From: a virus
DNA length: 64,000 nucleotides
Virus record (IMG/VR): IMGVR_UViG_3300005468_000016
Coordinates: 1-64,000 of that record
Strand: one strand, 5' to 3'
Below are positions 1 to 64,000 of this stretch, piece after piece. The position numbers and the translations under genes were made by a program. Below the pieces are notes generated by a model, which searched no databases, had not been told where the DNA came from, and worked only from the letters and a program-made list of their open reading frames with translations. Numbering within the stretch: the first letter of the stretch is position 1; each line of letters begins with the position of its first letter.

Positions 1-240
1 CACCAGGCTGGCACCATCCAGGCGGGCACCATCCAGGCGGGCACGCACCAGGCTGGCACCATCCAGGCTGGCACCATCCAGGCTGGCACCATCCAGGCGG
101 GCACCATCCAGGCGGGCATAGGCAAGATTCACACCTTGCTTCACGGCCAGTTCGACCGCCTCTTTTACGGAATCCGCCGCCGCCTCAAAGAGCACGGCTT
201 GCGTCAACCAACTAACGATCTGGATGGTCTTTTTATCCAC
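1..240 (-). CDS. Pentapeptide-repeat protein (3' end outside window)
   Basis: Starts with GTG at 240, preceded by AGGAGAG. About 40 residues of ordinary sequence (VDKKTIQIVSWLTQAV...) are followed by perfect five-residue units of the A(R/S)LDG type that run off the left edge. Pentapeptide-repeat proteins fold as a right-handed quadrilateral beta-helix; some mimic DNA and bind gyrase, but most have no known role. The units are also near-identical at DNA level, indicating recent repeat expansion. It is the last visible gene of the leftward early operon. Function in this phage is unknown. Confidence 0.85.
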   Translation of the reverse strand, partial: MDKKTIQIVSWLTQAVLFEAAADSVKEAVELAVKQGVNLAYARLDGARLDGASLDGASLDGASLVRARLDGARLDGASLV

Positions 241-436
241 GGTTCTCTCCTTGATTCCGTTTCCTGGCCGGTCCAACGGCCTTGAATTGCAAGCCGCATC
301 CCGGTCGGTTGTGCGATTGCGCCCACGCCAGATCCAGCGAGTCGAATATCGCGCGCTCGGTGTTCGGGTCGGTCTTGATCGTCCCGCGCATCGGGTCCTT
401 GCCGCATTTGCAGCGGTAGACATAGCGCTTGGTCAT
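233..436 (-). CDS. Small hypothetical protein with CxC-type motif
   Basis: 67 residues starting MTKRYVYRCKCGKDP. The ATG overlaps the stop of the upstream gene (ATGA), which fixes the start. The N-terminal CKCG and a later Cys (RPGCGLQF) could bind a metal, but the set is incomplete. It reads like the many small phage proteins of unknown role here. No family recognised. Confidence 0.55.
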   Translation of the reverse strand: MTKRYVYRCKCGKDPMRGTIKTDPNTERAIFDSLDLAWAQSHNRPGCGLQFKAVGPARKRNQGENRG

Positions 437-678
437 CCGCCAACCCCAGCGGCGGTTGCCATCAGTGCCGCGTGACAACGCAGGGCCAGTCTCCCCTGCT
501 CTGTGATGTCGAATTCGACCCAGTCATCAATCTCTTTAACGACCAGCAGACCGCGTCGAGCCAACCCCCGAGCCGTGACAAGTTCTTCAGGCTGAACCGG
601 AGGCGTGCTCAGGGAGAGATCTTTATCCAGGGCGCCATCTTGCAGCCACCGGACTTCGATGTCTGACAGCGCTCTCAT
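433..678 (-). CDS. Hypothetical protein, possible winged-helix
   Basis: 81 residues starting MRALSDIEVRWLQDG. Start chosen because the ATG overlaps the stop of the ribbon-helix-helix gene upstream. The middle (TARGLARRGLLVV followed by DWVEFDITEQGRLAL) has the helix, hairpin, helix rhythm of a small winged-helix DNA-binding domain, where 'ITEQGR' often ends the wing. This is inference from pattern only. It is translationally coupled to neighbours on both sides. Confidence 0.55.
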   Translation of the reverse strand: MRALSDIEVRWLQDGALDKDLSLSTPPVQPEELVTARGLARRGLLVVKEIDDWVEFDITEQGRLALRCHAALMATAAGVGG

Positions 679-854
679 CGCCCGCTCACCTTCTTGACGC
701 TCGGCAGCTTCTTGAGGATGGCGAACCCACCGTTCTCCAGCGCATGCTGGACAAGCCACGACATCTTGCGATCGGTGCGCTCGGATTCGGCTTCGAGCTT
801 TTCGACTACATCGGAAGGGAAGTAGAGGTTTTGCTTCCTCTTGTCATGCGGCAT
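675..854 (-). CDS. Ribbon-helix-helix (Arc/CopG-like) protein
   Basis: 59 residues: MPHDKRKQNLYFPSDVV then an acidic helix (EKLEAESERTDRKMS) and WLVQHALEN. A short beta-strand (NLYFP) followed by two helices is the ribbon-helix-helix plan of small homodimeric DNA-binding regulators and antitoxins. It heads the leftmost run of overlapping genes and is preceded by an 87-bp gap, so it probably has its own promoter; two CCATGG hexamers at 881-886 and 900-905 lie just upstream and could be operator half-sites. Confidence 0.65.
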   Translation of the reverse strand: MPHDKRKQNLYFPSDVVEKLEAESERTDRKMSWLVQHALENGGFAILKKLPSVKKVSGR

Positions 855-941
855 GTAGAGAAGAAATCACACGGCGGTGTCCATGGCAAGAAAAATCAAC
901 CATGGTCCCGAAAATAATTCACGCCCCGTCGCTGATCCTGC

Positions 942-1148
942 TCACTTCGCACTTAACCCGCAGCCACCGCCGCAGACCGAACAGCAATAGCCGCCATCCG
1001 AGGGCGGCGGACAGGGCACGAGGTTGGCATAACTACAATGCGCGTGCTGGGTTTTCGCGGCGGCCTTGATATTGTCCGCACCCTTCTCGGCGAATGGTAA
1101 CCAACAGGTCGTCATGCTCAGGATCGCTATCAGGTAGAGGGTTCGCAT
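942..1148 (-). CDS. Small exported cysteine-rich protein
   Basis: 68 residues. MRTLYLIAILSMTTCWLPFAE looks like a signal peptide, or a lipoprotein signal around the TTC. The C-terminus is rich in Cys (YCCSVCGGGCG). RBS-like AAAGGA lies 7 nt before the ATG. The ATG lies inside the 3' end of the upstream gene (19-nt overlap). An envelope location is inferred; no family recognised. Confidence 0.55.
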   Translation of the reverse strand: MRTLYLIAILSMTTCWLPFAEKGADNIKAAAKTQHAHCSYANLVPCPPPSDGGYCCSVCGGGCGLSAK

Positions 1149-1324
1149 CGTGGTATCCTTTTGTCGTGGTAGGTCGCTTGTAGTTCCGTCGCTACGCCGT
1201 CGCGAATCAACTTACTCCCGATGTCGCAGATCGTGGTGATGTCGCGGCAACGGTCGCAGGCGGTTCGGTGCTCGGTGAAGGGCGTTGACTTGGGCCACGC
1301 GGGCCAGGGGAGGGGTTTGGTCAT
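1130..1324 (-). CDS. Hypothetical protein with CxxC motif
   Basis: 64 residues starting MTKPLPWPAWPK, with CDRCRDITTIC suggesting a small metal site. The start overlaps the upstream stop (ATGA). No family recognised; member of the leftward operon of tiny genes. Confidence 0.5.
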   Translation of the reverse strand: MTKPLPWPAWPKSTPFTEHRTACDRCRDITTICDIGSKLIRDGVATELQATYHDKRIPRCEPST

Positions 1325-1503
1325 GATGATTCCTCGATGGTGGCGACTTCGACACCGGGCCGTTTGGCGCATTCTTTATGCGCTGGATGCTGTATGCCGT
1401 CCTCGACAATCATCGTGTAACTGCGACCGCCAGCATACAGAAGTTTGTCGCAGATCCAGCAGAACGGGACCTTGGCGCGCGGCCTCTCGAACTTAATTCC
1501 CAT
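1321..1503 (-). CDS. Small zinc-binding-like protein
   Basis: 60 residues starting MGIKFERPRAK. It has CWICD, then H-x3-C (HPAHKEC) about 25 residues later, a C-x2-C / H-x3-C layout typical of a treble-clef or zinc-ribbon fold. GGAGGGG lies just before the ATG. It overlaps the upstream gene by 11 nt. Metal binding is inferred; function unknown. Confidence 0.55.
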   Translation of the reverse strand: MGIKFERPRAKVPFCWICDKLLYAGGRSYTMIVEDGIQHPAHKECAKRPGVEVATIEESS

Positions 1504-1708
1504 GCGCCCCTCCCTTAATCCCCCACGTCGCCCGCCCGTCAACGAGCCCGTAATGCCGCCAGTTCCCCGGTCCAGGCGGCGGGTCGCGATCTCCATCGGG
1601 CGCGATGATGGTAAGGTCGCCGCTTGGTTCTTCGTGGGCGTAGCGGTTCCACTGCTTGCGGTCGGCTGGCGGTAGACAGTTGTACCAGTTGAGGGTGGCG
1701 GTCTTCAT
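1493..1708 (-). CDS. Hypothetical protein
   Basis: 71 residues starting MKTATLNWYNCLPPADR. The ATG overlaps the stop of the upstream gene. The centre is rich in Pro, Gly and Asp (APDGDRDPPPGPGNWRHYG). No family recognised. Confidence 0.5.
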   Translation of the reverse strand: MKTATLNWYNCLPPADRKQWNRYAHEEPSGDLTIIAPDGDRDPPPGPGNWRHYGLVDGRATWGIKGGAHGN

Positions 1709-1923
1709 TCTGTTGGTTCCGGAATTGGACCGCGCCAAACTACCTGATCGCTCTCAGTCAAGTCTTGGCCATTCCGTCCGTAGCCCGTAAACAGTTGTCC
1801 GGCGCGATAGGAGTGCGTGCTCTCGTATCGCTGAACGAGCACCGGGGTAAAGCGTCTCTCTTCTGGATAACGATACCAGTACCATCCCGGCCCCGTCGGC
1901 TTGTCGATCTTCGGGTAGTCCAT
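1705..1923 (-). CDS. Small aromatic-rich phage protein
   Basis: 72 residues starting MDYPKIDKPTGPGWYWYRY and ending VVWRGPIPEPTE. The 'GPGWYWYR ... WRGPI' outline is common in small phage accessory proteins of unknown function (recalled pattern, not searched). Start overlaps the upstream stop (TGATG). Confidence 0.55.
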   Translation of the reverse strand: MDYPKIDKPTGPGWYWYRYPEERRFTPVLVQRYESTHSYRAGQLFTGYGRNGQDLTESDQVVWRGPIPEPTE

Positions 1924-2186
1924 CACCACAAATCCTCGCTATAAAGATTGGGTGGCCATTTCAGCGCCGCGATCTGCTCGACGCGCAGGGCGATGCTCGC
2001 TGCCTGTCTACGGTTCGCGAACCGTCCATCATCGAGCAAGAACCCCTGTTCCCAGGTTTCATCCTGCTCGCCTCGCACGCCTCGATTCAGGCGCATGTCC
2101 GAGATGACATCGTGATGCCGAGCGGGGGACGGCAGCGAATAGACCATGGTCCCGATTCGGATGGCGGCAGCGACGACGCGCGGCAT
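1923..2186 (-). CDS. Conserved phage hypothetical protein
   Basis: 87 residues starting MPRVVAAAIRIGTMVYSLPS. The layout 'AAIR...VYSLP.PARHHDVI ... EQGFLLDDGRFANRR.A..IA...QI ... LYSEDLW' is one I recognise from many phage genomes, where it is annotated only as hypothetical. Start chosen at the Met before the conserved block; ORF extends upstream without other support. Overlaps the following gene by TGATG. Confidence 0.65.
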   Translation of the reverse strand: MPRVVAAAIRIGTMVYSLPSPARHHDVISDMRLNRGVRGEQDETWEQGFLLDDGRFANRRQAASIALRVEQIAALKWPPNLYSEDLW

Positions 2187-2194
2187 GGTTGTTA

Positions 2195-2422
2195 TCACTT
2201 GCAATTCCGTTCCTTCTGTCTCTTGGCCCATTCCAACCGTTCCTCGGCCAAGTAGACCCACTCGCAGGCTTTCCTGTCGGTGGCACAACTCGCCCTAACT
2301 TCCCTGAGATTAGCGGTCGCCTTGATAACCGCAGCTTCTGCCTTTTCGCAGTTGGCCGCATGGACGCCAGCCGGGACAGCGGAAAGACTGAACAGCGTTA
2401 AACAGATCGTCAAGCGGCGCAT
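2195..2422 (-). CDS. Small periplasmic-type protein
   Basis: 75 residues. MRRLTICLTLFSLSAVPAGVHA is a clear Sec signal peptide with an AxA-like cleavage site (VHA|AN), followed by a charged helical domain with four Cys that could form two disulfides. The ATG overlaps the upstream stop (TAATG). An envelope or lysis-related job is possible but there is no specific evidence. Confidence 0.6.
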   Translation of the reverse strand: MRRLTICLTLFSLSAVPAGVHAANCEKAEAAVIKATANLREVRASCATDRKACEWVYLAEERLEWAKRQKERNCK

Positions 2423-2781
2423 TACTTCACCTCCGCCGCGATACATTCCACGCATCTCTGTGGATAATCAGATGTGGTCGGTTTGCTGACGATCGTTCGA
2501 CGAAAGACCGAACAGAAGTCACTACGGGCGCCCAGTAGATTCTCGCAGCCGCCGCACTCCGTCTCGGTGGTATCGGCGGCCAGGGTCAAGCGTATCGATC
2601 TGACCAGCGGCGGGGCCATATGGAGCTTTTGTGCCGCCGCCAGCGTATACGTCTTCCCGGTCCCGTCTGACTCGCGCACAAGCCAAGCGTGAGTCTCGCC
2701 GATACTATTCACTGTCCGCACATCGCCGTTCTTATCGACCCGTCGCTGGCCTATCTCAAGTTCGGTCATCATCTGTCTCAT
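2422..2781 (-). CDS. Hypothetical protein with C-terminal cysteines
   Basis: 119 residues from ATG at 2781 (MRQMMTELEIGQRRV), chosen because GAGGG sits 8 nt upstream; 2769 is an alternative. The N-terminal half resembles a small beta-barrel (IGQRRVDKNGDVRTV ... HAWLVRESD). The C-terminal half has CGGCENL, FCSVF and RCVEC, suggesting a zinc ribbon. Function unknown. Confidence 0.55.
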   Translation of the reverse strand: MRQMMTELEIGQRRVDKNGDVRTVNSIGETHAWLVRESDGTGKTYTLAAAQKLHMAPPLVRSIRLTLAADTTETECGGCENLLGARSDFCSVFRRTIVSKPTTSDYPQRCVECIAAEVK

Positions 2782-2792
2782 AGGGGGCGCCC

Positions 2793-3797
2793 TCAGACAT
2801 CCTCTGCATACCCGTCGAGATAAGAGGCTTCGCATGCGCACGAAAACCCCTTTGGCCCGTGCTCGATGCGTTCTTTTTCGTCGCGGATGACGGCTAGGAA
2901 TTTCTGATTTGACCAAGTCGGCGGGCGTGGAGGCGGCAGCGGACCCGCGCGCAACGCCGTCTCAATCTCAAGTCGGTACTTCCGTTGTTCATCGAGGCTG
3001 CGATAACCGGGGAAGTTCTTACCGCCGAACATCGGGTAGTTGTCTTGGAGATAGAGCCAGACATCGCGGTGGCAATCCGATCGGCCGAGGTTTCGCGCCA
3101 AGTCGCCTTGGTCTTTCAAAAAGCAGCATGTACAGTTCCCGAGCCCTTCCGGAATATCCAAGTCAAACGACTGCTCAGACCACCATCTGAGAATCTCGTT
3201 TTTGTCGATTCCCGCATCGTACAGCGGTACCCGGAAAGCATGCGACCGGGTCTCCTGCTTCCGGAGACTTCCCACTCTATCGGGCTCATCGGCGCGCAGC
3301 CCCACGAAGGTTTCGTATTGCTCGATTCCCTGCGACAGAATGAACCGATCTTGCACCTTGTGCTTTAGGTGCGCCGTGCAGATGCGTTGCCGCGCCCATG
3401 GACTAACCGGCGGCTCGCCCTTGTGGATTCTGCGGTAAGCGGCCAGTGCCTCAAGCATCGCCAAGAACGGCTCCCCTTTTCGGGCTGCGGTTTCGTATGT
3501 CACCACGGCAAATTGAGCCTCGCGGGGGGGGGCTCCTAGTTTGGCTGGTGCGCGATATTCAAGCCATGTGATCGCCCGACCCAGGCCATCCTCAAGTCGC
3601 GCTAGAAATTCATACGTTTTCTTGTACTCAAGTCCGGTGTTCTCGAAACACAACTGGACGTGATCGGCCAGCATGCATCCCATGAACCCTGACGTGCGCC
3701 CCCCGGAGATTCCGGCTATGGCTGGCATATCCGGGTCTGTGTAGAATGCGCCGTAGTTTTGCAGCGTTCGATATCGCCCGTAGTTCATCTTGTTCAT
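2793..3797 (-). CDS. PAPS-reductase / PP-loop ATPase-like protein
   Basis: 334 residues. The N-terminal AIAGISGGRTSGFMG is a PP-loop (SGGxxS) that binds the phosphates of ATP or PAPS in adenine-nucleotide alpha-hydrolases. Cysteines at RICTAHLK and GNCTCCFLK could be redox-active or bind a cluster. Phage members of this superfamily are often called phosphoadenosine phosphosulfate reductase, but many act in other thiolation or nucleotide chemistry. Start is the ATG overlapping the upstream stop (ATGA). True substrate unknown. Confidence 0.8.
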   Translation of the reverse strand: MNKMNYGRYRTLQNYGAFYTDPDMPAIAGISGGRTSGFMGCMLADHVQLCFENTGLEYKKTYEFLARLEDGLGRAITWLEYRAPAKLGAPPREAQFAVVTYETAARKGEPFLAMLEALAAYRRIHKGEPPVSPWARQRICTAHLKHKVQDRFILSQGIEQYETFVGLRADEPDRVGSLRKQETRSHAFRVPLYDAGIDKNEILRWWSEQSFDLDIPEGLGNCTCCFLKDQGDLARNLGRSDCHRDVWLYLQDNYPMFGGKNFPGYRSLDEQRKYRLEIETALRAGPLPPPRPPTWSNQKFLAVIRDEKERIEHGPKGFSCACEASYLDGYAEDV

Positions 3798-4027
3798 CGT
3801 TCGTGCCAATCCCTGTACGCCCGCCCATGCTCGTCCCGAATCCGCGCCAGCCGTTCGTCGAGAGATTCTTCTTGTTCAGCCGGTTGCTGCTGCGGTGGCT
3901 GCTGTTTCGGCGCCATGAACCACTCACATACCGGCTCATCGGCATGCGTGCTCCAGCGGTCGGAATCCACGTTTGCGCATTCCAGATTCGGCTCGTCGAA
4001 AAACGGGCAGGACGCGCAGGTTGTCAT
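3794..4027 (-). CDS. Hypothetical protein, N-terminal cysteine motif
   Basis: 77 residues: MTTCASCPFFDEPNLECAN, later VCEWFMAP, then a Gln/Pro-rich linker and a charged helix ending DWHER. C-x2-C ... C ... C suggests a small metal-binding head, similar in style to phage proteins next to PAPS-reductase-like genes. It overlaps both neighbours by ATGA. Confidence 0.55.
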   Translation of the reverse strand: MTTCASCPFFDEPNLECANVDSDRWSTHADEPVCEWFMAPKQQPPQQQPAEQEESLDERLARIRDEHGRAYRDWHER

Positions 4028-4254
4028 GGTTTGACCTGCAAGGCGATGGCGACCCGTCCACAATGAAGATCCTCTGCGTCCGATGCAGAAAAGCCAAGAT
4101 GCCGCAAGTTGGCGATTGCCCCGGCGACCATCCTTCGTTGTCGCCCGAGTTGTGTTTTGCCTGGCCGGCTTTGACCCTCCATCCACTCGACGGTTGCCAG
4201 CGTGCATTCGGTAAGCCAGCATAGCGCCTGCTGTCCGGTCTGATAGATGTTCAT
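4024..4254 (-). CDS. Hypothetical protein
   Basis: 76 residues starting MNIYQTGQQALCWLTECTL. The ATG overlaps the upstream stop (TGATG). Mostly helical in appearance. No family recognised. Confidence 0.5.
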   Translation of the reverse strand: MNIYQTGQQALCWLTECTLATVEWMEGQSRPGKTQLGRQRRMVAGAIANLRHLGFSASDAEDLHCGRVAIALQVKP

Positions 4255-4622
4255 CACTCCCCTCCCGGCGGCTCGGGCAGCGGTTGCCAGTGTGCGCCAA
4301 TCTCGGTGACAAGGGCCGCTATTTGGCGACTTTCCTCGCCGGCATAGTCTCCGGTTTCTCTGTCGCGGTAAAACCACTCACAGGTTCCGTCCGGCCTCAC
4401 GTCTATGTCGAGATGGTGTCTGCCGTTATCCCAGACCAGTTCCATCCAGCCATCGGTGGTTGGCCCTGCTTGCGTGGGATCTCCATAGGCCGACAGGGCA
4501 TCGCAGACCGCCTTGATATGACCGACATGCTCGGCTGAGAAAATGCCACTACCCTCGGAAATCACCGATAGATAATGTTTCCAGCGGATAGTGTTTTCTT
4601 CACGGCTCAGGGCCTTGCTCAT
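4254..4622 (-). CDS. Hypothetical protein
   Basis: 122 residues starting MSKALSREENTIRW. The block ELVWDNGRHHLDIDV.PDG..EWFYRDRETGDY looks like a small beta-sheet module repeatedly found in bacterial and phage hypothetical proteins (recalled, not searched). Single clear start. Confidence 0.6.
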   Translation of the reverse strand: MSKALSREENTIRWKHYLSVISEGSGIFSAEHVGHIKAVCDALSAYGDPTQAGPTTDGWMELVWDNGRHHLDIDVRPDGTCEWFYRDRETGDYAGEESRQIAALVTEIGAHWQPLPEPPGGE

Positions 4623-4639
4623 GCTCTCTTCCTCCCGGC

Positions 4640-4843
4640 CTACTTATGCAACTCGACGGTAATGGTCGGCTCCCCTGCGTTCGGCAGCCATCCGTGCGTG
4701 ATGGCAACCACGCGCAGGACCGGCTTATCTCGGCCCCGGCGCCCCTCTACCTTGTCGCCAATGCGAGGAAGGGCGGCAAATCCCTGTGGCCACTCCACTT
4801 GCTTGTACTCGTCGAGGTTCGTGAAACAGGTTGCACGGATCAT
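4640..4843 (-). CDS. Hypothetical protein
   Basis: 67 residues starting MIRATCFTNLDEYKQ. The part RIGDKVEGRRGRDKPVLRVVAIT reads like a small SH3-like or Tudor-like beta-barrel. No family recognised. Confidence 0.55.
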   Translation of the reverse strand: MIRATCFTNLDEYKQVEWPQGFAALPRIGDKVEGRRGRDKPVLRVVAITHGWLPNAGEPTITVELHK

Positions 4844-4852
4844 CGGTGGCTC

Positions 4853-5092
4853 CTACATCCTGGTCCGGTTGGGGTTGAAAATCAGCGGCCAATGTTCTTC
4901 ATCGGGACCCGTTATGTAACCCATGGTCAAGGGCTGCCGCGGCTCCATCGGAATTACCGGCATCTCGGGTTGCTTCATGATCGCGCCGCAGCGCTTGCAC
5001 GACGGCACGGGCGGCACTACCGAGTACCAAGCAAACGGCACCGTTACGGGTCCGCCGCAGATCGAGCAGGTTCCTATCGTTCGGTTGTCCAT
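4853..5092 (-). CDS. Small zinc-ribbon-like protein
   Basis: 79 residues: MDNRTIGTCSICGGPV and then PSCKRCGAIMK. Two C-x2-C knuckles about 18 residues apart are the signature of a zinc ribbon. Function unknown. Confidence 0.6.
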   Translation of the reverse strand: MDNRTIGTCSICGGPVTVPFAWYSVVPPVPSCKRCGAIMKQPEMPVIPMEPRQPLTMGYITGPDEEHWPLIFNPNRTRM

Positions 5093-5110
5093 GGTCAGCC
5101 TTCCGTTTGC

Positions 5111-5449
5111 TCAGAGGTCCACGCTCAGAACCGCTTGCCCTTTTTCGGCCACGATCTCTTCGTCGTTGCATTCGGCAATCTCGTCGATAATCTCGGCCCT
5201 TTCGTGTTCATTTTCACATCCAGCCAGCGCCTCCTCAAGTGGCCCGAGATAGACGCTCTTTGGTTCCCAGACATCGCCGGACGGGTTGATGTGGTCTTCG
5301 GTGAGCACATCCACGGCTTGAACGAAACCGCCGCGCTCCTCCCCCGCCCACATGACCTTCATGTCGAGTTGAGCATCGTCGAACGTGGCGATCTTGTCTT
5401 TGAGTTGTCGCCACATCATTGCCTTGTCACGTTCCTTGTTGCTGGACAT
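5111..5449 (-). CDS. Acidic hypothetical protein
   Basis: 112 residues starting MSSNKERDKAMMWRQ, with AGGAGATAGAG directly upstream. Strongly acidic C-terminal half (EEALAGCENEHERAEIIDE). Phage acidic proteins sometimes inhibit host nucleases, but nothing here proves that. No family recognised. Confidence 0.6.
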   Translation of the reverse strand: MSSNKERDKAMMWRQLKDKIATFDDAQLDMKVMWAGEERGGFVQAVDVLTEDHINPSGDVWEPKSVYLGPLEEALAGCENEHERAEIIDEIAECNDEEIVAEKGQAVLSVDL

Positions 5450-5451
5450 CT

Positions 5452-5655
5452 CTATCTCCTTTCGGTCTGATTCAACGCGCCCATGTGAGCGACGATCAAC
5501 CGCCTCAACGCCAACAAATCCCGCACGTCCGCCAGCAGTGGCGCGATCGGTCCTTGGTTCGGGTTGCGGTTGTAGCGGTCCACCAGATCTTGCACGCCCC
5601 TCGTGATGGCCTCCGGTTGCAGTGCGGCGGTGAGCATGTCGGTGGGGGTGGTCAA
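5452..5655 (-). CDS. Hypothetical protein, TTG start
   Basis: 67 residues. The likely start is TTG at 5655, overlapping the upstream stop as TTGA, in keeping with the coupling seen throughout; the first internal ATG (5637) is the alternative. Helical, with VDRYNRNPNQGPIAPLLADVRDLL. No family recognised. Confidence 0.45.
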   Translation of the reverse strand: MTTPTDMLTAALQPEAITRGVQDLVDRYNRNPNQGPIAPLLADVRDLLALRRLIVAHMGALNQTERR

Positions 5656-5819
5656 TTCGCGCTCCTGTTAGATTCTCTCTCGGCGGTGTGTCCGAGTCGG
5701 CTGTCCCATTCGCGCGCATGCTTCTCGGTGAAATACCACGCCAGCCGCGCAATGTGCTCTCGGTACTCGCGGACTTCATCGGGGGTGCAGTGGTAGCCCT
5801 GGCGCTCGACGTGGTGCAT
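5652..5819 (-). CDS. Small hypothetical protein
   Basis: 55 residues starting MHHVERQGYHCTPDEVREY, with AGGAG in front of the start. It is a single charged amphipathic helix by appearance. Overlaps the following gene at its stop. Confidence 0.5.
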   Translation of the reverse strand: MHHVERQGYHCTPDEVREYREHIARLAWYFTEKHAREWDSRLGHTAERESNRSAN

Positions 5820-5821
5820 AC

Positions 5822-6013
5822 TCACTCCTGCTCGCCGGATTCGTGGCTGGCCGCCTTGCTGCTGCGCGCTATCTTGGCAAGTCCTCGCATCCTCTCGGCA
5901 CCTTCCAAAAGTCGCTCACGGTCTGGGTTGTCCGGATTCGCGGCCATTTCCTCGTATTCACTGGCCTGCCGCTCGCAATACTTGGCGACCAAGACGCTGA
6001 CATGCGTAGCCAT
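5822..6013 (-). CDS. Small hypothetical protein downstream of dnaB
   Basis: 63 residues starting MATHVSVLVAKYCERQASE, a helical, charged protein. Its ATG overlaps the dnaB stop (TGATG), so it is translationally coupled to the helicase. No family recognised. Confidence 0.5.
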   Translation of the reverse strand: MATHVSVLVAKYCERQASEYEEMAANPDNPDRERLLEGAERMRGLAKIARSSKAASHESGEQE

Positions 6014-7392
6014 CACTCACTCCTCCGTGACAGGTTCGCGAACCGGGTCTGCTCGGCGATGTAGGCGACTTCGATAACGCCCGTCGCGCCGCCGCGGTTC
6101 TTGCCGATGATGATCTCCGCAATGCCCCGGTTGTCCGTCATCGGCGGGCGCTTGTCCGGGTCGTATTTGTTGTACATCTCGTCGCGGTACAGCAGCAGCA
6201 CCATGTTCGCGTCGGACTCGATAGACCCGCTTTCCTTGAGGTCGGAGATGAGCGGGCGCTTGTCGGGGCGGTCCTCGCACTTGCGGTTAAGGCTTGCCAG
6301 GGCAATGACCGGGACACGCAACTCCTTGGCCAGCGCCTTGAGTCCGCCGCTGATCTCCGCAACTTCGCGCTCCCGGCTGTGATGGCGTCGGCCTACGGAT
6401 GCCTGAACAAGCTGCATGTAGTCGAGAATCACGTACCCAGGCGCCGACGTGGTCAGCTTCTTTTTCCAACGGCGCGAGATGGCCGAGATGCTCAGCAAGT
6501 CCTGTCGGCCGTCGTCATCCACGCTGATTTGGTAGTCCCGCATATGCTGGACCGACCGCGTGAGGCGCATCCAGTCCGAGTCTCTAAGCATGACGCTACG
6601 GATGATTGCCCCGTCGAGTCCGGCATCTGCGCTCATCGCCCGCTGTCCGATCTCTTCGTCGATCATCTCCAGCGAAAACATGAGTCCCGGATGGCCACAC
6701 TCTGCGGCATGGAGCGCGAAAGTTTCCGCCCACGCACTCTTGCCAGCGCCCGGCCTGCCCGCCACGACAATCAACTGCCCCGGCTGAAATCCGCCCGTCA
6801 TTTCGTCGAGGTTCGTCAGCCCAGAAGGTACCCCGGTGATGGCGTTCTTTCGCTGCGACCGTTCCCTGAGCGCCGTGATCGTCGTGTGCAGAACCTGCTT
6901 GAACGTCTTCGGCTCTCGGCGCGCGGTCATGTCCGTGAGCGTCATCATCGCCGACTGGGCCGAGTCCACGACTTCCAGTACGCTGCGATCATCGCGGTAG
7001 GCGAGTTGACTGATGCGCGCCGATTCCGTGATGACCCGCCGCAGGATGCTTTTGTCTCGCACGATGCGGGCGCAGCTTTCCATGCCCTCGGGACTTGCCA
7101 CATCGTTCGCCAGTTCAGCGAGGTATGCATCGCCACCCACCGCGGCTAGTTTGGATATCAGACCAGCCCGTCGCATTTCTTCGCCGACCGTCACGATGTT
7201 GACCTCATGCTGCGAGGCCCGCAGATTCTCGATGGCGGCGTAGATCGCTTCATGCTTGGCGTCGTAAAAGTCATCGGGGCGCACCATGTCGTCGATGTCT
7301 TCCATCGCCCGCCGGCCGAAGATGAGCAGTCCGCCGACAAGCGTCCGCTCGGCTTCGTCGCTATGCGGAAGGATTCTTGCTGGCGCGTTCAC
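6013..7392 (-). CDS. dnaB: Replicative DNA helicase DnaB-like
   Basis: 459 residues, normal DnaB length. The N-terminal domain (HSDEAERTLVGGLL ... EVNIVTVGEEM) is the DnaB N-domain that contacts primase and loader; the C-terminal RecA-like domain has Walker A GRPGAGKS, the FSLEM segment, Walker B VILDYMQLV, and the DLKESGSIESDAN motif. It would unwind phage DNA at the fork as a hexamer. Overlaps the upstream replication gene by 32 nt, so the two are co-translated. Confidence 0.95.
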   Translation of the reverse strand: MNAPARILPHSDEAERTLVGGLLIFGRRAMEDIDDMVRPDDFYDAKHEAIYAAIENLRASQHEVNIVTVGEEMRRAGLISKLAAVGGDAYLAELANDVASPEGMESCARIVRDKSILRRVITESARISQLAYRDDRSVLEVVDSAQSAMMTLTDMTARREPKTFKQVLHTTITALRERSQRKNAITGVPSGLTNLDEMTGGFQPGQLIVVAGRPGAGKSAWAETFALHAAECGHPGLMFSLEMIDEEIGQRAMSADAGLDGAIIRSVMLRDSDWMRLTRSVQHMRDYQISVDDDGRQDLLSISAISRRWKKKLTTSAPGYVILDYMQLVQASVGRRHHSREREVAEISGGLKALAKELRVPVIALASLNRKCEDRPDKRPLISDLKESGSIESDANMVLLLYRDEMYNKYDPDKRPPMTDNRGIAEIIIGKNRGGATGVIEVAYIAEQTRFANLSRRSE

Positions 7393-8344
7393 GGTCCTGC
7401 CTCATGGCCTCTCGGGCTAATCGTCTCGCTTCGCTGTCCGGCACGGGTTGATGGATGGGGTTCTGGCGTTGTTCGGGGGCTGGCGGTGGGGCGCGTTCTT
7501 TGCTGATCGCCTTCCGCGCGGGAGTCCTGGCCTTGCCAAGCAGGTTCGCGAAGTGGTCCTGCTCGCGGGCATGGACGGCCTTGTGGCACAACATGCTCAC
7601 CGCTACCCCGCGCTCCAGAAACCCCCACTCCGCCCCGCTGCCGATCAACTGGGCCATCGCATCAAGATCGGCCTGGCTCACCGGGTGCCGCGCGATGGCA
7701 TCCCGAAAGAGGCTCACCATTCGCTCGTCAGGAAGCTTTGAGGGGTCAGGGCCAGCGATTACCCTTGGCACCCCATCCGCGTCCTTGCTGAGCTTCCGGA
7801 AGCGGCACAACGCAGCCCTGGCATTGTCCTGGGTTGGCTCGATTATTGCGGTTGACTCTTCTTGTTTAGGATCAGAATCAGGATCTTGGTTCAGGTTTAG
7901 TATCAGGACCCTATCGGGTAGGGTATCGGATGGGGTATCCAATACAGTATTGGATAGGGTAATGGATAGGGTATCCGTTACCCTATCGACAAGAGGGGAC
8001 TTCCGAGGACAGACCCCGGCAAGGTGTCGCTTGACAGTGATGGCGATCTTGTTCTTGGGTCCAGAGATGTCGCCCAGGCGCGCAGCCATCTCTGGTATCC
8101 AGACCAAGTTACAAGCGCGATCGACCTCGACGAAACCTATCTTGATTAGCTCCTCAAGTGCATCATTGGCCTCTTGCTTCGTCGATTGCACATCAACGGC
8201 CATGTGAGCGACCGAGTACATGAAAAGGCCGCAGAGCGTGTTCTGCGGGTGCATGTAGAGCTTGAAATACAAAAGCTGTGCCCGCGGACTGCACTCGTTA
8301 AAAACCGGGTCCACCGTGATCGAAGTCGAGAAGCTCCGGATCAT
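7361..8344 (-). CDS. Phage replication (primosome/helicase-loader-type) protein
   Basis: About 327 residues from ATG at 8344, which has AGAGGAAGG upstream; in-frame alternatives at 8434 or 8491 would overlap the nuclease gene. The N-terminal segment (VFNECSPRAQLLYFKLYMHPQNTLCGLF) matches the winged-helix domain of phage replication-initiation proteins. Then comes a low-complexity Leu/Thr/Asp linker (DTLPDRVLILNLNQDPDSD) and a helical C-terminus. By position directly before dnaB it is the likely origin-binding or helicase-loading partner. Confidence 0.7.
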   Translation of the reverse strand: MIRSFSTSITVDPVFNECSPRAQLLYFKLYMHPQNTLCGLFMYSVAHMAVDVQSTKQEANDALEELIKIGFVEVDRACNLVWIPEMAARLGDISGPKNKIAITVKRHLAGVCPRKSPLVDRVTDTLSITLSNTVLDTPSDTLPDRVLILNLNQDPDSDPKQEESTAIIEPTQDNARAALCRFRKLSKDADGVPRVIAGPDPSKLPDERMVSLFRDAIARHPVSQADLDAMAQLIGSGAEWGFLERGVAVSMLCHKAVHAREQDHFANLLGKARTPARKAISKERAPPPAPEQRQNPIHQPVPDSEARRLAREAMRQDRERASKNPSA

Positions 8345-8418
8345 TGAGGTAAAGCCTTCCTCTTGCCCATCACAAAGGCCCATGCTGTGGAGTTCATGGA
8401 GAGAGAGCACCCATTCGT

Positions 8419-8850
8419 TTATTTCTCGTGGCATCGGCGAGGAATCAGATCCAGCCTGCGAATCAGAGGCGGAGGGACGATCTCTGGACACATCGCGGTT
8501 GGCGAAGTGCGGCGGTCCGGATTTCCGGTTGCGAAATGGTTAAAAAGATGATTCCCCATATGATGAAAATGAAGAATCCAGTAACACTCAGCATCATCGC
8601 CAAGTTCACGGGAATCATGCCCGCGTTCAATAATCTTCATTGTGGGAAACTGTCCCCGGCAATGGAGATCATAAATCCACTGTTTTAGTGGATGACGGTC
8701 TCGGTGATACGAGGAGACCGAGATTGCCTCTCGGATATGAGATGTGAATCTGATTTGCGGCGGGGCTCTGGTCAGGCCAACGTATCTGACAACTTCATCT
8801 GGACCAGAAAGAGTATAGACACACCAATCCCTATATGCGTTTCTCTTCAT
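8419..8850 (-). CDS. GIY-YIG family nuclease
   Basis: 143 residues. CVYTLSG ... VRYVGLT matches the GIY ... YIG motifs (here VYT and YVG), followed by an Arg/His (RFTSHIRE), a Glu in DAECYWI and a terminal Asn (HLFNHF), the expected catalytic order. Such stand-alone phage nucleases are usually homing or DNA-processing enzymes. It sits immediately upstream of the replication genes. Confidence 0.75.
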   Translation of the reverse strand: MKRNAYRDWCVYTLSGPDEVVRYVGLTRAPPQIRFTSHIREAISVSSYHRDRHPLKQWIYDLHCRGQFPTMKIIERGHDSRELGDDAECYWILHFHHMGNHLFNHFATGNPDRRTSPTAMCPEIVPPPLIRRLDLIPRRCHEK

Positions 8851-8857
8851 GGGGCAC

Positions 8858-9028
8858 CTACCGTTGAGGTTGAACTACCTGATCCTGCTTATCGCGGACC
8901 ATGCGCCAAGCCTGCGCCACGATCCACCCCGGCGCGCGATCGTTCTTTAGCGCCAAATTCCTGATCTCGTCGGCGATCTGCGGGGGGACGTAGATTTGCA
9001 TCTTCGTCGTGGTCTTCGGCTTGGCCAT
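8858..9028 (-). CDS. Ribbon-helix-helix regulator
   Basis: 56 residues: MAKPKTTTKMQIYVPPQIADEIRNLAL then NDRAPGWIVAQAWRMV. The KMQIYVPP strand plus two helices is the ribbon-helix-helix fold. Start at 9028 has AGAGG 8 nt upstream. A perfect 16-bp palindrome lies upstream at 9062-9077 over the likely -35, consistent with autoregulation. Confidence 0.7.
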   Translation of the reverse strand: MAKPKTTTKMQIYVPPQIADEIRNLALKNDRAPGWIVAQAWRMVRDKQDQVVQPQR

Positions 9029-9036
9029 CTCTTTAA

Positions 9037-9077
9037 CCTCTATCACGGTATCTTCGGGTAGTCAAGTACATACTTGA
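9037..9077 (-). promoter_or_regulatory. Predicted promoter with palindromic operator
   Basis: On the minus strand TTGACT (9060-9065) is followed after 17 bp by TAGAGG (9037-9042), a weak -10. The -35 overlaps the perfect palindrome TCAAGTACATACTTGA (9062-9077). The palindrome is seen directly; promoter activity and binding by the adjacent ribbon-helix-helix protein are inferred. Confidence 0.5.
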
Positions 9078-9121
9078 TGCGGATGCCCCACCCACAACCC
9101 CCGCGCGTTGTCAAGGGGAAT

Positions 9122-9385
9122 TTAGGATGGTGGGGTGGAATTGGTCGGGTGAACCGTCTCGACGCGCTTAAACCCAAGCGCCCGCAGGAAATAGTGCCAC
9201 ATCCTGGTCGGCAAACTTCTCTCGGTCCTGGTCTGTCGTCTTAGTTCGGCTCTATGGCGTGGCGACATTCGATCGATGGAAGGTCCCGGACCATCGCACA
9301 ACCTCAGAGAGCAGGCGGAACACCAGAGCCCTTGGGGATTCAGCGGCGCATTGCACGCGATGCAATTATCACGGTTTAGATTCAT
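9122..9385 (-). CDS. Zinc-ribbon-containing small protein
   Basis: 87 residues: NCIACNAPL ... LWCSACSLRLC gives two C-x2-C pairs of a zinc ribbon, then a basic segment with PTRMWHYFLRALGF. Could be an RNA- or DNA-binding accessory protein. No family recognised. Confidence 0.55.
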   Translation of the reverse strand: MNLNRDNCIACNAPLNPQGLWCSACSLRLCDGPGPSIDRMSPRHRAELRRQTRTERSLPTRMWHYFLRALGFKRVETVHPTNSTPPS

Positions 9386-9594
9386 GACTCCGTCCCTTCG
9401 TTAGCCACCTGCCGCCCCTCCATCAGCGCCCGCCCTTTCATCTCACAGGCGTGCATTCCGTCCCTGCGATGGTCTTGGATAAAGCCGTTGATCTTCAGAC
9501 CATACGGACGCAGGCGCCACCATCGCTTGCGCTGGTTAAGCAGATCGAACGGCTTGGGATGTCCGCCGCGTGCGTCTTTGTGAGAGCGGGTCAT
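9382..9594 (-). CDS. Basic hypothetical protein
   Basis: 70 residues starting MTRSHKDARGGHPKPFD, very basic (NQRKRWWRLRPYGLK). ATGA overlap on both sides. The composition suggests nucleic-acid binding; no family recognised. Confidence 0.5.
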   Translation of the reverse strand: MTRSHKDARGGHPKPFDLLNQRKRWWRLRPYGLKINGFIQDHRRDGMHACEMKGRALMEGRQVANEGTES

Positions 9595-9998
9595 GTGCCG
9601 GGGCTCCAGTCACAAAGTACGCCGCCGGGAACCGCAGCCGTCTCGACAGCATCCATTTCGCGTTCGTAATCGGTGCTGTGCCATGCGTCCGACAGCGGCG
9701 CAATCGCGTGCGCTCGCACATCGGAACAATCAGCCAGCCACTCTGAGACATCGATCCGATCTTGCTCCGTCGCGCTGGCCCGCGGCTTATAACTGGTGAT
9801 ATAGAGTCGCGTGGCTTCGCGATTGCTACCGCCACCGCTGTCCAACTCACGCGACTCCAGCCAGATAATGAACTGCTCCAACCAGTCATCATTAACATCC
9901 GGACTCTCGATGTCGGTCCTGGCGTGGGCGGCAAAGACGGTAAAGCCCAATTCGCGAAACTCACCGACACGCTTTTTCTTGCGAAGACGTTTCTTCAC
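9591..9998 (-). CDS. YggL-like (DUF469) 50S-binding protein
   Basis: 135 residues, GTG start overlapping the upstream stop as GTGA. The N-terminus VKKRLRKKKRVGEFRELGFTV closely follows the YggL pattern (KKRLRKK..GEF.ELGF), a small protein reported to associate with the 50S subunit in Proteobacteria. The middle (DDWLEQFIIWLESREL) also fits. The C-terminal ~45 residues (SEWLADCSDV ...) appear to be an addition. It forms an overlapping set with the two nucleotidyltransferases upstream. Confidence 0.72.
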   Translation of the reverse strand: MKKRLRKKKRVGEFRELGFTVFAAHARTDIESPDVNDDWLEQFIIWLESRELDSGGGSNREATRLYITSYKPRASATEQDRIDVSEWLADCSDVRAHAIAPLSDAWHSTDYEREMDAVETAAVPGGVLCDWSPGT

Positions 9999-11074
9999 GA
10001 CCGCACCGCCAGCGACTCGGCGATCAGGTCCATGCACAGTTCATTGATGGCCTTGCGATCGGGCGCATGCGGAAGCGTCGAGGTCTTGTAAAGCTCATCC
10101 ATCCGTGCATCCTGTTCCTTGGCCCAGCCGATCAGGCGCTCGTAAGACCATGCCCCGCCGCGAATCGCGAGCAGTTCCTGCGCATTCGGCCGGCGCACAT
10201 GGACCTCGCCCGTAGTTAGGATCTCCTCGCACATCTGCATGAGACGAACGAGGTGCATCCCGTGTTTCGTGTCATAGCCATGCTGGCGCTCAAGTTCCGC
10301 CCTGGCCTCATTGCGCCCGCTCTGCCACTGCCGGTAAGCGTCCCACTCGCGGCGCTTGGTGATGTAGTGCCGCTCACGGTCGAGCAGGTCGAGAAAGTTG
10401 GAATCAAGGCCCAGCACGCGCCCCGCGGCGAGCATTCTCTCATCGTCGGTCGCCGCTTTGATCTCGGTCAGGGTCTTGACGACGTTGTCGCGCATTTCGA
10501 TCTGCGCGGCGGGGTCGAGCACGTCCACGCCAAAAGTTGGTAGCGCGTTCTCCCAGGCTTCCACTTGCTTGCGCATGATCGCTTCTGCGGCGGCAAGTTG
10601 ATCCTTGGGAATCACAGTGCGCTCGGGGAGGCCGAAGTCTGCGCGGACGGGTGGCGCTTCGGGTGGATTCAGCAGCCATCGCCGATGGCTCTCGATGCGC
10701 TTCATCTGCGACATCGCGTAGCCCGAAAAAGTGAACTTGGCCTTCTTGCTCATGAACATCCGTCGGGCCGCGCGTAGTCTCTGCCCCAAGGGCGTGACCG
10801 TGATCACGTCCGCATCGTCGGTAAAGACAATCTCGATGATGTTCGGGTTGCAGTCAGCAGCGAGGGCCAGATACTTCCGGAGTTCATAGACAACGACATC
10901 TGGATCGCCCTTCTGTTCGTACTGCTCGACGCGGTTCATCCCGAGGACGCAATCGCGCGGCGGCACCATCACGCCACGAACATCGCGGTCAGAGGTGGGC
11001 GTAGCAGTCCCGTAGGCGTGGCTGCCCGCGTTCACAAGCAGGATGGTGTTGGCATCGACGGTGCTACGCTCCAT
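9995..11074 (-). CDS. DNA polymerase beta-superfamily nucleotidyltransferase (RlaP-like)
   Basis: 359 residues. NAGSHAYGTATPTSDRDVRGV holds the GS ... D-x-D nucleotidyltransferase core as found in the pfam10127 group (RNA-ligase-associated pol-beta proteins), and DVVVYELRKYLALAADCNPNIIE is the following family block. The substrate is probably an RNA or nucleotide. Start is the ATG overlapping the end of the CCA-enzyme gene by 11 nt. Its pairing with a CCA-adding enzyme suggests RNA end repair or modification (inference). Confidence 0.85.
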   Translation of the reverse strand: MERSTVDANTILLVNAGSHAYGTATPTSDRDVRGVMVPPRDCVLGMNRVEQYEQKGDPDVVVYELRKYLALAADCNPNIIEIVFTDDADVITVTPLGQRLRAARRMFMSKKAKFTFSGYAMSQMKRIESHRRWLLNPPEAPPVRADFGLPERTVIPKDQLAAAEAIMRKQVEAWENALPTFGVDVLDPAAQIEMRDNVVKTLTEIKAATDDERMLAAGRVLGLDSNFLDLLDRERHYITKRREWDAYRQWQSGRNEARAELERQHGYDTKHGMHLVRLMQMCEEILTTGEVHVRRPNAQELLAIRGGAWSYERLIGWAKEQDARMDELYKTSTLPHAPDRKAINELCMDLIAESLAVRS

Positions 11075-12281
11075 GTTCGACCTCGCTTCCAAGTGCGCGG
11101 GTTATCGCTGCCGCCCGACGAGCGCGGATGTGTAGCCCGATGTCGGGACCTACAAGGCTCTCGGGAATCTCACCGATCGCCGTCTCTCTCACGACCTTAG
11201 CGAGCGACCGCAGCAGCGCCGGGCCGTTGCTGTTCTTGGCGGGGATGCGTCCAAGTCCATCGGCTTCTGCGACATCGGCCAGCCCTTCCGCTTTCAGGAT
11301 GCCGCGATCCGCCGCGATGATGATGTCCACCTTGCGCGTGTTCCGCATTTCTGCGAACCGATGGACATTCAGGTGTTCGGCGCTGGCCAAGCAGCAGGCA
11401 CTTCGCAATTGCTTCGGCAACCCCAGACGCTCACACAGGGCCATGATGGGTTCTGTGCCCGCGTCTTCGTGGCCAAGGTGGCGCGGTAGCAGTTCGGGCG
11501 CAGTCTTGGCCTTGCCGAGATCATGCAGCAGCGCCGCGACCCGCACATTGACATCCTGGGATAGTCGCGCCGCTTCGCGCAGGACCATCAGGGTATGTGT
11601 CAGGGCATCACCTTCGCCGTGATGCTGCGGCGGTCCAGCCGGAACACCGGCAAGGTCCGCAAGTTCGCCGAAATGGATGTCAAGGTTCCAGGTGTCGCGC
11701 AGAAGTTCGATGAACCGATGCGGCTGGGCGCTGGCCATCGCCCGCAAGAACTCAACCCGTACCCGCTCTCTGGACTCCCCGGCGATCTCGTCGCGAGGCA
11801 TGTTCTTGCAGAGTTCGACGGTTTCCCCGGCTACATCGAAGCCTAACTGCGCGGCGAACCTGGCCAGTCGGTAGATGCGCAGAGGATCGTCTGAGAACGC
11901 GGCGCTCGTATGCCGAAGCATGCGGTTCGTGAGGTCCTGCGCGCCATTGAACGGGTCGTGAAGATCGCCGTTCTCATCGATCGCCATCGCGTTGATGGTC
12001 AGGTCGCGCCGAGACAGGTCTTGCTCTAGCGTTACCTCGGGTCCGAACTCGACGGAAAAGCCCTGATGTCCGCGCCCCGTCTTCGTCTCCCGGCGGGCCA
12101 GCGCGACCTCGCCAACGTCCGGCACAAGATAAACCGGAAACGCTTTGCCGACGCATTGAGCCGACGGCCAGCGCTGCATGATATCGGCCTCGGTTGCGCC
12201 CACGGCGAGGAAATCCTTATCCTTCGCCTCTCGACCGAGCAAACGATCGCGGACGGCGCCACCGACAAGGTAGAGTTTCAC
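11064..12281 (-). CDS. CCA tRNA nucleotidyltransferase with HD domain
   Basis: 405 residues from GTG at 12281 (GTGA overlap). KLYLVGGAVRDRLLGREAKDKDFL is the class II CCA-adding/poly(A) polymerase head with catalytic D-x-D; RRDLTINAMA, then DDPLRIYRLARFAAQLGF and ESRERVRVEF are the nucleotide- and tRNA-binding parts. A C-terminal HD phosphohydrolase domain shows HHGEGDALTHTL and LLHDLGK, as in the bacterial multifunctional enzyme. It adds or repairs the 3' CCA of tRNAs. Rare on phage genomes. Confidence 0.92.
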   Translation of the reverse strand: MKLYLVGGAVRDRLLGREAKDKDFLAVGATEADIMQRWPSAQCVGKAFPVYLVPDVGEVALARRETKTGRGHQGFSVEFGPEVTLEQDLSRRDLTINAMAIDENGDLHDPFNGAQDLTNRMLRHTSAAFSDDPLRIYRLARFAAQLGFDVAGETVELCKNMPRDEIAGESRERVRVEFLRAMASAQPHRFIELLRDTWNLDIHFGELADLAGVPAGPPQHHGEGDALTHTLMVLREAARLSQDVNVRVAALLHDLGKAKTAPELLPRHLGHEDAGTEPIMALCERLGLPKQLRSACCLASAEHLNVHRFAEMRNTRKVDIIIAADRGILKAEGLADVAEADGLGRIPAKNSNGPALLRSLAKVVRETAIGEIPESLVGPDIGLHIRARRAAAITRALGSEVEHGA

Positions 12282-12469
12282 GACCGCACCGCCTGCCGCT
12301 TCGGCTTCGATTCGCCGACGATCTGCGCCCTGGCGATCTTCCACGCGGTGGCAACAAGCGACGAGTAACTGCGCCCTTGCTGTAGTTTGGAGACGGCCTT
12401 GATATCTTTTTCGACATCAGGGGGAAGTCGGAGGTTCATGGTGATGTTCCCTAGTTGCTTGCGACCCAT
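12278..12469 (-). CDS. Ribbon-helix-helix regulator
   Basis: 63 residues starting MGRKQLGNITMNLRLPPDVE. The strand ITMNLRLPPDV with helices EKDIKAVSKL and SYSSLVATAWKIA is a ribbon-helix-helix domain. An 18-bp hairpin-palindrome lies 10 bp upstream of the start (12479-12496), a plausible autoregulatory operator. The stop overlaps the CCA enzyme start. Confidence 0.65.
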   Translation of the reverse strand: MGRKQLGNITMNLRLPPDVEKDIKAVSKLQQGRSYSSLVATAWKIARAQIVGESKPKRQAVRS

Positions 12470-12478
12470 GATGCACCG

Positions 12479-12496
12479 TTGCGCCATCAGGCGCAA
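12479..12496. promoter_or_regulatory. Palindrome, candidate operator
   Basis: TTGCGCC-ATCA-GGCGCAA, perfect 7-bp arms, lies between two minus-strand genes just before the ribbon-helix-helix ATG. On the minus strand the T-run precedes rather than follows the hairpin, so it is not a normal terminator for that strand. An operator role is inferred. Confidence 0.45.
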
Positions 12497-12530
12497 GAAA
12501 AAAGATCGTCATCTCCGCCAGCGTCGGCGG

Positions 12531-13007
12531 TTAAGGGGAATCTGGCAACTCGGCGTCATATTTCACGCGTGCCATCTTCTCCATGCACTCGGGCAGTCGA
12601 GCCAGCCAGCCCTTGTGAGGTCCGTCGGTGTGGCGTTCTAAGATGCGCCCGCGTCCTCGGGGACCAAACAGGACACACACCGACCGCCCATCCAGCGACT
12701 GGGCCAGGAACCGACAACACATCGGCGGCGCCATGAGAGCGCATGTCGTATCGCCAGCGCCCCGGAGAACCAGCGGGGCCGAGTTAGCCAGGTTTGCCAC
12801 CCTGGTCAGTCCACCGCGTCGCCCAATCTCGGCCATGTGGGCGCGATCCTGCGAACAGGCAGCGCCGCCCAGTCGCCCAGCTTCGCGGGCAGCGTCAAGA
12901 TCCCATTCGTGCGCCTTGCCCATGGTGTGAGCCGCCCGCCCGCCTTGTGATGCAATGGCGGCGCGTTGCTCTGGCGACATGACGGCGAATCCGCGGGGCT
13001 TGCTCAC
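12531..13007 (-). CDS. KGG-motif protein with unknown C-terminal domain
   Basis: 158 residues, GTG start (GTGA overlap). The N-terminal half has three spaced G-G motifs (ASQGGRAAH, EAGRLGG, IGRRGGLTR) resembling the KGG stress-induced repeat seen in small bacterial and phage proteins. The C-terminal half (MAPPMCCRFLAQSLDGRSVCVLF) is different and may be a separate module. Function unknown. Confidence 0.6.
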   Translation of the reverse strand: MSKPRGFAVMSPEQRAAIASQGGRAAHTMGKAHEWDLDAAREAGRLGGAACSQDRAHMAEIGRRGGLTRVANLANSAPLVLRGAGDTTCALMAPPMCCRFLAQSLDGRSVCVLFGPRGRGRILERHTDGPHKGWLARLPECMEKMARVKYDAELPDSP

Positions 13008-13327
13008 GACCGCTCCCCGTAATAATCGATCGTCGGCGGCAGGATGTGGATGTAACGCCCCGCGACTTGGATCGGGTCCGGAAATTCTTGAACGCGCTTG
13101 CCAGTGTAGCCGCACTCGCGACAGCCCCCCGATCCATGAGAGCATCCCCCAAATTCGCTGCAATCACATGAGCAGCCCGAGCATGCGAGCGTGCATCGTT
13201 CCCGCGTAGCCAACTCGCCATCGAAGCCTAGTTCGTACACCTTGCGCCAGTCGAGCCGATGCCGCAGAACCGCCCGCCGAATCTTGGCGCGGACGGGGCC
13301 TTTCGCGGCGATGCGGACGTGGGTCAT
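13004..13327 (-). CDS. Cysteine-rich hypothetical protein
   Basis: 107 residues starting MTHVRIAAKGPVRAK. A central block of nine Cys (CTLACSGCSCDCSEFGGC ... GGCRECGYTGK) looks like a DnaJ-type or other zinc-finger module. Overlaps both neighbours by ATGA or GTGA. No specific family claimed. Confidence 0.6.
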   Translation of the reverse strand: MTHVRIAAKGPVRAKIRRAVLRHRLDWRKVYELGFDGELATRERCTLACSGCSCDCSEFGGCSHGSGGCRECGYTGKRVQEFPDPIQVAGRYIHILPPTIDYYGERS

Positions 13328-13617
13328 GGCCCGACTCCGATGGGCAGCAGAGGCTGAACGCCTTCCCGCTTGGCCACGGCAGCAACCGCCGCATGGAGCG
13401 CCAGAAGATATTCCTGAGTCGGCCGCTTGTCCCGTTCCTGCCCTGGTCGAAAGTGCCGCCAGATCGCGCGCTGTTCCGCGACTGGGACCATGCGCCAGTG
13501 CCGAGAGCACATCAGGAACGCGGGCGCCACCGGCTTATCGCAGCCCTGCGCGTGGCACTTGTGCGTGCCGTCGTGGCCTCGGGCGGCTTGGGTGCGGACG
13601 TAGTTAGCCTTGCTCAT
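13324..13617 (-). CDS. Conserved small phage zinc-finger-like protein
   Basis: 97 residues. KCHAQGCDKPVAPAFLMCSRHW followed by RAIWRHFRPGQE ... EYLLALHAA is a pattern I recall from many phage hypothetical proteins: a C-H-C ... C-x2-H finger and a helical tail. Function unknown. Confidence 0.65.
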   Translation of the reverse strand: MSKANYVRTQAARGHDGTHKCHAQGCDKPVAPAFLMCSRHWRMVPVAEQRAIWRHFRPGQERDKRPTQEYLLALHAAVAAVAKREGVQPLLPIGVGP

Positions 13618-13622
13618 GCGTC

Positions 13623-14006
13623 TTAATCTCCCACCTTGTGCCAGTTATCGATCGCCGAGAAATCCAGCGCCGTCACGAACATGGTTTCCGACGCGGTTGC
13701 AAGCGCCAGGCACCGAAGCCGAAGCGCGCGATCGTACTGTTCCTCGCAGGCAACCGTCGGCATGTGGACACGCATTGCGCTGTCGATGCCGCCGTCTTGC
13801 ATTTCAGCCCGCGCCTGCTCGCGAGTCAGTGTGCGTTTCCAGATTCCGCAGATTCCCCGCGCTTGCTCGGCGATGTATTCGTCGAGGACTTTGTTTAGTT
13901 CGCGGGTCCGCCTTGCCTCAATGGCCATGATGCACTCGGCGGCGGCGGCAAGAACCTTGGCCGTCGAGAGTTCGGCGTAGCTGTGGCCGCTGCAATCGGT
14001 GCTCAT
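13623..14006 (-). CDS. Hypothetical protein
   Basis: 127 residues starting MSTDCSGHSYAELSTAK, almost entirely helical (EARRTRELNKVLDEYI). No family recognised. Overlaps the upstream gene by ATGA. Confidence 0.55.
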   Translation of the reverse strand: MSTDCSGHSYAELSTAKVLAAAAECIMAIEARRTRELNKVLDEYIAEQARGICGIWKRTLTREQARAEMQDGGIDSAMRVHMPTVACEEQYDRALRLRCLALATASETMFVTALDFSAIDNWHKVGD

Positions 14007-14356
14007 GATTGCGTCGCCACCTCTCCAGAGAACGCCCTCCTGGCCTTCATGGACTCCAGCATCGGCCGCCAGCGGTCGCCTTCATCGTCCTCGGATATGC
14101 ACTCGCTGAGCATGTTGTAGAAATTGTCCGGCGTCGGTGACATGCCATCGTGAGCGTCGGCAAACTCGGCCCGATCTTTCTCGCAGGCCAAGCAGAGACG
14201 GTTTGATGTGATGTTCCCGTCGTATTTCGAGAAGTGCTTGATATAGCGTTCGCCGGGTTTGATCTCACCATCGCACGATGAGCAGAACTTCCGGGTGCGC
14301 GCCGTGTGCTCGGTTTCGCTCCAAATCTCTGCGTATTCTAGATCGATGTAGCACAT
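14003..14356 (-). CDS. Zinc-ribbon hypothetical protein
   Basis: 117 residues. RKFCSSCDGEIKPGERY ... RLCLACEKD gives two C-x2-C knuckles in a ribbon, a layout common in small phage proteins. Acidic C-terminus. Overlaps the DUF2493 gene upstream by 19 nt. Function unknown. Confidence 0.62.
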   Translation of the reverse strand: MCYIDLEYAEIWSETEHTARTRKFCSSCDGEIKPGERYIKHFSKYDGNITSNRLCLACEKDRAEFADAHDGMSPTPDNFYNMLSECISEDDEGDRWRPMLESMKARRAFSGEVATQS

Positions 14357-14754
14357 GATCCGCCTCTAACCTCCCTGACTTCGATGCCGGCCGCCCGCGC
14401 GATCTTGACCATCCCCGCGGTACCAACGCCGCCCTCGAACGCGACGACCATATCGAGCACGCCCCGGAACTCGTCGAGCATCTCTTGGTTCCTGAGCATG
14501 CCGGCGCGTCGGCCAAGATTCGCCCAGTCGGCCGGACGTTGATGGGATTGAACGCCCCGAGCAAGACACCAATCGTCAGCGAGCCGGTCGGCGCCCTTCA
14601 TCTTGTTCTGATCCATGCGGTTTCGGTCCATTCCGCACGCCCCATGCACCACGACATCCGGCTTGATCTCGTCGAGAGTCCGATACACAAGCGCGCGATC
14701 GGCGAAGTCGCGACCGCCGCAGACCAGGATGGTGATGGGTTTGGTTGTGCTCAT
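14338..14754 (-). CDS. DUF2493 / SLOG-like nucleotide-binding protein
   Basis: 138 residues. ITILVCGGRDFADRALVY near the N-terminus, VVVHGACGMD and GADRLADDW in the middle and MVVAFEGGVGTAGMV are the DUF2493 (YspA-like) motifs, a Rossmann fold related to SLOG domains that bind nucleotides or their derivatives. Frequent on phages; role unknown. An inserted segment (RNRMDQNKMK) lengthens the loop after the GAC motif. Confidence 0.78.
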   Translation of the reverse strand: MSTTKPITILVCGGRDFADRALVYRTLDEIKPDVVVHGACGMDRNRMDQNKMKGADRLADDWCLARGVQSHQRPADWANLGRRAGMLRNQEMLDEFRGVLDMVVAFEGGVGTAGMVKIARAAGIEVREVRGGSCATSI

Positions 14755-15167
14755 AACGCCATCGCCTCCAGGCGTGCGAGCGCTTCGGGACGGAACCATT
14801 CTCCACTGAGGCGGAGATCGCTTAGTTCGCGATGCAGTTTGCGTTCAAGTTGAGAGCCGCCCTGGCGCGTCCATAGCACCGTCAGTGGATACGGATTAGA
14901 GGTCTGAATGGCGCGAACCCGAGCGCTCAGGTTATCGGTGATACCGATCTTGATCGGGCCAGCATCCGCTTGACGAATGCAGTAGACGATTTGATTCGGC
15001 CTGGCTGGGCCAGGAGTCTTGCCGCTGGCTTGGGCGGCTCTCAGGCGCAAGCAACGCTTACAGGTCACCCGAGCGATATCGTGCGAGAGATAATGAGACA
15101 TCCCGCACAGCGAGCGTATGCTTCCAGGGCGGAAGCCGTAATGAATGATGCGCCGATTGATATTCAT
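14751..15167 (-). CDS. GIY-YIG nuclease of the T5orf172/Mug113 type
   Basis: 138 residues. The C-terminal 75 residues read IVYCIRQADAGPIKIGITDNL.ARVRAIQTSNPYPL ... ERKLHRELSDLRLSGEWFR, a clear GIY-YIG domain of the T5orf172 kind with GIY (VYC), YIG (KIG), R, E and W positions. The N-terminal 50 residues carry a cysteine pair (VTCKRCLR). Likely a DNA-acting phage nuclease; target unknown. Confidence 0.75.
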   Translation of the reverse strand: MNINRRIIHYGFRPGSIRSLCGMSHYLSHDIARVTCKRCLRLRAAQASGKTPGPARPNQIVYCIRQADAGPIKIGITDNLSARVRAIQTSNPYPLTVLWTRQGGSQLERKLHRELSDLRLSGEWFRPEALARLEAMAL

Positions 15168-15598
15168 TCGCCGGACTCCTGCGCGCGTTCGTGGGCGTCA
15201 ACCTCGGCCGGCGTCGGCAGCCAGGGAGGGTCCGAGAACTCCGTCAACTCCGCGAGCAACTCAGCGCCCGCTTTCGTGGCCGCGTCGATTTCTTTCCGGG
15301 TCCAATACTGGCGGCGGGCCAAGAGGACGCCATCGCCCGAGCAGACATCATCACCGCGTTCCTGCGCGACCTTGAGTAACTCCGCCTTGAGTTCAGCCGC
15401 CGCCGTGGTCGTGGTATGACAGTTGAGACACCCACGGCACGGGCGAAGACGCTGGCCGAGTCGATAACGCGCTTGCAACGGAGCCACCGCGCCAGGAAGC
15501 CAAGGGCGGTGAGGATCTTCGCCGCGGGCCAGCAACTCAACCCTGATGGCTCTCTTGCGCGAACCTTGGCTCATGCCAATCAACGAACTGGGGGTCAT
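15164..15598 (-). CDS. Hypothetical protein
   Basis: 144 residues starting MTPSSLIGMSQGSRKRAIR. CRGCLNCHTTTTAAAELKAELLK holds a small cysteine motif before a coiled helix. Start overlaps the HNH gene stop (ATGA). No family recognised. Confidence 0.55.
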   Translation of the reverse strand: MTPSSLIGMSQGSRKRAIRVELLARGEDPHRPWLPGAVAPLQARYRLGQRLRPCRGCLNCHTTTTAAAELKAELLKVAQERGDDVCSGDGVLLARRQYWTRKEIDAATKAGAELLAELTEFSDPPWLPTPAEVDAHERAQESGE

Positions 15599-16119
15599 GG
15601 CTGCTCCTGCGGCAGCGGATAGATCCGCCCGAGACGCCCGTGTCTTCCGCGCTTGCGCATGTCTTCCATGTTGTCCTGATGAGTCCCCAGACGCAGATGA
15701 TCTGGACGAACGCAATGCCGAACATCACAGGAATGCAGCACCAACAGGTTGCCCGGAATCGGTCCATGAGTCAGAATGTAGGCCATCCGATGCGCGAGCA
15801 GGCCATGGCGCGTATAGAGCCCATATCCATCGGCATTCGGTTTGCCATGCCAGAGCCAGCATCCCTTGTCGCTCTTTTCGACCTTTTTCCAGAATAGTTC
15901 TCCGCGCAGCGCAAGTTGATATGGTGCGTGCGCCCTCAGTGATCGTATCGCTGCGCGGCTATATCCTGGAATCTCGATCGCGCCGATACGAAAGCGTTCT
16001 AACTGCGAAAGTGCGGTCTTTGCTGCCTCAATCGCCTCAGTAGTTGGCTCGCAATCCACATCGATCTGAAGGGTGATACTAATGCGATGCCGTCGCTGAT
16101 TAACTGTTTTGGTTGGCAT
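15595..16119 (-). CDS. HNH endonuclease
   Basis: 174 residues. The C-terminal CWLWHGKPNADGYGLY ... LAHRMAYILTHGPIP ... VLHSCDVRHCVRPDHLRLGTH.DNM.DM is the HNH_3 pattern typical of phage homing endonucleases; the catalytic His is in LHSCD and the Asn/His pair around CVRPDHL. The N-terminal 85 residues (ISITLQIDVDCEPTTEA) are unrelated and may be a DNA-recognition part. Lies beside two other nuclease-like genes. Confidence 0.82.
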   Translation of the reverse strand: MPTKTVNQRRHRISITLQIDVDCEPTTEAIEAAKTALSQLERFRIGAIEIPGYSRAAIRSLRAHAPYQLALRGELFWKKVEKSDKGCWLWHGKPNADGYGLYTRHGLLAHRMAYILTHGPIPGNLLVLHSCDVRHCVRPDHLRLGTHQDNMEDMRKRGRHGRLGRIYPLPQEQP

Positions 16120-16169
16120 TGTCTTATATCTCAACTTTCCGCAACCACTTCCGCCATCTGCGCCTGCCG

Positions 16170-16577
16170 TTACTCGCCGGCATTCATCACCCCACGAACC
16201 TGTCCCCAATTGCGCTCAGCAATGGCCCGCGATTCTTTCGGATGTAGGACTTGACAGGGAAGTTCTGGGACGCGCCCATAGTCCCTGCATGCCCGCGGCC
16301 TCGCTTCGTAAATCGAGCACCGGCCATCTTTCAGAAACGCGCAGGTAATGCCATCCGCGCCAACCACCAAAGAGCCGCTTCCGCCACCAAACATAGCCTT
16401 GATAGGAAGACCCGAGAGCACCCTGGCGCCCGATGGATAACTGCCGCCGTTCGCGAGCCGAGCCTGTCGAAGTTCTGAAGCCGTGAAGGGCGCGAACGTA
16501 CAGCACTTCCCGCCGCAGGAGTGGCACGGAAGCCGCTCGGATTGAAGGACGGTCAGAGATAACTTACTGCCCGACAT
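16170..16577 (-). CDS. YkgJ-type cysteine-cluster (metal-chelating) protein
   Basis: 135 residues. PCHSCGGKCC at the N-terminus, and CAFLKDGRCSIYEARPRACRDYGRVPELPCQ later, match the YkgJ/CxxCxxCC family thought to chelate Fe or Zn. Starts at 16577 inside the end of the upstream gene. Cellular role of the family is not established. Confidence 0.75.
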   Translation of the reverse strand: MSGSKLSLTVLQSERLPCHSCGGKCCTFAPFTASELRQARLANGGSYPSGARVLSGLPIKAMFGGGSGSLVVGADGITCAFLKDGRCSIYEARPRACRDYGRVPELPCQVLHPKESRAIAERNWGQVRGVMNAGE

Positions 16578-16776
16578 CAACGACCTCCACCGGCTTGTCA
16601 GAGTTCTTCGGCACGATCACGCTAAAGTGCCGGTCGCCGAGATGGAGATCGTAGACGAAACTGCCGACGGCGCTCATTAACTCCATCTGGAACCAACTCC
16701 CGATCACGACCTCATCCACGGTGCCGTCTGCGTCGCAGGTCACGCGGTTGAGGTGGGCGGTGCGTTTAGACATCAT
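16564..16776 (-). CDS. Hypothetical protein
   Basis: 70 residues starting MMSKRTAHLNRVTCDADG (starts at 16776 or 16773). Short beta-rich protein ending PVEVVDVGQ. Overlaps both neighbours by about 11-14 nt. No family recognised. Confidence 0.55.
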   Translation of the reverse strand: MMSKRTAHLNRVTCDADGTVDEVVIGSWFQMELMSAVGSFVYDLHLGDRHFSVIVPKNSDKPVEVVDVGQ

Positions 16777-16936
16777 CCGCCTCCGACCCGCCCGCGAAAC
16801 TCAGCGGCCTCTCGGGTTCTACCGGCCACAGCCATTCAATCACGAACCCGAGGCCGGCGAGCACGGACAGCAGGAACAACGTCACCGCCCACGGGAAGGC
16901 GCGCGGATAGAGCGTGGCGAGATCGCGGAGGGTCAT
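16766..16936 (-). CDS. Small single-span membrane protein
   Basis: 56 residues. MTLRDLATLYPRAFP is followed by WAVTLFLLSVLAGLGFVIEW, one transmembrane helix, and a short acidic tail. Inner-membrane location inferred. It could be holin- or antiholin-like by size, but there is no lysis cassette beside it. Confidence 0.55.
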   Translation of the reverse strand: MTLRDLATLYPRAFPWAVTLFLLSVLAGLGFVIEWLWPVEPERPLSFAGGSEADDV

Positions 16937-17304
16937 GGCTGTCTCCGCGGCGCGCATGGTTTGCCATGAGAGCGCTCTTTTTGTGGTTCCCCGCAGTCAG
17001 AGCATGACCCATCTGCGCGCGGCTTATACGAATGATGAAAACAGCCGCATTCGTCGCAGCGGTCCACATGCCATGGCTTGTCGAGTTCGTTCTCTCTGAC
17101 GTGGACGGAACTGTCTCCAATGTTCGCTGCCCGCGACAGCCTGCTGTCGATATTCATCCTGGCTTCTAAGCGATAATCCTCAAAGAGATGCTCCGCGATC
17201 TCTTCGCGCGTCAGATCGCGAGTGATGTATTTATCGACGACACTAGACCAGATGCGAAACCGCTTGCCATCTGGAGTATTCCGGCAGTGGATTGTTTGTC
17301 CCAT
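16933..17304 (-). CDS. Hypothetical protein with zinc ribbon
   Basis: 123 residues starting MGQTIHCRNTPDGKR. The N-terminal part (FRIWSSVVDKYITRDLTREEI) resembles a small domain found in phage proteins; the C-terminus has RCDECGCF and SCSDCGEP, a zinc ribbon. Function unknown. Confidence 0.58.
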   Translation of the reverse strand: MGQTIHCRNTPDGKRFRIWSSVVDKYITRDLTREEIAEHLFEDYRLEARMNIDSRLSRAANIGDSSVHVRENELDKPWHVDRCDECGCFHHSYKPRADGSCSDCGEPQKERSHGKPCAPRRQP

Positions 17305-17335
17305 GTCCCAACCTCACCACGCCTCGATTCAGCGG

Positions 17336-17575
17336 TCAAGTAAAATCGACAGCACTTCGTTTTTTCCTGGGGCTTGAATCCTTCGCGCCGACGGGCCTGC
17401 CACCGCGCCGCCCTTTCAACTCGATGCCCTCTGCGAAAGCGATCTTGCTGACCAGGGCGGGGGACAGGCCAAGTTGCGGGAGTTCGGATCTCACTTCGGC
17501 GATCGTGAAACCAGCGATGAGAAGCTCCCCGATGCGCTTCCGGAGTTCGTCCGAGAGTTTGGCGACGGCGGTCAT
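17336..17575 (-). CDS. Small HTH-like protein
   Basis: 79 residues starting MTAVAKLSDELRKRI. IGELLIAGFTIAEVRSELPQLGLSPALVSKIAF reads as helices with a possible helix-turn-helix, then a basic tail (GRRGGRPVGAKDSSPRKKR). Likely DNA-binding by composition; no family recognised. Confidence 0.58.
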   Translation of the reverse strand: MTAVAKLSDELRKRIGELLIAGFTIAEVRSELPQLGLSPALVSKIAFAEGIELKGRRGGRPVGAKDSSPRKKRSAVDFT

Positions 17576-17763
17576 GACAACAGCCACTCCCGCGCCGACT
17601 TGCTGAACGAGATACGCTCATGCCTGCGCAGACGCTGGAGTGCCTTATCAAGCGTCCGCTCTTGATGGAGAGCCAGGCCAAGGGCGTCTCTCAGGTCAGA
17701 GAACGTCGCCGGGCCATTGTGGAGTCGGTCGAGGATCTGCTGTTCGATGTCTTCATTGGTCAT
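17572..17763 (-). CDS. Small winged-helix-like protein
   Basis: 63 residues. MTNEDIEQQILDRLHNGPATFSD followed by LRDALG ... LDKALQRLRRHERISFS fits a MarR/ArsR-like winged helix cut to its core. Overlaps the following gene by ATGA. DNA binding inferred. Confidence 0.6.
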   Translation of the reverse strand: MTNEDIEQQILDRLHNGPATFSDLRDALGLALHQERTLDKALQRLRRHERISFSKSAREWLLS

Positions 17764-17837
17764 CGGGTTCTCCCGTGGATGTAGGGGCAGCCGCAGTTGA
17801 CGCACTCGCACACGTCGCAGAATACAGCTTGGCTCAC
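17760..17837 (-). CDS. Tiny cysteine-rich ORF (25 aa)
   Basis: GTG at 17837 overlaps the upstream stop (GTGA) and the stop overlaps the next ATG (ATGA), so the reading chain is unbroken. The peptide VSQAVFCDVCECVNCGCPY... has five Cys in 12 residues. It may be a genuine metal-binding micro-protein or a coupling leader. Evidence is only the double overlap and composition. Confidence 0.4.
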   Translation of the reverse strand: MSQAVFCDVCECVNCGCPYIHGRTR

Positions 17838-18799
17838 GGCTCGTCCTTGGGCGGGAGCTTGGCCCTGACTTCCCTGGTCTTCTGTAGCCAAGCCGCGACG
17901 CTGTAACGGTCGGAGTTGGCCTCGTATAACTCGCAGAAGAACCGCGTCATGTCCACGACCTGCATCGCATCGGCGAGTTTGGTGCGGAGGGAGTCCTGTT
18001 CCTGCCACAGGGCTTGTTTGTCGCGGTTGGCGCACTGTTGGAGTAATTTCAGACATGCCACGCACTTATTGCAGCCAACCACTGGAATCGGTTGGTTGCG
18101 TCTGTGACCATCGCAGGCCAGCAGACGATCGCACTCACTCTCAAAGTGGTCTCGTTGTGCCGCGAGCACTTCACATCTGTTATGAAGCGCACGCGCATTG
18201 AGGGTCGCGCGTTCCATCTCAGCATCCCGCTCGGCCAGCTTCGCGGTCAGGGCGTCGTACCGTTCATGCCAGCGCTTAATGGTTGCTCGAAATCTCTTGT
18301 CTCTCTCTTCTGATTCGACGACCGTCGCGGTCAGGGCGGCGTTCTCAGTTTGCAGATCGGATGTGTCCGCGTCGGATTCAAGAATTTCCCAGCGTTGGTT
18401 ACGCCCGCCACCCCAATTGTTTCGATGCTCGCCAGGATGCCCGGCCTTCAGGCAGCAACAGGTGTGATCTTCTCCGTCTTCTGAGTACGTATATGGACAC
18501 TGCGTATCGCCTGCGCTGACATTACAGGCCCATGCTAGCACCTCCACCTCCGACCACGGCACGGGCTTAGCGTCGCGCGTGGGGCGCCACGAATGCTCGT
18601 TTAACTGCGTGCGTGCCGGTGAATAGGAATCGTGCTCAGCGTTGCCGAACCTGACGTAATGCTTGCCGTCGAGCAAGCGCAGGCTCATGCAGTGATTACC
18701 GCTGCCGTCCGCGCAACGCACTTCCCACGTATGCGGCCACACCTCGACGAGGTTCGCAGGCGGTAGGCCGGGGCGGAATTCGCAACCTGCTACGTACAC
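17834..18799 (-). CDS. Coiled-coil hypothetical protein
   Basis: 321 residues. The N-terminal 100 residues are beta-rich (VEVWPHTWEVRCADG ... LLDGKHYVRFGNA). A cysteine block (CPYTYSEDGEDHTCCCLKAGHPGEH) resembles the small zinc knuckle 'C ... CxLxxGHxGxH'. The C-terminal half is coiled coil (NAALTATVVESEERDKRF ... LRTKLADAMQ). No enzymatic motif seen. Function unknown. Confidence 0.62.
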   Translation of the reverse strand: MYVAGCEFRPGLPPANLVEVWPHTWEVRCADGSGNHCMSLRLLDGKHYVRFGNAEHDSYSPARTQLNEHSWRPTRDAKPVPWSEVEVLAWACNVSAGDTQCPYTYSEDGEDHTCCCLKAGHPGEHRNNWGGGRNQRWEILESDADTSDLQTENAALTATVVESEERDKRFRATIKRWHERYDALTAKLAERDAEMERATLNARALHNRCEVLAAQRDHFESECDRLLACDGHRRNQPIPVVGCNKCVACLKLLQQCANRDKQALWQEQDSLRTKLADAMQVVDMTRFFCELYEANSDRYSVAAWLQKTREVRAKLPPKDEP

Positions 18800-19317
18800 A
18801 TGTCACCTCGGATCCGGACAAGAGAGATAAGGTTCGCCGTGAGTTCGTCGCGCATCCGGTCCTCCTCTTCCCCGAAAGCATGGATGTATTCTTCATATGT
18901 CGCATACGCCGTCTCGACGATCCCGCGAGAGGTTAGGTATCCCTCTTCGTCTTTGTAATATGGCAGATAGACCGTATTCCACCATTCATAAAGGCGATTG
19001 AGTTCGATCGCGAAAATGGTCTGCCTGCGCATGGACCGCTTATCGAAAGCCTGCGGATCTCCGGACTCGTCGCATTCAGCGTCAGTATACTTGTCCGCGC
19101 CCTCGAAATAGTTGGCCTTGATGCCGTCCTCTTTCTCGACGAAATCACATAGGACCTGAAACATAACATGCGGCAGAAGCTGACAACGGTCTACCCAGGT
19201 CGGCGGCAGATGCTTGGCCTTGACGACGTTGTAGCGATGCCACACGAGACAGCGGAGATAGTACCAGCCGTCGGTGATGCGCCGCCAGAGACGGGAGAGA
19301 CTCGGTACTGCGCTCAC
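18790..19317 (-). CDS. Hypothetical protein
   Basis: 175 residues, GTG start overlapping the PP2C stop as GTGA. WRRITDGWYYLRCLVWHRYNVVK ... LPPTWVDRCQLLPHVMF and RLYEWWNTVYLPY are features I associate with phage hypothetical proteins of this size, but I cannot name a family. Acidic C-terminal half. Confidence 0.62.
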   Translation of the reverse strand: MSAVPSLSRLWRRITDGWYYLRCLVWHRYNVVKAKHLPPTWVDRCQLLPHVMFQVLCDFVEKEDGIKANYFEGADKYTDAECDESGDPQAFDKRSMRRQTIFAIELNRLYEWWNTVYLPYYKDEEGYLTSRGIVETAYATYEEYIHAFGEEEDRMRDELTANLISLVRIRGDMCT

Positions 19318-19967
19318 GATCCAACCTCCACGACAATCACGGTGATGTTGTCCTTCCCGCCCCGCTCATTGCACAACGCCACGAGACATTCCGCGGCATC
19401 GGGTCGGAGCGTCGGCTCTGACAGGAACGCGGTCAGGGTCTCCGATCGCTTCAGGTCGAAGTGCCGCGCCAGTCCATCGCTCGCCAACAAGAAGCGGTCG
19501 CCAGGTCGTGCGCTGGTTTTTGACGTGCAAGCCTCGAACGCCTGCCCGATGCCGCAGTAGTTGGTGAGACCGTACGGGCATTCATGGTGCGGCGCGATCA
19601 CGTCCACTTCGCCGCCACGGAACCGAATCAGGTCCGAGTCACCCGCAGCGCCCCACTCCGCCACCCCTCCCTGAATTCGCAACGCAACGATCGTTGACCC
19701 CGGCGCCAGTTGATTGAAGCGAGACGGGCCAGCGAGCGCGATCACGGCCTCGTTTGATTTCGTCAGCGCGTCCGCGAATGATGCGCCCGCACGAATCGCA
19801 TCCACAAATGAATCGAGCGCGGTCTGTGCCGCCAACTCCCCCTCCGCATGTCCGCCCATGCCATCGGCCACGACATAGAGACCGAGCGTGTCATCGGCAA
19901 AGAAGCGATCTTCGTTCGCCTGCCGCCGCATGCCGACGTGGGAGAAGGTGGAGGATGTGGGGGTCAT
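19314..19967 (-). CDS. PP2C-family protein serine/threonine phosphatase
   Basis: 217 residues, a compact PP2C. Motifs in order: HVGMRRQANEDRFF (metal-binding Glu-Asp), LYVVADGMGGHAEGE (D-G-M-G-G), GAAGDSDLIRF, LLASDGLARH (D-G) and GGKDNITVIVVEV (D-N). These place the aspartates that hold two Mn/Mg ions. It would dephosphorylate Ser/Thr residues in the cytoplasm. It is unusual on a phage and lies in the first genes behind the repressor, so it is probably made early. Confidence 0.92.
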   Translation of the reverse strand: MTPTSSTFSHVGMRRQANEDRFFADDTLGLYVVADGMGGHAEGELAAQTALDSFVDAIRAGASFADALTKSNEAVIALAGPSRFNQLAPGSTIVALRIQGGVAEWGAAGDSDLIRFRGGEVDVIAPHHECPYGLTNYCGIGQAFEACTSKTSARPGDRFLLASDGLARHFDLKRSETLTAFLSEPTLRPDAAECLVALCNERGGKDNITVIVVEVGS

Positions 19968-20221
19968 TTGACGGACGCCTCAAGTTGTCGGTTGATGTCG
20001 TCGCGAAAGCGTGGAAATCGCAGACAGCGCTTACAAATCCTGTCCCGGATTAGGTCCGGCGGAAAAAGCTCGGCATGGTTGCACAACAGACCGCAGAACG
20101 TCGTGCCCAGACTGCTGCGGGTTTCCGGTTCGATTGCCACGCCATGAACCTTGCAGCCGCGGGATTCGCGCGAACTTGGCACGTCGGGACAGTAGGCGGT
20201 TGCGAGGCGGACCAAGGTCAT
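19964..20221 (-). CDS. Cysteine-containing hypothetical protein
   Basis: 85 residues starting MTLVRLATAYCPDVPSS. CGLLCNHAELFP ... ICKRCLRFPRF gives paired cysteines. It sits between the repressor and PP2C with ATGA overlaps at both ends. No family recognised. Confidence 0.58.
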   Translation of the reverse strand: MTLVRLATAYCPDVPSSRESRGCKVHGVAIEPETRSSLGTTFCGLLCNHAELFPPDLIRDRICKRCLRFPRFRDDINRQLEASVK

Positions 20222-20472
20222 TTAACCACCGCGGGCGGTGGGGTGTCCGATTCGCCCACAAGGTAGGCCGCGCCATCGCCCGCCGCCTTCTTGAGTTTGA
20301 CCAAAGTACAAATCATCGGCGTTTTGTGGCCTCGGATATATTCACTGATGGATGCCTCATTGACCTTGGCTTTGCGCGCAAAATCACGCTGTCGATAGCC
20401 CTTGCTGCGGATGATATAGGAGAGTCGAGCGCCAAAATTAGCTGGCACATCGGCTCGGTCAGTTGGGTTCAT
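20218..20472 (-). CDS. XRE-family HTH repressor
   Basis: 84 residues. FGARLSYIIRSKGYRQRDFARKAKVNEASISEYIRGHKTP is a Cro/CI-type helix-turn-helix with recognition helix VNEASISEYIRG. No C-terminal oligomerisation or peptidase domain, so it is Cro-like in size. It lies at the head of the leftward operon and faces a rightward operon across 115 bp, the usual place for a lysis-lysogeny switch regulator. Confidence 0.88.
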   Translation of the reverse strand: MNPTDRADVPANFGARLSYIIRSKGYRQRDFARKAKVNEASISEYIRGHKTPMICTLVKLKKAAGDGAAYLVGESDTPPPAVVK

Positions 20473-20502
20473 GGCCGATAGGGAAACATGGAAAAGCGCG
20501 CA

Positions 20503-20547
20503 TGTCAAAAGAAATTTATTGACTCCCGGAAAATGATGCGATACACA
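20503..20547. promoter_or_regulatory. Divergent control region with inverted repeat
   Basis: TGTCAA (20503-20508; TTGACA on the minus strand) and TTGACT (20519-20524, plus strand) face away from each other and form an inverted repeat GTCAA ... TTGAC with a 10-bp spacer. A plus-strand -10-like TACACA lies 17 bp after TTGACT at 20542-20547. Both -35 boxes therefore sit in one likely repressor site. The -10 boxes are weak, so activity is inferred. Confidence 0.45.
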
Positions 20548-20587
20548 GATAGACGTGGATTGAAACCCCACATACCAAGGAGAGAAG

Positions 20588-21010
20588 ATGCAGAGCCTGC
20601 AAGATATCATCGATGGTCTGACGCTCAAGCAGCTTCGCGAATTGCGGACACTGCTTGGCGCGGACCTCATCGCCCAGGCCGCCGCGCTCAAGGCGCCCAC
20701 CGCCTCGCCTTCCGGCGAGGAACGCCCCGTGATGGTCACGACCGAGCATCGCGGCGTCTTCTTCGGCTACACGACCACGACCGATGAAGAGGCGCTCGCC
20801 AAGAATGCCGTCCGCCTGCGCGCCGTGCGCAACTGCGTCTACTGGTCGGCCGACCTCAGGGGCTTCGGTGGGCTCGCCGTCGTGGGCCCGAACAGCAACT
20901 GCAAGGTCGGCCCCTCCATTCCGAGCGCGCAGGTGCTCAACATCACCGGCATCTGGGATGTCACGCCAGAGGCGGCCAAGGCGTGGGAGCAGGCGCCATG
21001 GGACAAGTAA
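20588..21010 (+). CDS. Small phage hypothetical protein
   Basis: 140 residues, AAGGAGAGAAG just before the ATG. An N-terminal coiled helix (LTLKQLRELRTLLGADLIAQ) precedes a beta-rich domain: VTTEHRGVFFGYTTTTDEE, LRAVRNCVYWSADLRGFGGL, VGPNSNCKVGPSIPS. This last block is one I recall from a family of small phage and prophage proteins of unknown function. First gene of the rightward operon. Confidence 0.7.
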   Translation: MQSLQDIIDGLTLKQLRELRTLLGADLIAQAAALKAPTASPSGEERPVMVTTEHRGVFFGYTTTTDEEALAKNAVRLRAVRNCVYWSADLRGFGGLAVVGPNSNCKVGPSIPSAQVLNITGIWDVTPEAAKAWEQAPWDK

Positions 21011-21201
21011 CATTCCCTGCATGGACGGCTGAGAGTCGCTCCGGCTACGGCTCCGGCTACGGCGACGGCTCCGGCGACGGCTCCGGCGACGGCTCCGGCG
21101 ACGGCTACGGCGACGGCTACGGCTCCGGCGACGGCTACGGCTCCGGCGACGGCTACGGCTCCGGCTACGGCGACGGCAAGCAAGACATCATCGTGAACTA
21201 A
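20998..21201 (+). CDS. Gly-Tyr-Ser-Asp repeat protein
   Basis: 67 residues. After MGQVTFPAWTAES comes about 45 residues made only of G alternating with Y, S or D (GYGSGYGDGSGDG...), ending KQDIIVN. The ATG lies inside the last codons of the previous gene. Low-complexity G-x repeats suggest a disordered, perhaps phase-separating or sticky peptide. The opposite strand is also open because of the repeat, but the plus reading has the operon overlap. Confidence 0.62.
   Translation: MGQVTFPAWTAESRSGYGSGYGDGSGDGSGDGSGDGYGDGYGSGDGYGSGDGYGSGYGDGKQDIIVN
21040..21177 (+). repeat. Tandem GGC-TAC / GGC-TCC / GGC-GAC codon repeat
   Basis: The DNA is a string of GGC codons alternating with TAC, TCC or GAC; the 12-mer GGCGACGGCTCC and relatives recur several times. 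Such a track expands and contracts by slippage, so the length of the encoded protein may vary between isolates. Confidence 0.85.
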
Positions 21202-21202
21202 G

Positions 21203-21469
21203 ATGCCCCGTCTCCTATACTACGTCTTCGGCCCCATCGAGCATGGCAACCGTGTCGCGATCGGGGTCGCGGACGTGGATGGAGTCGAGGCGGTGGTTCG
21301 GCTGGTTAAGGACTGGCCCAAGCAAGCCAAGGGTGCGAAAGGTGAGGCGATGAAGTTCTTGCGCATGACTGGGACCGAGAAGCTGCAACTACTCGGCGGC
21401 GGAAGTCGTTTCATGCTCGGACCCGAAGCCAGCGCCCAAGCGATCAGGGATATGGGGTTTGAACCGTGA
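21203..21469 (+). CDS. Small hypothetical protein
   Basis: 88 residues starting MPRLLYYVFGPIEHGNRV, an alpha/beta-looking protein with LVKDWPKQAKGAKGEAM. GTGA overlap with the next gene. No family recognised. Confidence 0.58.
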   Translation: MPRLLYYVFGPIEHGNRVAIGVADVDGVEAVVRLVKDWPKQAKGAKGEAMKFLRMTGTEKLQLLGGGSRFMLGPEASAQAIRDMGFEP

Positions 21470-21642
21470 TCACCATCGACCTCGACGGCACCGCCACCGT
21501 TCAGCGGTCCATGGAACCGCACGCGCCGTCGTGCGCGTTGTGCTGGCGAACGGACCCCGATTCCGAGGCCCAGCATCGGAGGGTTCTGGATGAGGCAAGG
21601 GGACGGGCGGGGTTGCAGATGAGGACGGAGGTTGAGCGATGA
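21466..21642 (+). CDS. Small hypothetical protein, GTG start
   Basis: 58 residues starting (V)ITIDLDGTATVQRSM, with CALCW. GTG overlaps the previous stop and the stop overlaps the next ATG, which supports translation. 'IDLDGT' recalls HAD-like phosphatases but the protein is far too short to be one. Confidence 0.5.
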   Translation: MITIDLDGTATVQRSMEPHAPSCALCWRTDPDSEAQHRRVLDEARGRAGLQMRTEVER

Positions 21643-21929
21643 CAACCATCGAAATTCTCAAGCGGGCCAGGGAGTTGATCGCGACGCCGGAGAGGTGGGC
21701 GCATCAGAATGGATTGTTGCCGGTTGAGTGCGACGGCTTGCACGATCCGCGGGTCACTGCGCGCTGTTTGGCTCTGGCGATCGAGTCAGTGCAAAGACAT
21801 GCCAGGGATGCACGCGCTGCGCTCGGATTTGAATCCTGGTCGGAGATGCACGCTTGGAACGACGCCCCCGAGCGCACCCACGCCGAAGTCCTGGCGCGGC
21901 TCGATGATGCGATTGCGAGGCTGTCGTGA
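21639..21929 (+). CDS. DUF6197-like protein
   Basis: 96 residues. ILKRARELIATPERW at the start, ARCLALAIESV in the middle and WNDAPERTHAEVLARLDDAI at the end match my recollection of DUF6197, small proteins of actinobacterial and phage origin with unknown role. Not verified by search. Confidence 0.6.
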   Translation: MTTIEILKRARELIATPERWAHQNGLLPVECDGLHDPRVTARCLALAIESVQRHARDARAALGFESWSEMHAWNDAPERTHAEVLARLDDAIARLS

Positions 21930-22141
21930 CCCTCACCAGCGAAACCACCATCGCTGAACTCGACGCTCGCGCCGAGACAGTCCAGTCCCGTGCCGGGCGC
22001 GTAGCCGCGCCCCAGTCCAATCGGATGGGAACTCATGCCTTTCTCCTTTCTATCCGATCGCCGTTGTCCTGTGTTGGAAGCACGGACCAGCGGATTGGGG
22101 CGCGACTAGGCGTTCGGACGGGCGGTGAGAGTGCTTCATGA
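21926..22141 (+). CDS. Hypothetical protein, GTG start
   Basis: 71 residues starting (V)TLTSETTIAELDARAETVQ. Overlaps at both ends (GTGA upstream, ATGA downstream) support it; the C-terminal half is low complexity and less convincing. Function unknown. Confidence 0.42.
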   Translation: MTLTSETTIAELDARAETVQSRAGRVAAPQSNRMGTHAFLLSIRSPLSCVGSTDQRIGARLGVRTGGESAS

Positions 22142-23049
22142 TCACCCTCCACATGAAGCCCGAAGTCTCAGGCGTGGAATGGTCCAGGTTCTGTGCCGAA
22201 GCTCCACCGTTCTCTATTGCGCTCGATGGATACGTGCCGGGACCACCTCGGCTCGATACCGCGGCTCCTTGCGCGTCTTTCAACCATCACGAAGGCGTGG
22301 ACCGTCTATCCACGCGAAGCACCTGCGCCCAAGTGCTGCTGGCCTTGCGCATGGGCCTCTATGAGCGGTTTCGAGACAGCGATGGACCGCGTGCCGATGT
22401 CTTCGCGAACGACTGCGACGAAGATGTATGCCTTGCGTGGACCATCCTGAACAATCCACATCTCGCCGATGATCCCGCGAATCCGATCCTGAATCGGCTT
22501 GTCGGCGTGGAGGATCTTCTTGATTGCACCGCGGGCATGTACCCGATGCACAAGGATTCGCCGATCCTGCGCGAGTTGGCTTGGGTGTTCGAGCCATACC
22601 GACAGTTTCGTCTGAGCGGCCAACTGAATCGGCGCGAAGTCTCGGCTTTTGCTTCAATCGTCAAGGATGTGGAGGGGCGCATCCTGCGCTACGTCGTCGG
22701 ACACGGCGACACCATGGCGCTTGATACGCGATACGAGGTCCTCTTTCGTGGCAATGGCTGGCTGGGTGTTCGTGAAATCGGCGCGCAGGCAAGAGTCGGT
22801 CTGGTGTCCGATGGCTGTCGAGCATTCGTTTCTGTGCGCCAACGTGGTGACGGACGCTGGACATATTCGATCGGCCGATTGTCGCCGTTCGTGGCGCCGG
22901 ACCTATCGGCGCTTTGCTCGGCCCTGAATGCCATCGAGCCAGGATGGGGTGGCGGAGATACAATCATCGGCAGCCCGCGACCGAGCGGTAGTGCATTGTT
23001 GCCTGATGAATTGTTCGCGATGGTTGCGGGGTTGGAGGTGGGACGGTGA
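22138..23049 (+). CDS. DHH/DHHA1 phosphoesterase-like protein
   Basis: 303 residues. CASFNHHEGVDRLSTRSTCAQVL has an N-H-H in place of D-H-H, followed by VFANDCDEDVCLAWTIL, a metal-ligand-like Asp cluster. The C-terminus GWGGGDTIIGSPRPSGSALLPDE resembles the DHHA1 'GG ... GS' substrate-binding loop. I infer a DHH-superfamily hydrolase acting on nucleotides or oligonucleotides, though some metal ligands may be altered. Overlaps its neighbours. Confidence 0.62.
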   Translation: MITLHMKPEVSGVEWSRFCAEAPPFSIALDGYVPGPPRLDTAAPCASFNHHEGVDRLSTRSTCAQVLLALRMGLYERFRDSDGPRADVFANDCDEDVCLAWTILNNPHLADDPANPILNRLVGVEDLLDCTAGMYPMHKDSPILRELAWVFEPYRQFRLSGQLNRREVSAFASIVKDVEGRILRYVVGHGDTMALDTRYEVLFRGNGWLGVREIGAQARVGLVSDGCRAFVSVRQRGDGRWTYSIGRLSPFVAPDLSALCSALNAIEPGWGGGDTIIGSPRPSGSALLPDELFAMVAGLEVGR

Positions 23050-23292
23050 AAGTCAAGTGCTACAGGTGCGACCGCGCGATTGAAGGCAGCGAACAGAACG
23101 GATTCTTGCTTCGCCGACAAGCATCCGGGTTGGCTGCCGTTCTGGGACCAATCGAGCGGACTAGAGATGGCTGCCCTATGTCCAGAACATGCGCCGGACC
23201 TGGCGCGAGCGCTGGAGATTCTGGTGTCCATCTTCGGCGACAAGTTCCGGAGCATGAACTTTGGACCGGCTGTCAAGGAGATGAGATCGTGA
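23046..23292 (+). pseudogene. Zinc-ribbon gene with apparent frameshift
   Basis: The frame from GTG 23046 starts KVKCYRCDRAIEGSEQNGF but is then meaningless until after 23289. The +1 frame supplies the expected rest, DKHPGWLPFWDQSSGLEM then ALCPEHAPDLARAL, ending at 23292 exactly where the next gene starts (GTGA). A single-base change around 23110-23130 would join CxxC to CPEH into one zinc-ribbon protein. It could be a sequencing error, a real mutation or programmed shifting. Confidence 0.5.
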
Positions 23293-23819
23293 TCCCGGGT
23301 TTCCTCCGTGCCCTCGCCGCCCTCCTCCGCGAACTCGCGCGTCAGGGTAAGTTGCTTCACGCCACCGAGGCCGATGCGGTGGAACTGGAGTTGCTGTCCG
23401 GGTTGCTGTGGGAACGGTGCCGCGTCTTTGAAGACGGCATCAGGAAGGGCATGGTCGTGGTGGACGTGGCGATTGAACGCGAAGCCACCCCGGCTGATGT
23501 GGCGTTCGGTTGGCTGTGGCTAAGTCGGGCGCAGTTTAACCAGCACGGTGAAATCGTTGACGAAGAGGTGACGGAGCGATCTGCCGTCTGTGCTGAACTC
23601 GCCGTGATTGCCGCGGGCATGACCACGGGTTGCTCGGACATGGGATGCAGTCAGGTCGCCGATCCACATCGGGGAACGCGCGAAGGGGCAAGAGCGGCTT
23701 GGTCGTTTATCATCGAACAGTTCGGCGATAAGGTGTGGCATCGCAAGCACGACGGCATGCCGGTGAAGGAATTGGCTGGCATCCGCGAGAAGTACCGCCG
23801 CGAACTGGAGGCGATGTAA
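23289..23819 (+). CDS. Hypothetical protein
   Basis: 176 residues from GTG 23289: (V)IPGFLRALAALLRELARQGKLLHATEADAVELELL. Helical N-terminus, then VVVDVAIEREATPADVAFGWLW. Overlap with the next gene is TAATG. No family recognised. Confidence 0.6.
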   Translation: MIPGFLRALAALLRELARQGKLLHATEADAVELELLSGLLWERCRVFEDGIRKGMVVVDVAIEREATPADVAFGWLWLSRAQFNQHGEIVDEEVTERSAVCAELAVIAAGMTTGCSDMGCSQVADPHRGTREGARAAWSFIIEQFGDKVWHRKHDGMPVKELAGIREKYRRELEAM

Positions 23820-24175
23820 TGACCCCCGACACCCCAACCCTTGGCCAACTCCTCCGCGGCGCACGCAGCGGCTTCTATTACAGCGCCGCCCTTGGATGCT
23901 TCCTCCGTCTCCGCAAAGGCGCGGGCGCAAACTGGGAAGCGATGCTCTCGGATGTCCAGGCGCTGCCCGAGCGGCCCGATCCAAACACTTACATCCACTG
24001 GGCCGATGGTGGCGCGCTGACAAAGGCCATTGAGAAAGCCCCCGGACTTGTGCGCCATGCTGCGGAGTTCGCGGGTCGCTTCTGTTCAGTGCGGACGGTG
24101 GAGCTATGCGAGCACGGGGAGTGGCTGGGCGCGGCGTGTGATGGGTGCAAGCGGGTGGGGCTGGCTCAGTCGTGA
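23819..24175 (+). CDS. Hypothetical protein
   Basis: 118 residues starting MTPDTPTLGQLLRGARSGF. The C-terminus has CEHGEWLGAACDGCKRVG, a likely zinc site. Last gene of the rightward operon before the terminase promoter region. No family recognised. Confidence 0.6.
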   Translation: MTPDTPTLGQLLRGARSGFYYSAALGCFLRLRKGAGANWEAMLSDVQALPERPDPNTYIHWADGGALTKAIEKAPGLVRHAAEFAGRFCSVRTVELCEHGEWLGAACDGCKRVGLAQS

Positions 24176-24547
24176 GCGCATCCACGGGCCTGTTCGGCGC
24201 GAGCGAAGCGAGTAAGACTTTCGGGGGATTCTTTACAAAAGGGGGTGCTTTTGTTGGACCTGTCAAGCACAATCGACCACGCAGAGGCTGAGCATGACCC
24301 TCTCTAATGCCAGTAAGTTGCAACAAGAATGGAGGCTTGGCAGGCGCCGTTACCGTCGGTGGTCAAATCGTGTGCGACGGAACGCGGCAAGGGCAGCCAA
24401 AACCCCGCATGCCCAACGATCCGCCGCCCAGGTCTCGACGCTCTACTTCTTTGCGATGTTGACGGAAGATTCATGCAACAATCAGGCCATGTGATATAAT
24501 GGTTGGACGTTTTACGTGATAACGCTCACCAAAGAGAACGCTTGGCA
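24176..24547. other. Intergenic region before the terminase operon
   Basis: 372 bp. It holds a hairpin ACAAAAG-GGGGTG-CTTTTGT (24235-24254) that may act as a weak terminator or operator, a doubtful basic ORF (24294-24494, 66 aa) whose stop overlaps the promoter, and the extended -10 promoter at 24492-24500. No RNA gene recognised. Confidence 0.5.
24492..24500 (+). promoter_or_regulatory. Extended -10 promoter for terminase/late genes
   Basis: TGATATAAT is a perfect consensus extended -10 (TGnTATAAT). No good -35 lies 17 bp upstream, as expected for extended -10 promoters. Transcription would start near 24507 and read the terminase genes from 24548. Confidence 0.6.
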
Positions 24548-25003
24548 ATGAACCCGAACTCGGCAAACACGACGAATCCCGAAGTCATCACGGCGGAAGA
24601 GAAGCGATGGATTGCCCTGGAACTCCGCAAGCAACGGAAGAGTTACCGGGCGATCTCGGCGGAGATGAAATGCAGCCTGAGCGCTGCCCATGGCTATATC
24701 CGCAGCGCCCTGGATGACCTGCGGAAACTGACTCTGGAGAACGCACAGGAACTCCGGGATCTGGAGATTCAGAAGCTCGACGCCATCGAGGAAGAACTCA
24801 CGAAGCGTCTTGATGGCGCAGACGATCAGGACGCCGCGAAAATATCCGCGGTAATCGTCAAGACTTCTGAGAGTCGGCGCAAGCTTCTCGGGATCGATGC
24901 GCCTCAGAGAGTTGAAGCCAGCTTTGCCAAGGGCTACATCGTGAGGGAGTGCTCACCGGATACATTCCCGCCTCCGCCAGCGCCCAGCGATGACAATGGA
25001 TGA
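24548..25003 (+). CDS. Terminase small subunit-like protein
   Basis: 151 residues. ITAEEKRWIALELRKQRKSYRAISAEMKCSLSAAHGYI contains a helix-turn-helix (SYRAIS ... SLSAAHGYIRSAL) followed by an acidic coiled coil (LENAQELRDLEIQKLDAIEEEL). That is the DNA-binding plus oligomerisation layout of small terminase subunits, which recognise the packaging site. Position right before the large subunit, overlapping it by 14 nt, supports the call. Confidence 0.75.
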   Translation: MNPNSANTTNPEVITAEEKRWIALELRKQRKSYRAISAEMKCSLSAAHGYIRSALDDLRKLTLENAQELRDLEIQKLDAIEEELTKRLDGADDQDAAKISAVIVKTSESRRKLLGIDAPQRVEASFAKGYIVRECSPDTFPPPPAPSDDNG

Positions 25004-26756
25004 CAACCTCCCACGCCGTGATTTCAAACCGCTCCCGTGGCAGATCGAAGCCTTCCGGGATCGTCGGCCGATTAAGCTTCTGACGGGTGGTGCTGGCGGA
25101 GGAAAGAGCCAATGTGCGGCGGAACAGATGCACGCGCTGGCGCTGCGATATCCGGGGGCTACGGTCATCATCGGTCGCAAGGCTCGCGAGACGATGACGA
25201 ACAGCACGATTCCGTTCTTCGTGAACACCGTGGTGGGTCCAGATCCGCGGGTGAAGTTCACAAAGTCGGAGTTTCGCTGCGATTACTACAACGGTTCGCA
25301 GGTCATCTTCTTTGGCATGAACGACGCCAAGCAGCGGGAGTCTCTGCGCTCGGTCGGCAGCAAGGGCGCCGTGGATTTTGCTTGGCTGGAGGAAGCGAAC
25401 GCCTTCATTCGCGACGACATGAACGAAGTCTTGGGCCGACTCCGCGGCACGGCGGCGGGCTGGAATCAGATCCTTCTCAGCACCAACCCAGACCGGCCGA
25501 CGCACTGGATCAATCAGGACATCATCATCCCATCGCGCACCGATGAGGGCCAGCGGCGGTTCGCGGTCTACTATTCCAAGGCGGCCGACAATCGGTACAA
25601 CGCCGCGCAGTATGCCGACACGCTCAGCCAGTTGACAGGCGTGCAATATGCCCGGCTTGTGCTCGGGCAGTGGGTCCAGGCCGAAGGTGTGGTCTACGAG
25701 GAGTTTGATCCGGACCTACACATCATTGATCCGTTCACCATTCCCAACGATTGGCGCCGGTTCCGGGGAATCGACTTTGGCCATACGAACCCGTTTTCTT
25801 GCCTCTGGGCCGCAATGGACGGGGATGGTCGCCTCTACTTCTACCGAGAGATTTACAAGACCAAGACGCTCTGCGAGGACCACGCCAAGGACATCATCAA
25901 ACGCACGGGGGCCGAGAGAATCGAGGCGACCCCGGCTGATCATGATGCCGAAGACCGCGCGACTCTGGCCCGCCACGGAATCGTGACGGTCCCAGCCTAT
26001 AAGGCGATCGAGGTCGGTATCCAGGCATTCAAGGCGCGACTGCGGAAGGCATCGGATGGCAAGCCCAGAATCTTTTTCTTCCGCAACATGCTCAAGTCCG
26101 CAGACCCGGAACTCCTCGAAAAGAAACAACCGACCGGGATTCTTGCGGAGTTTGAGGCGTATGCGTGGCCCAAGGGAGCGGATGGGAAGCCAAACAAAGA
26201 GAAGCCGGTTGATATGTACAACCACTCCTGTTTTGTCGCCGAGACGCTCATCGCCACAAAGACGGGACAGCGGGCGATGGTTGATGTTCGTATCGGCGAC
26301 GAGGTTCTGACCAGGAATGGGTACCGACGAGTCATCCAGTCGGGCATGACCCATCCTGCTGCGGATGTATTCGATGTCCGTCTATCGAATGGCCGAGTGC
26401 TTACCGGAACGGCGAACCACCCGGTGTTTGTGCGCGATGTTGGTTTTATATCGCTAGATTCGCTGATGACTGGTAATGCCCTCTTTTCTTGGGAAACCAC
26501 CGTCCGCGTGGTGCGCGTCTCGGCGCGGCAAGAAAGACAGCCGGTGTATAACCTGTCGGTCGATAATCCAGATGGTGAGGGCGAGTATTTCGCCAACGGG
26601 GTACTGGTACACAACTGTGACGCGGCCCGCTATATCATCGCCCACGTCGATAACCTCGCCTCCACCGGAGACGCCCGCGCAGTGATCAAGCAAGCCGCCG
26701 AAGCAAAGGATCGATTCTCATCAGTCGCGAGCCGGTTCAAGTCGAGTTGGAGATGA
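24990..26756 (+). CDS. Terminase large subunit, interrupted by an intein
   Basis: 588 residues including a 129-residue intein (414-542); the spliced protein is 459 residues. ATPase: Walker A GGAGGGKS (33-40), Walker B VDFAWLEEA (128-136), coupling motif LLSTNPD (162-167). Nuclease (RNase H fold): GIDFGHTNP with Asp262, PADHDAEDR (317-322), and VDMYNHS/CDAARY with Asp408 split by the intein. It cuts concatemers and drives DNA into the procapsid. Start at 24990; ATG 24996 is an alternative. Confidence 0.95.
   Translation: MTMDDNLPRRDFKPLPWQIEAFRDRRPIKLLTGGAGGGKSQCAAEQMHALALRYPGATVIIGRKARETMTNSTIPFFVNTVVGPDPRVKFTKSEFRCDYYNGSQVIFFGMNDAKQRESLRSVGSKGAVDFAWLEEANAFIRDDMNEVLGRLRGTAAGWNQILLSTNPDRPTHWINQDIIIPSRTDEGQRRFAVYYSKAADNRYNAAQYADTLSQLTGVQYARLVLGQWVQAEGVVYEEFDPDLHIIDPFTIPNDWRRFRGIDFGHTNPFSCLWAAMDGDGRLYFYREIYKTKTLCEDHAKDIIKRTGAERIEATPADHDAEDRATLARHGIVTVPAYKAIEVGIQAFKARLRKASDGKPRIFFFRNMLKSADPELLEKKQPTGILAEFEAYAWPKGADGKPNKEKPVDMYNHSCFVAETLIATKTGQRAMVDVRIGDEVLTRNGYRRVIQSGMTHPAADVFDVRLSNGRVLTGTANHPVFVRDVGFISLDSLMTGNALFSWETTVRVVRVSARQERQPVYNLSVDNPDGEGEYFANGVLVHNCDAARYIIAHVDNLASTGDARAVIKQAAEAKDRFSSVASRFKSSWR
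26229..26615 (+). other. Mini-intein in the terminase nuclease domain
   Basis: In-frame 129-codon insertion from Cys414 (TGT 26229) to Asn542 (AAC ends 26615). Block A CFVAETLI..., block B LTGTANHPVF with the Thr and His, block F/G EYFANGVLVHN with penultimate His and terminal Asn, and Cys543 as the +1 nucleophile are all present, so it should splice. There is no room for LAGLIDADG or HNH endonuclease. Near the lower size limit for mini-inteins. Confidence 0.93.
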
Positions 26757-27109
26757 AGCCCGTCTATCAATCCCGATTCGGTCAGAACGGCAATTGTCTG
26801 GCCGCCTGTTTTGCCTCCATGCTGGAATGCCCACTGGAAGCCGTCGATTTTAGTTGCGGAGATCACGCCGAGGATGCTTGGGCGGCGGTGGCAAATGAAA
26901 AACTGCGCCCGTTTGGAGTCTATTTCCTCGACGTAAGAGCAGACCTTGCCCATATTCCAACCGATGCTTTTCTGATCGGCAACGGCATGAGCGGGCGCGG
27001 GCGCATGCACTCGGTCATTTACCAGAACGGAAGACATATCCATGACCCGCATCCCGATGGTGGTGGGATCGTGAAACTGGATTTCATCACCCTGCTTGTG
27101 AGGTTGTGA
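26753..27109 (+). CDS. C39/papain-like cysteine-peptidase-fold protein
   Basis: 118 residues from ATG 26753 (ATGA overlap). QSRFGQNGNCLAACFASMLE carries a Q/N-x-C nucleophile helix, RMHSVIYQNGRHIHDPHP the His and Asp of the triad. This is the minimal C39-like peptidase fold seen in several phage proteins, whose substrates are mostly unknown. Its place between terminase and portal suggests a late or structural role. Confidence 0.6.
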   Translation: MKPVYQSRFGQNGNCLAACFASMLECPLEAVDFSCGDHAEDAWAAVANEKLRPFGVYFLDVRADLAHIPTDAFLIGNGMSGRGRMHSVIYQNGRHIHDPHPDGGGIVKLDFITLLVRL

Positions 27110-27303
27110 TGACAGCGATCCTAGACACCGCGCCGCCCGAGCGTCAGCATATTACGTTCTGGGAGAGATGGATGATGAGTTGGGTGCATCTCGTGGATGG
27201 ATTCTGCGGGGTGATAACGCTGGGAACGTACGATCCCTGGCTTCGGGTCAAGGCTTCGATTTGGTGGCTGGGCAACAAGCTAGAGAGGGGCGAGCGGTCA
27301 TGA
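27109..27303 (+). CDS. Small amphipathic / membrane-associated protein
   Basis: 64 residues starting MTAILDTAPPERQHITF. WERWMMSWVHLVDGFCGVITLGTY is a hydrophobic, Trp-rich helix that could insert in or lie on the membrane. TGATG and ATGA overlaps at the ends. Unknown function. Confidence 0.5.
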   Translation: MTAILDTAPPERQHITFWERWMMSWVHLVDGFCGVITLGTYDPWLRVKASIWWLGNKLERGERS

Positions 27304-27734
27304 ACCTCGACGACATATCACCAGAACAGCGTGCCGAAGTGGAGCGTCTTACCGCTGAGTGTGCACGGTTGGCCCAAGAGGAGTGCAAGGACTTCCTCGG
27401 CAAGCCCATCGAGTGGAAGTTGGATGATGTCCAGCGCCTGTCCGTTGAGCATGCCATCGCCGCCGCTCTACTAAAGTATGCCGACGGGGAAAGTGGTGTG
27501 CCGCTTCCGACCGGCTTAACGGTGGGCGATCTCCGCAAGAGTGGTGCAGCGATCCCTGACAGCATCCCCGATGTTGCAGAGGTCTGGGCTCGGGGAGTGA
27601 GTTTCAAGATCGACCGAGAGAACAGCACAAAGACCGAGATCATCGGCACCCACGAATTCAAAGGCGCGGAGTTCAGATGGACCGAGCAAGTCGTCTCAGT
27701 GGTGGCACCAGCGTTTGCGGTGATAAAGCAATGA
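27300..27734 (+). CDS. Hypothetical protein
   Basis: 144 residues starting MNLDDISPEQRAEVERLT. Helical N-terminus (CARLAQEECKDFLG), then beta-rich (VWARGVSFKIDRENSTKTEIIG). No family recognised. Confidence 0.58.
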   Translation: MNLDDISPEQRAEVERLTAECARLAQEECKDFLGKPIEWKLDDVQRLSVEHAIAAALLKYADGESGVPLPTGLTVGDLRKSGAAIPDSIPDVAEVWARGVSFKIDRENSTKTEIIGTHEFKGAEFRWTEQVVSVVAPAFAVIKQ

Positions 27735-27910
27735 AAACCGACGGGAAACCGTTCTACGGACAAGAACTCCCGCCGCTACTTATCTCGCGCGGGGTCGTGG
27801 ACATCAAAGACAAGCACGGGAACGTGGTCGGGCGGCGGCTGCTAATCGACAGACGGCCGAGATTGCCTCATGGGATAACGCTCGGCATGGTCCCGTCGGA
27901 GGACGAATGA
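27731..27910 (+). CDS. Small hypothetical protein
   Basis: 59 residues starting MKTDGKPFYGQELPPLL. VDIKDKHGNVVGRRLLIDRR looks like a beta-hairpin. ATGA overlaps on both sides. No family recognised. Confidence 0.5.
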   Translation: MKTDGKPFYGQELPPLLISRGVVDIKDKHGNVVGRRLLIDRRPRLPHGITLGMVPSEDE

Positions 27911-28284
27911 AAACCGCCGAAGACATCGTGAGGGCGCTGGCTCAGCACGCACCGTGCCGTCACGCAGAAGACTACTGCGCCTTCCCGCAATGTGGCACGG
28001 CTTCATCTGCCGATGAAGTTGACGACCACGTTCCCGAGTGCCCTTATCGCATGGCGGTGGAGTGGGTTGGTGAGCGCGAAGCCATCCGCGCTGATCTGCG
28101 ACAGAAGGGCTGGACATTGCGCAGCGACGGATATTGGTCGGCGAACGAGACCGGCCCACTGGATGCGCGCGGCATGATTTGGCAGGACCGAATGATCGAC
28201 CTCGATCCTGAGAACTCGCGCCGAATCCTGGCTGCCATCGAGGCCAGAACCCCGCCGCGGGTTCGCTGGCCCACATCTTGCTGA
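27907..28284 (+). CDS. Hypothetical protein
   Basis: 125 residues starting MKTAEDIVRALAQHAPC. CRHAEDYCAFPQC ... HVPECPYRMAVEWV gives Cys/His residues that may bind zinc; the second half (LRQKGWTLRSDGYWS) is ordinary alpha/beta. Unknown function. Confidence 0.58.
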   Translation: MKTAEDIVRALAQHAPCRHAEDYCAFPQCGTASSADEVDDHVPECPYRMAVEWVGEREAIRADLRQKGWTLRSDGYWSANETGPLDARGMIWQDRMIDLDPENSRRILAAIEARTPPRVRWPTSC

Positions 28285-28315
28285 CATCTCCCCGCCGCCC
28301 GTGTAGCCTAGGCCC

Positions 28316-30301
28316 ATGGGCCTATTCGACCGCCTGAACCCGTTCGCCTCCCGCCCTCTCATTGTTCCCGCGGAATCCATGCCCGCGCGTCTGAGTCTGG
28401 ACGAAGCCGCCGCCATGGCCGAGCGTCAGATCCAGCAACTGGCCATCCTGCCGCCCGTGGACGTGGAGCGCACCCCACGACGCCCCGGACAGTACGAGGA
28501 GCCGCGCCAGGTCCCCTACCTCGGTTCGGCCTTCTACGCCACCAAGTGCATGACCGCGTGGACGGTCAAGGACGCCCGCGCGGCCCTCGACGCCCTCGAC
28601 GCCGGCAACTTCGGCCAGGCTGGACTGATGATGGAGGAGATGCTACGCGACGATGCGGTCTATCACGGCTACCGCACCCGAGCGGGGCGCTACTTCGGCC
28701 TGCCGCAGCGGTATCTGCCGGCGCAGCGAGACGGGAACGAACGCCGGGGCGGTCGGCGAGCCGCGCGCATCTGGGCCAAGAACCAGCGGCTGATCTTTCC
28801 GCAGGGTGCGCGCCGGGAAATCTACAAGTACCTGCTCTTTTTCAACTTCGCGATCTGCTCGGTCCAGTGGATCACCGTCAAGAACATGGAGGGCGACGAT
28901 CCGCCGTACTGGCGCCTGCCGCAGTTTAAGGCGTGGCACCCCTACTTCATCCGGTTCATCACCTCACTCGACGAGACGCAATACGGCGGCGTGGGGGGCG
29001 ACCAAGCATCGGGGCACTACCAGGTCATCACCTACAACATGGGGACGGTGGACCTGTATGGAGACAATGCGCCGGGTCGAGGGCGGTGGGTCATCTTCCA
29101 AGGGGCCGGCTCCAGGCCGTGGCAGGATGCGCTGATTCGGCCGCTGACCTCACCATGGCTGCGTCGGGTCTACACGCGCCGGGACCACGGGCGTTTTGAA
29201 GAAAAGCACGGCCTGCCGGCGACGCTGATTGAGTATCCGTTCTATCTCGGGGGCGAGTCGCCGGAGTTTCTGGAGTTCCAGCGCAACTGCGAGACGATGG
29301 GTGCCGAGGGCGTCTACATGCTGCCCAAGGACAAGGAGAACGAGCGGGCGGGCGTCAACGTCCGATTCGATGGCCCTCCCAACTCTACCGCCGTGACCAG
29401 TTTCGTCGAGAGCAAGAAGGAAGAGGACCGGGACATCTACACGCTGTTTCTCGGTCAGACGCTCACCACCGAGGCCGGACAAGATGGCGGCAGCCATGCC
29501 GCCGTGCTCGGGATGGAGCGGCGGATCGATGAGAAGACGCGCGATGATTCGCAACTCATGGGCGACGCGGAAATCGAGTGGTACACGACCAAAGACGGCG
29601 ATCTGGCGTGGCACATGGTCCCCGGCGACGGGCCGATCCGGGAGCAAATCGGGCGCTTCTATGCCTGGTACAACTTCGGCGATCCGGACCTGCCGCCGCA
29701 CGACTTCATCGACGCCACGCCGCAAGCCGATCGCAAGGCGATGGCAGAGGTGGGCGCGATCCAGGCAAGGATCAGCCACTCAAAGGCGCTCGCCGTCAAG
29801 GACATGGCGGTGGCTATTGAGAAGTTGGAGACGATGAACCTGGTCCCCGAGCCAGCGTTCCTGTTCGACCAGATCAACATCCAACTCATCCGGCCCGACG
29901 ACGAAGAAAACGCGAACCCGGGCCTGTCGCGGGCGCTCGCCGGCATCGCCAAGGACGGGGCTTTTGCGGGCATCGACTTCGCGCCCACGGCCGAGGTGCG
30001 CGCGGCCTGTCTGCGGGCACTGCGATGGCTGCTCGATGGCTACGGCAACCTGTCCATGCTCGAACGGGTGCGGGTGCGACACCTGGCCACGGGCAAGCCC
30101 TGGACGCCGGATGGCCTCGTCAAGGCGCGGGCGTTCTTTGCCGCGAACGAGAAGCCAGCCGAGGGCATGGAAGGGCAACTGCTCTGGGACGCATGGGGCG
30201 GCGATGCAGGACGCGCGCAGGTGCTTACGTTGTACAAAGAGATGGAGCGAGCCGACGGCCACACGACGCGACTGCTGGCCGCGCTCACGGAGGAATCATG
30301 A
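28316..30301 (+). CDS. Portal protein, Mu gp29-like (DUF935)
   Basis: 661 residues, longer than most DUF935 portals. Recognisable blocks: DAGNFGQAGLMMEEMLRDD, YKYLLFFNFAICSVQWIT, WHPYFIRFITSLDE, LIRPLTSPWLRRVYTRRDHGRFEEKHGLPATLIEYP, and FLGQTLTTEAGQDGGSHAAVLG. The portal forms the dodecameric gate at one capsid vertex, through which the terminase packs DNA. The N-terminus (about 90 residues) and C-terminus (helical, 530-661) extend beyond the core. Confidence 0.92.
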   Translation: MGLFDRLNPFASRPLIVPAESMPARLSLDEAAAMAERQIQQLAILPPVDVERTPRRPGQYEEPRQVPYLGSAFYATKCMTAWTVKDARAALDALDAGNFGQAGLMMEEMLRDDAVYHGYRTRAGRYFGLPQRYLPAQRDGNERRGGRRAARIWAKNQRLIFPQGARREIYKYLLFFNFAICSVQWITVKNMEGDDPPYWRLPQFKAWHPYFIRFITSLDETQYGGVGGDQASGHYQVITYNMGTVDLYGDNAPGRGRWVIFQGAGSRPWQDALIRPLTSPWLRRVYTRRDHGRFEEKHGLPATLIEYPFYLGGESPEFLEFQRNCETMGAEGVYMLPKDKENERAGVNVRFDGPPNSTAVTSFVESKKEEDRDIYTLFLGQTLTTEAGQDGGSHAAVLGMERRIDEKTRDDSQLMGDAEIEWYTTKDGDLAWHMVPGDGPIREQIGRFYAWYNFGDPDLPPHDFIDATPQADRKAMAEVGAIQARISHSKALAVKDMAVAIEKLETMNLVPEPAFLFDQINIQLIRPDDEENANPGLSRALAGIAKDGAFAGIDFAPTAEVRAACLRALRWLLDGYGNLSMLERVRVRHLATGKPWTPDGLVKARAFFAANEKPAEGMEGQLLWDAWGGDAGRAQVLTLYKEMERADGHTTRLLAALTEES

Positions 30302-30465
30302 GAGAGAACAATCCGCGGATGGTGGGGCTGACGATGAACCCGCCGGAGAAGTTGTCAAGGGGACGGGGCGAGAAGCCGAGGGTGGAGGCGGAGCAGGAAG
30401 TGGAGACCAATGAGGCCGAGCCGACCGCCTCAGATGCACCCAGCCCGCCGCAGACCGACGTTTAG
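30298..30465 (+). CDS. Small charged hypothetical protein
   Basis: 55 residues starting MRENNPRMVGLTMNPPE; Glu-rich and disordered (EAEQEVETNEAEPT). ATGA overlap with the portal supports translation. Its end overlaps the convergent minus-strand gene by 36 bp. Confidence 0.45.
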   Translation: MRENNPRMVGLTMNPPEKLSRGRGEKPRVEAEQEVETNEAEPTASDAPSPPQTDV

Positions 30466-30762
30466 CCCGTCGAGGTCATCGCAGGATGGGCAATCGCCTT
30501 CCTGCCGCGCCTGATGCTTTTCATCGCAGCCCCGAAGAATCTCCAGATTGCACCTGCCCGCCTGCTTCGCTGCCTCTTCCTTGAGTCTGCGGCAGATCTT
30601 AACTTCGCTGGGCACCGGTTGAGGCTTCGGCGGCCCCACGACCTCGCCACGAAGTTCCGCCGCGGTCGGTGTGGCGGGCTTCTGAATCTCATCGTCCGTA
30701 CCAGGACAGCCGCACAGCAGCAGCCAGAGCAGGGCGTTACGGCTGCGCACAGAGATCCCCAT
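30430..30762 (-). CDS. Putative small lipoprotein
   Basis: 110 residues starting MGISVRSRNALLWLLLCGC. A hydrophobic stretch ends at LCGC, a possible lipobox, followed by a Pro-rich linker and a domain with six Cys. Starts inside the end of the upstream gene (26-nt overlap), a nested arrangement like Rz/Rz1 spanins but with no inner-membrane Rz partner recognised. Envelope location inferred. Confidence 0.52.
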   Translation of the reverse strand: MGISVRSRNALLWLLLCGCPGTDDEIQKPATPTAAELRGEVVGPPKPQPVPSEVKICRRLKEEAAKQAGRCNLEILRGCDEKHQARQEGDCPSCDDLDGLNVGLRRAGCI

Positions 30763-31684
30763 CATTCGTCGATTGCGTCGCGGTGTACTGGGGAAAGTAG
30801 GACTCTCGGTAGGGCGACGCGGGTGCATTAACCAAGAGGGGCGTGATGATCTGATTGAAGCCGCCGATGTTGTCTCCAACAAAGGCAACCGTCGGAAAGC
30901 CGCCCTGCCTGTTGACGGCAACGGCAGTGTAGGGCCTGCCGCTCATTGCACCATAGTAGCGCCCGCTTCTGCCGCAGCCCCATCGATAGCCAAGCTTCCA
31001 TGTGCTGTCCGGGGGTTGCCAGTCGTAATGCCGCGCCTCGGAATCGTTGAACATATTGCTAAGCCCGTGAGGCTGTCCGGCGAAGAATCCCCACGGCACC
31101 GAAGCGCAGGCGGACTCCGGAATCGTCAATGTGGCCGGCAGCGACCAGGCGGTGGCGCATGCAGCGGTCCCAGCCGATCGAAGACCTGGACATGCATAGA
31201 GTTTGTCCGTCAACCGCCAGCCGACATTGCTCGCACATCCCGGCGCCGGTCCTGCGGCCTGCGACGGATTCCAGGCATACGGGTTCACCATGTCCGGCGG
31301 CAGAACAAGAACCATATCCCGCTTGGCCATGTCGATGACCATAAAGCCATCGGGAACCATGTCGGCGCGATAGCACGTATAGGCGGCATGCCCCCCAGGA
31401 GTCTCATAGGCGCAGACCTGACCCGCGGGACAGCCGTTGTGTTCGCAACTCTGACTGGACAGCGAGCCGAGATCTTGGCAGCCGGCGACCAGCGCCAACA
31501 AAGCCAAGCCACCGAGCGCCATCATCCATAGCGCGGCGCGCTGGACTCTGATTCCAAGACACGTCGCGTTCTCCACGCTGAACGTCGCCCAGTCGCCCAC
31601 GGGCAGGTGGTTCACGCGCCGGAAACAGCAGCGGGTGCGCTTGGCGCTCGGGTCTGGCGAGATGAGGTGGTGCGTCTCGGACAT
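30737..31684 (-). CDS. Membrane-anchored or exported cysteine-rich protein
   Basis: 315 residues, AAGGAG 7 nt before the ATG. A basic 53-residue N-terminus (PSAKRTRCCFRRVN) precedes a single hydrophobic helix MMALGGLALLALVAGCQDLG, which could be a signal anchor or, if translation began at 31525, a lipoprotein signal (LVAGC). The exported part has many Cys and Trp (SCEHNGCPAGQVCAYETPGGHAAYTC) and no recognised catalytic motif. Possible cell-surface or host-envelope protein. Confidence 0.62.
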   Translation of the reverse strand: MSETHHLISPDPSAKRTRCCFRRVNHLPVGDWATFSVENATCLGIRVQRAALWMMALGGLALLALVAGCQDLGSLSSQSCEHNGCPAGQVCAYETPGGHAAYTCYRADMVPDGFMVIDMAKRDMVLVLPPDMVNPYAWNPSQAAGPAPGCASNVGWRLTDKLYACPGLRSAGTAACATAWSLPATLTIPESACASVPWGFFAGQPHGLSNMFNDSEARHYDWQPPDSTWKLGYRWGCGRSGRYYGAMSGRPYTAVAVNRQGGFPTVAFVGDNIGGFNQIITPLLVNAPASPYRESYFPQYTATQSTNDGDLCAQP

Positions 31685-31729
31685 CTAGAACTCCTTGGGG
31701 CTATGCTATCGCTAGGGGTGGCGTGAGGG

Positions 31730-32446
31730 TCAAGCGGCTTCGGCTGGCTCGTCGGTAACGATTTCCCAGTCGTGCGTCTTCTGGGCTTGATGGACCAAAT
31801 CTCGCCATGTGCTGCTATCTGGCATGACCGGACTCCATGTCAAACATCCTTTGACAAGTTCATAGACCGGAGACGATGCATCATCCTGATTCAGGGTGCC
31901 GATCTGGCGAATGTGGCCTCGCTTATCATTGGGCATCGTCAGGCACGGGTGCGTTACGGCTTTGCCTGCGTGGACTTGCTCCATGGCCCAGGCGAAGTCA
32001 CGCTCGACGGACTGCGCGATGGCGATCCGGATGCGCTCGGGTAGGTCTATGGACTTTCTGTTGACCTCGAATGGAACGCCAGCGGTAGTTAGGACTTCGT
32101 GGCTGGCGCCGATCTCCCTGTCCAGCAACGCGGCTTGGTTAACTTGTCGGCCTAGATCGGTGGCCCATTTGTCGGTCTCGCTTTCGAGTTTGCCGACGTG
32201 GGCGCGCAGTCTCTCGACCTCGGCGCGCAGTCCCGAGCACGACACAAGGCCCGTCATGTGGTTCTGCCACGTCCAGATGTCCATCTCGTAGCCACAGATC
32301 TCGCACCGTCGGGTCAGTTCGATATCGAGCGTCCGCGCAATCCATCGCAGGAATTCGGCGGCACCATCTTTGCCCTGGAGGGCTTCGGCGGGCTGGATCT
32401 GTAGCGCCCTGGCAATCAGGCGCAGCGTCAATGAGGGCTTATCCAT
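31730..32446 (-). CDS. Hypothetical protein with zinc knuckle and coiled coil
   Basis: 238 residues from MDKPSLTLRLIARAL (GGAG upstream). RRCEICGYEMDIWTWQNHM is a C-x2-C ... H knuckle; then a coiled coil (LRAEVERLRAHVGKLESETDKW). The frame stays open upstream to ATG 32614, which overlaps another small ORF by ATGA, so a 294-residue form is possible. Function unknown. Confidence 0.62.
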   Translation of the reverse strand: MDKPSLTLRLIARALQIQPAEALQGKDGAAEFLRWIARTLDIELTRRCEICGYEMDIWTWQNHMTGLVSCSGLRAEVERLRAHVGKLESETDKWATDLGRQVNQAALLDREIGASHEVLTTAGVPFEVNRKSIDLPERIRIAIAQSVERDFAWAMEQVHAGKAVTHPCLTMPNDKRGHIRQIGTLNQDDASSPVYELVKGCLTWSPVMPDSSTWRDLVHQAQKTHDWEIVTDEPAEAA

Positions 32447-32610
32447 GTCGTTCGCTCCGTTTGTGTGAAGTGCCGCCCTTTGCCGGTCCGGGGCGGCGCG
32501 GTGCCGTGGTGTTTCTAAGGGGAAGCTGTACCCGTCGCCGGTTCTCTCGGCGCACCATTCCGACGGCTTCATGCGTTGGCCGACCTCGCAAGCTCGCTCC
32601 CGGTGGTGAT

Positions 32611-32745
32611 TCATGAGGCACGAATCCAACCCGGCCCCGCACATCTCGGGGCACCACGCCCACGGGGGAGCGGGCCATTGATATGAGTCAAGACGCAGCG
32701 GCAAACCTTCCGCCCCGCTGCTGACTGCGATGCCGTGACATTCAT
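32611..32745 (-). CDS. Small ORF (44 aa)
   Basis: MNVTASQSAAGRKVCRCVL ..., ATGA overlaps at both ends. Only the chain of overlaps supports it; composition is unremarkable with four Cys. Region 32447-32901 holds nothing clearer. Confidence 0.32.
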   Translation of the reverse strand: MNVTASQSAAGRKVCRCVLTHINGPLPRGRGAPRCAGPGWIRAS

Positions 32746-32897
32746 CGTCTCGCGCCTTTCCGCTGTGTCGCCCTATCGCCTCGTTTCTCCCGGGTAGGCC
32801 GGACGACTGCAAGGGGGCAGCCGCAAGGGAGCGCGGGCGGGATGGGGCACACGAGACGTTCGTGCCTGGCATCCTTCAGGTATATGCCCGCGCTCAT
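32742..32897 (-). CDS. Small ORF (51 aa)
   Basis: MSAGIYLKDARHERLVCP ..., with AAGGA 8 nt before the ATG, four nucleotides after the upstream gene, and an ATGA overlap with the next small ORF. Basic C-terminus. No family recognised. Confidence 0.38.
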   Translation of the reverse strand: MSAGIYLKDARHERLVCPIPPALPCGCPLAVVRPTREKRGDRATQRKGARR

Positions 32898-32901
32898 GCT
32901 G

Positions 32902-33822
32902 TTAATCCTTCACAATCTGAAGCCGTGGCCTCTCGGGCTCGGTGGTTTGCTGCGCCGTTCGTTCCGCTTCGGCCTTGGCGCGTTGTTCGGCGATGGCTGC
33001 ATGCAGGGCCGCACTCCGTTCGGGACACAGGCCCTCGATGAGCACCCGCAGTTCCCGTCGCAGTCCTTCAAGCAGAACCGTGTACATCTGCCCTTGCGCT
33101 TGAATCTGCATGAGGTCGGCTTGGCTCAGCGGGATTTGCAGCGAACCCTGCATGCAGAAGAACTTGCCCGCTGCTTGGTCGCCGAAGACTTCGGGCATCT
33201 GCGCGAGCTTGCCCTGTGCGACGACGGCGAGCATTTGCCAGAGCCAAATGGATTCGGCGAGGTTGTTCCGCGGCAGAGTGACCGGATCGCTTCCGCTCAC
33301 AAACACAAGTCTCGGCTTGCCATTGGGCCCAGGTGGCACCACTCCGCCCGTCGCAAACGTCGGCAACGCCACCATCTCATCCTCATCGCCCTCACACCAC
33401 TTACAGCGCGTCGCGACATCCGGGACGAAACCGGCGGCGATTGGATTGAACATGACGCTGGTTGGATTGCGATGCTCGCCACAAAGCCGACAGAACACAT
33501 ATCCGCTTCGTTTGCTGCACCATCGGTAGTCATGGGCAGAGCAAGCGACTGGTGTTTCGCTGAGTCGGGCCATGAGTTTCTCGCCCAGTCCCCGCCACAT
33601 CTCCCGCTGTCCCGAGAGTTGGCTACCCTCCGGCGCGTTCGACTGCCCGATCTGCATGAGCGCGTAGGCGACGACGGACGGACCCGGAAGTTCGCAGGGA
33701 ATCTCCGCGCAGAGGTCGCCCAGGGCACGGAAGACGGCGGCGTATTGGCGGGCGCTCGGATGCTGCATACTTCCGACGGTGCCAGCGAGCCAGGTGAAGG
33801 CTTGTGGGGCGGTGGTGATCAT
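32902..33822 (-). CDS. Hypothetical protein with zinc ribbon, coiled tail
   Basis: 306 residues, ATG 33822 overlapping the upstream stop. HDYRWCSKRSGYVFCRLCGEHR and TRCKWCEGDEDE form two cysteine pairs. The C-terminal helix (LRRELRVLIEGLCPERSAALHAAIAEQRAKAEAE) is a charged coiled coil. Largest gene of the minus-strand island. No family recognised. Confidence 0.68.
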   Translation of the reverse strand: MITTAPQAFTWLAGTVGSMQHPSARQYAAVFRALGDLCAEIPCELPGPSVVAYALMQIGQSNAPEGSQLSGQREMWRGLGEKLMARLSETPVACSAHDYRWCSKRSGYVFCRLCGEHRNPTSVMFNPIAAGFVPDVATRCKWCEGDEDEMVALPTFATGGVVPPGPNGKPRLVFVSGSDPVTLPRNNLAESIWLWQMLAVVAQGKLAQMPEVFGDQAAGKFFCMQGSLQIPLSQADLMQIQAQGQMYTVLLEGLRRELRVLIEGLCPERSAALHAAIAEQRAKAEAERTAQQTTEPERPRLQIVKD

Positions 33823-34049
33823 GAACACTTCCGGTTGGTCAGGGTCTGAATGCGGATGGCCAACTCATCCGGAAGCGAGGCTGGCGGGCTAGAATTTGGG
33901 CGGTCCCGAAAGCGCAATCCGTCGATTACCCCTATCGCCGCCGCCGCCTCTTCCTCATGGGAGGATTTACTCCCGTCTACGTGGACACTGCCGCCCGTAG
34001 CCGTGGCCATAAAGGTGCGCAGATAAACCCGGTGACAGTCGTTGTTCAC
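33819..34049 (-). CDS. Small hypothetical protein
   Basis: 76 residues, GTG start (GTGA overlap): (V)NNDCHRVYLRTFMATATGG. No family recognised. Confidence 0.52.
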   Translation of the reverse strand: MNNDCHRVYLRTFMATATGGSVHVDGSKSSHEEEAAAAIGVIDGLRFRDRPNSSPPASLPDELAIRIQTLTNRKCS

Positions 34050-34285
34050 GTCTTCATCCTCCCGTGCATCTCCTGAAGTTCGGCGATCAGGCGCCCGAGG
34101 CGGTCCTTGTTGAGGCCCGCCGAAAAAACCGCATCGCAGCCATCGGTGAAGTTGACGGTGGTGTCATCGTCGCTGAGCACAACTGACACCACCGACCGAT
34201 TGCCGAGATGTTCAAGGATCGACTCCGGTTCATCGTAGGCGCGTTCATCGTCGGGATCTGGCCAGAACGGGCGAGGACTGCTCAT
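34046..34285 (-). CDS. Small acidic hypothetical protein
   Basis: 79 residues starting MSSPRPFWPDPDDERAYDE. VVSVVLSDDDTTVNFTDG is a beta-hairpin; RLGRLIAELQEMHGRM a final helix. ATGA overlap upstream. Confidence 0.58.
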   Translation of the reverse strand: MSSPRPFWPDPDDERAYDEPESILEHLGNRSVVSVVLSDDDTTVNFTDGCDAVFSAGLNKDRLGRLIAELQEMHGRMKT

Positions 34286-34515
34286 GGTATCTGGTACTCC
34301 GTCACCGTCTGAACGGCGGTCGGGACGATGATCTCACCCTTGATGATGACGATGCCATCATCGACGTAGTCCCAGTCTGGCATCTCGGACAAGATGGGCC
34401 GCCCGTGGTACTCACCGCCAGGACCAAGTTCTCTCTGGAGTTTGTCCTTGTCCATGGGGTCGGTGTGGCAGCCGCCCTTGTCGCGCTGACTGAAGACGAA
34501 GTAGGTCTCAGTCAT
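34282..34515 (-). CDS. Small hypothetical protein
   Basis: 77 residues starting MTETYFVFSQRDKGGCH. Start overlaps the upstream stop (TGATGA). Beta-rich (WDYVDDGIVIIKGEIIVP). Unknown. Confidence 0.58.
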   Translation of the reverse strand: MTETYFVFSQRDKGGCHTDPMDKDKLQRELGPGGEYHGRPILSEMPDWDYVDDGIVIIKGEIIVPTAVQTVTEYQIP

Positions 34516-34886
34516 CACGACCGCAACGCCCCCGACTCGACGATCGCCGCCCATTCGCGCAGGACCGACTCTTCCACGGCCGGGTCCATGAAGCGCGGGT
34601 TGTTCTTGCCAACGATGATGTTGAGCGGGTGGATCTCGGGCGAACCCTGCACCGCATACTCCACCGTGAGGCCGCGGGCGGTCTTGCGCACGTCCCACAA
34701 CTCACAGCCCATCGAGAGACGATTGATCATGGGATGGGCCGGGTTCAGGTTCTTGAGCGCCGCGACGAGGATGGCACTGATCTTCTGCTTGCGCGTGCCT
34801 GCGTCCTCGGTGGTGATGGTCTGCGGCTTGCTCTCGGGCTGACGCTCGGACTTCTGGGGTTGCTGGGGCTGACGGTCGTTGGACAT
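34515..34886 (-). CDS. Hypothetical protein
   Basis: 123 residues. A Gln/Pro/Lys-rich N-terminus (MSNDRQPQQPQKSERQPE) precedes a folded domain ISAILVAALKNLNPAHPMI ... GLTVEYAVQGSPEIHPL. GGAG precedes the ATG. Unknown function. Confidence 0.62.
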   Translation of the reverse strand: MSNDRQPQQPQKSERQPESKPQTITTEDAGTRKQKISAILVAALKNLNPAHPMINRLSMGCELWDVRKTARGLTVEYAVQGSPEIHPLNIIVGKNNPRFMDPAVEESVLREWAAIVESGALRS

Positions 34887-35047
34887 GGGTTGCTCCGTTT
34901 CTGGTTGTGGCTCAGCCAAGCGATGAAGTTCGCGGCTTGGCCTGTTGGTTCGTTGATCTGTGCGCCGGTTGCGTCGCATGTGATTGTAGATCCATCGGCG
35001 AATCGCAGGGTGCATCGAGTAATGACCTCGATGGAATCGAATTCCAT
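34745..35047 (-). CDS. Hypothetical protein overlapping its neighbour
   Basis: 100 residues starting MEFDSIEVITRCTLRFADGS, one base after the upstream stop. The first ~50 residues look real (TRCTLRFADGSTITCDATGAQ); the rest is Ser/Pro/Arg-rich and overlaps the next gene by 142 bp in another frame. Either an extended overlap or a gene whose 3' end was shortened. Confidence 0.42.
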   Translation of the reverse strand: MEFDSIEVITRCTLRFADGSTITCDATGAQINEPTGQAANFIAWLSHNQKRSNPCPTTVSPSNPRSPSVSPRASRRPSPPRTQARASRRSVPSSSRRSRT

Positions 35048-35048
35048 C

Positions 35049-35297
35049 TTAGTTCTCCCCCGCCGGGATATCGCCCGCCGTTGACATCTGCGTCGCTGCC
35101 ATCGGATCGCCCCAGACGGTGATGTCGCAGTTATTCACGCGCAGGACCAAGGTTAAGTCGCCGTCGTCGGCAATGACCATGGCCACGTCGCGGACGGGTT
35201 CGGCATCGACCCCCGGATAGAGCAAGGCCACGGCGTCGAGACGGTCCACGATGCGACGGAGGTTCGCGCGAGAGGCGGCGAAGGATGGGGTTGTCAT
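35049..35297 (-). CDS. Small hypothetical protein
   Basis: 82 residues starting MTTPSFAASRANLRRIVDR. ADDGDLTLVLRVNNCDITVWG is beta-rich. ATGA overlap upstream. Unknown. Confidence 0.55.
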   Translation of the reverse strand: MTTPSFAASRANLRRIVDRLDAVALLYPGVDAEPVRDVAMVIADDGDLTLVLRVNNCDITVWGDPMAATQMSTAGDIPAGEN

Positions 35298-35596
35298 GGT
35301 GTCACTGTCACCCGAGGCTTATACGGCGCTGGTTTGAAGCCGCCAGCCCCTCTATGTCCTTCGCACGAGTGCAGGTCCCACTCGTCGGTCTCATCCGAGT
35401 CGCGCGTCTCGAACTCGATCTGCCCGTAGCATGGCTCATCGTCGCACTGGTAACTGCACTCATCGACGCCGCACTTCGGGCAAGAACCCTTGGGGTAGCA
35501 GCAACCGAGACAAGAGCGGCACACGTTGTGGGTTTCGCTGGGACACTTCTGAACGGCGGCGCTATCGCACCACTGGCATTTGAGCGGCTGGCTCAT
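35294..35596 (-). CDS. Cysteine-rich zinc-binding-like protein
   Basis: 100 residues with about 13 Cys: LKCQWCDSAAVQKC, VCRSCLGCC, SCPKCGVDEC, CDDEPC. Several zinc knuckles in a row. Overlaps both neighbours by ATGA. Could bind nucleic acid or act as an adaptor; no family recognised. Confidence 0.6.
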   Translation of the reverse strand: MSQPLKCQWCDSAAVQKCPSETHNVCRSCLGCCYPKGSCPKCGVDECSYQCDDEPCYGQIEFETRDSDETDEWDLHSCEGHRGAGGFKPAPYKPRVTVTP

Positions 35597-36036
35597 GGAC
35601 AATCCAGATCCAGTTCGTCATCGTCGGGAAACTCGAAATTAAAGCCAAGAAGCCGACGAATTGCGTTCTGCGCCGAAGCATCGCTGATTCGTGCGCACTC
35701 CTGAGTCTGGCGAAGAAGCCTAGCCAGGCGCATGTAGGCCCCCTCTGCGCGCTGAGCCCGTCTGTGGGTATTGTTGGATCGGCTTAGAATACCCCACTTC
35801 TCGCTAGCAGCGAGCGAGGCCGTTGCCGATGCGGCGGTTCGAACTGCCCTTTGAATATTCTCACGCCCCTTGTCATTGGCCGCGGATAACGCCCTGATCC
35901 GCTGCGCCAGCATCTCGATACAGGCGGCTGCTTCGTCGCGCTCGACATCGTAGGGGTCGCGTCCGTTGGCGGGGAACCGCTCGCGCTCGGGGAAGCGGTC
36001 AAGGACGGTGCGGAGGTCGGGAGGGGTGCGGTTCAT
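35593..36036 (-). CDS. Helical hypothetical protein
   Basis: 147 residues starting MNRTPPDLRTVLDRFPE. Long helices (CIEMLAQRIRALSAANDKGRENIQRA ... RAEGAYMRLARLLRQ), acidic tail ending DDDELDLDCP. Unknown function. Confidence 0.58.
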   Translation of the reverse strand: MNRTPPDLRTVLDRFPERERFPANGRDPYDVERDEAAACIEMLAQRIRALSAANDKGRENIQRAVRTAASATASLAASEKWGILSRSNNTHRRAQRAEGAYMRLARLLRQTQECARISDASAQNAIRRLLGFNFEFPDDDELDLDCP

Positions 36037-36392
36037 CTCTCCTCCATGACCCGATCACCGAGTTCCCGAGCGACCTGACAGGCGCTCACATAGCGGCGAC
36101 TGAGTTCGGCATCACCCTGAACGGCGATCGGGAAAGGACCGGCGTGGCACGCGGACCACAACTCGGCGCGCGTTCTGTCCTCGATGGCGCGGCCGTAGCG
36201 GTTGAGCAAGGCGCGAAAGTCATCCTGTTTATGGCGTATCCACCTGTCCAGTAAGGTCATGATGCCGAGCGCGACAATCAGCGTTAATATGAACTCCGCG
36301 CTGGCTGCATGTTGGTCTGGCAATAGTCGGCTGGAGTGATAGCCAAGCCAGCAAGCAATGAGGAGATTGCCGACGCGAACCCAGTCAGTCAT
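36033..36392 (-). CDS. Two-span membrane protein
   Basis: 119 residues. MTDWVRVGNLLIACWLGYHS and AEFILTLIVALGIMTLLDRW are two hydrophobic helices, followed by a soluble C-terminal helix domain. Holins can have this size and topology, but no endolysin gene is adjacent. Inner-membrane location inferred. Confidence 0.58.
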   Translation of the reverse strand: MTDWVRVGNLLIACWLGYHSSRLLPDQHAASAEFILTLIVALGIMTLLDRWIRHKQDDFRALLNRYGRAIEDRTRAELWSACHAGPFPIAVQGDAELSRRYVSACQVARELGDRVMEER

Positions 36393-36592
36393 CTCCCACC
36401 CTCCTTCGGCCACGCCACCCCGTTATCGGCGCAGAACTTGGCGAACCCATCACGGCCGATCTTCGCCTCGGCGATGTTCTCCCCGGTGCGTCGGCGGTAG
36501 TTCGCTTGCGCGTCCTTGATCGCCTTCGATTGCTCGGGAGTGATGCGAATCGGATGGATGCGTTCCGGCTTGTCTTTCTCAAATACTGGCAT
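36389..36592 (-). CDS. Small hypothetical protein
   Basis: 67 residues starting MPVFEKDKPERIHPIRITP. RITPEQSKAIKDAQANYRRRTG reads as a short strand and a helix, reminiscent of ribbon-helix-helix proteins but incomplete. First gene after the tRNA-like elements. Unknown. Confidence 0.58.
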   Translation of the reverse strand: MPVFEKDKPERIHPIRITPEQSKAIKDAQANYRRRTGENIAEAKIGRDGFAKFCADNGVAWPKEGGR

Positions 36593-36602
36593 GTTCGTGT
36601 AG

Positions 36603-36659
36603 TGGACTCGACGGGAGTTGAACCCGCTGCCTAGTAACCGATCCGACGGTTCCGAGCCC
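36603..36659 (-). other. tRNA-like element, 57 nt, lacking one arm
   Basis: GGGCTCG at the 5' end pairs with CGAGTCC at the 3' end (one G-U), followed by A. A T-arm GCGGG-TTCAACT-CCCGT is clear. Between them is a single hairpin AACCG-TCGGAT-CGGTT, so either the D- or the anticodon arm is missing; if the hairpin is the anticodon arm, CGG (Pro) is the triplet in an enlarged loop. No encoded CCA. Confidence 0.4.
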
Positions 36660-36660
36660 T

Positions 36661-36750
36661 TGGGGACATCGACAGGAATCGAACCTGCATGAGGACGTAC
36701 GCTCCTCTAACCGGGTGCCAGAGGTCGTTTTACCGACTTGGCCGATGTCC
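36661..36750 (-). tRNA. tRNA-like gene with encoded CCA, unusual body
   Basis: 87 nt plus CCA. The acceptor GGACATCG pairs perfectly with CGATGTCC (8 bp, the outer G-C like tRNA-His), followed directly by CCA. T-arm GCAGG-TTCGATT-CCTGT is canonical. The middle does not fold cleanly: GAGGA-GCGTACG-TCCTC has anticodon-arm geometry with GTA (Tyr) but lacks U33, and CCTCT ... AGAGG forms a competing stem. A degenerate or type II phage tRNA is likely. Ends 1 nt before the second element. Confidence 0.45.
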
Positions 36751-36769
36751 GAGATCAACACCTTAGAGG

Positions 36770-36813
36770 GACATGCCGGGCATTGCAAGCAGTTTGTACA
36801 TGGCTGGCATGTC
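36770..36813. promoter_or_regulatory. Inverted repeat upstream of head genes
   Basis: GACATGCC (36770-36777) and GGCATGTC (36806-36813) are perfect inverted 8-mers 28 bp apart in the gap between the tRNA-like elements and the protease gene. Could be a regulator site for the late head operon. No convincing -35/-10 pair was found with it. Confidence 0.35.
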
Positions 36814-36924
36814 GAGACATCCAACCTTGTAGCGTCGTCGGATTGGCCCGAGTCTTGAGATGTGGACGGCGGCTCGACGCTTCAACCTGCATCCCTAGGA
36901 ATCTCGCCCGGCAATGGGTTGGGA

Positions 36925-38736
36925 ATGGGGAGCATGTTGCTGTCGCTCGATGCGTCGGTGGGCGTGCGACTTGGCGACGATGGCTTGCCGAAAGATGTCC
37001 TGCTCTGGCGCAACGGCGATAACCTCACCACCAAGGGCACGTTCAAACTCACCGATCGGTCGCGCAAACTGGTCATGGCGGACTGGGAAGCGCGGATGGG
37101 CGGGGTCGTTTCTCCGTCTGGGGATGGTCCGGGTTCGTTCGACTTTGACCACGACGAGTTCAACGACAACCTGCCGGGCTATCAGAAGATCTCGGCGGGT
37201 TCGTTTCACCTCGCGCTCGACGGCAAAGACTTCTGGCTGACCGGCTGCGGGTTTACTGAACTCGCCGCTGGACAGATCAAGAAGAAGGAAAAGCGCTCGA
37301 CCTCGGGCGCTTTCTACTTTGACCCGAAGACCGGCGAATTCACGTCGCTTATCAACTGCGCGTTGACCAATCTCCCCGCCACCTACAAGCAACCGCTGCT
37401 CGCCAATGGCCACGGTCGCGCGGGGGTCGGCATCGTCTACGCCCCGCCCGATGGACCGCAAGAGGAACGGCGCGTCATCGTTCAGGTGCCGGCGCTTGTC
37501 TTTGCGGGCGATGTGACCGATGCGCAGAAGTTGGCGCTGTCGAGTGCGCTGGACTTGCTCGGTCAGGGGAAACTGGAAGACGCGGGTCGGGCGTTGCTCG
37601 GTGCCCCGTCTGAACCCGCGCCCGCGCCCATCGTCCCCGATTCTCCTGCGGCCCCCGCTGCAACCAAAACCTCTCCGGAGACCACCTCCATGCACTATCA
37701 GGACCCGAATTTCGTCGGCACCTACCACGGCTACATGCTCCGCTACATGGCCTCCTGCGATATGGAGTCCATGATGACCGCGATCTATCTCAACGGCGAG
37801 TTGCCGAAGATGTCGGCGGCGATGGAACTCAGCAAGTACTGTGAGGCGCTCGCGGCCAACGTCATGCACTGCGCTGGGGCACTTGCCGAGTGCATGCAGA
37901 AGGGCGCCGAGGATGGCGATGATGAGTCGATGGACGAAGCCTCGCAGGCATCGCTCATCGCCAAGACCCCCGAGTCGCTCAAGGCCAAGGTCGAGGAAGT
38001 CCTTGCCGCATGCAAGGCTGCCAAACTCGGCGGACTTCTCCAGAAGGCGCACAAGGCGGCGCTTGCCGCGGTCGATGCCAAGACGTTCGACAAGACGGCG
38101 CTTTCTGCCCTATCTTCGCTCGGCAAAGACCTCCCGACGATGCGCGCATCCGCGGTGCTGGTCAAGCGCGTGATGGTGTCGCTCGATGTCAAGAGCGAGG
38201 CCGAGATCATCCCGGCGCTCACCGACAAGAATACCCTGCTCGAACAGACCAAGCAGCAGGCGCTGACGGCACTGTCCGCGGCGGGTGCCGATGTCAAGGT
38301 CGCCCGCGCGACAGCCATCGCCGAGATGCTCAGCCACAAGCACAACGGCAAGGATGCGCCGCTCATCACGCCAGCCGATGCGCAGCTTGCACAGGGCCTG
38401 GACCCCGTTGAGGGGAAACCGACGGGCCTGCCCCCCTACTCACTGGAGGAATTGAGCCTGATCAAGCAGAGGGCGCTGGCGCGGCTCAATGGACAGGCGC
38501 AGGGCCAGAGTTCGGCGGTGGCTGGCTTGTCAGTGGCGCCAGTCCCGACGCCTGCACCCGCGCCGCTGCCTGGCGCCATTACTTCGACGGTCGGCAGTGA
38601 CCAAGCCTTGGCGTTGGTCAAGGCCATGTGTCCCGACGTGAAACCCGAGATGGTCGCCGAATCGGTCAAGGCCACGCTCAGCGGAACCCAGCCCCACTAT
38701 CAGCGCGTTGGCCTAGCCATCGCGAGTCCCCAGTAA
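36925..38736 (+). CDS. Mu I-like head protease / scaffold protein
   Basis: 603 residues from ATG 36925 (GTG 36862 also possible; no strong RBS at either). N-terminal 210 residues match Mu I-type proteins: VLLWRNGDNLTTKGTFK, FDFDHDEFN, ISAGSFHLALDGKDFWLTGCGFTELAA, SGAFYFDPKTGEFTSLINCALTNLPAT. After a Pro/Ala linker comes a long helical region (Ala/Lys/Glu-rich) typical of a scaffold. The protease would mature the procapsid and cut its own scaffold part. Confidence 0.8.
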   Translation: MGSMLLSLDASVGVRLGDDGLPKDVLLWRNGDNLTTKGTFKLTDRSRKLVMADWEARMGGVVSPSGDGPGSFDFDHDEFNDNLPGYQKISAGSFHLALDGKDFWLTGCGFTELAAGQIKKKEKRSTSGAFYFDPKTGEFTSLINCALTNLPATYKQPLLANGHGRAGVGIVYAPPDGPQEERRVIVQVPALVFAGDVTDAQKLALSSALDLLGQGKLEDAGRALLGAPSEPAPAPIVPDSPAAPAATKTSPETTSMHYQDPNFVGTYHGYMLRYMASCDMESMMTAIYLNGELPKMSAAMELSKYCEALAANVMHCAGALAECMQKGAEDGDDESMDEASQASLIAKTPESLKAKVEEVLAACKAAKLGGLLQKAHKAALAAVDAKTFDKTALSALSSLGKDLPTMRASAVLVKRVMVSLDVKSEAEIIPALTDKNTLLEQTKQQALTALSAAGADVKVARATAIAEMLSHKHNGKDAPLITPADAQLAQGLDPVEGKPTGLPPYSLEELSLIKQRALARLNGQAQGQSSAVAGLSVAPVPTPAPAPLPGAITSTVGSDQALALVKAMCPDVKPEMVAESVKATLSGTQPHYQRVGLAIASPQ

Positions 38737-38748
38737 GGAGAGGCGCCC

Positions 38749-39183
38749 ATGGCACTCACTCACGATCGCGCGAATCCATATATCAATCCGTCGGACTTCC
38801 CCGGCGAGGAATACCAAGTTGCGGCACTCGGCTCCAGCTTTGCCGGCGGCATGGTCGGTCTGAACAGCAGCGGGTATCTGGACAAACTGCCGTCTGGCAA
38901 CACCATCGGCTTTCGGTTCCGGGGCCTGTCGCACCGCAACTGGGCGAATCCCACCGAAACCAATGGCGCATTCATTACCCGCGTGGACCGTCCGCACATC
39001 ATGCAGGGCCTCAAGGTCCTTGCGGGTGACCCGGTACTGCCCGCGGACCTCGGCAACGTGGTCTACGGCGCCGATGATGAGACGATCGCCAAAACCGACG
39101 GCGGCGGCACGCTGTGTGAAGTCGGAATCCTTCAGAAGATCAACCTCGACGGCACGGTCGATGTCAAGCCGCTTGAGCCGTAA
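38749..39183 (+). CDS. Probable head decoration/stabilisation protein
   Basis: 144 residues, AAGGAGAGG before the ATG. EEYQVAALGSSFAGGMVGL, the central beta-rich part, and NVVYGADDETIAKTDGGGTLCEVGILQKINLDGTVDV resemble small capsid decoration proteins that sit between protease and major head genes. Role inferred from position, size and the D-like C-terminus. Confidence 0.65.
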   Translation: MALTHDRANPYINPSDFPGEEYQVAALGSSFAGGMVGLNSSGYLDKLPSGNTIGFRFRGLSHRNWANPTETNGAFITRVDRPHIMQGLKVLAGDPVLPADLGNVVYGADDETIAKTDGGGTLCEVGILQKINLDGTVDVKPLEP

Positions 39184-39207
39184 CCCCGTGATGGAGATAT
39201 AGGAACC

Positions 39208-40221
39208 ATGGGCGCTCCTCCGAATCTGAATATCCCCATCCAGGGGAACACCAACATCATCAACAGCGTCATCGATGTGCGCTATACCGAGGGCTTCGGG
39301 CAGGCCAAGCCCTGGATCGGCGAGATCGCGGACGAGGTCATGTACACCCGGGGCGCGACCGTCATCATGTCCTGGACCGAAGAAGCCAAGCGGTTCAGGG
39401 AGTTCGATGGGGAGTTTCGTCTAGACCCATGGATTGTGGACGCGATCCAGACCACGGCCAAGCCATGGCAGTCAAACATCGGCGTAGACCGCTACGAGCA
39501 GATCGAAAACGTCTACATGAGCATCATCTCGCAGGCCAAGACGTTGGGCCGGCAGGCGGCGCTCCTTCCGTGTGACTGGGCGTCACTCGCCCTGCGGACG
39601 AATGGCAGCAGTTCCTCGCGCCCGTTCCTCTGGTACGATGGCCTGCCAGCCTTTTCAGAAACCCACCCGGTCGATCCACGCGGCGTCATCGGCGGAACCT
39701 GGCGGAACCTCTACAAGGGCCTGCCCTTCACCCACCAGAACATCATCGATGTCTATCAGTCGATGTGCGTGGGCGTGGTCCTGCCGAACGGGCGCCAGGT
39801 CAACGTGCGGCCGACCAAACTCGGCGTCAGTGGCAAGTACATCATCCAGGCCAAGAAGTTCTGTGAGTCCGACCTCATCGTCTCGGCCATTCAGTCGTCG
39901 GTGATTCCGGGACAGCAGGCATTCGGTGCGGAGCGCAACCCCATCCAAGGGATGCTCGCCCCGGTGGTGATGAACGAACTCACTCAGACGATCCGCGACG
40001 TGCCCGGCGAGCCCGATGTCTGGTACATGTGGGACGATTCCGTGGTCAAGCCGCTCACGGTGTACTGGATACTCAAGCCCTACGTGACGCCGATCGTCTC
40101 GGATACCGATGGTCTGGTGCGCACGACCAATACCTATATGTACCTCGCCGAGGCGCATGGCGTCTGCGTAGTCAAGGCCCCCTGGTACATCGCCCGCATC
40201 GAACCCGGCATCGGCCCGTAA
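39208..40221 (+). CDS. Major head (capsid) protein
   Basis: 337 residues, typical of Mu T-like major head subunits. GGAG precedes the ATG. Blocks: NIINSVIDVRYTEGFGQAKPWIGEIADEV, KRFREFDGEFRLDPWIVDAIQ, FSETHPVDPRG, WYMWDDSVVKPLTVYWILKPYVTPI. HK97-like fold expected. Position after the protease and decoration gene agrees. Confidence 0.85.
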   Translation: MGAPPNLNIPIQGNTNIINSVIDVRYTEGFGQAKPWIGEIADEVMYTRGATVIMSWTEEAKRFREFDGEFRLDPWIVDAIQTTAKPWQSNIGVDRYEQIENVYMSIISQAKTLGRQAALLPCDWASLALRTNGSSSSRPFLWYDGLPAFSETHPVDPRGVIGGTWRNLYKGLPFTHQNIIDVYQSMCVGVVLPNGRQVNVRPTKLGVSGKYIIQAKKFCESDLIVSAIQSSVIPGQQAFGAERNPIQGMLAPVVMNELTQTIRDVPGEPDVWYMWDDSVVKPLTVYWILKPYVTPIVSDTDGLVRTTNTYMYLAEAHGVCVVKAPWYIARIEPGIGP

Positions 40222-40237
40222 AGGAAAGAGGTCTACC

Positions 40238-41428
40238 ATGTCTATCGTTGCAGTTCAGACGACTTTCCCCGTCGCGGGTGATATGGACTCGGCCCCCACG
40301 CAGCTTGGTGGGCTGATTCCGGCCGTCCAACTCGTCCAAGGTTCGGGGCAGATCGCGGCCAGTGTGACCCAGGGCTCGGGAAGCGCGGTGATTAAGATCC
40401 TGCGCTGGAATCCGGGTCTTGTGGCTTGGGACTACGTCGAGGAGGGCGCCGAGAAACAGGTCGGCGTCGTGCCGGCGTCGTTTGCCCCCGCGGGCGATGT
40501 CACCGACACCAACGAGTTCGCGGTGCCGATCGATGCCTACTACTGCGCGCTTCTCACCACCGACCCGCCGAGTGGTGACGTCAACAACCTGACCGTGGAC
40601 ATCTCAGGTCAAGCGTCGGGCGGACTCACTCCGGACGTGCAGACGTTTACCGCCGATGGTGTGTGGATGAAACCCCCGGGCGCATACACCACTCTGACCG
40701 TCAAGGTCCGCGGTGGTGGTGGTGGTGGTGGCTCGGGCGCTCGGCGTCCGACGACTGCCGCGGGCGGTGGCGGCGGCGGCGGCGGGGCTTATTCCGAGAT
40801 CACCATGCCGTTCGCGACGGCGCTTGCGAGTTATGTGGTCACGATTGGCGCAGGCGGAGCGGGCGGTCTTGGGCAGACGGCAGATGGCACGGATGGCCTG
40901 GCTGGTGGGTCCGGTGGCACCACATCCGCCGCGGCCTTGGTCACGGCGAACGGTGGCACGGGTGGCGGCGGTGGCGGCCTTGTCAATGGCGCGCAGGGCC
41001 TCGGTGGCTCGGGCACCTCGGCGGGCGGGAATGGCGGCGCGGGCGCGGTCACCAATGGCGCAACCGCTGCCACGGCCACGGGCGGATCGGCGGGTGGCGG
41101 TGGTGGTGGCGGATTCGACAGTGGCGGCCCCTCCTATGGCAATGGCGGCTTCGGCGGCTCGGTCATGCCCTACCCGGCGGCGGGCGGCGTGGGCGGCTCG
41201 GGGGCACCTTCGACCGCGGGCGGCGGTGGCAATCCGACCGTGGCGGGCGGCCCCGGAACCGGCGGTGGCGGCGGATCGGGTTCGCTCGGTGTCGCGCCAG
41301 CCGGTGCGGGCGGCGGTGCGGGCATCTACGGCGCAGGGGGCGGTGGTGGCGGCGGAACGAACGACGGCGTGAATTCCGGTGCGGGTGGCAACGGCACGGC
41401 GGGTTACGCGGAGTTCATCGCGTCGTAA
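40238..41428 (+). CDS. Glycine-rich structural protein
   Basis: 396 residues, AAGGAAAGAG before the ATG. Residues 1-130 are an ordinary beta-rich domain (AVQLVQGSGQIAASVTQGSG ... DYVEEGAE). From about 135 (FTADGVWMKPPGAYTTLTVKVRGGGGGGG) it becomes a Gly-rich domain with poly-Gly runs up to 8, ending AGIYGAGGGGGGGTNDG ... GYAEFIAS. This is the glycine-rich domain found in phage tail-tip adhesins, where poly-Gly helices pack together. Here it sits in the head gene block. Confidence 0.82.
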   Translation: MSIVAVQTTFPVAGDMDSAPTQLGGLIPAVQLVQGSGQIAASVTQGSGSAVIKILRWNPGLVAWDYVEEGAEKQVGVVPASFAPAGDVTDTNEFAVPIDAYYCALLTTDPPSGDVNNLTVDISGQASGGLTPDVQTFTADGVWMKPPGAYTTLTVKVRGGGGGGGSGARRPTTAAGGGGGGGGAYSEITMPFATALASYVVTIGAGGAGGLGQTADGTDGLAGGSGGTTSAAALVTANGGTGGGGGGLVNGAQGLGGSGTSAGGNGGAGAVTNGATAATATGGSAGGGGGGGFDSGGPSYGNGGFGGSVMPYPAAGGVGGSGAPSTAGGGGNPTVAGGPGTGGGGGSGSLGVAPAGAGGGAGIYGAGGGGGGGTNDGVNSGAGGNGTAGYAEFIAS

Positions 41429-41452
41429 GCACAAGACCGACAGGAGGAATTC

Positions 41453-41890
41453 ATGGATCTCTCTGCGATTAGCTTTGATTCGCTCTCTGCCATGACGGCG
41501 GGGCTTAGCGATCAGTGCGTCGGCATTGAGATCCCGTTATCTTCCTCTGTGGCTGAGTATGAGTTCGGCGATCACAGCACCGTCACAGACCGCGGGATTC
41601 GCGAGACGTGGTGGCGGTGCTGGATCGTCGGCGGTGAGGCGGCCTGGACGGAGTATTTCGCGCTGGTTTGGCGGGAGACAACCGGTCTTACCATTCCAGC
41701 GAGTCCGGACCTCACGCCGTCTGCCATCAAGCAAGAGATGGTGCTGGTTCGCGGCAATGCCATCTTTCCCGAGTTCGTCCTACGATCGCCGCGCGATAAG
41801 CCATACGGCTATTACCGCTGGTCTGGGGGCGCTACCACGCTCCGGGCCGTGCGCGTAATGCCGCCACATGTCAACCCGCCAGCCCTGTGA
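41453..41890 (+). CDS. Hypothetical structural protein
   Basis: 145 residues starting MDLSAISFDSLSAMTAG, AGGAGG before the ATG. Trp/Arg-rich centre (IRETWWRCWIVGGEAAWTEY). Position suggests a virion component. No family recognised. Confidence 0.62.
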   Translation: MDLSAISFDSLSAMTAGLSDQCVGIEIPLSSSVAEYEFGDHSTVTDRGIRETWWRCWIVGGEAAWTEYFALVWRETTGLTIPASPDLTPSAIKQEMVLVRGNAIFPEFVLRSPRDKPYGYYRWSGGATTLRAVRVMPPHVNPPAL

Positions 41891-41896
41891 GCACTC

Positions 41897-43135
41897 ATGG
41901 GCTTCGCACTCAACCAAACACCACCGACGGGGGCGGACACGGTCTGGACACTCCTCCAGGTCGCGATCAATCCGCGGGCCTATCAACCCGTGGTGCCGCC
42001 GCCGTTTGTGTTTGATGACTGCGATTGCAACTGCTCGGGGCCTTGTCATCATCGCCGGCAATACTCGGACTGCGGGCCGTGTGGGTCTTACTCGCTGTCC
42101 TCGTTTTCCTGCCACGGGTCGCAGTACATGTACACCTGCGATCCGCCGGATTTCTGCCAGCCCTGCTGCGGCGGATGGACGGTCAAGCAGTCGGGCGGCG
42201 GTGGCACGGGCGGGCAATACACGATCTGCGGACTCATCCAGAAGATGGCGGCGGATCTCGCTGTGCCGTTTTCATGGTTCGTGCTTGAAGGCCCACCCTA
42301 CGTGACCAGCCCCCGTCCTTCGGGTGGCGTGGTCTATCACCGGCAGTGGAAGATCCAGCGCGGGGCCGATAACACCCAGTGGCGCATCTACTACAGCGCC
42401 CGCGCAGGCTTTACGGGTGGCACGCCGGGGCCGACGCAGACCCCGAGCGCGATCGATGAGCAGCCGATCTTGGGCGGTGGGACCGATGCAGCGCCGACCT
42501 TCGGGACGCTGCTGCCGCCTGATGGAACGTACCGCGCGCAGATCCACGTCTACGAGGATGGGCTCCAGCCGGGCCTGTACCTTGTGACCTATCCGATCGG
42601 CAGCGCCATCCCGAATGCCTGTTTCCTGATCGATTCCTTGGCGCCGGGCAGTTACCCCATGGATTCCTCGGGAGCCTCCAAAGAGCAGGACCCGATCGTC
42701 ATCTACCAGCGCACCGGGGCCGATACGCTGCTCGTTTCGTCGCTCGCGAGCGAACTCTCTGGCCCCATGGGGTGGCTGAACTACACCTATACGCTGCCGC
42801 CCGCGCAGGCGTTCGTGCGGTTGCCGGCCACGTTCGACGCAGTCTTTGATGCGGGTGGCGTGCCGCAAGTCGTCATTCCGCGGGGCCTGAACCAGGGCAT
42901 TCTGGAGGACGCGATCGATACAGGTCGCGCCACCTACGTTCGCCGCGCCGCACTCGGGGGAACGACCGCGCGCAAGGGCGATGCGTCGGGGTGGTTATGG
43001 AATGGGATCGCGGGCATTGCGAGCGGTCAACTCGTCGGGCAGAAGACTGGCCATGGTGCGAATCCGTACTTTTGGGCGACCTTCGGCGATGTGTTGCTCC
43101 GCTGGGATGGCGTGACCAAGCAGGTGCTGACATGA
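41897..43135 (+). CDS. Large virion protein with cysteine-rich N-terminus
   Basis: 412 residues. Residues 40-95 contain about 15 Cys (FDDCDCNCSGPCHH, DCGPCGSY, FCQPCCGGW), unusual for a cytoplasm-assembled structural protein. The remaining 300 residues are beta-rich (ADNTQWRIYYSARAGFTGG, GTYRAQIHVYEDGLQPG), with GWLNYTYTLPPAQAFVRL near 330. Metal binding or disulfides formed after release are possible. No family recognised. Confidence 0.68.
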   Translation: MGFALNQTPPTGADTVWTLLQVAINPRAYQPVVPPPFVFDDCDCNCSGPCHHRRQYSDCGPCGSYSLSSFSCHGSQYMYTCDPPDFCQPCCGGWTVKQSGGGGTGGQYTICGLIQKMAADLAVPFSWFVLEGPPYVTSPRPSGGVVYHRQWKIQRGADNTQWRIYYSARAGFTGGTPGPTQTPSAIDEQPILGGGTDAAPTFGTLLPPDGTYRAQIHVYEDGLQPGLYLVTYPIGSAIPNACFLIDSLAPGSYPMDSSGASKEQDPIVIYQRTGADTLLVSSLASELSGPMGWLNYTYTLPPAQAFVRLPATFDAVFDAGGVPQVVIPRGLNQGILEDAIDTGRATYVRRAALGGTTARKGDASGWLWNGIAGIASGQLVGQKTGHGANPYFWATFGDVLLRWDGVTKQVLT

Positions 43136-43617
43136 GCACTTTGGCCACATCGCCCGCCGCCGTCACTTGTCCGCCGCCGCTGACGTTGTCCAATGGGCGG
43201 TTTGCCTATGCGTGCGCCGATCAGGGACTGCTGCGCGGTGGATACCTGACGCCGCAGGATGTCCGGAACTTCGCGCTGCCCTCGCGCACAACCAAGGACA
43301 TCACCGACAGCATCCTTTGGTTCCACTGTGCGGCGGTCTCCTCGGAATTCCGCGGCTACGCCCGCAAGCGCTACCGCCTGCCGCTCCTTTCGTGGGGCGC
43401 GGGCGTGGTGCAAAAGCTCGCCTTCCGGGCTGCTGGTTCTGCGCTCCGTCAGCGAGGGTTCGCCGAAGACGGGAACGAGCATATCATGAAGGCGTACGAG
43501 GAGTCCGGACAGTGGATGGTGGATGTCCGCGACTACAAGATCGATGTCGATGTCCTTGAATCGCAGCCGATCGTCGGGACGCCGCGGGCCTCTTCGCTGC
43601 CTCTGAGGGGGTGGTGA
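43132..43617 (+). CDS. Mu gp36-like (DUF1320) head-tail protein
   Basis: 161 residues (ATGA overlap). YLTPQDVRNFALPS ... SILWFHCAAVSSEFRGYARKRYRLPLLSWGAGVVQKLAF ... AYEESGQWMVDVRDYKIDV follows DUF1320, a Mu gp36-like protein thought to sit at the head-tail junction. The family's 'RY.LPL' centre is clear. Confidence 0.75.
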   Translation: MSTLATSPAAVTCPPPLTLSNGRFAYACADQGLLRGGYLTPQDVRNFALPSRTTKDITDSILWFHCAAVSSEFRGYARKRYRLPLLSWGAGVVQKLAFRAAGSALRQRGFAEDGNEHIMKAYEESGQWMVDVRDYKIDVDVLESQPIVGTPRASSLPLRGW

Positions 43618-44096
43618 TGGGTCGGTTTGCTTCCATGCGCGGGCCGACCGCCCGGCTTGAGCGCTTCGCTGCTCGGCTCGATGGCGTGGTGGTGGCGGTG
43701 CTCGACCGCGTGAGTGGTGCCGCAGAAAAAGCGGTGCCTGGGCTTATCGAGAAAGGTTACGCGAGCCGGACCAGTCCCTACGGTACGCCCTGGCCGCAAC
43801 CCAAGGCCGGCAACAAGCCCATGGAACGCAACGGCAAGCTGCGCAAGAGCTACGAGGTCATCCGCCTGGTCAGTGGCAAGCGGTGGATGGTCTGGGCCAG
43901 CAACAACGCGAGGTCCAAGGGCGGCGCTTACTACGGTGCCATCCTGCAAAAAGGCTTCCGGCATCACTGGGGCAGTTACGTCGCGCCGCGCAAGCAGGTC
44001 CCCGATGCGGGCAAGCTGCCGCCGCGGTGGGCCGAGCGGCTGCGGGATGTGGCCCAGCGCGAAGGCGATCGGGTTCTTGCGGGGGTCGGGCGATGA
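43617..44096 (+). CDS. Tail completion / virion morphogenesis protein (Mu gpG / P2 gpS-like)
   Basis: 159 residues, TGATG overlap with the previous gene. LIEKGYASRTSPYGTPWPQPKAGNKPM, LRKSYEVIRLVSG and YYGAILQKGFRHHWG match the phage virion morphogenesis family (P2 gpS), which caps or completes the tail for joining to the head. Confidence 0.78.
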   Translation: MGRFASMRGPTARLERFAARLDGVVVAVLDRVSGAAEKAVPGLIEKGYASRTSPYGTPWPQPKAGNKPMERNGKLRKSYEVIRLVSGKRWMVWASNNARSKGGAYYGAILQKGFRHHWGSYVAPRKQVPDAGKLPPRWAERLRDVAQREGDRVLAGVGR

Positions 44097-44788
44097 GCAC
44101 GATTCATTCAGGACCGCCCGATCCGCCCGGCGAGCCGACCGATACCGGGGAGTTTCGTTCGCAGCAGAACGTAACGCTCGGATGGGTGGCGGTTGTGGAG
44201 CAAATCATCCACGGAAATCCCGAACGCCCCGAGGTCCCGTCGCTTCGCACCATGTACGCGCCCGAGGTCGAGATCGATGGCCAGCGGACCATTACGACCT
44301 GGAAGCGCGGCGGGGTGGATGGTGCGCCCGTGGTCGGAGACGATCCGCCCGGGACCGAGGGCAACTACTTTATCGGCGAACAATACATTACGCTGAACTA
44401 CTCGCCGCAGACCATCGTCTTTGCCCGCGCGCCCGTGCCGATTCTCTCGACGCCCACGCCGATGATTGGCTACCACCGCACGGGCTACAAGCAAATCTAC
44501 AACGCCATCTATACGATTCAGACCCGCGTCTGGGCATTCGACGATGACGATGCGCAGGAACTCTTTAACTACATCGTCGCTGCCACCTACGTGCAAACCG
44601 TGGGCAGTGCGCTCGGGTCGGTCTGGGAGAATCTGACCTACGCCCCGAAGCGCCCGAGCACGCGCGGCACGGTGATGGAGTTTGGCCTGAAGGTGGGCGT
44701 GCCGGTCTTCCTGCCCCCGCTCACCCCTGCGCGCCCCTGCTTTATCAACCAAAGGACTGCGATATGTCGGCCGACAAGCGACACCTAA
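44093..44788 (+). CDS. Tail terminator/completion-type protein
   Basis: 231 residues (ATGA overlap). EGNYFIGEQYITLNYSPQTIVFARAPVPI ... RTGYKQIYNAIYTIQTRVWAFDDDDAQELFNYIVAA. Place between the gpS-like gene and the sheath matches the Mu gp37-like or neck slot. Role from position. Confidence 0.65.
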   Translation: MSTIHSGPPDPPGEPTDTGEFRSQQNVTLGWVAVVEQIIHGNPERPEVPSLRTMYAPEVEIDGQRTITTWKRGGVDGAPVVGDDPPGTEGNYFIGEQYITLNYSPQTIVFARAPVPILSTPTPMIGYHRTGYKQIYNAIYTIQTRVWAFDDDDAQELFNYIVAATYVQTVGSALGSVWENLTYAPKRPSTRGTVMEFGLKVGVPVFLPPLTPARPCFINQRTAICRPTSDT

Positions 44789-45063
44789 ACGAGCACGAAG
44801 CGAGCGCAGGACTTGCGCCGCCTCCGAAGAACGATCGCGGGGCGCCGTTCCATGATGCCAAGGCGGGCATTCGCGCGGCCCTTCGCCACAAACTGGGCCT
44901 TGTCGGCGTCGCACTCACCGATGAGCGTCAGTATCTGACCGACGAAGCGTTTCAGGCTGCGCTGGACAAGACCCTCGCGCACTCGCCGGAACTGCCGCAG
45001 AAGATCATGCCGATGGCGTCGCGCGGGATGCCCATGATGGCCGCCGCGAAGGGGAAGGAATAA
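44764..45063 (+). CDS. Small hypothetical tail-region protein
   Basis: 99 residues; AAAGGA before the ATG, overlapping the previous gene by 25 nt. Charged N-terminus (MSADKRHLNEHEAS), helical middle, Met-rich end (KIMPMASRGMPMMAA). In this slot many Mu-like phages have a small gene before the sheath. Function unknown. Confidence 0.62.
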   Translation: MSADKRHLNEHEASAGLAPPPKNDRGAPFHDAKAGIRAALRHKLGLVGVALTDERQYLTDEAFQAALDKTLAHSPELPQKIMPMASRGMPMMAAAKGKE

Positions 45064-45066
45064 GCC

Positions 45067-46842
45067 ATGAGCCTCGTACCGGCGATTACGCAGCAGATCC
45101 TTGACGGGGGCCTCGGGATTCCGGCGCCAAATCCTGCACTTCTCCATGTCGGCGTGGGCATCTCCTCGGCGGGCGTGCGCAACAAGGCCCGGCTTCAGGC
45201 GGACGTGGCGACCCTGGTTTCCACGAACCAAGCCGGGCCGCTCGTCACCAAGGCCGCGCACCACTTGCAGCGGGCGGGGCAACTCTGGACCGTCCGCACC
45301 AACACCTCGAACCCCGGTTCCATCGGAGCCGTGACCAAGGTCCCCGCGGGACCCGGGACTGGGATGCTCGCGGTCACGCTCAGCACCTACATCATCCATG
45401 CCCCCGCAGCAGCCGGTGCGCCGCTCAACCTCGTGACGGGGTTTGTGCGGCTGCCGATTCCCGGCAAGATCACGATCTCGCTGGCGGCGCCGGGTGTGGC
45501 GACGAGCTACACCGTCATCGGCAAGGATCTAGAAGGCAACGTCCAGACCGAAGTCATCGCACTGGCGGCGGCCCCAAGCACGAATCTCAGTGTGAACGAG
45601 TACACCGAGATCATCTCCATTACCACGCCGTCGGACCCGATGGGCGTCTCCAGTTTCACCAACGTCTCGACGACGCCGGTTGACAGCTACGAGATGATCT
45701 TCGAGGTCACGCAGTCGGGAAGCGTCGCCGCGCAGACGATGCAATTCCGCTACAGCATGGACAAGGGGCGGACATTCTCCGCGACCTTGGTCGTGCCGGC
45801 GGGCGGGGCGTTGCAGGTGCAGACCTACGCGCCGGGCGGCTCGAACAACCCCTACCTCGGGTTCACTGTCACCTTTGCGGACGCCGCCGGTCCGGTATTC
45901 TTCGTCAAGGGCGACCGCTTCACCTTTGAGACGTTGGCTCCGACGTGGAGCCTGAACGATCTACTGACCGCGCTTGATGCGGTGGCGAACGACCCCGATG
46001 TGCGGCAACTCTACTCGGGCTTTCACGTCGTCGGGGCGGCCGATGGCACCACGTTCGCGGCGGTCGAGTCGCAGCTTCAGTCCTACGCGGACCAGAAGTT
46101 CCAGTACCGCTTCATCTACTTGGAGGCGGCACGGCAGGGCGCGGCGGTGGAATCGACCTGGGCGGCGTCCGTGGTATCGAGTTTCAACGCGACAGGCGTG
46201 CGCACGGGCGTCGTGGCGATGGATGGCGATATCGACGACCCGAGCACGCGCACGTTCCCGCGGCGGAACCTGGGCAGCGTCTATATGGCACGGCTCATGT
46301 CCTGCCCGATCTCGGAACTCCCCTCGCACGTCAATTGTGAGACGGTCTTCGGGACCAAGACGAACCTGGAAGGCATGGTGAAACTCTACCAGGGCGACGC
46401 CAGCAACACCGTCTTGACGCTCGCGAACATCGTGGCGTTCCGGACCTTCCCGACGCGCACCGGGTTCTACATCACCCGCGGAATTCTAAAGACCCTGGAG
46501 ACTTCGGACTATCGCGACATTCCGAACCGCCGGGTCATGGACACCGCCGCGACCATCGGGTACGACGCCGCGCTCCCGTTCTTGCAGGCGGAGCTTCTGG
46601 CGAATCCGACGACGGGCCAACTCGACCCGACCGAGGCGCGCAAGATCCGCGAGTACATCTTCGCGCAAGAGCAGACGGTGCTACTCGGGGGACAGCGACG
46701 GCATGTTTCCGATCTGCGGGTGGACGTGAGCACGCTCAACCCGTTCCTGCGCGACCGCACCGTCAACACCACGATCCGCATCGTGCCGCGGGGCGCTGTG
46801 GACTTTATCAACCAAGTCTACAGCTACGCGCCGACGATTTAA
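45067..46842 (+). CDS. Tail sheath protein (DUF2586-like)
   Basis: 591 residues. The N-terminus (ITQQILDGGLG), the internal beta-rich insertion at 110-290, and the C-terminal block (RNLGSVYMARLMSCPISELPSHVNCETVFGTKTNLEGMVKLYQGDASNTVLTLANIVAFRTFP ... YIFAQEQTVLLG) fit DUF2586-like contractile sheath proteins. It polymerises around the tube and contracts on infection. Confidence 0.85.
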   Translation: MSLVPAITQQILDGGLGIPAPNPALLHVGVGISSAGVRNKARLQADVATLVSTNQAGPLVTKAAHHLQRAGQLWTVRTNTSNPGSIGAVTKVPAGPGTGMLAVTLSTYIIHAPAAAGAPLNLVTGFVRLPIPGKITISLAAPGVATSYTVIGKDLEGNVQTEVIALAAAPSTNLSVNEYTEIISITTPSDPMGVSSFTNVSTTPVDSYEMIFEVTQSGSVAAQTMQFRYSMDKGRTFSATLVVPAGGALQVQTYAPGGSNNPYLGFTVTFADAAGPVFFVKGDRFTFETLAPTWSLNDLLTALDAVANDPDVRQLYSGFHVVGAADGTTFAAVESQLQSYADQKFQYRFIYLEAARQGAAVESTWAASVVSSFNATGVRTGVVAMDGDIDDPSTRTFPRRNLGSVYMARLMSCPISELPSHVNCETVFGTKTNLEGMVKLYQGDASNTVLTLANIVAFRTFPTRTGFYITRGILKTLETSDYRDIPNRRVMDTAATIGYDAALPFLQAELLANPTTGQLDPTEARKIREYIFAQEQTVLLGGQRRHVSDLRVDVSTLNPFLRDRTVNTTIRIVPRGAVDFINQVYSYAPTI

Positions 46843-46854
46843 GGAGCCGCTCCC

Positions 46855-47373
46855 ATGCCTCCGATTTCCCAGCGATATCCCTACCCGCGCATCAACGGGC
46901 TTTACGCGCAGCACGCCTCGATCAGCGTCATGATCAACGGCGTGAATTTCTACGACATCCCGGACATCTCGGGTGTCGGCGATTCGTGCGAGCCCACGAT
47001 CGTGCGGGGCCTCTCTCGGGTGGGCCTCGGCATGACCGCGGGCAACAACGAATCCGAGGACTTGCAGATCACGTTCTTTCAGAGCGTATGGCCCGAGGTG
47101 GAAAACGCCATCGATCCGAACGGCATCGGCATCTACGACATATTCCCGATCGCGCTCCATATGGAGATCACCGAGGCTGGCATCCCGACCCAGACCCGCG
47201 ACTGGGTGGCGCTCCGGCTGAGCAAGGTCACAGAGACTTCCAGTTACTCCAGCGAGCCGATCAAGACCGTGGCCACGTTCAAGAACATCGCCATGGTGCG
47301 CAACGGTCGGAATCCCGTCGTCGGGATCAACTTCAACTACAACCAGAACCTGCTCAAGATCGTGGGCGTGTAG
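46855..47373 (+). CDS. Tail tube protein
   Basis: 172 residues, TAAGGAG before the ATG. GLYAQHASISVMINGVNFYDIPDISG, then beta-strands ending VATFKNIAMVRNGRNPVVGI. Directly after the sheath and before the tail chaperone, the fixed position of the tube gene in contractile phages. Confidence 0.8.
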   Translation: MPPISQRYPYPRINGLYAQHASISVMINGVNFYDIPDISGVGDSCEPTIVRGLSRVGLGMTAGNNESEDLQITFFQSVWPEVENAIDPNGIGIYDIFPIALHMEITEAGIPTQTRDWVALRLSKVTETSSYSSEPIKTVATFKNIAMVRNGRNPVVGINFNYNQNLLKIVGV

Positions 47374-47416
47374 CCCGAACCACAACCCGCAGGGCCGAAA
47401 AGGCCGGAGGACTGCG

Positions 47417-48001
47417 ATGAACGAAGAGACCACGACCGAACCCACCCCGAACATCTACGGCACCGAGCGCAAAACTCTGCGCGCCTGGCTCGACGAAAAC
47501 CCGGAGGTCCCCGAGGGATTGACCAGCGAAATCTGTCCGCTCAAGTCCCTGGTGAAGTTCGCCTGCACGATCGGTGGCGTGGACGCCGGGTCCGCCGGCT
47601 ACGCGCAGAAGATCACCTACGATGAACTGCTGGCGTTGGCGCTCAAGGCCAAGCAGACGCATCGGGAGATTCTGGCCAAGGCAAACATCACCGAGGAGCA
47701 TAAGGCGCCGATCATCCCGGCCGATTCGCTCTATTGCGCGCTGGTGATCCAGCGCCCATCGAGTGGCCAGATCGATGCCATCCACAGCGCCGTCCTAGAG
47801 GGCGCGACCAGCATGGGCCAGGATCAGCGGGCGGGCCTGCGCACGTCCATGTTGACGCAGATGCTTCAGAAATGCGCACTCTACCCGGACGCCGGCCAGC
47901 GCCAGAAGTTGTTCGTGGACTACGGAGGCTTGCAGCAAGAGTTCACGAACAAGTGCATGATGCTCGGGCACAAGGCGGTCGAAGAGATCGTGGGAAAATA
48001 A
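47417..48001 (+). CDS. Tail assembly chaperone (short form)
   Basis: 194 residues starting MNEETTTEPTPNIYGTE. A helical protein between tube and tape measure that ends VEEIVGK just after the slippery heptamer GGGAAAA. This short form would be the more abundant product; chaperones of this kind coat the tape measure during tail assembly. Confidence 0.78.
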   Translation: MNEETTTEPTPNIYGTERKTLRAWLDENPEVPEGLTSEICPLKSLVKFACTIGGVDAGSAGYAQKITYDELLALALKAKQTHREILAKANITEEHKAPIIPADSLYCALVIQRPSSGQIDAIHSAVLEGATSMGQDQRAGLRTSMLTQMLQKCALYPDAGQRQKLFVDYGGLQQEFTNKCMMLGHKAVEEIVGK

Positions 48002-48243
48002 ACGCCCTCACGGCTCAGTTCTTTGAACCGGGCGGTGAGGGCATCGCGGGCAAGGAACTCGCGGCGCTCCTCGGATGTGACATCGACATGGAGAAGCATC
48101 CTCGCCGACATGCCCTGTTTGTCCTGATCGGTCAGGCGCTCATTGGGGCGGCGCACGCGGGGACGCTTTCCGATGGCCTGCTGCGTCTCTTTGGCGACCG
48201 CGGGGGCTTGCCTGTCTACTGGATTCAGCCGAAGGGGACCTAG
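47417..48243 (+). CDS. Tail assembly chaperone, -1 frameshift fusion
   Basis: The same start, with a -1 shift at GGGAAAA (47992-47998). The second frame continues with no ATG of its own through INALTAQFFEPGGEGIAGKELAALLG ... GLPVYWIQPKGT to TAG 48241, about 80 more residues, ending right before the tape-measure GTG. Equivalent to lambda gpGT or P2 gpE+E'. The shift gives a fixed ratio of long to short chaperone. Confidence 0.8.
47992..48042 (+). promoter_or_regulatory. Programmed -1 frameshift signal
   Basis: Slippery G-GGA-AAA at 47992-47998 in the zero frame, followed at once by the TAA stop. Five nucleotides later GCCCTCAC (48004-48011) and GTGAGGGC (48035-48042) form a perfect 8-bp stem; the loop holds a further GTTC-TTT-GAAC hairpin. 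Spacing and form are standard for -1 shifting. Confidence 0.85.
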
Positions 48244-48246
48244 ACC

Positions 48247-50223
48247 GTGGACCCGCTGGAGTGGATCTTGGCGTTCGTGGATGAGATCTCCGCCCCTGCG
48301 CGGGCGATGTCGGGGTCTGTCCGCGAATTGACCAAGTCCCTCCAGGGGTTGCAGGAGATCACGAACAAATTAAAGCCCGTCACGCTTCCGGGTTTGGGTA
48401 GCGCGGGCTCGGCTTCGTCGCGCGCCAACAATGAAATGAAGCGGTTCGCGGACATGTGGCAGAAGATCGGCCTGCGCATGCAGAAGGATCAAGCGGCGGC
48501 ACTGAAAGCCACCGAGCCTGGGGTGTCCAAGTCCTTCGCCGACATGTGGCAACGCATTGGCGCGCGGATGATGGCCGACCAGACCAAGGCCATGCGCCAG
48601 GCTGCAAAGACCGCTGCCGCCGAGGCCGAGAAGTCCGCGCACAAGTCCTACTTCGGGGGGCACAAGAGCATCTCGGGACTGCTCGGGGCGCGGGCTGAGC
48701 ACAAGATGAGCGGCTTGGCCACGGGTGCGGCGGATGCGCTGCTCGGGGCACCTGCCACCCTGGTCACGGGCGCACTGAGCGCGGTCGGCTCTCTTGTTGA
48801 GGGCACGACCGCCATGGCCTTCAACTTCGGCAAGGCGGCCATCTCTGCGCAGGCCATGCGCGAGGAAAGCGTCGAGGCGTTTAAGGCCATCTACGGCAAC
48901 GAAGACACCGCGAATCGGCTATTTGACCAGGCCCGCAAGATGGCCAAGGACACCAAGTTTGACACCGTCGATGTCGTCAAGATGTATAACACCCTCGCCG
49001 CGAACAACTTTGGCGTGTCGGAGTTGGACAAGTGGTCGCGGGCGGTGGCGGACATTGAGAGCGCCCGCAAAGGCAAGGGCGAAACCTTCCTTAACGCGAT
49101 CTCGCGCATCCGCGGCAGTCAACTCGCTTCCTTTGGACAGGTGCAGTCGGCCGGCTTGCAAGGCCCCGGCATTGAGAACGTCTTCCGGGAGTTGGCCAAA
49201 GTCAAGGGCATGGACACCAACACCGACCGATTCAAGTGGATGAAGCTGTTCCGGAAGGGTGGCGTCACCCGAGAAGAGGCCCTGCAAGCGGTCGAGCAGG
49301 CGGTCGCTGGGAAGTACGACACGCGCACCGGCAAGGTGGGTGAGTTCGCCGCCGCCCAGGGTAGCAAAACGTGGTCGGGCGTTCTCTCGAACATCAAGAA
49401 CGGCCTCGGCGATGTGCTCAATATGAGATTCTCAGAGAACCATCCGATCAACAAGTTCAAAGAGATTCTGATGGCAATCGGAAGTCCAGGTGGCTTGTTT
49501 GATGAGTCGAGCGAGAGCGGTCGGCGGTTCTCCAAATTGATGTCAAACCTCGTCGAAGATGTCTTCTCTATCTTTGGTGGACTCGCCGACAAGACAGACG
49601 ACTCCATCAAGTCCATCCTGTCCCTGGGCGAGGCACTGGAGCGGCAATTCAAGAAGGTGACCGATTACATCCGAGACAAGATCACGCCGGCCATCGTCGA
49701 GGCCATCAACTCCCCGAACCTCGATCAGCACTTGACTGCATTCGCGGCCAAGATCATCACGATCATCTCAAAGGGAATCCTCGCCGCGCTCGATGCCGCG
49801 TTGCCAGAGTGGGTCACGGGGCCAAAGAACCTGCCGCCATTGCCATCTGGGGTGGTCACGCCGTGGAATATAAACAACGTCACGCCATCGTCGGCTGGGA
49901 CCTCGCCGGCTGCTGGTGGTGGGGTGGAACTTGGCGGCGGCATCACCTCGCACGCAGGTGGCGGCAAGATCCCTGGTCCATTCGGACGCCCCCGCATGAT
50001 TATCGGACACGGCACCGAGGAGATTCTACCGCTCGGAACCTCGCTCGCCAGCATGCGCGGTGGCGATGGCGCGGGCATGAGCGTTACCGCTCCGGTTCAC
50101 ATCTACGGCAATCTCTCGATGGACGAATCCGACATCAGCCGCGCCGTCGAGCAAGGGATTCAGCGGGGCGGGATGTTGCTGCTTGAAAAGCTCGCCGTTG
50201 CCCAAGGGGCACAGAGGGCCTGA
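48247..50223 (+). CDS. Tape measure protein
   Basis: 658 residues, GTG start. N-terminal helices include a 30-residue tandem repeat (FADMWQ at 67 and 97). An amphipathic, partly hydrophobic segment follows (GLATGAADALLGAPATLVTGALSAVGSLV), then long helices. The C-terminus has SHAGGGKIPGPFGRPRMIIGHGTEEILP, a Gly-rich hairpin common to tape-measure ends. Its length sets tail length; this predicts a fairly short tail. Confidence 0.9.
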   Translation: MDPLEWILAFVDEISAPARAMSGSVRELTKSLQGLQEITNKLKPVTLPGLGSAGSASSRANNEMKRFADMWQKIGLRMQKDQAAALKATEPGVSKSFADMWQRIGARMMADQTKAMRQAAKTAAAEAEKSAHKSYFGGHKSISGLLGARAEHKMSGLATGAADALLGAPATLVTGALSAVGSLVEGTTAMAFNFGKAAISAQAMREESVEAFKAIYGNEDTANRLFDQARKMAKDTKFDTVDVVKMYNTLAANNFGVSELDKWSRAVADIESARKGKGETFLNAISRIRGSQLASFGQVQSAGLQGPGIENVFRELAKVKGMDTNTDRFKWMKLFRKGGVTREEALQAVEQAVAGKYDTRTGKVGEFAAAQGSKTWSGVLSNIKNGLGDVLNMRFSENHPINKFKEILMAIGSPGGLFDESSESGRRFSKLMSNLVEDVFSIFGGLADKTDDSIKSILSLGEALERQFKKVTDYIRDKITPAIVEAINSPNLDQHLTAFAAKIITIISKGILAALDAALPEWVTGPKNLPPLPSGVVTPWNINNVTPSSAGTSPAAGGGVELGGGITSHAGGGKIPGPFGRPRMIIGHGTEEILPLGTSLASMRGGDGAGMSVTAPVHIYGNLSMDESDISRAVEQGIQRGGMLLLEKLAVAQGAQRA

Positions 50224-50903
50224 TGGCAACAGCGGCGGAATTACTTGCGTCAATCGCGAACAACAGGCAATTGCCATGGGTTCCCTATGCCACGGCGAAC
50301 AGTCCGCTCAACTGGCCCGATCTGCCGGAGTGGGACTCCATTGCAATCGCGGGCGCGCAGTTCCCAATTGAGGGTTTACCGCGCTATGCAAAGAAACTCG
50401 CTCACGACAAAAAGAGCGGCGTCGGCGGAGACAATCAGAAGATCACCGCCAAGGGCATGAAACCGACGCCGGTTGGAATCACCCTAAAACTATGGGTCGA
50501 TATTGCCGGTGGACCAAACTATCTCGATCTGTTTCGCGCGATGATTCCAGTTCTACTTGCTCCGCGGTTTGAGAGACGGTTTGCGCTTCCTGTGTATCAT
50601 CCAGTGCTTGAGGCTTATGGAGTGACCAGCGTGGTCTTTGTGAATATTGGCCCCATTGTTCATTCGGGCAATCGCATTTTTCATGTGGAGTTGGAAGGCG
50701 AAAACGCAGCCGACATCAAAGCTGGTCAGTCCACAAAGCAGATCAAAAAGCCGGACGAGAGTTCGCTGGCGGGCGTGGGTGGACTCCGCGGCGGCCGCTT
50801 CGGCATCGTGACCCAGACCATTCCGCGCGTGGATGGAACCTCCGTCACGACCGCTTGGCAGGGACGCATCAATATGCCGTCCAGTCGCACGGGGTTGCCA
50901 TGA
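50223..50903 (+). CDS. Tail/baseplate protein downstream of tape measure
   Basis: 226 residues starting MATAAELLASIANNRQ. WDSIAIAGAQFPIEG ... PVGITLKLWVDIAGGPNYLDLFRAMI is a beta-rich module typical of proteins at the tube-baseplate joint (Mu gp43-like slot). Role from position. Confidence 0.62.
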   Translation: MATAAELLASIANNRQLPWVPYATANSPLNWPDLPEWDSIAIAGAQFPIEGLPRYAKKLAHDKKSGVGGDNQKITAKGMKPTPVGITLKLWVDIAGGPNYLDLFRAMIPVLLAPRFERRFALPVYHPVLEAYGVTSVVFVNIGPIVHSGNRIFHVELEGENAADIKAGQSTKQIKKPDESSLAGVGGLRGGRFGIVTQTIPRVDGTSVTTAWQGRINMPSSRTGLP

Positions 50904-52396
50904 GCGACGTGGTTCTGGGCAGCATCCCCGCGATCCGTGGCAACCTCACACTGAGGCGGCGTGGCAACTGGGACAGTCGATGGGTACTCGACGATGTCAC
51001 GGAGAACAACGGAGCACCCTCTGGCATCGTCGCCTGCACATTCTGGGGCGAGTCCATTGCGGGTTTTGTGCTGCGCGGCGGTGCGCCCTACCTCCAGGCG
51101 CAGGTTCAGGTCATCGGCGGGCGCGGCAATATCACCCCAGAAAAGACCATCGAAGCGCGTGATTACCGCTACGCATCCTTTGCCCAGATCGCCCGCGAAA
51201 TCGTCGAGGACGCGGGCGAGGTGATTGCCGAAGATGTGCTCGTCGGCATTGATCAACAACTGGTCGGCTGGACGCGCTGTGCGGGACCGTGGCTCGTCGA
51301 ACTTGAGCGCCTGATCGGCACGCGCAACGATCCGGATGGTGTGAACGACGGCACGACGTGGAATGTGCGGCTGTCTGATGGGCAGATCGAAATCCGTCCG
51401 CCTGTTGAGCAAGACACCGTTCCCGCGCTTCAGATGCTCGCGGACCACATCACCGAGCGCAAGCGCATCTACAAACTCGACGACGAGACGGCGGGATTGG
51501 TTATCAAGCCGGGCGATCGGTTCGAGGGCATTATCGCCGATACCGTCGAGTACATCGTCGAGCAAGAATCTCTGACCGTCGAGGTCTACTACCGGCCATC
51601 TGTCGCGCCACCAGGTCAGGCGCTCGACCGCATGGTGCAAGCCTGGCAAGAAAACTGGAATATGGGGCATGCGCGGTATCGAGAAACCGAGATCGATCCG
51701 CTCGGTTACTATCTCGGAACCGTGCGCGGGGTCCGCAACAACGGCGACATCGATCTCCAGGCGGACGATTCGCGCATCGGCTTTGTGAACGACTTTCCGG
51801 TGTTCTCCGGACTGCCCGGCTGGCAAATCACGCCCGTTCCAAAGGGTCCGACGTTTGCGGGCGCTCGCGGTATCTTCGGCTGGTCGGGCGGCGACAAGAG
51901 CAAGAAAGTCTGTCTTGCATGGGCCAGCGAACCCGCGGCGGCACTCGATACCGCGACCATCGAAGCGCGCACGCTCATCGAATGGAAGGCGCCCACGCAT
52001 CGCATCATCGGCAAGAGCGAGGTCGTGGACGGCGATCAGGAAGTCATCAACGGCGATGACATCACCGAGCACGACGTAGGGCGCGGGGGCACGCCGATCA
52101 TTCTTCCGGGTTCCTCTCTTACGTCTGCGGGCGGCGCTGTGAATGGTTTCGGCACGGACTGCGGATTTACGCTGGTCGCCTTGGCGGGTTCCACGGTCAG
52201 TCCGGGTGCTATCGCGCAGGTGACCTTCGCACGCCAATTCAAGAAGGCCCCGCAATCCGTCTCCTTTGGTGCGCAAGATGCAGTCTCCGCGTTGGTGGGT
52301 CTTTGGGCCAGTAGTCTGACGGCGAGTGGCATGGAGATCTCGACAGCCGCCCCATGGGCCGGTGGTCTTCGCTTTTCGGTCATTATCAAGGAATAG
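50900..52396 (+). CDS. Baseplate hub-type protein
   Basis: 498 residues (ATGA overlap). Residues 1-300 contain DVTENNGAPSGIVACTFWGE, ARDYRYASFAQIAREIVEDAGE and SDGQIEIRPPVEQDTVP, consistent with a gpD/gp27-like hub that continues the tube. The C-terminal 130 residues (ITEHDVGRGGTPIILPGSSLTSAG ... GLRFSVIIKE) form a beta-rich addition. Family not certain. Confidence 0.65.
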   Translation: MSDVVLGSIPAIRGNLTLRRRGNWDSRWVLDDVTENNGAPSGIVACTFWGESIAGFVLRGGAPYLQAQVQVIGGRGNITPEKTIEARDYRYASFAQIAREIVEDAGEVIAEDVLVGIDQQLVGWTRCAGPWLVELERLIGTRNDPDGVNDGTTWNVRLSDGQIEIRPPVEQDTVPALQMLADHITERKRIYKLDDETAGLVIKPGDRFEGIIADTVEYIVEQESLTVEVYYRPSVAPPGQALDRMVQAWQENWNMGHARYRETEIDPLGYYLGTVRGVRNNGDIDLQADDSRIGFVNDFPVFSGLPGWQITPVPKGPTFAGARGIFGWSGGDKSKKVCLAWASEPAAALDTATIEARTLIEWKAPTHRIIGKSEVVDGDQEVINGDDITEHDVGRGGTPIILPGSSLTSAGGAVNGFGTDCGFTLVALAGSTVSPGAIAQVTFARQFKKAPQSVSFGAQDAVSALVGLWASSLTASGMEISTAAPWAGGLRFSVIIKE

Positions 52397-52398
52397 CC

Positions 52399-52830
52399 AT
52401 GGCAGCGACGGATTACGGCTCAGACCTTAGCACCTACGCCGACGTGTCGAGCGGCATCGCGGACCTTGATCCGACGTTCGCGGTCATCGCGGGGCCGCGC
52501 GTGGTCGTGGAACGCATCGCCCGCAAGCTCATGACGCCGACGGGGTCGATGCTCAAGGCGGGCTGGGGCTTTGACCTGCGCGCGATCCTGCAAGCCTCGC
52601 TGACCTCGGCACAACTCGGCCAGCTCCGCGGCATCGTCTCAGACCAGATCCTGGGCGAACCGGAAGTGGCCGACGCCGAAGTCACCATCAACTATACGAT
52701 TCAGCTTAAGCGCCTCGACATCGTCGGGACCGTCACCCTCGTTTCGGGCGCGGTGTTTCCGCTGGTCTTTGTCGTGACCCCGGAACTTGTCCAGCCGATC
52801 TTTGACGACATCCTAGAGGTGAACCAGTGA
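52399..52830 (+). CDS. Baseplate wedge protein, gp25/gpW-like
   Basis: 143 residues. MAATDYGSDLSTYADVSSGI ... VVERIARKLMTPTGSM..AGWGFDLRAIL has the outline of gp25/GPW or Mu gp46-like baseplate proteins: 'GSD', a diagonal arrangement and the final beta part (TLVSGAVFPLVFVV). Directly before the J-like gene as in P2 and Mu. Confidence 0.72.
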   Translation: MAATDYGSDLSTYADVSSGIADLDPTFAVIAGPRVVVERIARKLMTPTGSMLKAGWGFDLRAILQASLTSAQLGQLRGIVSDQILGEPEVADAEVTINYTIQLKRLDIVGTVTLVSGAVFPLVFVVTPELVQPIFDDILEVNQ

Positions 52831-54098
52831 CCGCGACGCTCCAACAACTTCTCACGGTCAATACGCCGCCGCAGAACGCCCAGTTTATGGTGGCGAAGTT
52901 GGCAGGCATCGGGTTCCCGAACACCACGAACTGGACGACGGGAACCGTTCCGCTCACGTTGCTGCAAACGATCGGCTTCCCGCTTACCGACATCCAATCG
53001 ACGCGGTTTAAGTACGCCGCCGCAAGCCTGCTCGACTATGCCGCCATCCCCGAAGATCAGGGCGGACCGGGGCGCGACTGGCTCGAACTCCACGCCGATC
53101 AGGTCTTTAACAACCAAGCATTCCCGGCGGTTGCGACCGAGATTGACGAAACCTTTACGGACGCCGCGAACCAAGGCCCCTTCACGATTGGCCCCGGGGG
53201 TGCGGGCGTCGCCGTGGGCCAGGGCCAGCCGATCTACCGCACCACGAACAGCGCCAACGTCGTGCTGCCACTCGGGGGCAGTGTCGTTATTCGGGTCCGC
53301 GCGCCCTCGCCAGGGACCGCGTTCAATGTCCCCGATGGCGCGCTTACCTTCTTTGCGGCGGGACGGCTTCCGGGTGTCACCGTCAGCAACATCGGCCCCG
53401 GTTCAATCAAGGTCGCAGGGACCGATGCAGAAGCCAACTCGGCGCTGGTTCAGCGGTGCCGCACCAAGTGGGCGCTGCTCTCGACGGGGAGTCCGGTTCC
53501 GGCCTATATCAATTGGGCGCTCTATGCGGGCCAGGGTCAGGTCGGCAAGGTCAAGCCGCGCGTCAATCTCTTCCTGAATGATCCGGGGCGCGTGGATCTT
53601 TACTTGGCCAGTCCCGCGGGTGGTGGTGTGGCGCCGGCTGTGGTGGATCGGGTGCAGGAGTTTATCGCCCCGCTTCCGGTGGCGGCCGAACGAACGGGCG
53701 CGCGGATTCCGGAGACCGCAAAGTGCGTGGTGTCGAGCGCCAACAGCAAGACGATCTTTATCAATGGCACGATCTTGGTCTACCCGGAGTTTAATAACTC
53801 CACGTTCAAGGCGCAGATCGCCTCCGACATCGCGGCCTACCAGGGCGCGTTCCCGATTGGTGGGGTGCTCGACAATCCCCCGACCATGTTCGGGCATGTC
53901 CCCTATACCCGAGTCCTCCAGCTCCTGCTCAACCGCAGCGGGGTGGCGCTAGAACCCGCACAAGAGGCATTGAGCAACCTCACGATCAGCCCAGACAATG
54001 TGCTGTTTTTTAAGATTAACCTGCTGCTTGATCCGATCGATTCGGTCACGTTCGACATCAGCGGCCTGCAACTGGCCTCTGTGACAAGGCCGACGTAA
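52827..54098 (+). CDS. Baseplate J-like protein
   Basis: 423 residues (GTGA overlap). LASPAGGGVAPAVVDRVQEFIAPLPVAAERTGARIPETAKCVVSSA and KAQIASDIAAYQGAFPIGG are the J/gp47-like central motifs; the N-terminal RFKYAAASLLDYAAIPEDQGGPGRDWLELHA replaces the usual head. Forms the baseplate wedge with the previous protein. Confidence 0.78.
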   Translation: MTATLQQLLTVNTPPQNAQFMVAKLAGIGFPNTTNWTTGTVPLTLLQTIGFPLTDIQSTRFKYAAASLLDYAAIPEDQGGPGRDWLELHADQVFNNQAFPAVATEIDETFTDAANQGPFTIGPGGAGVAVGQGQPIYRTTNSANVVLPLGGSVVIRVRAPSPGTAFNVPDGALTFFAAGRLPGVTVSNIGPGSIKVAGTDAEANSALVQRCRTKWALLSTGSPVPAYINWALYAGQGQVGKVKPRVNLFLNDPGRVDLYLASPAGGGVAPAVVDRVQEFIAPLPVAAERTGARIPETAKCVVSSANSKTIFINGTILVYPEFNNSTFKAQIASDIAAYQGAFPIGGVLDNPPTMFGHVPYTRVLQLLLNRSGVALEPAQEALSNLTISPDNVLFFKINLLLDPIDSVTFDISGLQLASVTRPT

Positions 54099-55015
54099 TG
54101 GCGATTAACCCGAACCTTCAGAGCGTCACGACCTACGAGGAGGTCATCCCGCAGGTCTTTGCGCCGCCGTGGCTCTCGGGACCCTACGGCACGCTCTGGC
54201 ATCGGGGCATCGGGCAGTTCTTCGACGACGAATGGACGCTTGGGCGCGACGCGGCGCTCGTCGGGTTTCCGCAATACACGCCGGGCGACGCGCTGATTTC
54301 TCTGGGCGCCGAACGGATGCTAGAGCGGGCCAATCCCACGCTGAACCTGCCCGGCGAAACAGAGGCCGAGTATCGACTGCGGCTCAAAAATGTCTGGGGC
54401 GAGTGGGGTGCTCCGCTTCCTCCCGGTAGTGCCCCACTCGCCGCGGACGCTAGCGATGCGGTCCAACACTTCTGCTTGCCGATGGGGATCTGGGAAGCGG
54501 CGGGGTCGGCGGCGATCCATCTGCCCGACCCGTTCACGGTACCCATCGCGGGCATCCCCACGATTCGCCCCTCCACCATGAAGGGCTGGCCGGCGTGGTT
54601 GGGGCTTACCGATACCGCGGTCTACCGTCAGCATGAGTGGGCCTTCCCGCCGTTCCTGGTGTCGCCCTACTTCTTCGCCTGGGAGCATGAGTGGTCCACC
54701 TTCTGGGTCATCATCAAGGAACCCCACCCGTTCCAGTTGATCTACTGGGGTGCGCCCGGTCTGTTTTGGGGCACGCCACCGGGACCTGGTTGTCCGACTT
54801 GGGGCACCACGGCCACGGTTGAAGAGGTGGAACTGATTAAGCGCTTGGTCGTGACCTTTAAGAGCGGCCACTCCACCTGTGCGGGCATCGTGCTCTTTAT
54901 CGGTGTCGGTGCCATCTTCTGGGGCGTGGGCGTCTGGGGCACTGGCACTTGGGGTGCGGGAGGCGGTGGCACGACGGTGATTTGGCCGGTCGGAGAACCC
55001 CACTGGTATCAATAA
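54098..55015 (+). CDS. Tail protein I-like / baseplate-fibre connector
   Basis: 305 residues, TAATG overlap with the J-like gene. LWHRGIGQFFDDEWTLGRDAALVGFPQYTPGDALISLGAERMLERA is compatible with gpI-like proteins that follow J. The C-terminus is rich in Trp and Gly (GVWGTGTWGAGGGG). Role mainly from position. Confidence 0.6.
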   Translation: MAINPNLQSVTTYEEVIPQVFAPPWLSGPYGTLWHRGIGQFFDDEWTLGRDAALVGFPQYTPGDALISLGAERMLERANPTLNLPGETEAEYRLRLKNVWGEWGAPLPPGSAPLAADASDAVQHFCLPMGIWEAAGSAAIHLPDPFTVPIAGIPTIRPSTMKGWPAWLGLTDTAVYRQHEWAFPPFLVSPYFFAWEHEWSTFWVIIKEPHPFQLIYWGAPGLFWGTPPGPGCPTWGTTATVEEVELIKRLVVTFKSGHSTCAGIVLFIGVGAIFWGVGVWGTGTWGAGGGGTTVIWPVGEPHWYQ

Positions 55016-55038
55016 GTCAAGGATGATATAGGTAGCCC

Positions 55039-55938
55039 ATGACAGCCCAGTCCCCCCAGCAAGCCCCACCCCTTCGCCTGATGATGGATCAGGTGCGTTC
55101 TGCCTGCGAGATCAACGAAGGCCAGCGCCGGCACCTCATCGAACGCATCGCGCAGCTTCAGGCCATGAGCGATGACCGATTGGCCGAAGCGCAGACGCAT
55201 GTGAACGCCGGCCGAGAGGCGCAGGCGCAGCCCCTCCGGGCCGAAGGGGAGCGGCTGGGCATGCAAGCGCGGATGCTCATGCAGCGGGTGGATGGACTGC
55301 TGGCGGAGATGTACGGGGCTGGGCAAGGCGCTACCGCTCAGACGCCTGTCCCGCGCAAGCCCTGGCAAAAGGACACCTTCTGGGCGGAGTTGGAGATTCT
55401 CTCTGGCTGGCTGGCTTGGCTGTGCGAGAAACTGACCCCCGAGGCCAGCGCCCGTATCGGCAAAGCGGCGACGGGCGTGCTCAGTGATGCGTGGTCCGCC
55501 CTGCTCAACGCCGAGAAGCGCAAGCAGGCCATCACTGAGAGCATGACCCCGGCCCAAGAACTCACCGCCCTGGTCGGTTTCGCCGATCGCCTGCTCTGCA
55601 TCCCGTGGCATCTCATCTGTTCCGAGAGCGAGGTCAACGACAGCCGGCAGTTGGTGCTGCGATTTGAGGCGCTGGCCGAACTCGCGGGCGGTGAGCGATT
55701 GCCGCCGAGTGATGTGCAACTCGATGAAGACCTCTCTGGGTTTGCCGAGCGGTTGCCCAAGGATCACCCGGACCAACCCCGTCTGACCGCGGTCGGGGTG
55801 CACGTGGACGGCAAGCGGTACCGCGACGCTGCTGCGATGCTTCTCGGACTCTCGCCGCCCGATCCGCTGCGGTTTGCGCAGGCGCTGATTGCGAAGCGGC
55901 TTGTCGTACTGGAAGGCACCAAGGGGAACCAGGGATAA
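55039..55938 (+). CDS. Hypothetical helical tail-region protein
   Basis: 299 residues starting MTAQSPQQAPPLRLMMD. Coiled helices (CEINEGQRRHLIERIAQLQAMSDDRLAEAQ) and TFWAELEILSGWLAWLCEKL. Not beta-rich like a fibre, so perhaps an assembly factor. No family recognised. Confidence 0.6.
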   Translation: MTAQSPQQAPPLRLMMDQVRSACEINEGQRRHLIERIAQLQAMSDDRLAEAQTHVNAGREAQAQPLRAEGERLGMQARMLMQRVDGLLAEMYGAGQGATAQTPVPRKPWQKDTFWAELEILSGWLAWLCEKLTPEASARIGKAATGVLSDAWSALLNAEKRKQAITESMTPAQELTALVGFADRLLCIPWHLICSESEVNDSRQLVLRFEALAELAGGERLPPSDVQLDEDLSGFAERLPKDHPDQPRLTAVGVHVDGKRYRDAAAMLLGLSPPDPLRFAQALIAKRLVVLEGTKGNQG

Positions 55939-55944
55939 CAAACC

Positions 55945-56793
55945 ATGCCGACGTTCATCACGCCTCCGTTCGTCCCGCCGATTCCTCGGTTCACGCCGTC
56001 TAGCGGTCAGATCGTTGGCCCAGCCGACGGTGATGCGCTACTGGCGTCGTCGGTGAACAACGCCTTTACTCAACTTGCCGACCGCAGCGCCCTATCGTTC
56101 TTCGGTCTGTACGGCGTCTATGGCTCGCGTCTCGTCGCGAGTTGTGTGGCCGGTACGATCCTCACCATCAACTTTCAGACGGCGCTACGGTCATCGTCCG
56201 GCATCTTGAGCGGCACCGTGGGAAGTCCGATCGATGTCGCTGTGGTGCTGGGCGGAGCGCCCGCGCCCAGCACTTGGTACTACGTCTACGGCGCCGACGT
56301 GGGCGGTGTACTGACCCCGATCGTGAGCACCGACCCGCCTGACACCGCGCTCAAGTACCGTGCCGGCAATTCAGACCAGGCTTTCCTGACGCTGTTCCGG
56401 ACGGATGGCGCGGGGTTTGTGCGGCAGTTCTCGCACTACGAAGGCTGCTACTCCTACCATGGAGACATCTCGGTCTTCGGACGCGCCGATCCTGGCACGG
56501 TGACGCCAGCCGCCGTGGCGCTTCCCGATGTGCCGGGCTTCGCGCGCATCGCCCTGATTCAGGCCACGATCTACAACGTGGACCCGCTGCTCACGGCGCA
56601 GATGAACCTGATGTATCCGGCATCCAGTCTCTGGTATGCGCTGCCCGTTGGCAAAAAGGGGGCACTTGACGACATCCGACAACAGACGCTGTTCAAGATG
56701 CCGATTAACGGCCCGACGGGGTTTGAGGTCATTCGGGACGGCGGCTCGGGCACGGCGGACTTCTCGGCGGTCCTTCAAGGATTCCTGGTTTAG
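55945..56793 (+). CDS. Putative tail fibre / receptor-binding protein
   Basis: 282 residues starting MPTFITPPFVPPIPRFT. SSVNNAFTQLADRSALSFFGLYGVYGSRL then beta-rich sequence with WYYVYGADVGGVLTPIVSTDPPDTALKY, which resembles modules of phage fibre proteins. Placed after the baseplate genes where fibres are expected. Confidence 0.62.
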   Translation: MPTFITPPFVPPIPRFTPSSGQIVGPADGDALLASSVNNAFTQLADRSALSFFGLYGVYGSRLVASCVAGTILTINFQTALRSSSGILSGTVGSPIDVAVVLGGAPAPSTWYYVYGADVGGVLTPIVSTDPPDTALKYRAGNSDQAFLTLFRTDGAGFVRQFSHYEGCYSYHGDISVFGRADPGTVTPAAVALPDVPGFARIALIQATIYNVDPLLTAQMNLMYPASSLWYALPVGKKGALDDIRQQTLFKMPINGPTGFEVIRDGGSGTADFSAVLQGFLV

Positions 56794-56795
56794 CG

Positions 56796-57458
56796 ATGAA
56801 GGTCATTTCGGGATTCGTGAAGTCTCTGCTCTCGACGGGCGGCACAACCCCCGTTCCGAACCGGAAGATCTACGCGGTCCCGACACCCATCTCTGCCCAG
56901 TTCCTTGTCGGCGGAAACTGGCTGCCCATCTTCCGCAACACCGGCATCACCGACCCGCTACTACAACTCGGCATCGAAACGCTGACCGGCCTGGATGGTC
57001 GTTTCACCTTCATGCTGCCGCAACTCAGCGAAACGTGGGAACCGCAAAGCCTGCCCGTGTCTTGGAATGTGATCGATCCCATCACGGGGACGGTCTATTT
57101 CGGACAGGTACTCGACGGCATCCCGGCGATTGGCGGCGCGGACCTCAAGACGCTGGTCACGACCTATAACTGGATCGTCAAGTCCATCCTACAAGTAAGC
57201 GGGCAAGATGGACCCCAGCGGCGCGGAGTGCTCCCCTTCACATCGAGCAGTGGACTTGAGCAAATCCAGGCGCTCCTCCCGCCGCTTCCGACTGCGGCCT
57301 ATGTCCCCGTCGTGAGCAATGCCGTAGACAGCGTCATGGAAGACAACTACACCGCCTACGTTCTTCCGAATTGGACCGCCAGCCAGTTCGTGATCCGCAT
57401 CTCCTCCCCGGTGCCAGTCGGGCGAACCGTGGGGATTCCCTGGCACGTCATCGGGTAG
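56796..57458 (+). CDS. Hypothetical tail-associated protein
   Basis: 220 residues starting MKVISGFVKSLLSTGGT. KIYAVPTPISAQFLVGGNWLPIF ... LTGLDGRFTFMLP reads like an Ig/carboxypeptidase-regulatory-like beta-sandwich, fitting a fibre or spike accessory. No specific family. Confidence 0.58.
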   Translation: MKVISGFVKSLLSTGGTTPVPNRKIYAVPTPISAQFLVGGNWLPIFRNTGITDPLLQLGIETLTGLDGRFTFMLPQLSETWEPQSLPVSWNVIDPITGTVYFGQVLDGIPAIGGADLKTLVTTYNWIVKSILQVSGQDGPQRRGVLPFTSSSGLEQIQALLPPLPTAAYVPVVSNAVDSVMEDNYTAYVLPNWTASQFVIRISSPVPVGRTVGIPWHVIG

Positions 57459-57489
57459 AAACAAACCGTCCAATAAGGAGTTCCGTACC

Positions 57490-57897
57490 ATGGCCAATTA
57501 CCTCGCATCCTTCCTCTTCAACCTCAACTACACCGGGCCGAGCAATGAGCCGCTCACGATGCAGCCCGAGTCCGTGAACGCGCCCTATGCCGCGCTGAAC
57601 GAAGGCATCATGGACATTCCGGACGGCACCGCCTCATCGACGACGTTCCCGGTCCCGTTCGGCACCATCACCGCCAACGCGACCGGCGGCATCATCGTAA
57701 ACCGGACCGGGCAGAACCTGGAGATGAAGATCAACGGCGCGGCGTCGGCGAGCCATTCGATTCCGCAGGGCGGCGTGTTCGCGTGGTCCAATCCGGCCAC
57801 GACCAGCCTGCCCATCACGGCGATCGATCTCACCACGACCGCTGGCCAGGTCGGACAAGGCCAGGTCGCCTACCGTCTGTTTGGCGACCCGATCTAG
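57490..57897 (+). CDS. Hypothetical beta-rich virion protein
   Basis: 135 residues, TAAGGAG before the ATG. FPVPFGTITANATGGIIVNRTGQNLEMKI and SIPQGGVFAWSNPATT are beta-rich. Last gene of the plus-strand structural block; it overlaps the end of a convergent gene by 4 bp. Confidence 0.62.
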   Translation: MANYLASFLFNLNYTGPSNEPLTMQPESVNAPYAALNEGIMDIPDGTASSTTFPVPFGTITANATGGIIVNRTGQNLEMKINGAASASHSIPQGGVFAWSNPATTSLPITAIDLTTTAGQVGQGQVAYRLFGDPI

Positions 57898-58235
57898 TCC
57901 ACCCGCTTGCTGACCTCGCTATAGATCGGACGGCGCTTGAACTCGGCAAGTAGCGCGTCCTCGGATTTGTAGCCGCGCCCCTCCTCGACGTTGTAGGCGA
58001 TCAACCCCTCCTTAAACGCCAGCCGCTGCATTTCGTTTGAGAATGCGAACGCCCTCATGTGGTTGGCCATCGTCTGGGTATCGTGGCGCTTCGGGAACGC
58101 GGCGACCACTCGACCGCCCCATTCTTCGGCGTGAACCATGGCCGTTGAATGAAGGGCGGCGCGGGCGTGCTGGTAGTCGAGATCGGCCGGCGTGAACTCG
58201 TACATCTTCATGGGTTGGTGGCGGTCGATGAACAT
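57894..58235 (-). CDS. Hypothetical protein
   Basis: 113 residues starting MFIDRHQPMKMYEFTPADL, AAAGGAG just upstream. HDTQTMANHMRAFAFSNEMQRLAF is helical. Last gene of the leftward operon that begins with the XRE repressor at 62263 and is interrupted by the transposon. No family recognised. Confidence 0.6.
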   Translation of the reverse strand: MFIDRHQPMKMYEFTPADLDYQHARAALHSTAMVHAEEWGGRVVAAFPKRHDTQTMANHMRAFAFSNEMQRLAFKEGLIAYNVEEGRGYKSEDALLAEFKRRPIYSEVSKRVD

Positions 58236-58250
58236 GGGACTCCTTTGTGG

Positions 58251-58394
58251 TTACGGGATCGGGATGATTCCGGCGAGCAGGACGGCAAGGACGACGATAA
58301 GTAGCAAGCCCGCCGCCACACCATGGAGTTTGTGCCATCCGTTGGGCTTCCAATCGGGCGGCAGTCGTCGGCCGGTGCGAACGAAGGCGCTCAT
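58251..58394 (-). CDS. Small single-span membrane protein (47 aa)
   Basis: MSAFVRTGRRLPPDW then a helix GVAAGLLLIVVLAVLLAGII. One transmembrane segment with a basic N-terminus. ATGA overlap with the split gene upstream. Unknown function. Confidence 0.58.
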   Translation of the reverse strand: MSAFVRTGRRLPPDWKPNGWHKLHGVAAGLLLIVVLAVLLAGIIPIP

Positions 58395-58509
58395 GATGCT
58401 GCTTCTGTCGGCGTCCATCCGGTGGACATCTTGCGCATCACTGCGCGCAGGATTTTTCTTCCCCGCTCCATTCCTGCATTGTCACTGAATGTTACAGGCA
58501 CCACATATT
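58391..58509 (-). pseudogene. 3' fragment of gene split by the transposon
   Basis: Open frame entering from the transposon end: YVVPVTFSDNAGMERGRK ... STGWTPTEAAS, ending in an ATGA overlap with the next gene. It has no start of its own with an RBS. It joins in sense and order to the 5' fragment at 61718-62007, where a gene is cut at the other transposon end. Confidence 0.6.
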
Positions 58510-58533
58510 GGCGATTATGCACTTGACAAAGCA
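58510..58533 (+). repeat. Transposon left terminal inverted repeat
   Basis: Begins GGCGATTATGCAC and ends TTGACAAAGCA; exact reverse complement of 61694-61717. Confidence 0.92.
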
Positions 58534-58571
58534 GACCCTGCGCCCCGTCGGTGGCTCGACGGCGCGACAGG

Positions 58572-58763
58572 CTAGGATTCCTTTTTCTGGGACTTCGCGG
58601 GCTTGGGAGTCTGCGCGGCTTCATCCGCAACGCGCGCAGGAGTCCGTAGCGCGATCTTGAGGGATTCCCGAAAGCGGGCTTCTACTTCCGCTTCTTCTTC
58701 CGGAGTGAGTGCTTGCGGCGCTTCCGGTGTCTGCTGGGGCTTGTCTGCCTTGGACTTAGCCAT
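58572..58763 (-). CDS. Passenger: small Lys/Ala-rich protein
   Basis: 63 residues starting MAKSKADKPQQTPEAPQ. PEEEAEVEARFRESLKIALRTP then a Lys/Pro tail resembles small proteins of the 'ARF..LK.AL.TPP' kind, widespread and often carried with IS1595-type elements (recalled). Unknown function; may be a small regulator of the transposon. Confidence 0.52.
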   Translation of the reverse strand: MAKSKADKPQQTPEAPQALTPEEEAEVEARFRESLKIALRTPARVADEAAQTPKPAKSQKKES

Positions 58764-58771
58764 AGCGTCAC

Positions 58772-59191
58772 CTATACCACATCGGCGCTTCGCCTGCCCC
58801 ACCACAGCCAACCCGGAAAGCGCGAGACATCCACCGCTGCCATGCGCCCGACGAAGTCTGCGAAGGGTTCGCGGATCAGGTAGACATCGACCTCGTCGAA
58901 ATCCCAAGCCGCAGCGATGGCCCGGCAGAGGTTGATAGCCAGCGTCCACCGCTCGGCATTCGTCAGCGCCTGCACATCCACCCCGAGCACGCGATCATCA
59001 CGCAACGCGGCGCCGTAGCCGTGCCACATGACGTTACCGATGAACGCGCGGGCGATGGCAAGCACGGGTTCGTAGGGCTTGAGGTCCGTCTGACCGTCCA
59101 GGCTGTCGAGGATGGCCTTTAACAGCCGTTCGACGACGGCGAAGCGGCAGGGGTTAGACCACGTCGAGAAGTCCAGCGTCGGTGGGTTCAT
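58772..59191 (-). CDS. Passenger: hypothetical protein
   Basis: 139 residues from MNPPTLDFSTWSNP. FAVVERLLKAILDSLDGQTDLKPYEPVLAIARAFIG is helical; an Asp/Trp-rich C-terminus (AWDFDEVDVYLIREPFADF). No family recognised. Convergent with nothing; divergent from the XRE gene across 161 bp, where no clear promoter was found. Confidence 0.58.
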   Translation of the reverse strand: MNPPTLDFSTWSNPCRFAVVERLLKAILDSLDGQTDLKPYEPVLAIARAFIGNVMWHGYGAALRDDRVLGVDVQALTNAERWTLAINLCRAIAAAWDFDEVDVYLIREPFADFVGRMAAVDVSRFPGWLWWGRRSADVV

Positions 59192-59352
59192 GGGCTTGCT
59201 CCTTTGCCTGTCCATGGTCCGCTTGCTGCCTGTTTCTGTCACGTTTTTTATTTCAGATATACATATCGCGTCGCTATTTATAAGTTTCTGTACTGTAATT
59301 TATTGCCGTGTTATGTTGTTGACCGGATACCCGAAAAACCTACGCTGCGCCC

Positions 59353-59607
59353 GTGCCTCGCCCCCCTGCCAAGCGGCCTCAACAGGTAGCTCGCCCGAGT
59401 CTCGGGCCAGGGCAGGCTGACCGTCTGCGTCGCACACGGGAAACAAAAGGCTACAGTTTGCGCGACCTCGCTGCCGCCGCTGGTGTGACGACGGGCGCGA
59501 TTCAGGCCATTGAGGCGGGGCGCAAGGGCAAGACAAGCTGTGAGGTCATGGCCTCGCTTGCGGATGCTCTCGGGGTTCCCCGAGGGTGGTTGGCGTTTGG
59601 TGGATAG
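59353..59607 (+). CDS. Passenger: XRE-family HTH protein
   Basis: 84 residues, GTG start at 59353. RLRRTRETKGYSLRDLAAAAGVTTGAIQAIEAGRKGKTSCEVMASLADALGVPRGWLAF is a full Cro/CI-type HTH with C-terminal helix. Lies 12 bp before the next open frame, likely co-transcribed. Might regulate the passenger gene or the transposase. Confidence 0.78.
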   Translation: MPRPPAKRPQQVARPSLGPGQADRLRRTRETKGYSLRDLAAAAGVTTGAIQAIEAGRKGKTSCEVMASLADALGVPRGWLAFGG

Positions 59608-59688
59608 GAAAAGTGAAAAATGGGAAAAACCGGTCAGGTTGCCGCTTCTTCATTGCCAAGTCAAGATCCAAATGCTAAGAGAGACGCC

Positions 59689-60657
59689 ATGAGTAGCATG
59701 ACGGTGTGCATCGCCTATGATGGCGAGGGATTGCGCGATGGAGCAACGCCGAACTCCATGAATGTGCGTGATTTAGCGCCAGCTCTTATTGCCTTTGCCG
59801 ATATGTTTGAAGAATGCAATAAAGTGCTCCACGGCAACGAGGCGCCTCCTGTCAATGTTAAAATAATCCCAGATTTCCAACCTGGCTCTTTCGAGGTATA
59901 TCTCAATATTGCGCAAGGGCCAATTAGAGACTTGCTGATGTGGTTTTCTGACGGACAGCCAGCAGGTCTTGCCAATTTGTTCGATATTCTGCTTGGGATT
60001 ACCACCACTGGTACTTCTACTGCCATTGGCGTTTTTGCGGCCATTAAGTGGATTAAAGGACGAAGGGTTCAGAAGACCGAGTTATTGAGCGATGGAAATA
60101 TGCAGATAGTTGTTGAGGGGGAGAATTTGATCGTTAGACGCGATGTTGCCACCGTCCTAAGCGATGCGCGGGTGCGCCAAGCGATTATGAACACACTGTT
60201 GCCATTAAGAAGAGATGATATCGATACGTTTGAAATACGCCTCGAACCCAAGAAAAAAAGGAAAGTACCATTACCGCCAATTGAGATTGTTCGCAAATCA
60301 GAATTGCTCATGTTTGAGCCCCCGCCCCCGGTCCCGGTAGCTCCGTCGCAGGTTGTTCAAAATACATATGTTCAGTCGTTTACGATTATTTCTCCAGTCT
60401 TCAAGGATGGCAACAAATGGCAAGTTTCAGATGGGACTAATAGCATTAAAGTAACCATTGATGATCCAGAGTTTATGGAAAGAGTAAATAGCCGTGAAAT
60501 AAATTTTGCAAAAGAGGATATAATCATATGCTCAGTTCAACAAGAACAGACATCGAGTCCGGACGGACTAAAAACTACGTATTCAATTAAGAAGGTGCTT
60601 GAACACAAGCGCATACCCCGTCAGGTCGTTTTGCCATTCCCGATTGACCGGAAGTAG
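59689..60657 (+). CDS. Passenger: unknown protein with hydrophobic segment
   Basis: 322 residues from ATG 59689 (in-frame ATG at 59620 also possible). MTVCIAYDGEGLRDGAT ... MNVRDLAPALIAFADMFEECNKVLHG ... NVKIIPDFQPGSFEVYL is a block I recall from a widespread uncharacterised bacterial family. A hydrophobic stretch (LANLFDILLGITTTGTSTAIGVFAAI) follows. The C-terminal third is beta-rich. Base composition is clearly lower in GC than neighbours, so it was acquired from another source. Confidence 0.72.
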   Translation: MSSMTVCIAYDGEGLRDGATPNSMNVRDLAPALIAFADMFEECNKVLHGNEAPPVNVKIIPDFQPGSFEVYLNIAQGPIRDLLMWFSDGQPAGLANLFDILLGITTTGTSTAIGVFAAIKWIKGRRVQKTELLSDGNMQIVVEGENLIVRRDVATVLSDARVRQAIMNTLLPLRRDDIDTFEIRLEPKKKRKVPLPPIEIVRKSELLMFEPPPPVPVAPSQVVQNTYVQSFTIISPVFKDGNKWQVSDGTNSIKVTIDDPEFMERVNSREINFAKEDIIICSVQQEQTSSPDGLKTTYSIKKVLEHKRIPRQVVLPFPIDRK

Positions 60658-60674
60658 TTGCGCGCGTTACTTCC
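60650..60674. terminator. Weak hairpin between convergent passenger and transposase genes
   Basis: GGAAGTA (60650-60656) and TACTTCC (60668-60674) pair around an 11-nt loop. There is no T-run, so termination is doubtful; it is the only hairpin seen between these convergent genes. Confidence 0.25.
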
Positions 60675-60682
60675 ACAGCGCA

Positions 60683-61669
60683 TCAAACCACAGCCCCCGC
60701 CCTGGCCTTCCCCTTCATGGGCTTGAGGGTCAGCCGCCGCCCTTCCATCTTGCCCAGTCCGCCCACGGTACGCTCGCCATCCGTGACCTTGCGGGTGTTG
60801 TACTTGTAGTCAAGTTCGGCCATATAGAGGCTCAGGTGCTTGCGGCCGACGTGATGGTGGGTGCCGTCCATGCTGCGCTTGCTGTTGCCGAAGAACCCTT
60901 CGGCGGTGTTCGTGGTCGCCAAGCGGCCAGTTTCGAGGTCGTGCCGCGCGTACTCTTCTTCCGAGTGGTTGACGGTCAGGTGCGACTTGAAGCGCTTGCC
61001 CGGTTCGTCGTAGATGGGGCTCTCGTCGGTGTTCAGGTGCGCCTTCTTCGATACGTGCGTCACCAGAACAGCGTTTACTTCGGCGCTGCTCACGCGATCG
61101 GCGCCGATGACTTGCGAGCGGACGTTGCCACCGCGCTCTACCACGCTCACCACGGCGGTCTTGTTGCCGACGTAGCCACGGCCCTTGCCGCGAGCCTTGC
61201 CGCCCACGTACATCTCGTCGCACTCCACTTCGCCCTTCAGCTTGGCCGGTCCCAGCTCGGCCATGGTGAAGCGGATGCGGTGGCACATGTGCCATGCGCT
61301 GCGGTAGCTGCCGATCTCCAACATGCGCTGAATCTGGAGGGCGCTCACCTGCGTTTTGGCAGAGGACAGGAGGTAGTAGGCAATCAGCCACTTGTTGAGC
61401 GGGATATGGGAGTCCTCGAAAATCGTTCCCACGGTCACGCTGAACTGCTTGCGGCAAGTCGGGATGTTGCACTGGTACAGACCTGCACGGTGCGCCTTCC
61501 CTTCCAGTTTGGTCGCATCGTTGATCGCGCCGCACTGCGCGCACACGACACCATCCGGCCAGCGGATCTCCTCTAGGAGTGCGCGGGCGGCTTCCTCGGT
61601 AGAGAACCGCTTCATGAGCGTGATCAGGGTGAGGTCAGCGGCGGCGGGGTGGGTTTTCGTGCTCGACAT
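60683..61669 (-). CDS. IS1595-family (ISXO2-like) transposase
   Basis: 328 residues, full length. N-terminal zinc ribbon: VVCAQCGAINDAT ... LYQCNIPTCRKQFSVTVGTIFEDSHIPLNKW. Catalytic core: EVECDEMYVGGK, HLNTDESPIY, and NTAEGFFGNSKRSMDGTHHHVGRKHLSLYMAELDYKYN, the DDE/DDN-type ISXO2-like pattern. Starts 24 bp inside the right inverted repeat. Appears intact. Confidence 0.93.
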   Translation of the reverse strand: MSSTKTHPAAADLTLITLMKRFSTEEAARALLEEIRWPDGVVCAQCGAINDATKLEGKAHRAGLYQCNIPTCRKQFSVTVGTIFEDSHIPLNKWLIAYYLLSSAKTQVSALQIQRMLEIGSYRSAWHMCHRIRFTMAELGPAKLKGEVECDEMYVGGKARGKGRGYVGNKTAVVSVVERGGNVRSQVIGADRVSSAEVNAVLVTHVSKKAHLNTDESPIYDEPGKRFKSHLTVNHSEEEYARHDLETGRLATTNTAEGFFGNSKRSMDGTHHHVGRKHLSLYMAELDYKYNTRKVTDGERTVGGLGKMEGRRLTLKPMKGKARAGAVV

Positions 61670-61693
61670 ACCTACAATCTAGGCCCGTCGGTG

Positions 61694-61717
61694 TGCTTTG
61701 TCAAGTGCATAATCGCC
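61694..61717 (-). repeat. Transposon right terminal inverted repeat
   Basis: Exact reverse complement of 58510-58533. Its inner edge is 24 bp from the transposase start. Confidence 0.92.
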
Positions 61718-62007
61718 CTAGGTTTTGGTTGGCCAGTCACCCGCACGAGGCGGTGCTTGCTGGGGCTTCCCAGGGCAATGACATCGCCCGCCCTTACACC
61801 GTCGTCGAACTGCGGGTAACACATCGTGACGATATTCGCGACACGGTCAACCCATCCATCGTCGGGGTGCGCGGCCTTCACGTCATTAGCCCTGAGCATC
61901 GTCCGCCAAGCGTCGAGCTTGGCTTGCTCGGCCAAACAGATATCGCGCCACGACTGGACGAATCGTTGCTCGCCGGAACAGAGGCCGATCATCTCTTTAG
62001 GTTCCAT
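61718..62007 (-). pseudogene. 5' fragment of gene split by the transposon
   Basis: ATG at 62007 overlaps the repressor gene end by 11 nt. MEPKEMIGLCSGEQRFVQSW ... GVRAGDVIALGSPSKHRLVRVTGQPKP, then the frame runs into the inverted repeat and stops at 61672, adding about 15 transposon-derived residues. The missing C-terminus is the fragment at 58391-58509. Unknown function. Confidence 0.65.
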
Positions 62008-62263
62008 GAGTCTCCCCCGCCGCCAGCCAGCCGACGGTGCATTTCAGCGCCTTGGCCATCGTCACCACTGCATCGAGCGGCGGTAGATCGTTACCGATCT
62101 CCCACTTTGCGACTTGCGACTGAGCCACAAGGGCCACGCTGGCTAGTTGTTGCTGTGTAAAGTCTGCCTTGATTCTCGCCTGATAGAGACGAGCGGCGAA
62201 GTCTTTGGCGAGTTTCTCACGCCCTCTTGACTGCCCATTTTTCCGACCCGTTGGCCTGCCCAT
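61997..62263 (-). CDS. XRE-family HTH repressor
   Basis: 88 residues. FAARLYQARIKADFTQQQLASVALVAQSQVAKWEIGNDLPPLDAVVTMAKALKCTVGWLAAG is a Cro/CI HTH with recognition helix AQSQVAKWEIG. Its promoter places +1 at or next to the start codon (see the control region). It heads the leftward operon interrupted by the transposon and faces the rightward early operon. Confidence 0.88.
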   Translation of the reverse strand: MGRPTGRKNGQSRGREKLAKDFAARLYQARIKADFTQQQLASVALVAQSQVAKWEIGNDLPPLDAVVTMAKALKCTVGWLAAGETHGT

Positions 62264-62383
62264 GGGAACAATCTATGCCTAGCCGCTTCTTTTGGCAAGA
62301 ATTAAAAATTATCTTCGTCGCTGAGTGTCGATTTTATTATTTTATCATTGACACATCGCTCGCCCCGTTGCATCTTCTGTCCA
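62263..62383. promoter_or_regulatory. Divergent promoters with predicted leaderless starts
   Basis: Minus strand: TTGCCA (62293-62298), 17 bp, TAGATT (62270-62275), with +1 about 62263-62264, the A of the repressor ATG. Plus strand: TTGACA (62348-62353), 17 bp, CATCTT (62371-62376), with +1 about 62382-62383, the A of the rightward ATG. No ribosome-binding site precedes either start. AT-rich DNA lies between. Promoter calls are by eye. Confidence 0.55.
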
Positions 62384-62673
62384 TGATCGCGACGCAAACC
62401 CAGACCACACAAACCGTAAAACGCCCCGGCCGCTGGTTCTTCTGCGCGATCGTCAAAGAGAGCGACACCCTGAAGCGCGGTGGGACCTCTGCCGCTCGCC
62501 GTCTCGCCGATGGCCGCTACGAAGTCCACAGCGCGGGCAAGAAATCGATACTGTCCAGCCAAGACGCAGCGCTTCACCTCAAGTCCGAGCGGGCGCGGGG
62601 CGAAGTGATGTACCTGAACGCTACCGAGGTCGCGGATGTTGATGGCGGGCGGTGGCAGGTGGGGAGTAACTAG
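62383..62673 (+). CDS. Small early protein
   Basis: 96 residues starting MIATQTQTTQTVKRPGR. WFFCAIVKESDTLKRGGTSAARRLADGRYEVHS is beta-rich and basic; it may bind DNA. First gene rightward from the second control region. No family recognised. Confidence 0.6.
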   Translation: MIATQTQTTQTVKRPGRWFFCAIVKESDTLKRGGTSAARRLADGRYEVHSAGKKSILSSQDAALHLKSERARGEVMYLNATEVADVDGGRWQVGSN

Positions 62674-63177
62674 ATGCGCAACCTAGCCGGCAGAGCGGAC
62701 TGCGACCGATTCATCACGAAGGAACTCCACAAGGCGAGCATCCCAATCGTCGCGGTCGATAGGACTGGGAAAGAAGTTTCCGCCAGTCTGGGCGGGCGAC
62801 TCGGGTCGTTCACCTTCCATCGGGCTTGGTATTACTGGGTGGTTGAGGGGTTGGTGCCGCTCCATGTGGCTAAGCGAATGCACAGACATCGAGCGGGCAA
62901 GCGAGTCCGTGTTGCTGGTCACTGCGGAGCGCCTCATCCGAATCAATGGACCGAGCGCGTTCTGTCGAATGGCGGGCGTGTCTGGCCGAGTTCTCATAAG
63001 GCCAAATGGGATGAATTTGTCGCTAGGCATCCCGAACTAAAGAATAACGATGTTTTCAGCGACGATCCGGCGCTCGGCCAGCGCTACGTCACCAATTATC
63101 ACATCGACACGGCGGAAGGTTTGCGCCTCTTCGCCAAAATGGTCCGCAGGTATGGGCTAGACGGGAGCACGAAATGA
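62674..63177 (+). CDS. Conserved phage hypothetical protein
   Basis: 167 residues starting right after the previous stop. FTFHRAWYYWVVEGLVPLHVAKRM ... VRVAGHCGAPHP and RYVTNYHIDTAEGLRLFAKMVRRYGL form an outline I know from early regions of many phages, always unnamed. Function unknown. Confidence 0.66.
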   Translation: MRNLAGRADCDRFITKELHKASIPIVAVDRTGKEVSASLGGRLGSFTFHRAWYYWVVEGLVPLHVAKRMHRHRAGKRVRVAGHCGAPHPNQWTERVLSNGGRVWPSSHKAKWDEFVARHPELKNNDVFSDDPALGQRYVTNYHIDTAEGLRLFAKMVRRYGLDGSTK

Positions 63178-63725
63178 CCGCTCTCAGACCACCACCGACG
63201 GACGCTCAGATCCTGATGACCATGCTCGCTCATTGCACTCGGTGCGGTGCGATTCACGATGGATACACTCCCTGTCTTCCTGGGGAGAAAACCCCAGCCG
63301 AGAAAGCCGGAATTCCGCCCATCAGCGAGAAGACGCAGGCAAAGACAAATGTCGTGAAAAACGATAAGGCGCGCAAGGAATGGCTGGCGGGGCTCAAGGA
63401 TGGCGACATCATCGCGTCCGAAGATGCGCACGGGGTCCGAGTCGGAAAGGTTTCACGCTCCGGATATAAGCGCGGCGGTGAATGTTTCTGGCTGAATGGG
63501 GCTCGCTACACGGTGGCGACTGGCAGGAAAATTACCCGTCCCGGCTATTCGAGCACCCTGGCATGGTTAATACCAGCGACTGACGAAATAAAGCGGACGC
63601 ACGACATTACCCAGAAGCGCGAGCGCATTATTGCCTCGTGCTCCCATTCCGGACTGCGCGCCTTCACTGACGCCCAGATCCTCGCCATCGCCGCCATCCT
63701 GTGGCCATCCGAGGTGCAATCGTGA
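63174..63725 (+). CDS. Hypothetical protein
   Basis: 183 residues (ATGA overlap). HCTRCGAIHDGYTPCLPG is a C-x2-C ... C site. The middle (KDGDIIASEDAHGVRVGKVSRSGYKRGGECFW) looks like a small beta-barrel. No family recognised. Confidence 0.6.
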   Translation: MTALRPPPTDAQILMTMLAHCTRCGAIHDGYTPCLPGEKTPAEKAGIPPISEKTQAKTNVVKNDKARKEWLAGLKDGDIIASEDAHGVRVGKVSRSGYKRGGECFWLNGARYTVATGRKITRPGYSSTLAWLIPATDEIKRTHDITQKRERIIASCSHSGLRAFTDAQILAIAAILWPSEVQS

Positions 63726-63922
63726 CCCCCACAACCATCGCCCACGCCACCCCCGCCTATCTCCCGCCGTTCTACGTGGCCTGGACCGAACCGGACGGCA
63801 CGCGCAAAGCTGAGCGGTTCGCGTCTGAATTCGCCGCTCGGAAGGTGGCGGTTCGGGCGCTGGAAGCCGGCCGCACGCAGGTCTCGGTTCTGCCGGTGCG
63901 GCGGATTGGGGGTGGGGAATGA
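63722..63922 (+). CDS. Small hypothetical protein, GTG start
   Basis: 66 residues, (V)TPTTIAHATPAYLPPFYVAW. GTGA overlap with the previous stop and ATGA with the next start. FASEFAARKVAVRALEAGR is a helix. Unknown. Confidence 0.52.
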   Translation: MTPTTIAHATPAYLPPFYVAWTEPDGTRKAERFASEFAARKVAVRALEAGRTQVSVLPVRRIGGGE

Positions 63923-64000
63923 GTCTCTGGGACGAGATCAAGGCGCTCGGCAAGGGGGAGTTGATTCCCCAGCAAGAAGCCCGGCTATCGGACTTGCTCG
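63919..64000 (+). CDS. Partial gene at right window edge
   Basis: MSLWDEIKALGKGELIPQQ ... continuing beyond the window; ATGA overlap with the previous gene. Too short to classify. Confidence 0.5.
   Translation, partial: MSLWDEIKALGKGELIPQQEARLSDLL

Follow-up and report, generated by a model that had tools for sequence, protein, structure and literature searches.

Phages have repeatedly acquired genes for a CCA-adding enzyme and for the nucleotidyltransferase RlaP as neighbours, it appears on several independent occasions and in many cases without any RNA ligase that we could see. In the phage studied here the two overlap each other and a gene of the ribosome-associated YggL family in a single operon. 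The 64,000-nt stretch that was analysed (the window) comes from an IMG/VR virus record of 92,075 bases.

The operon and its phage

All genes of the operon lie on the minus strand. The first (11064–12281; 405 aa, GTG start) encodes a CCA-adding tRNA nucleotidyltransferase with RNA-binding and HD domains, the second (9995–11074; 359 aa, ATG start) RlaP of the pol-beta superfamily, and the third (9591–9998; 135 aa, GTG start) a YggL-family protein. CCA and RlaP overlap by 11 bp, RlaP and YggL by 4 bp (GTGA). The chain of overlaps extends upstream to a small minus-strand ORF of uncertain start codon (12278–12496), which shares 4 bp with the CCA start. Downstream it extends to a 70-aa minus-strand ORF of no family (9382–9594), sharing 4 bp with the YggL stop, and to an 87-aa ORF (9122–9385, minus strand), which overlaps the 70-aa ORF by 4 bp, has a CxxC...CxxC zinc-ribbon-like motif and gave no match in a Pfam search. 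The unit thus comprises about six genes. Codon scores were clear for CCA (69) and RlaP (74) and lower for the short YggL gene (17). These results confirm the original prediction of three translationally coupled genes at 9591–12281, the coordinates of which were exact, and our assignments, each to a family that works on tRNA or the ribosome, agree with its view of their biology. Two small proteins flanking the operon (8858–9028 and 12278–12496) gave weak TIGR04563 matches, that of the latter (E = 5e-4) being under the curated cut-off. A reading of the locus as a defence system was discarded, PADLOC models giving only a weak Cas3-HD match via the HD domain.

The predicted 11064–12281 product is a class II CCA-adding enzyme of the bacterial HD type. 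It combines PF01743 and PF12627 with a C-terminal HD domain that scores 36 bits on PF01966 (cut-off 22) and has the HD metal ligands (HDLGK at residue 253). The class II head-domain motifs GGxxR, DxD, RRDxxxN and (E/D)DxxR are all present, and the catalytic motifs LVGGAVRD, D21-K-D23, RRDLTINA, DDPLRxxRxxRF and HDLGK are intact. In the NCBIfam ranking CCA enzymes scored best and PcnB far weaker, and a regular-expression test for a poly(A)-polymerase signature was negative. The best NCBIfam model was PRK10885 (371 bits), and phrog_2244 matched with 346 bits. The protein resembles E. coli Cca (PRK10885) in the order of head, RNA-binding and HD domains and matches it over the full length, but it is phage-encoded and its score falls under the equivalog cut-off of 451 bits. 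Homologue alignments begin at the GTG start codon, while the ORF itself opens further upstream. The original prediction had called HD-type CCA enzymes rare on phages; this does not hold, as relatives occur in 481 of 50,697 named phage records and in at least 565 IMG/VR stretches. CCA-adding enzymes are also among the genes of huge phages (PMC7162821).

From its matches to PF10127 (94.5 bits against a cut-off of 23) and phrog_388 (233 bits), we assign the predicted 9995–11074 product to RlaP, a pol-beta nucleotidyltransferase. Its GS...SDxD motif is intact, and G17, S18, D29 and D31 are invariant across 52 aligned sequences. The AlphaFold model is confident (pLDDT 90.6), but the nearest solved folds, the HalB defence polymerase and kanamycin nucleotidyltransferase, are weak matches with low TM-scores, so the substrate is not readable from the structure; a search against PDB sequences gave no match. 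RlaP relatives were found in 794 of the 50,697 phage records and in at least 205 IMG/VR stretches. The T4-like NrdC.11 protein of phage RB43 is a distant relative.

The record contains genes for a terminase, a portal, a head protein, a tail sheath, a baseplate protein and a DnaB helicase, and thus belongs to a tailed phage, a myovirus. A second IMG/VR contig, from another sample, is 99.997% identical across 37 kb that include the locus, which is thus not a one-off assembly error. Tandem repeats of 15 bp in a pentapeptide-repeat gene lie at both ends of the record (window 1–118 and record 91852–92075), and the second contig also starts within this repeat. This makes it probable that the record is near complete, and the end repeats suggest a circular or permuted genome. 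Synteny with other phages was confined to CCA, RlaP and a few scattered other genes. The phage genome also contains an IS1595-family transposase with a zinc ribbon (window 60683–61669), less than 60% identical to the plasmid copies with which it was compared for host assignment. Genes for a YAcAr SLOG protein, a PP2C-type phosphatase and a RyR-domain protein (window 14338–14754 and 19314–19967; record 87756–88148) are unusual at a phage genome size of 92 kb.

Recurrence of the CCA-RlaP pair

A CCA gene lies on the same strand as RlaP and at most 4 kb away in 17 of 74 non-redundant RlaP loci, a proportion that is not a frequency, as some of the loci were reached via the CCA search. Both gene orders occur among the 17, and the two open frames overlap in five pairs (the window, L073, L083, L167 and L207). 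On the RlaP tree, adjacency to CCA requires about six changes, compared with 15.5 when labels were shuffled, and at least three of them are forced by supported branches; the placement of the long branches L185, L187 and L207 is unsure. RlaP of the window groups with relatives that have no neighbouring CCA gene, which suggests that its CCA-RlaP arrangement is a separate pairing event.

The original prediction had regarded the pairing of the two enzymes as undescribed. Many phages have both, however, and the genes are neighbours in Seunavirus, in Vibrio phages and in other lineages. In the Seunavirus and Vibrio phage neighbourhoods (PVP-SE1 gp159-gp162-gp166, 496E54-1), as in the window, CCA lies upstream of RlaP on one strand, within 0.5–2.5 kb, but other genes separate the two and YggL is lacking; their RlaP is about 37% identical to that of the window and belongs to a different tree branch. 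Both enzymes were already listed as phage RNA repair by Iyer et al. 2021 (PMC7824862), whose jumbo-phage set comprises RlaP, the CCA enzyme, Rnl1/Rnl2, RtcB, PNK-HAD, Thg1 and PTH2. The window shares with that set both nucleotidyltransferases, the same families and the same predicted role; it differs in belonging to a 92 kb phage with no tRNAs and no RNA ligase or PNK found, in which the genes form one overlapping operon with YggL attached. The CCA-RlaP pair has a wide distribution in phages, and its role in repair had been predicted before. The count of repeated pairings, the compact operon, the repeats that bracket the pair, a phage YggL clade and a ligase-free reading at tRNA 3′ ends are new.

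CCA/RlaP neighbourhoods also contain RNA ligase, PNK, Thg1, RtcB or peptidyl-tRNA hydrolase genes. In many phages a hydrolase-like gene flanks the CCA and RlaP genes or separates them (L020:6625–7113, also L023, L027, L159, L163, L169, L177 and L185); it is likely a third member of the module that is missing in the window.

The complete CCA-RlaP-YggL operon was found only in this virus, on its two contigs. The three genes are present together, but scattered, in the 459 kb phage G002, and no operon was found elsewhere, which for the operon comes close to the outcome that the original prediction had named as its refutation, namely that no other occurrence of the three genes together would turn up.

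YggL and the bracketing repeats

The product of 9591–9998 is assigned to the YggL family on a PF04320 match of 68 bits (cut-off 27) that covers profile positions 1–102 of 102. Its N-terminus KKRLRKKKRVGEF recurs in E. coli YggL as well as in other phage proteins. E. coli YggL (DUF469, a putative ribosome assembly factor) shares the Pfam family and the basic RRLRKK-EFQELGF N-terminus, but the YggL of the window is about 27% identical to it, has a longer C-terminus and belongs to a separate phage clade. YggL co-sediments with the 50S subunit, whose levels change when YggL is lost (PMC8058203). We found YggL in four viruses only: this one, G002, LR745208, which has YggL and RlaP but no CCA, and L053, a 298 kb contig. 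A tblastn search of named phage records for YggL gave nothing, while a profile search did find it in LR745208. The four phage sequences form one group against 16 cellular ones (support 97/88), in a tree of a short protein with long branches.

RNA-repair or end-processing genes lie near all four phage YggL genes. The other three are found about 5 kb from Rnl1, about 6 kb from Rnl2 and a synthetase-like gene, and, in LR745208 (L051:1306–3135), adjoining calcineurin-like phosphoesterase and Macro-domain genes. By a rough, post hoc estimate, a random gene would be equally near a known ligase, RlaP or CCA gene in about 10–17% of cases per large genome (three genomes), or about 0.2% jointly. A cellular precursor operon was considered and rejected: none of 80 cellular loci had RlaP, CCA, a ligase or PNK within 6 kb of YggL. 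The yggL-trmB overlap of E. coli is not general among these mostly Pseudomonas loci.

The position of YggL in the operon may nevertheless be incidental. Two direct repeats, identical in 19 of 20 bp and spaced 2283 bp apart, bracket CCA-RlaP, and their positions coincide exactly with two GTGA stop/start junctions: one at the RlaP stop and YggL start (9994–10013), the other at the stop of the upstream ORF and the CCA start (12277–12296). Their core 16-mer occurs at these two places and nowhere else in the 92 kb. The proteins that precede the two junctions are unrelated, and both end in AVRS. The simplest reading of this arrangement is that recombination at short homology brought in a CCA-RlaP cassette and placed it between the upstream gene and YggL. 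This counts against an old functional bond between YggL and the pair in this virus. The repeats, and the restriction of the triple operon to this virus, thus argue that CCA-RlaP alone could be the functional unit, inserted between the upstream small gene and YggL, with YggL a bystander. Against this stands the single clade of phage YggL, all of whose members are near RNA-repair or end-processing genes. We regard the bystander explanation, which concerns YggL only and is compatible with either of the repair readings below, as a serious possibility of somewhat less than even likelihood. A bolder proposal is that a distinct YggL subfamily of large phages works with RNA-repair nucleotidyltransferases and links the rescue of damaged tRNA with that of 50S subunits, or with their capture, the operon of the window being its most compact form; this seems doubtful to us. 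The link of YggL to the CCA-RlaP pair, as read from the sequences, is new; its functional role is putative. A shorter motif, GCGGTCGTGA, is repeated close to or at further gene junctions of the phage (window 13004–13019 and 34515–34530, record 74643) and is possibly a translation-coupling signal or a recombination seam.

Possible roles in tRNA repair

No tRNA gene was detected in the 92 kb record by ARAGORN and Rfam, nor any Rfam RNA, which disfavours the suggestion that the operon matures odd tRNAs of the phage itself. The association with RNA ligases, a trait of the genomic context of RlaP and not of its sequence, was not found either: the record gave no match to PF09414, PF09511 or RtcB, nor to PNK and Thg1 profiles built from single sequences. 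Among nine other records in which CCA and RlaP are neighbours, some of them fragments, eight had no match to the ATP-grasp RNA ligase models and one had a ligase; one PF09511 search gave no control match, yet the model matched G002. This absence in eight of nine favours work at 3′ ends over the rejoining of cut tRNAs. One of these neighbour records (L083) has RtcB.

The reading that we prefer, though with slightly less than even confidence, is a ligase-free module that, in the infected cell, would rebuild the 3′ ends of host tRNAs, together with a YggL that would act on 50S subunits; we infer its substrates, the order of its steps, defence as a source of damage and the whole role of YggL. During infection, the 3′ ends of host tRNAs would be lost or damaged by nuclease effectors of abortive defence or by ordinary RNase trimming in a declining host. 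The CCA enzyme would use its HD domain to remove 2′,3′-cyclic or 3′-phosphate ends, in keeping with the action of this domain on 2′,3′-cyclic phosphates in bacterial CCA enzymes (PMC10673834). RlaP would then restore missing acceptor-end or other 3′ nucleotides and the CCA head domain would complete CCA, so that the repaired tRNAs could still be charged for phage translation. The phage-type YggL may bind 50S and keep large subunits assembled or usable. Against the 3′-end reading, RlaP owes its name to the company of RNA ligases, and this speaks for a step ahead of ligation; in the literature covered, moreover, no substrate has been demonstrated for any phage RlaP. There may also be a divergent or host ligase.

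The original prediction had proposed repair of nuclease-damaged tRNAs. This agrees with the published prediction for RlaP and CCA (PMC7824862), although no ligase for cut anticodons was found. In anticodon repair proper, RlaP would restore a nucleotide lost at the cleaved loop and the CCA enzyme, through its HD domain, would heal the 3′ phosphate. The break would then be sealed by a ligase, either one from the host (RtcB or another) or an unrecognised one of the phage. That publication predicts such a role for RlaP, PNK and Rnl genes lie within 10 kb of many RlaP loci, and RtcB occurs together with RlaP and CCA in L083 and L187. Without a PF09414, PF09511, RtcB or PNK-like match in the 92 kb record, however, the host would have to supply the ligase, and we consider anticodon repair unlikely here. 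Less probable still is general upkeep, in which the genes would replace tRNA and ribosome functions lost at host shutdown, with no link to defence. The CCA enzymes, ribosomal proteins and translation factors of huge phages are thought to redirect translation (PMC7162821), and YggL as a putative ribosome assembly factor would fit such a role, but RlaP recurs alongside repair enzymes. To our knowledge, RlaP has no housekeeping role.

The ligase-poor CCA-RlaP pairings offer a testable case that RlaP can act at tRNA 3′ ends and is not confined to a step ahead of ligation. With YggL, the phage translation toolkit gains a ribosome-assembly family for which our literature search found no earlier description in phages among titles and abstracts.
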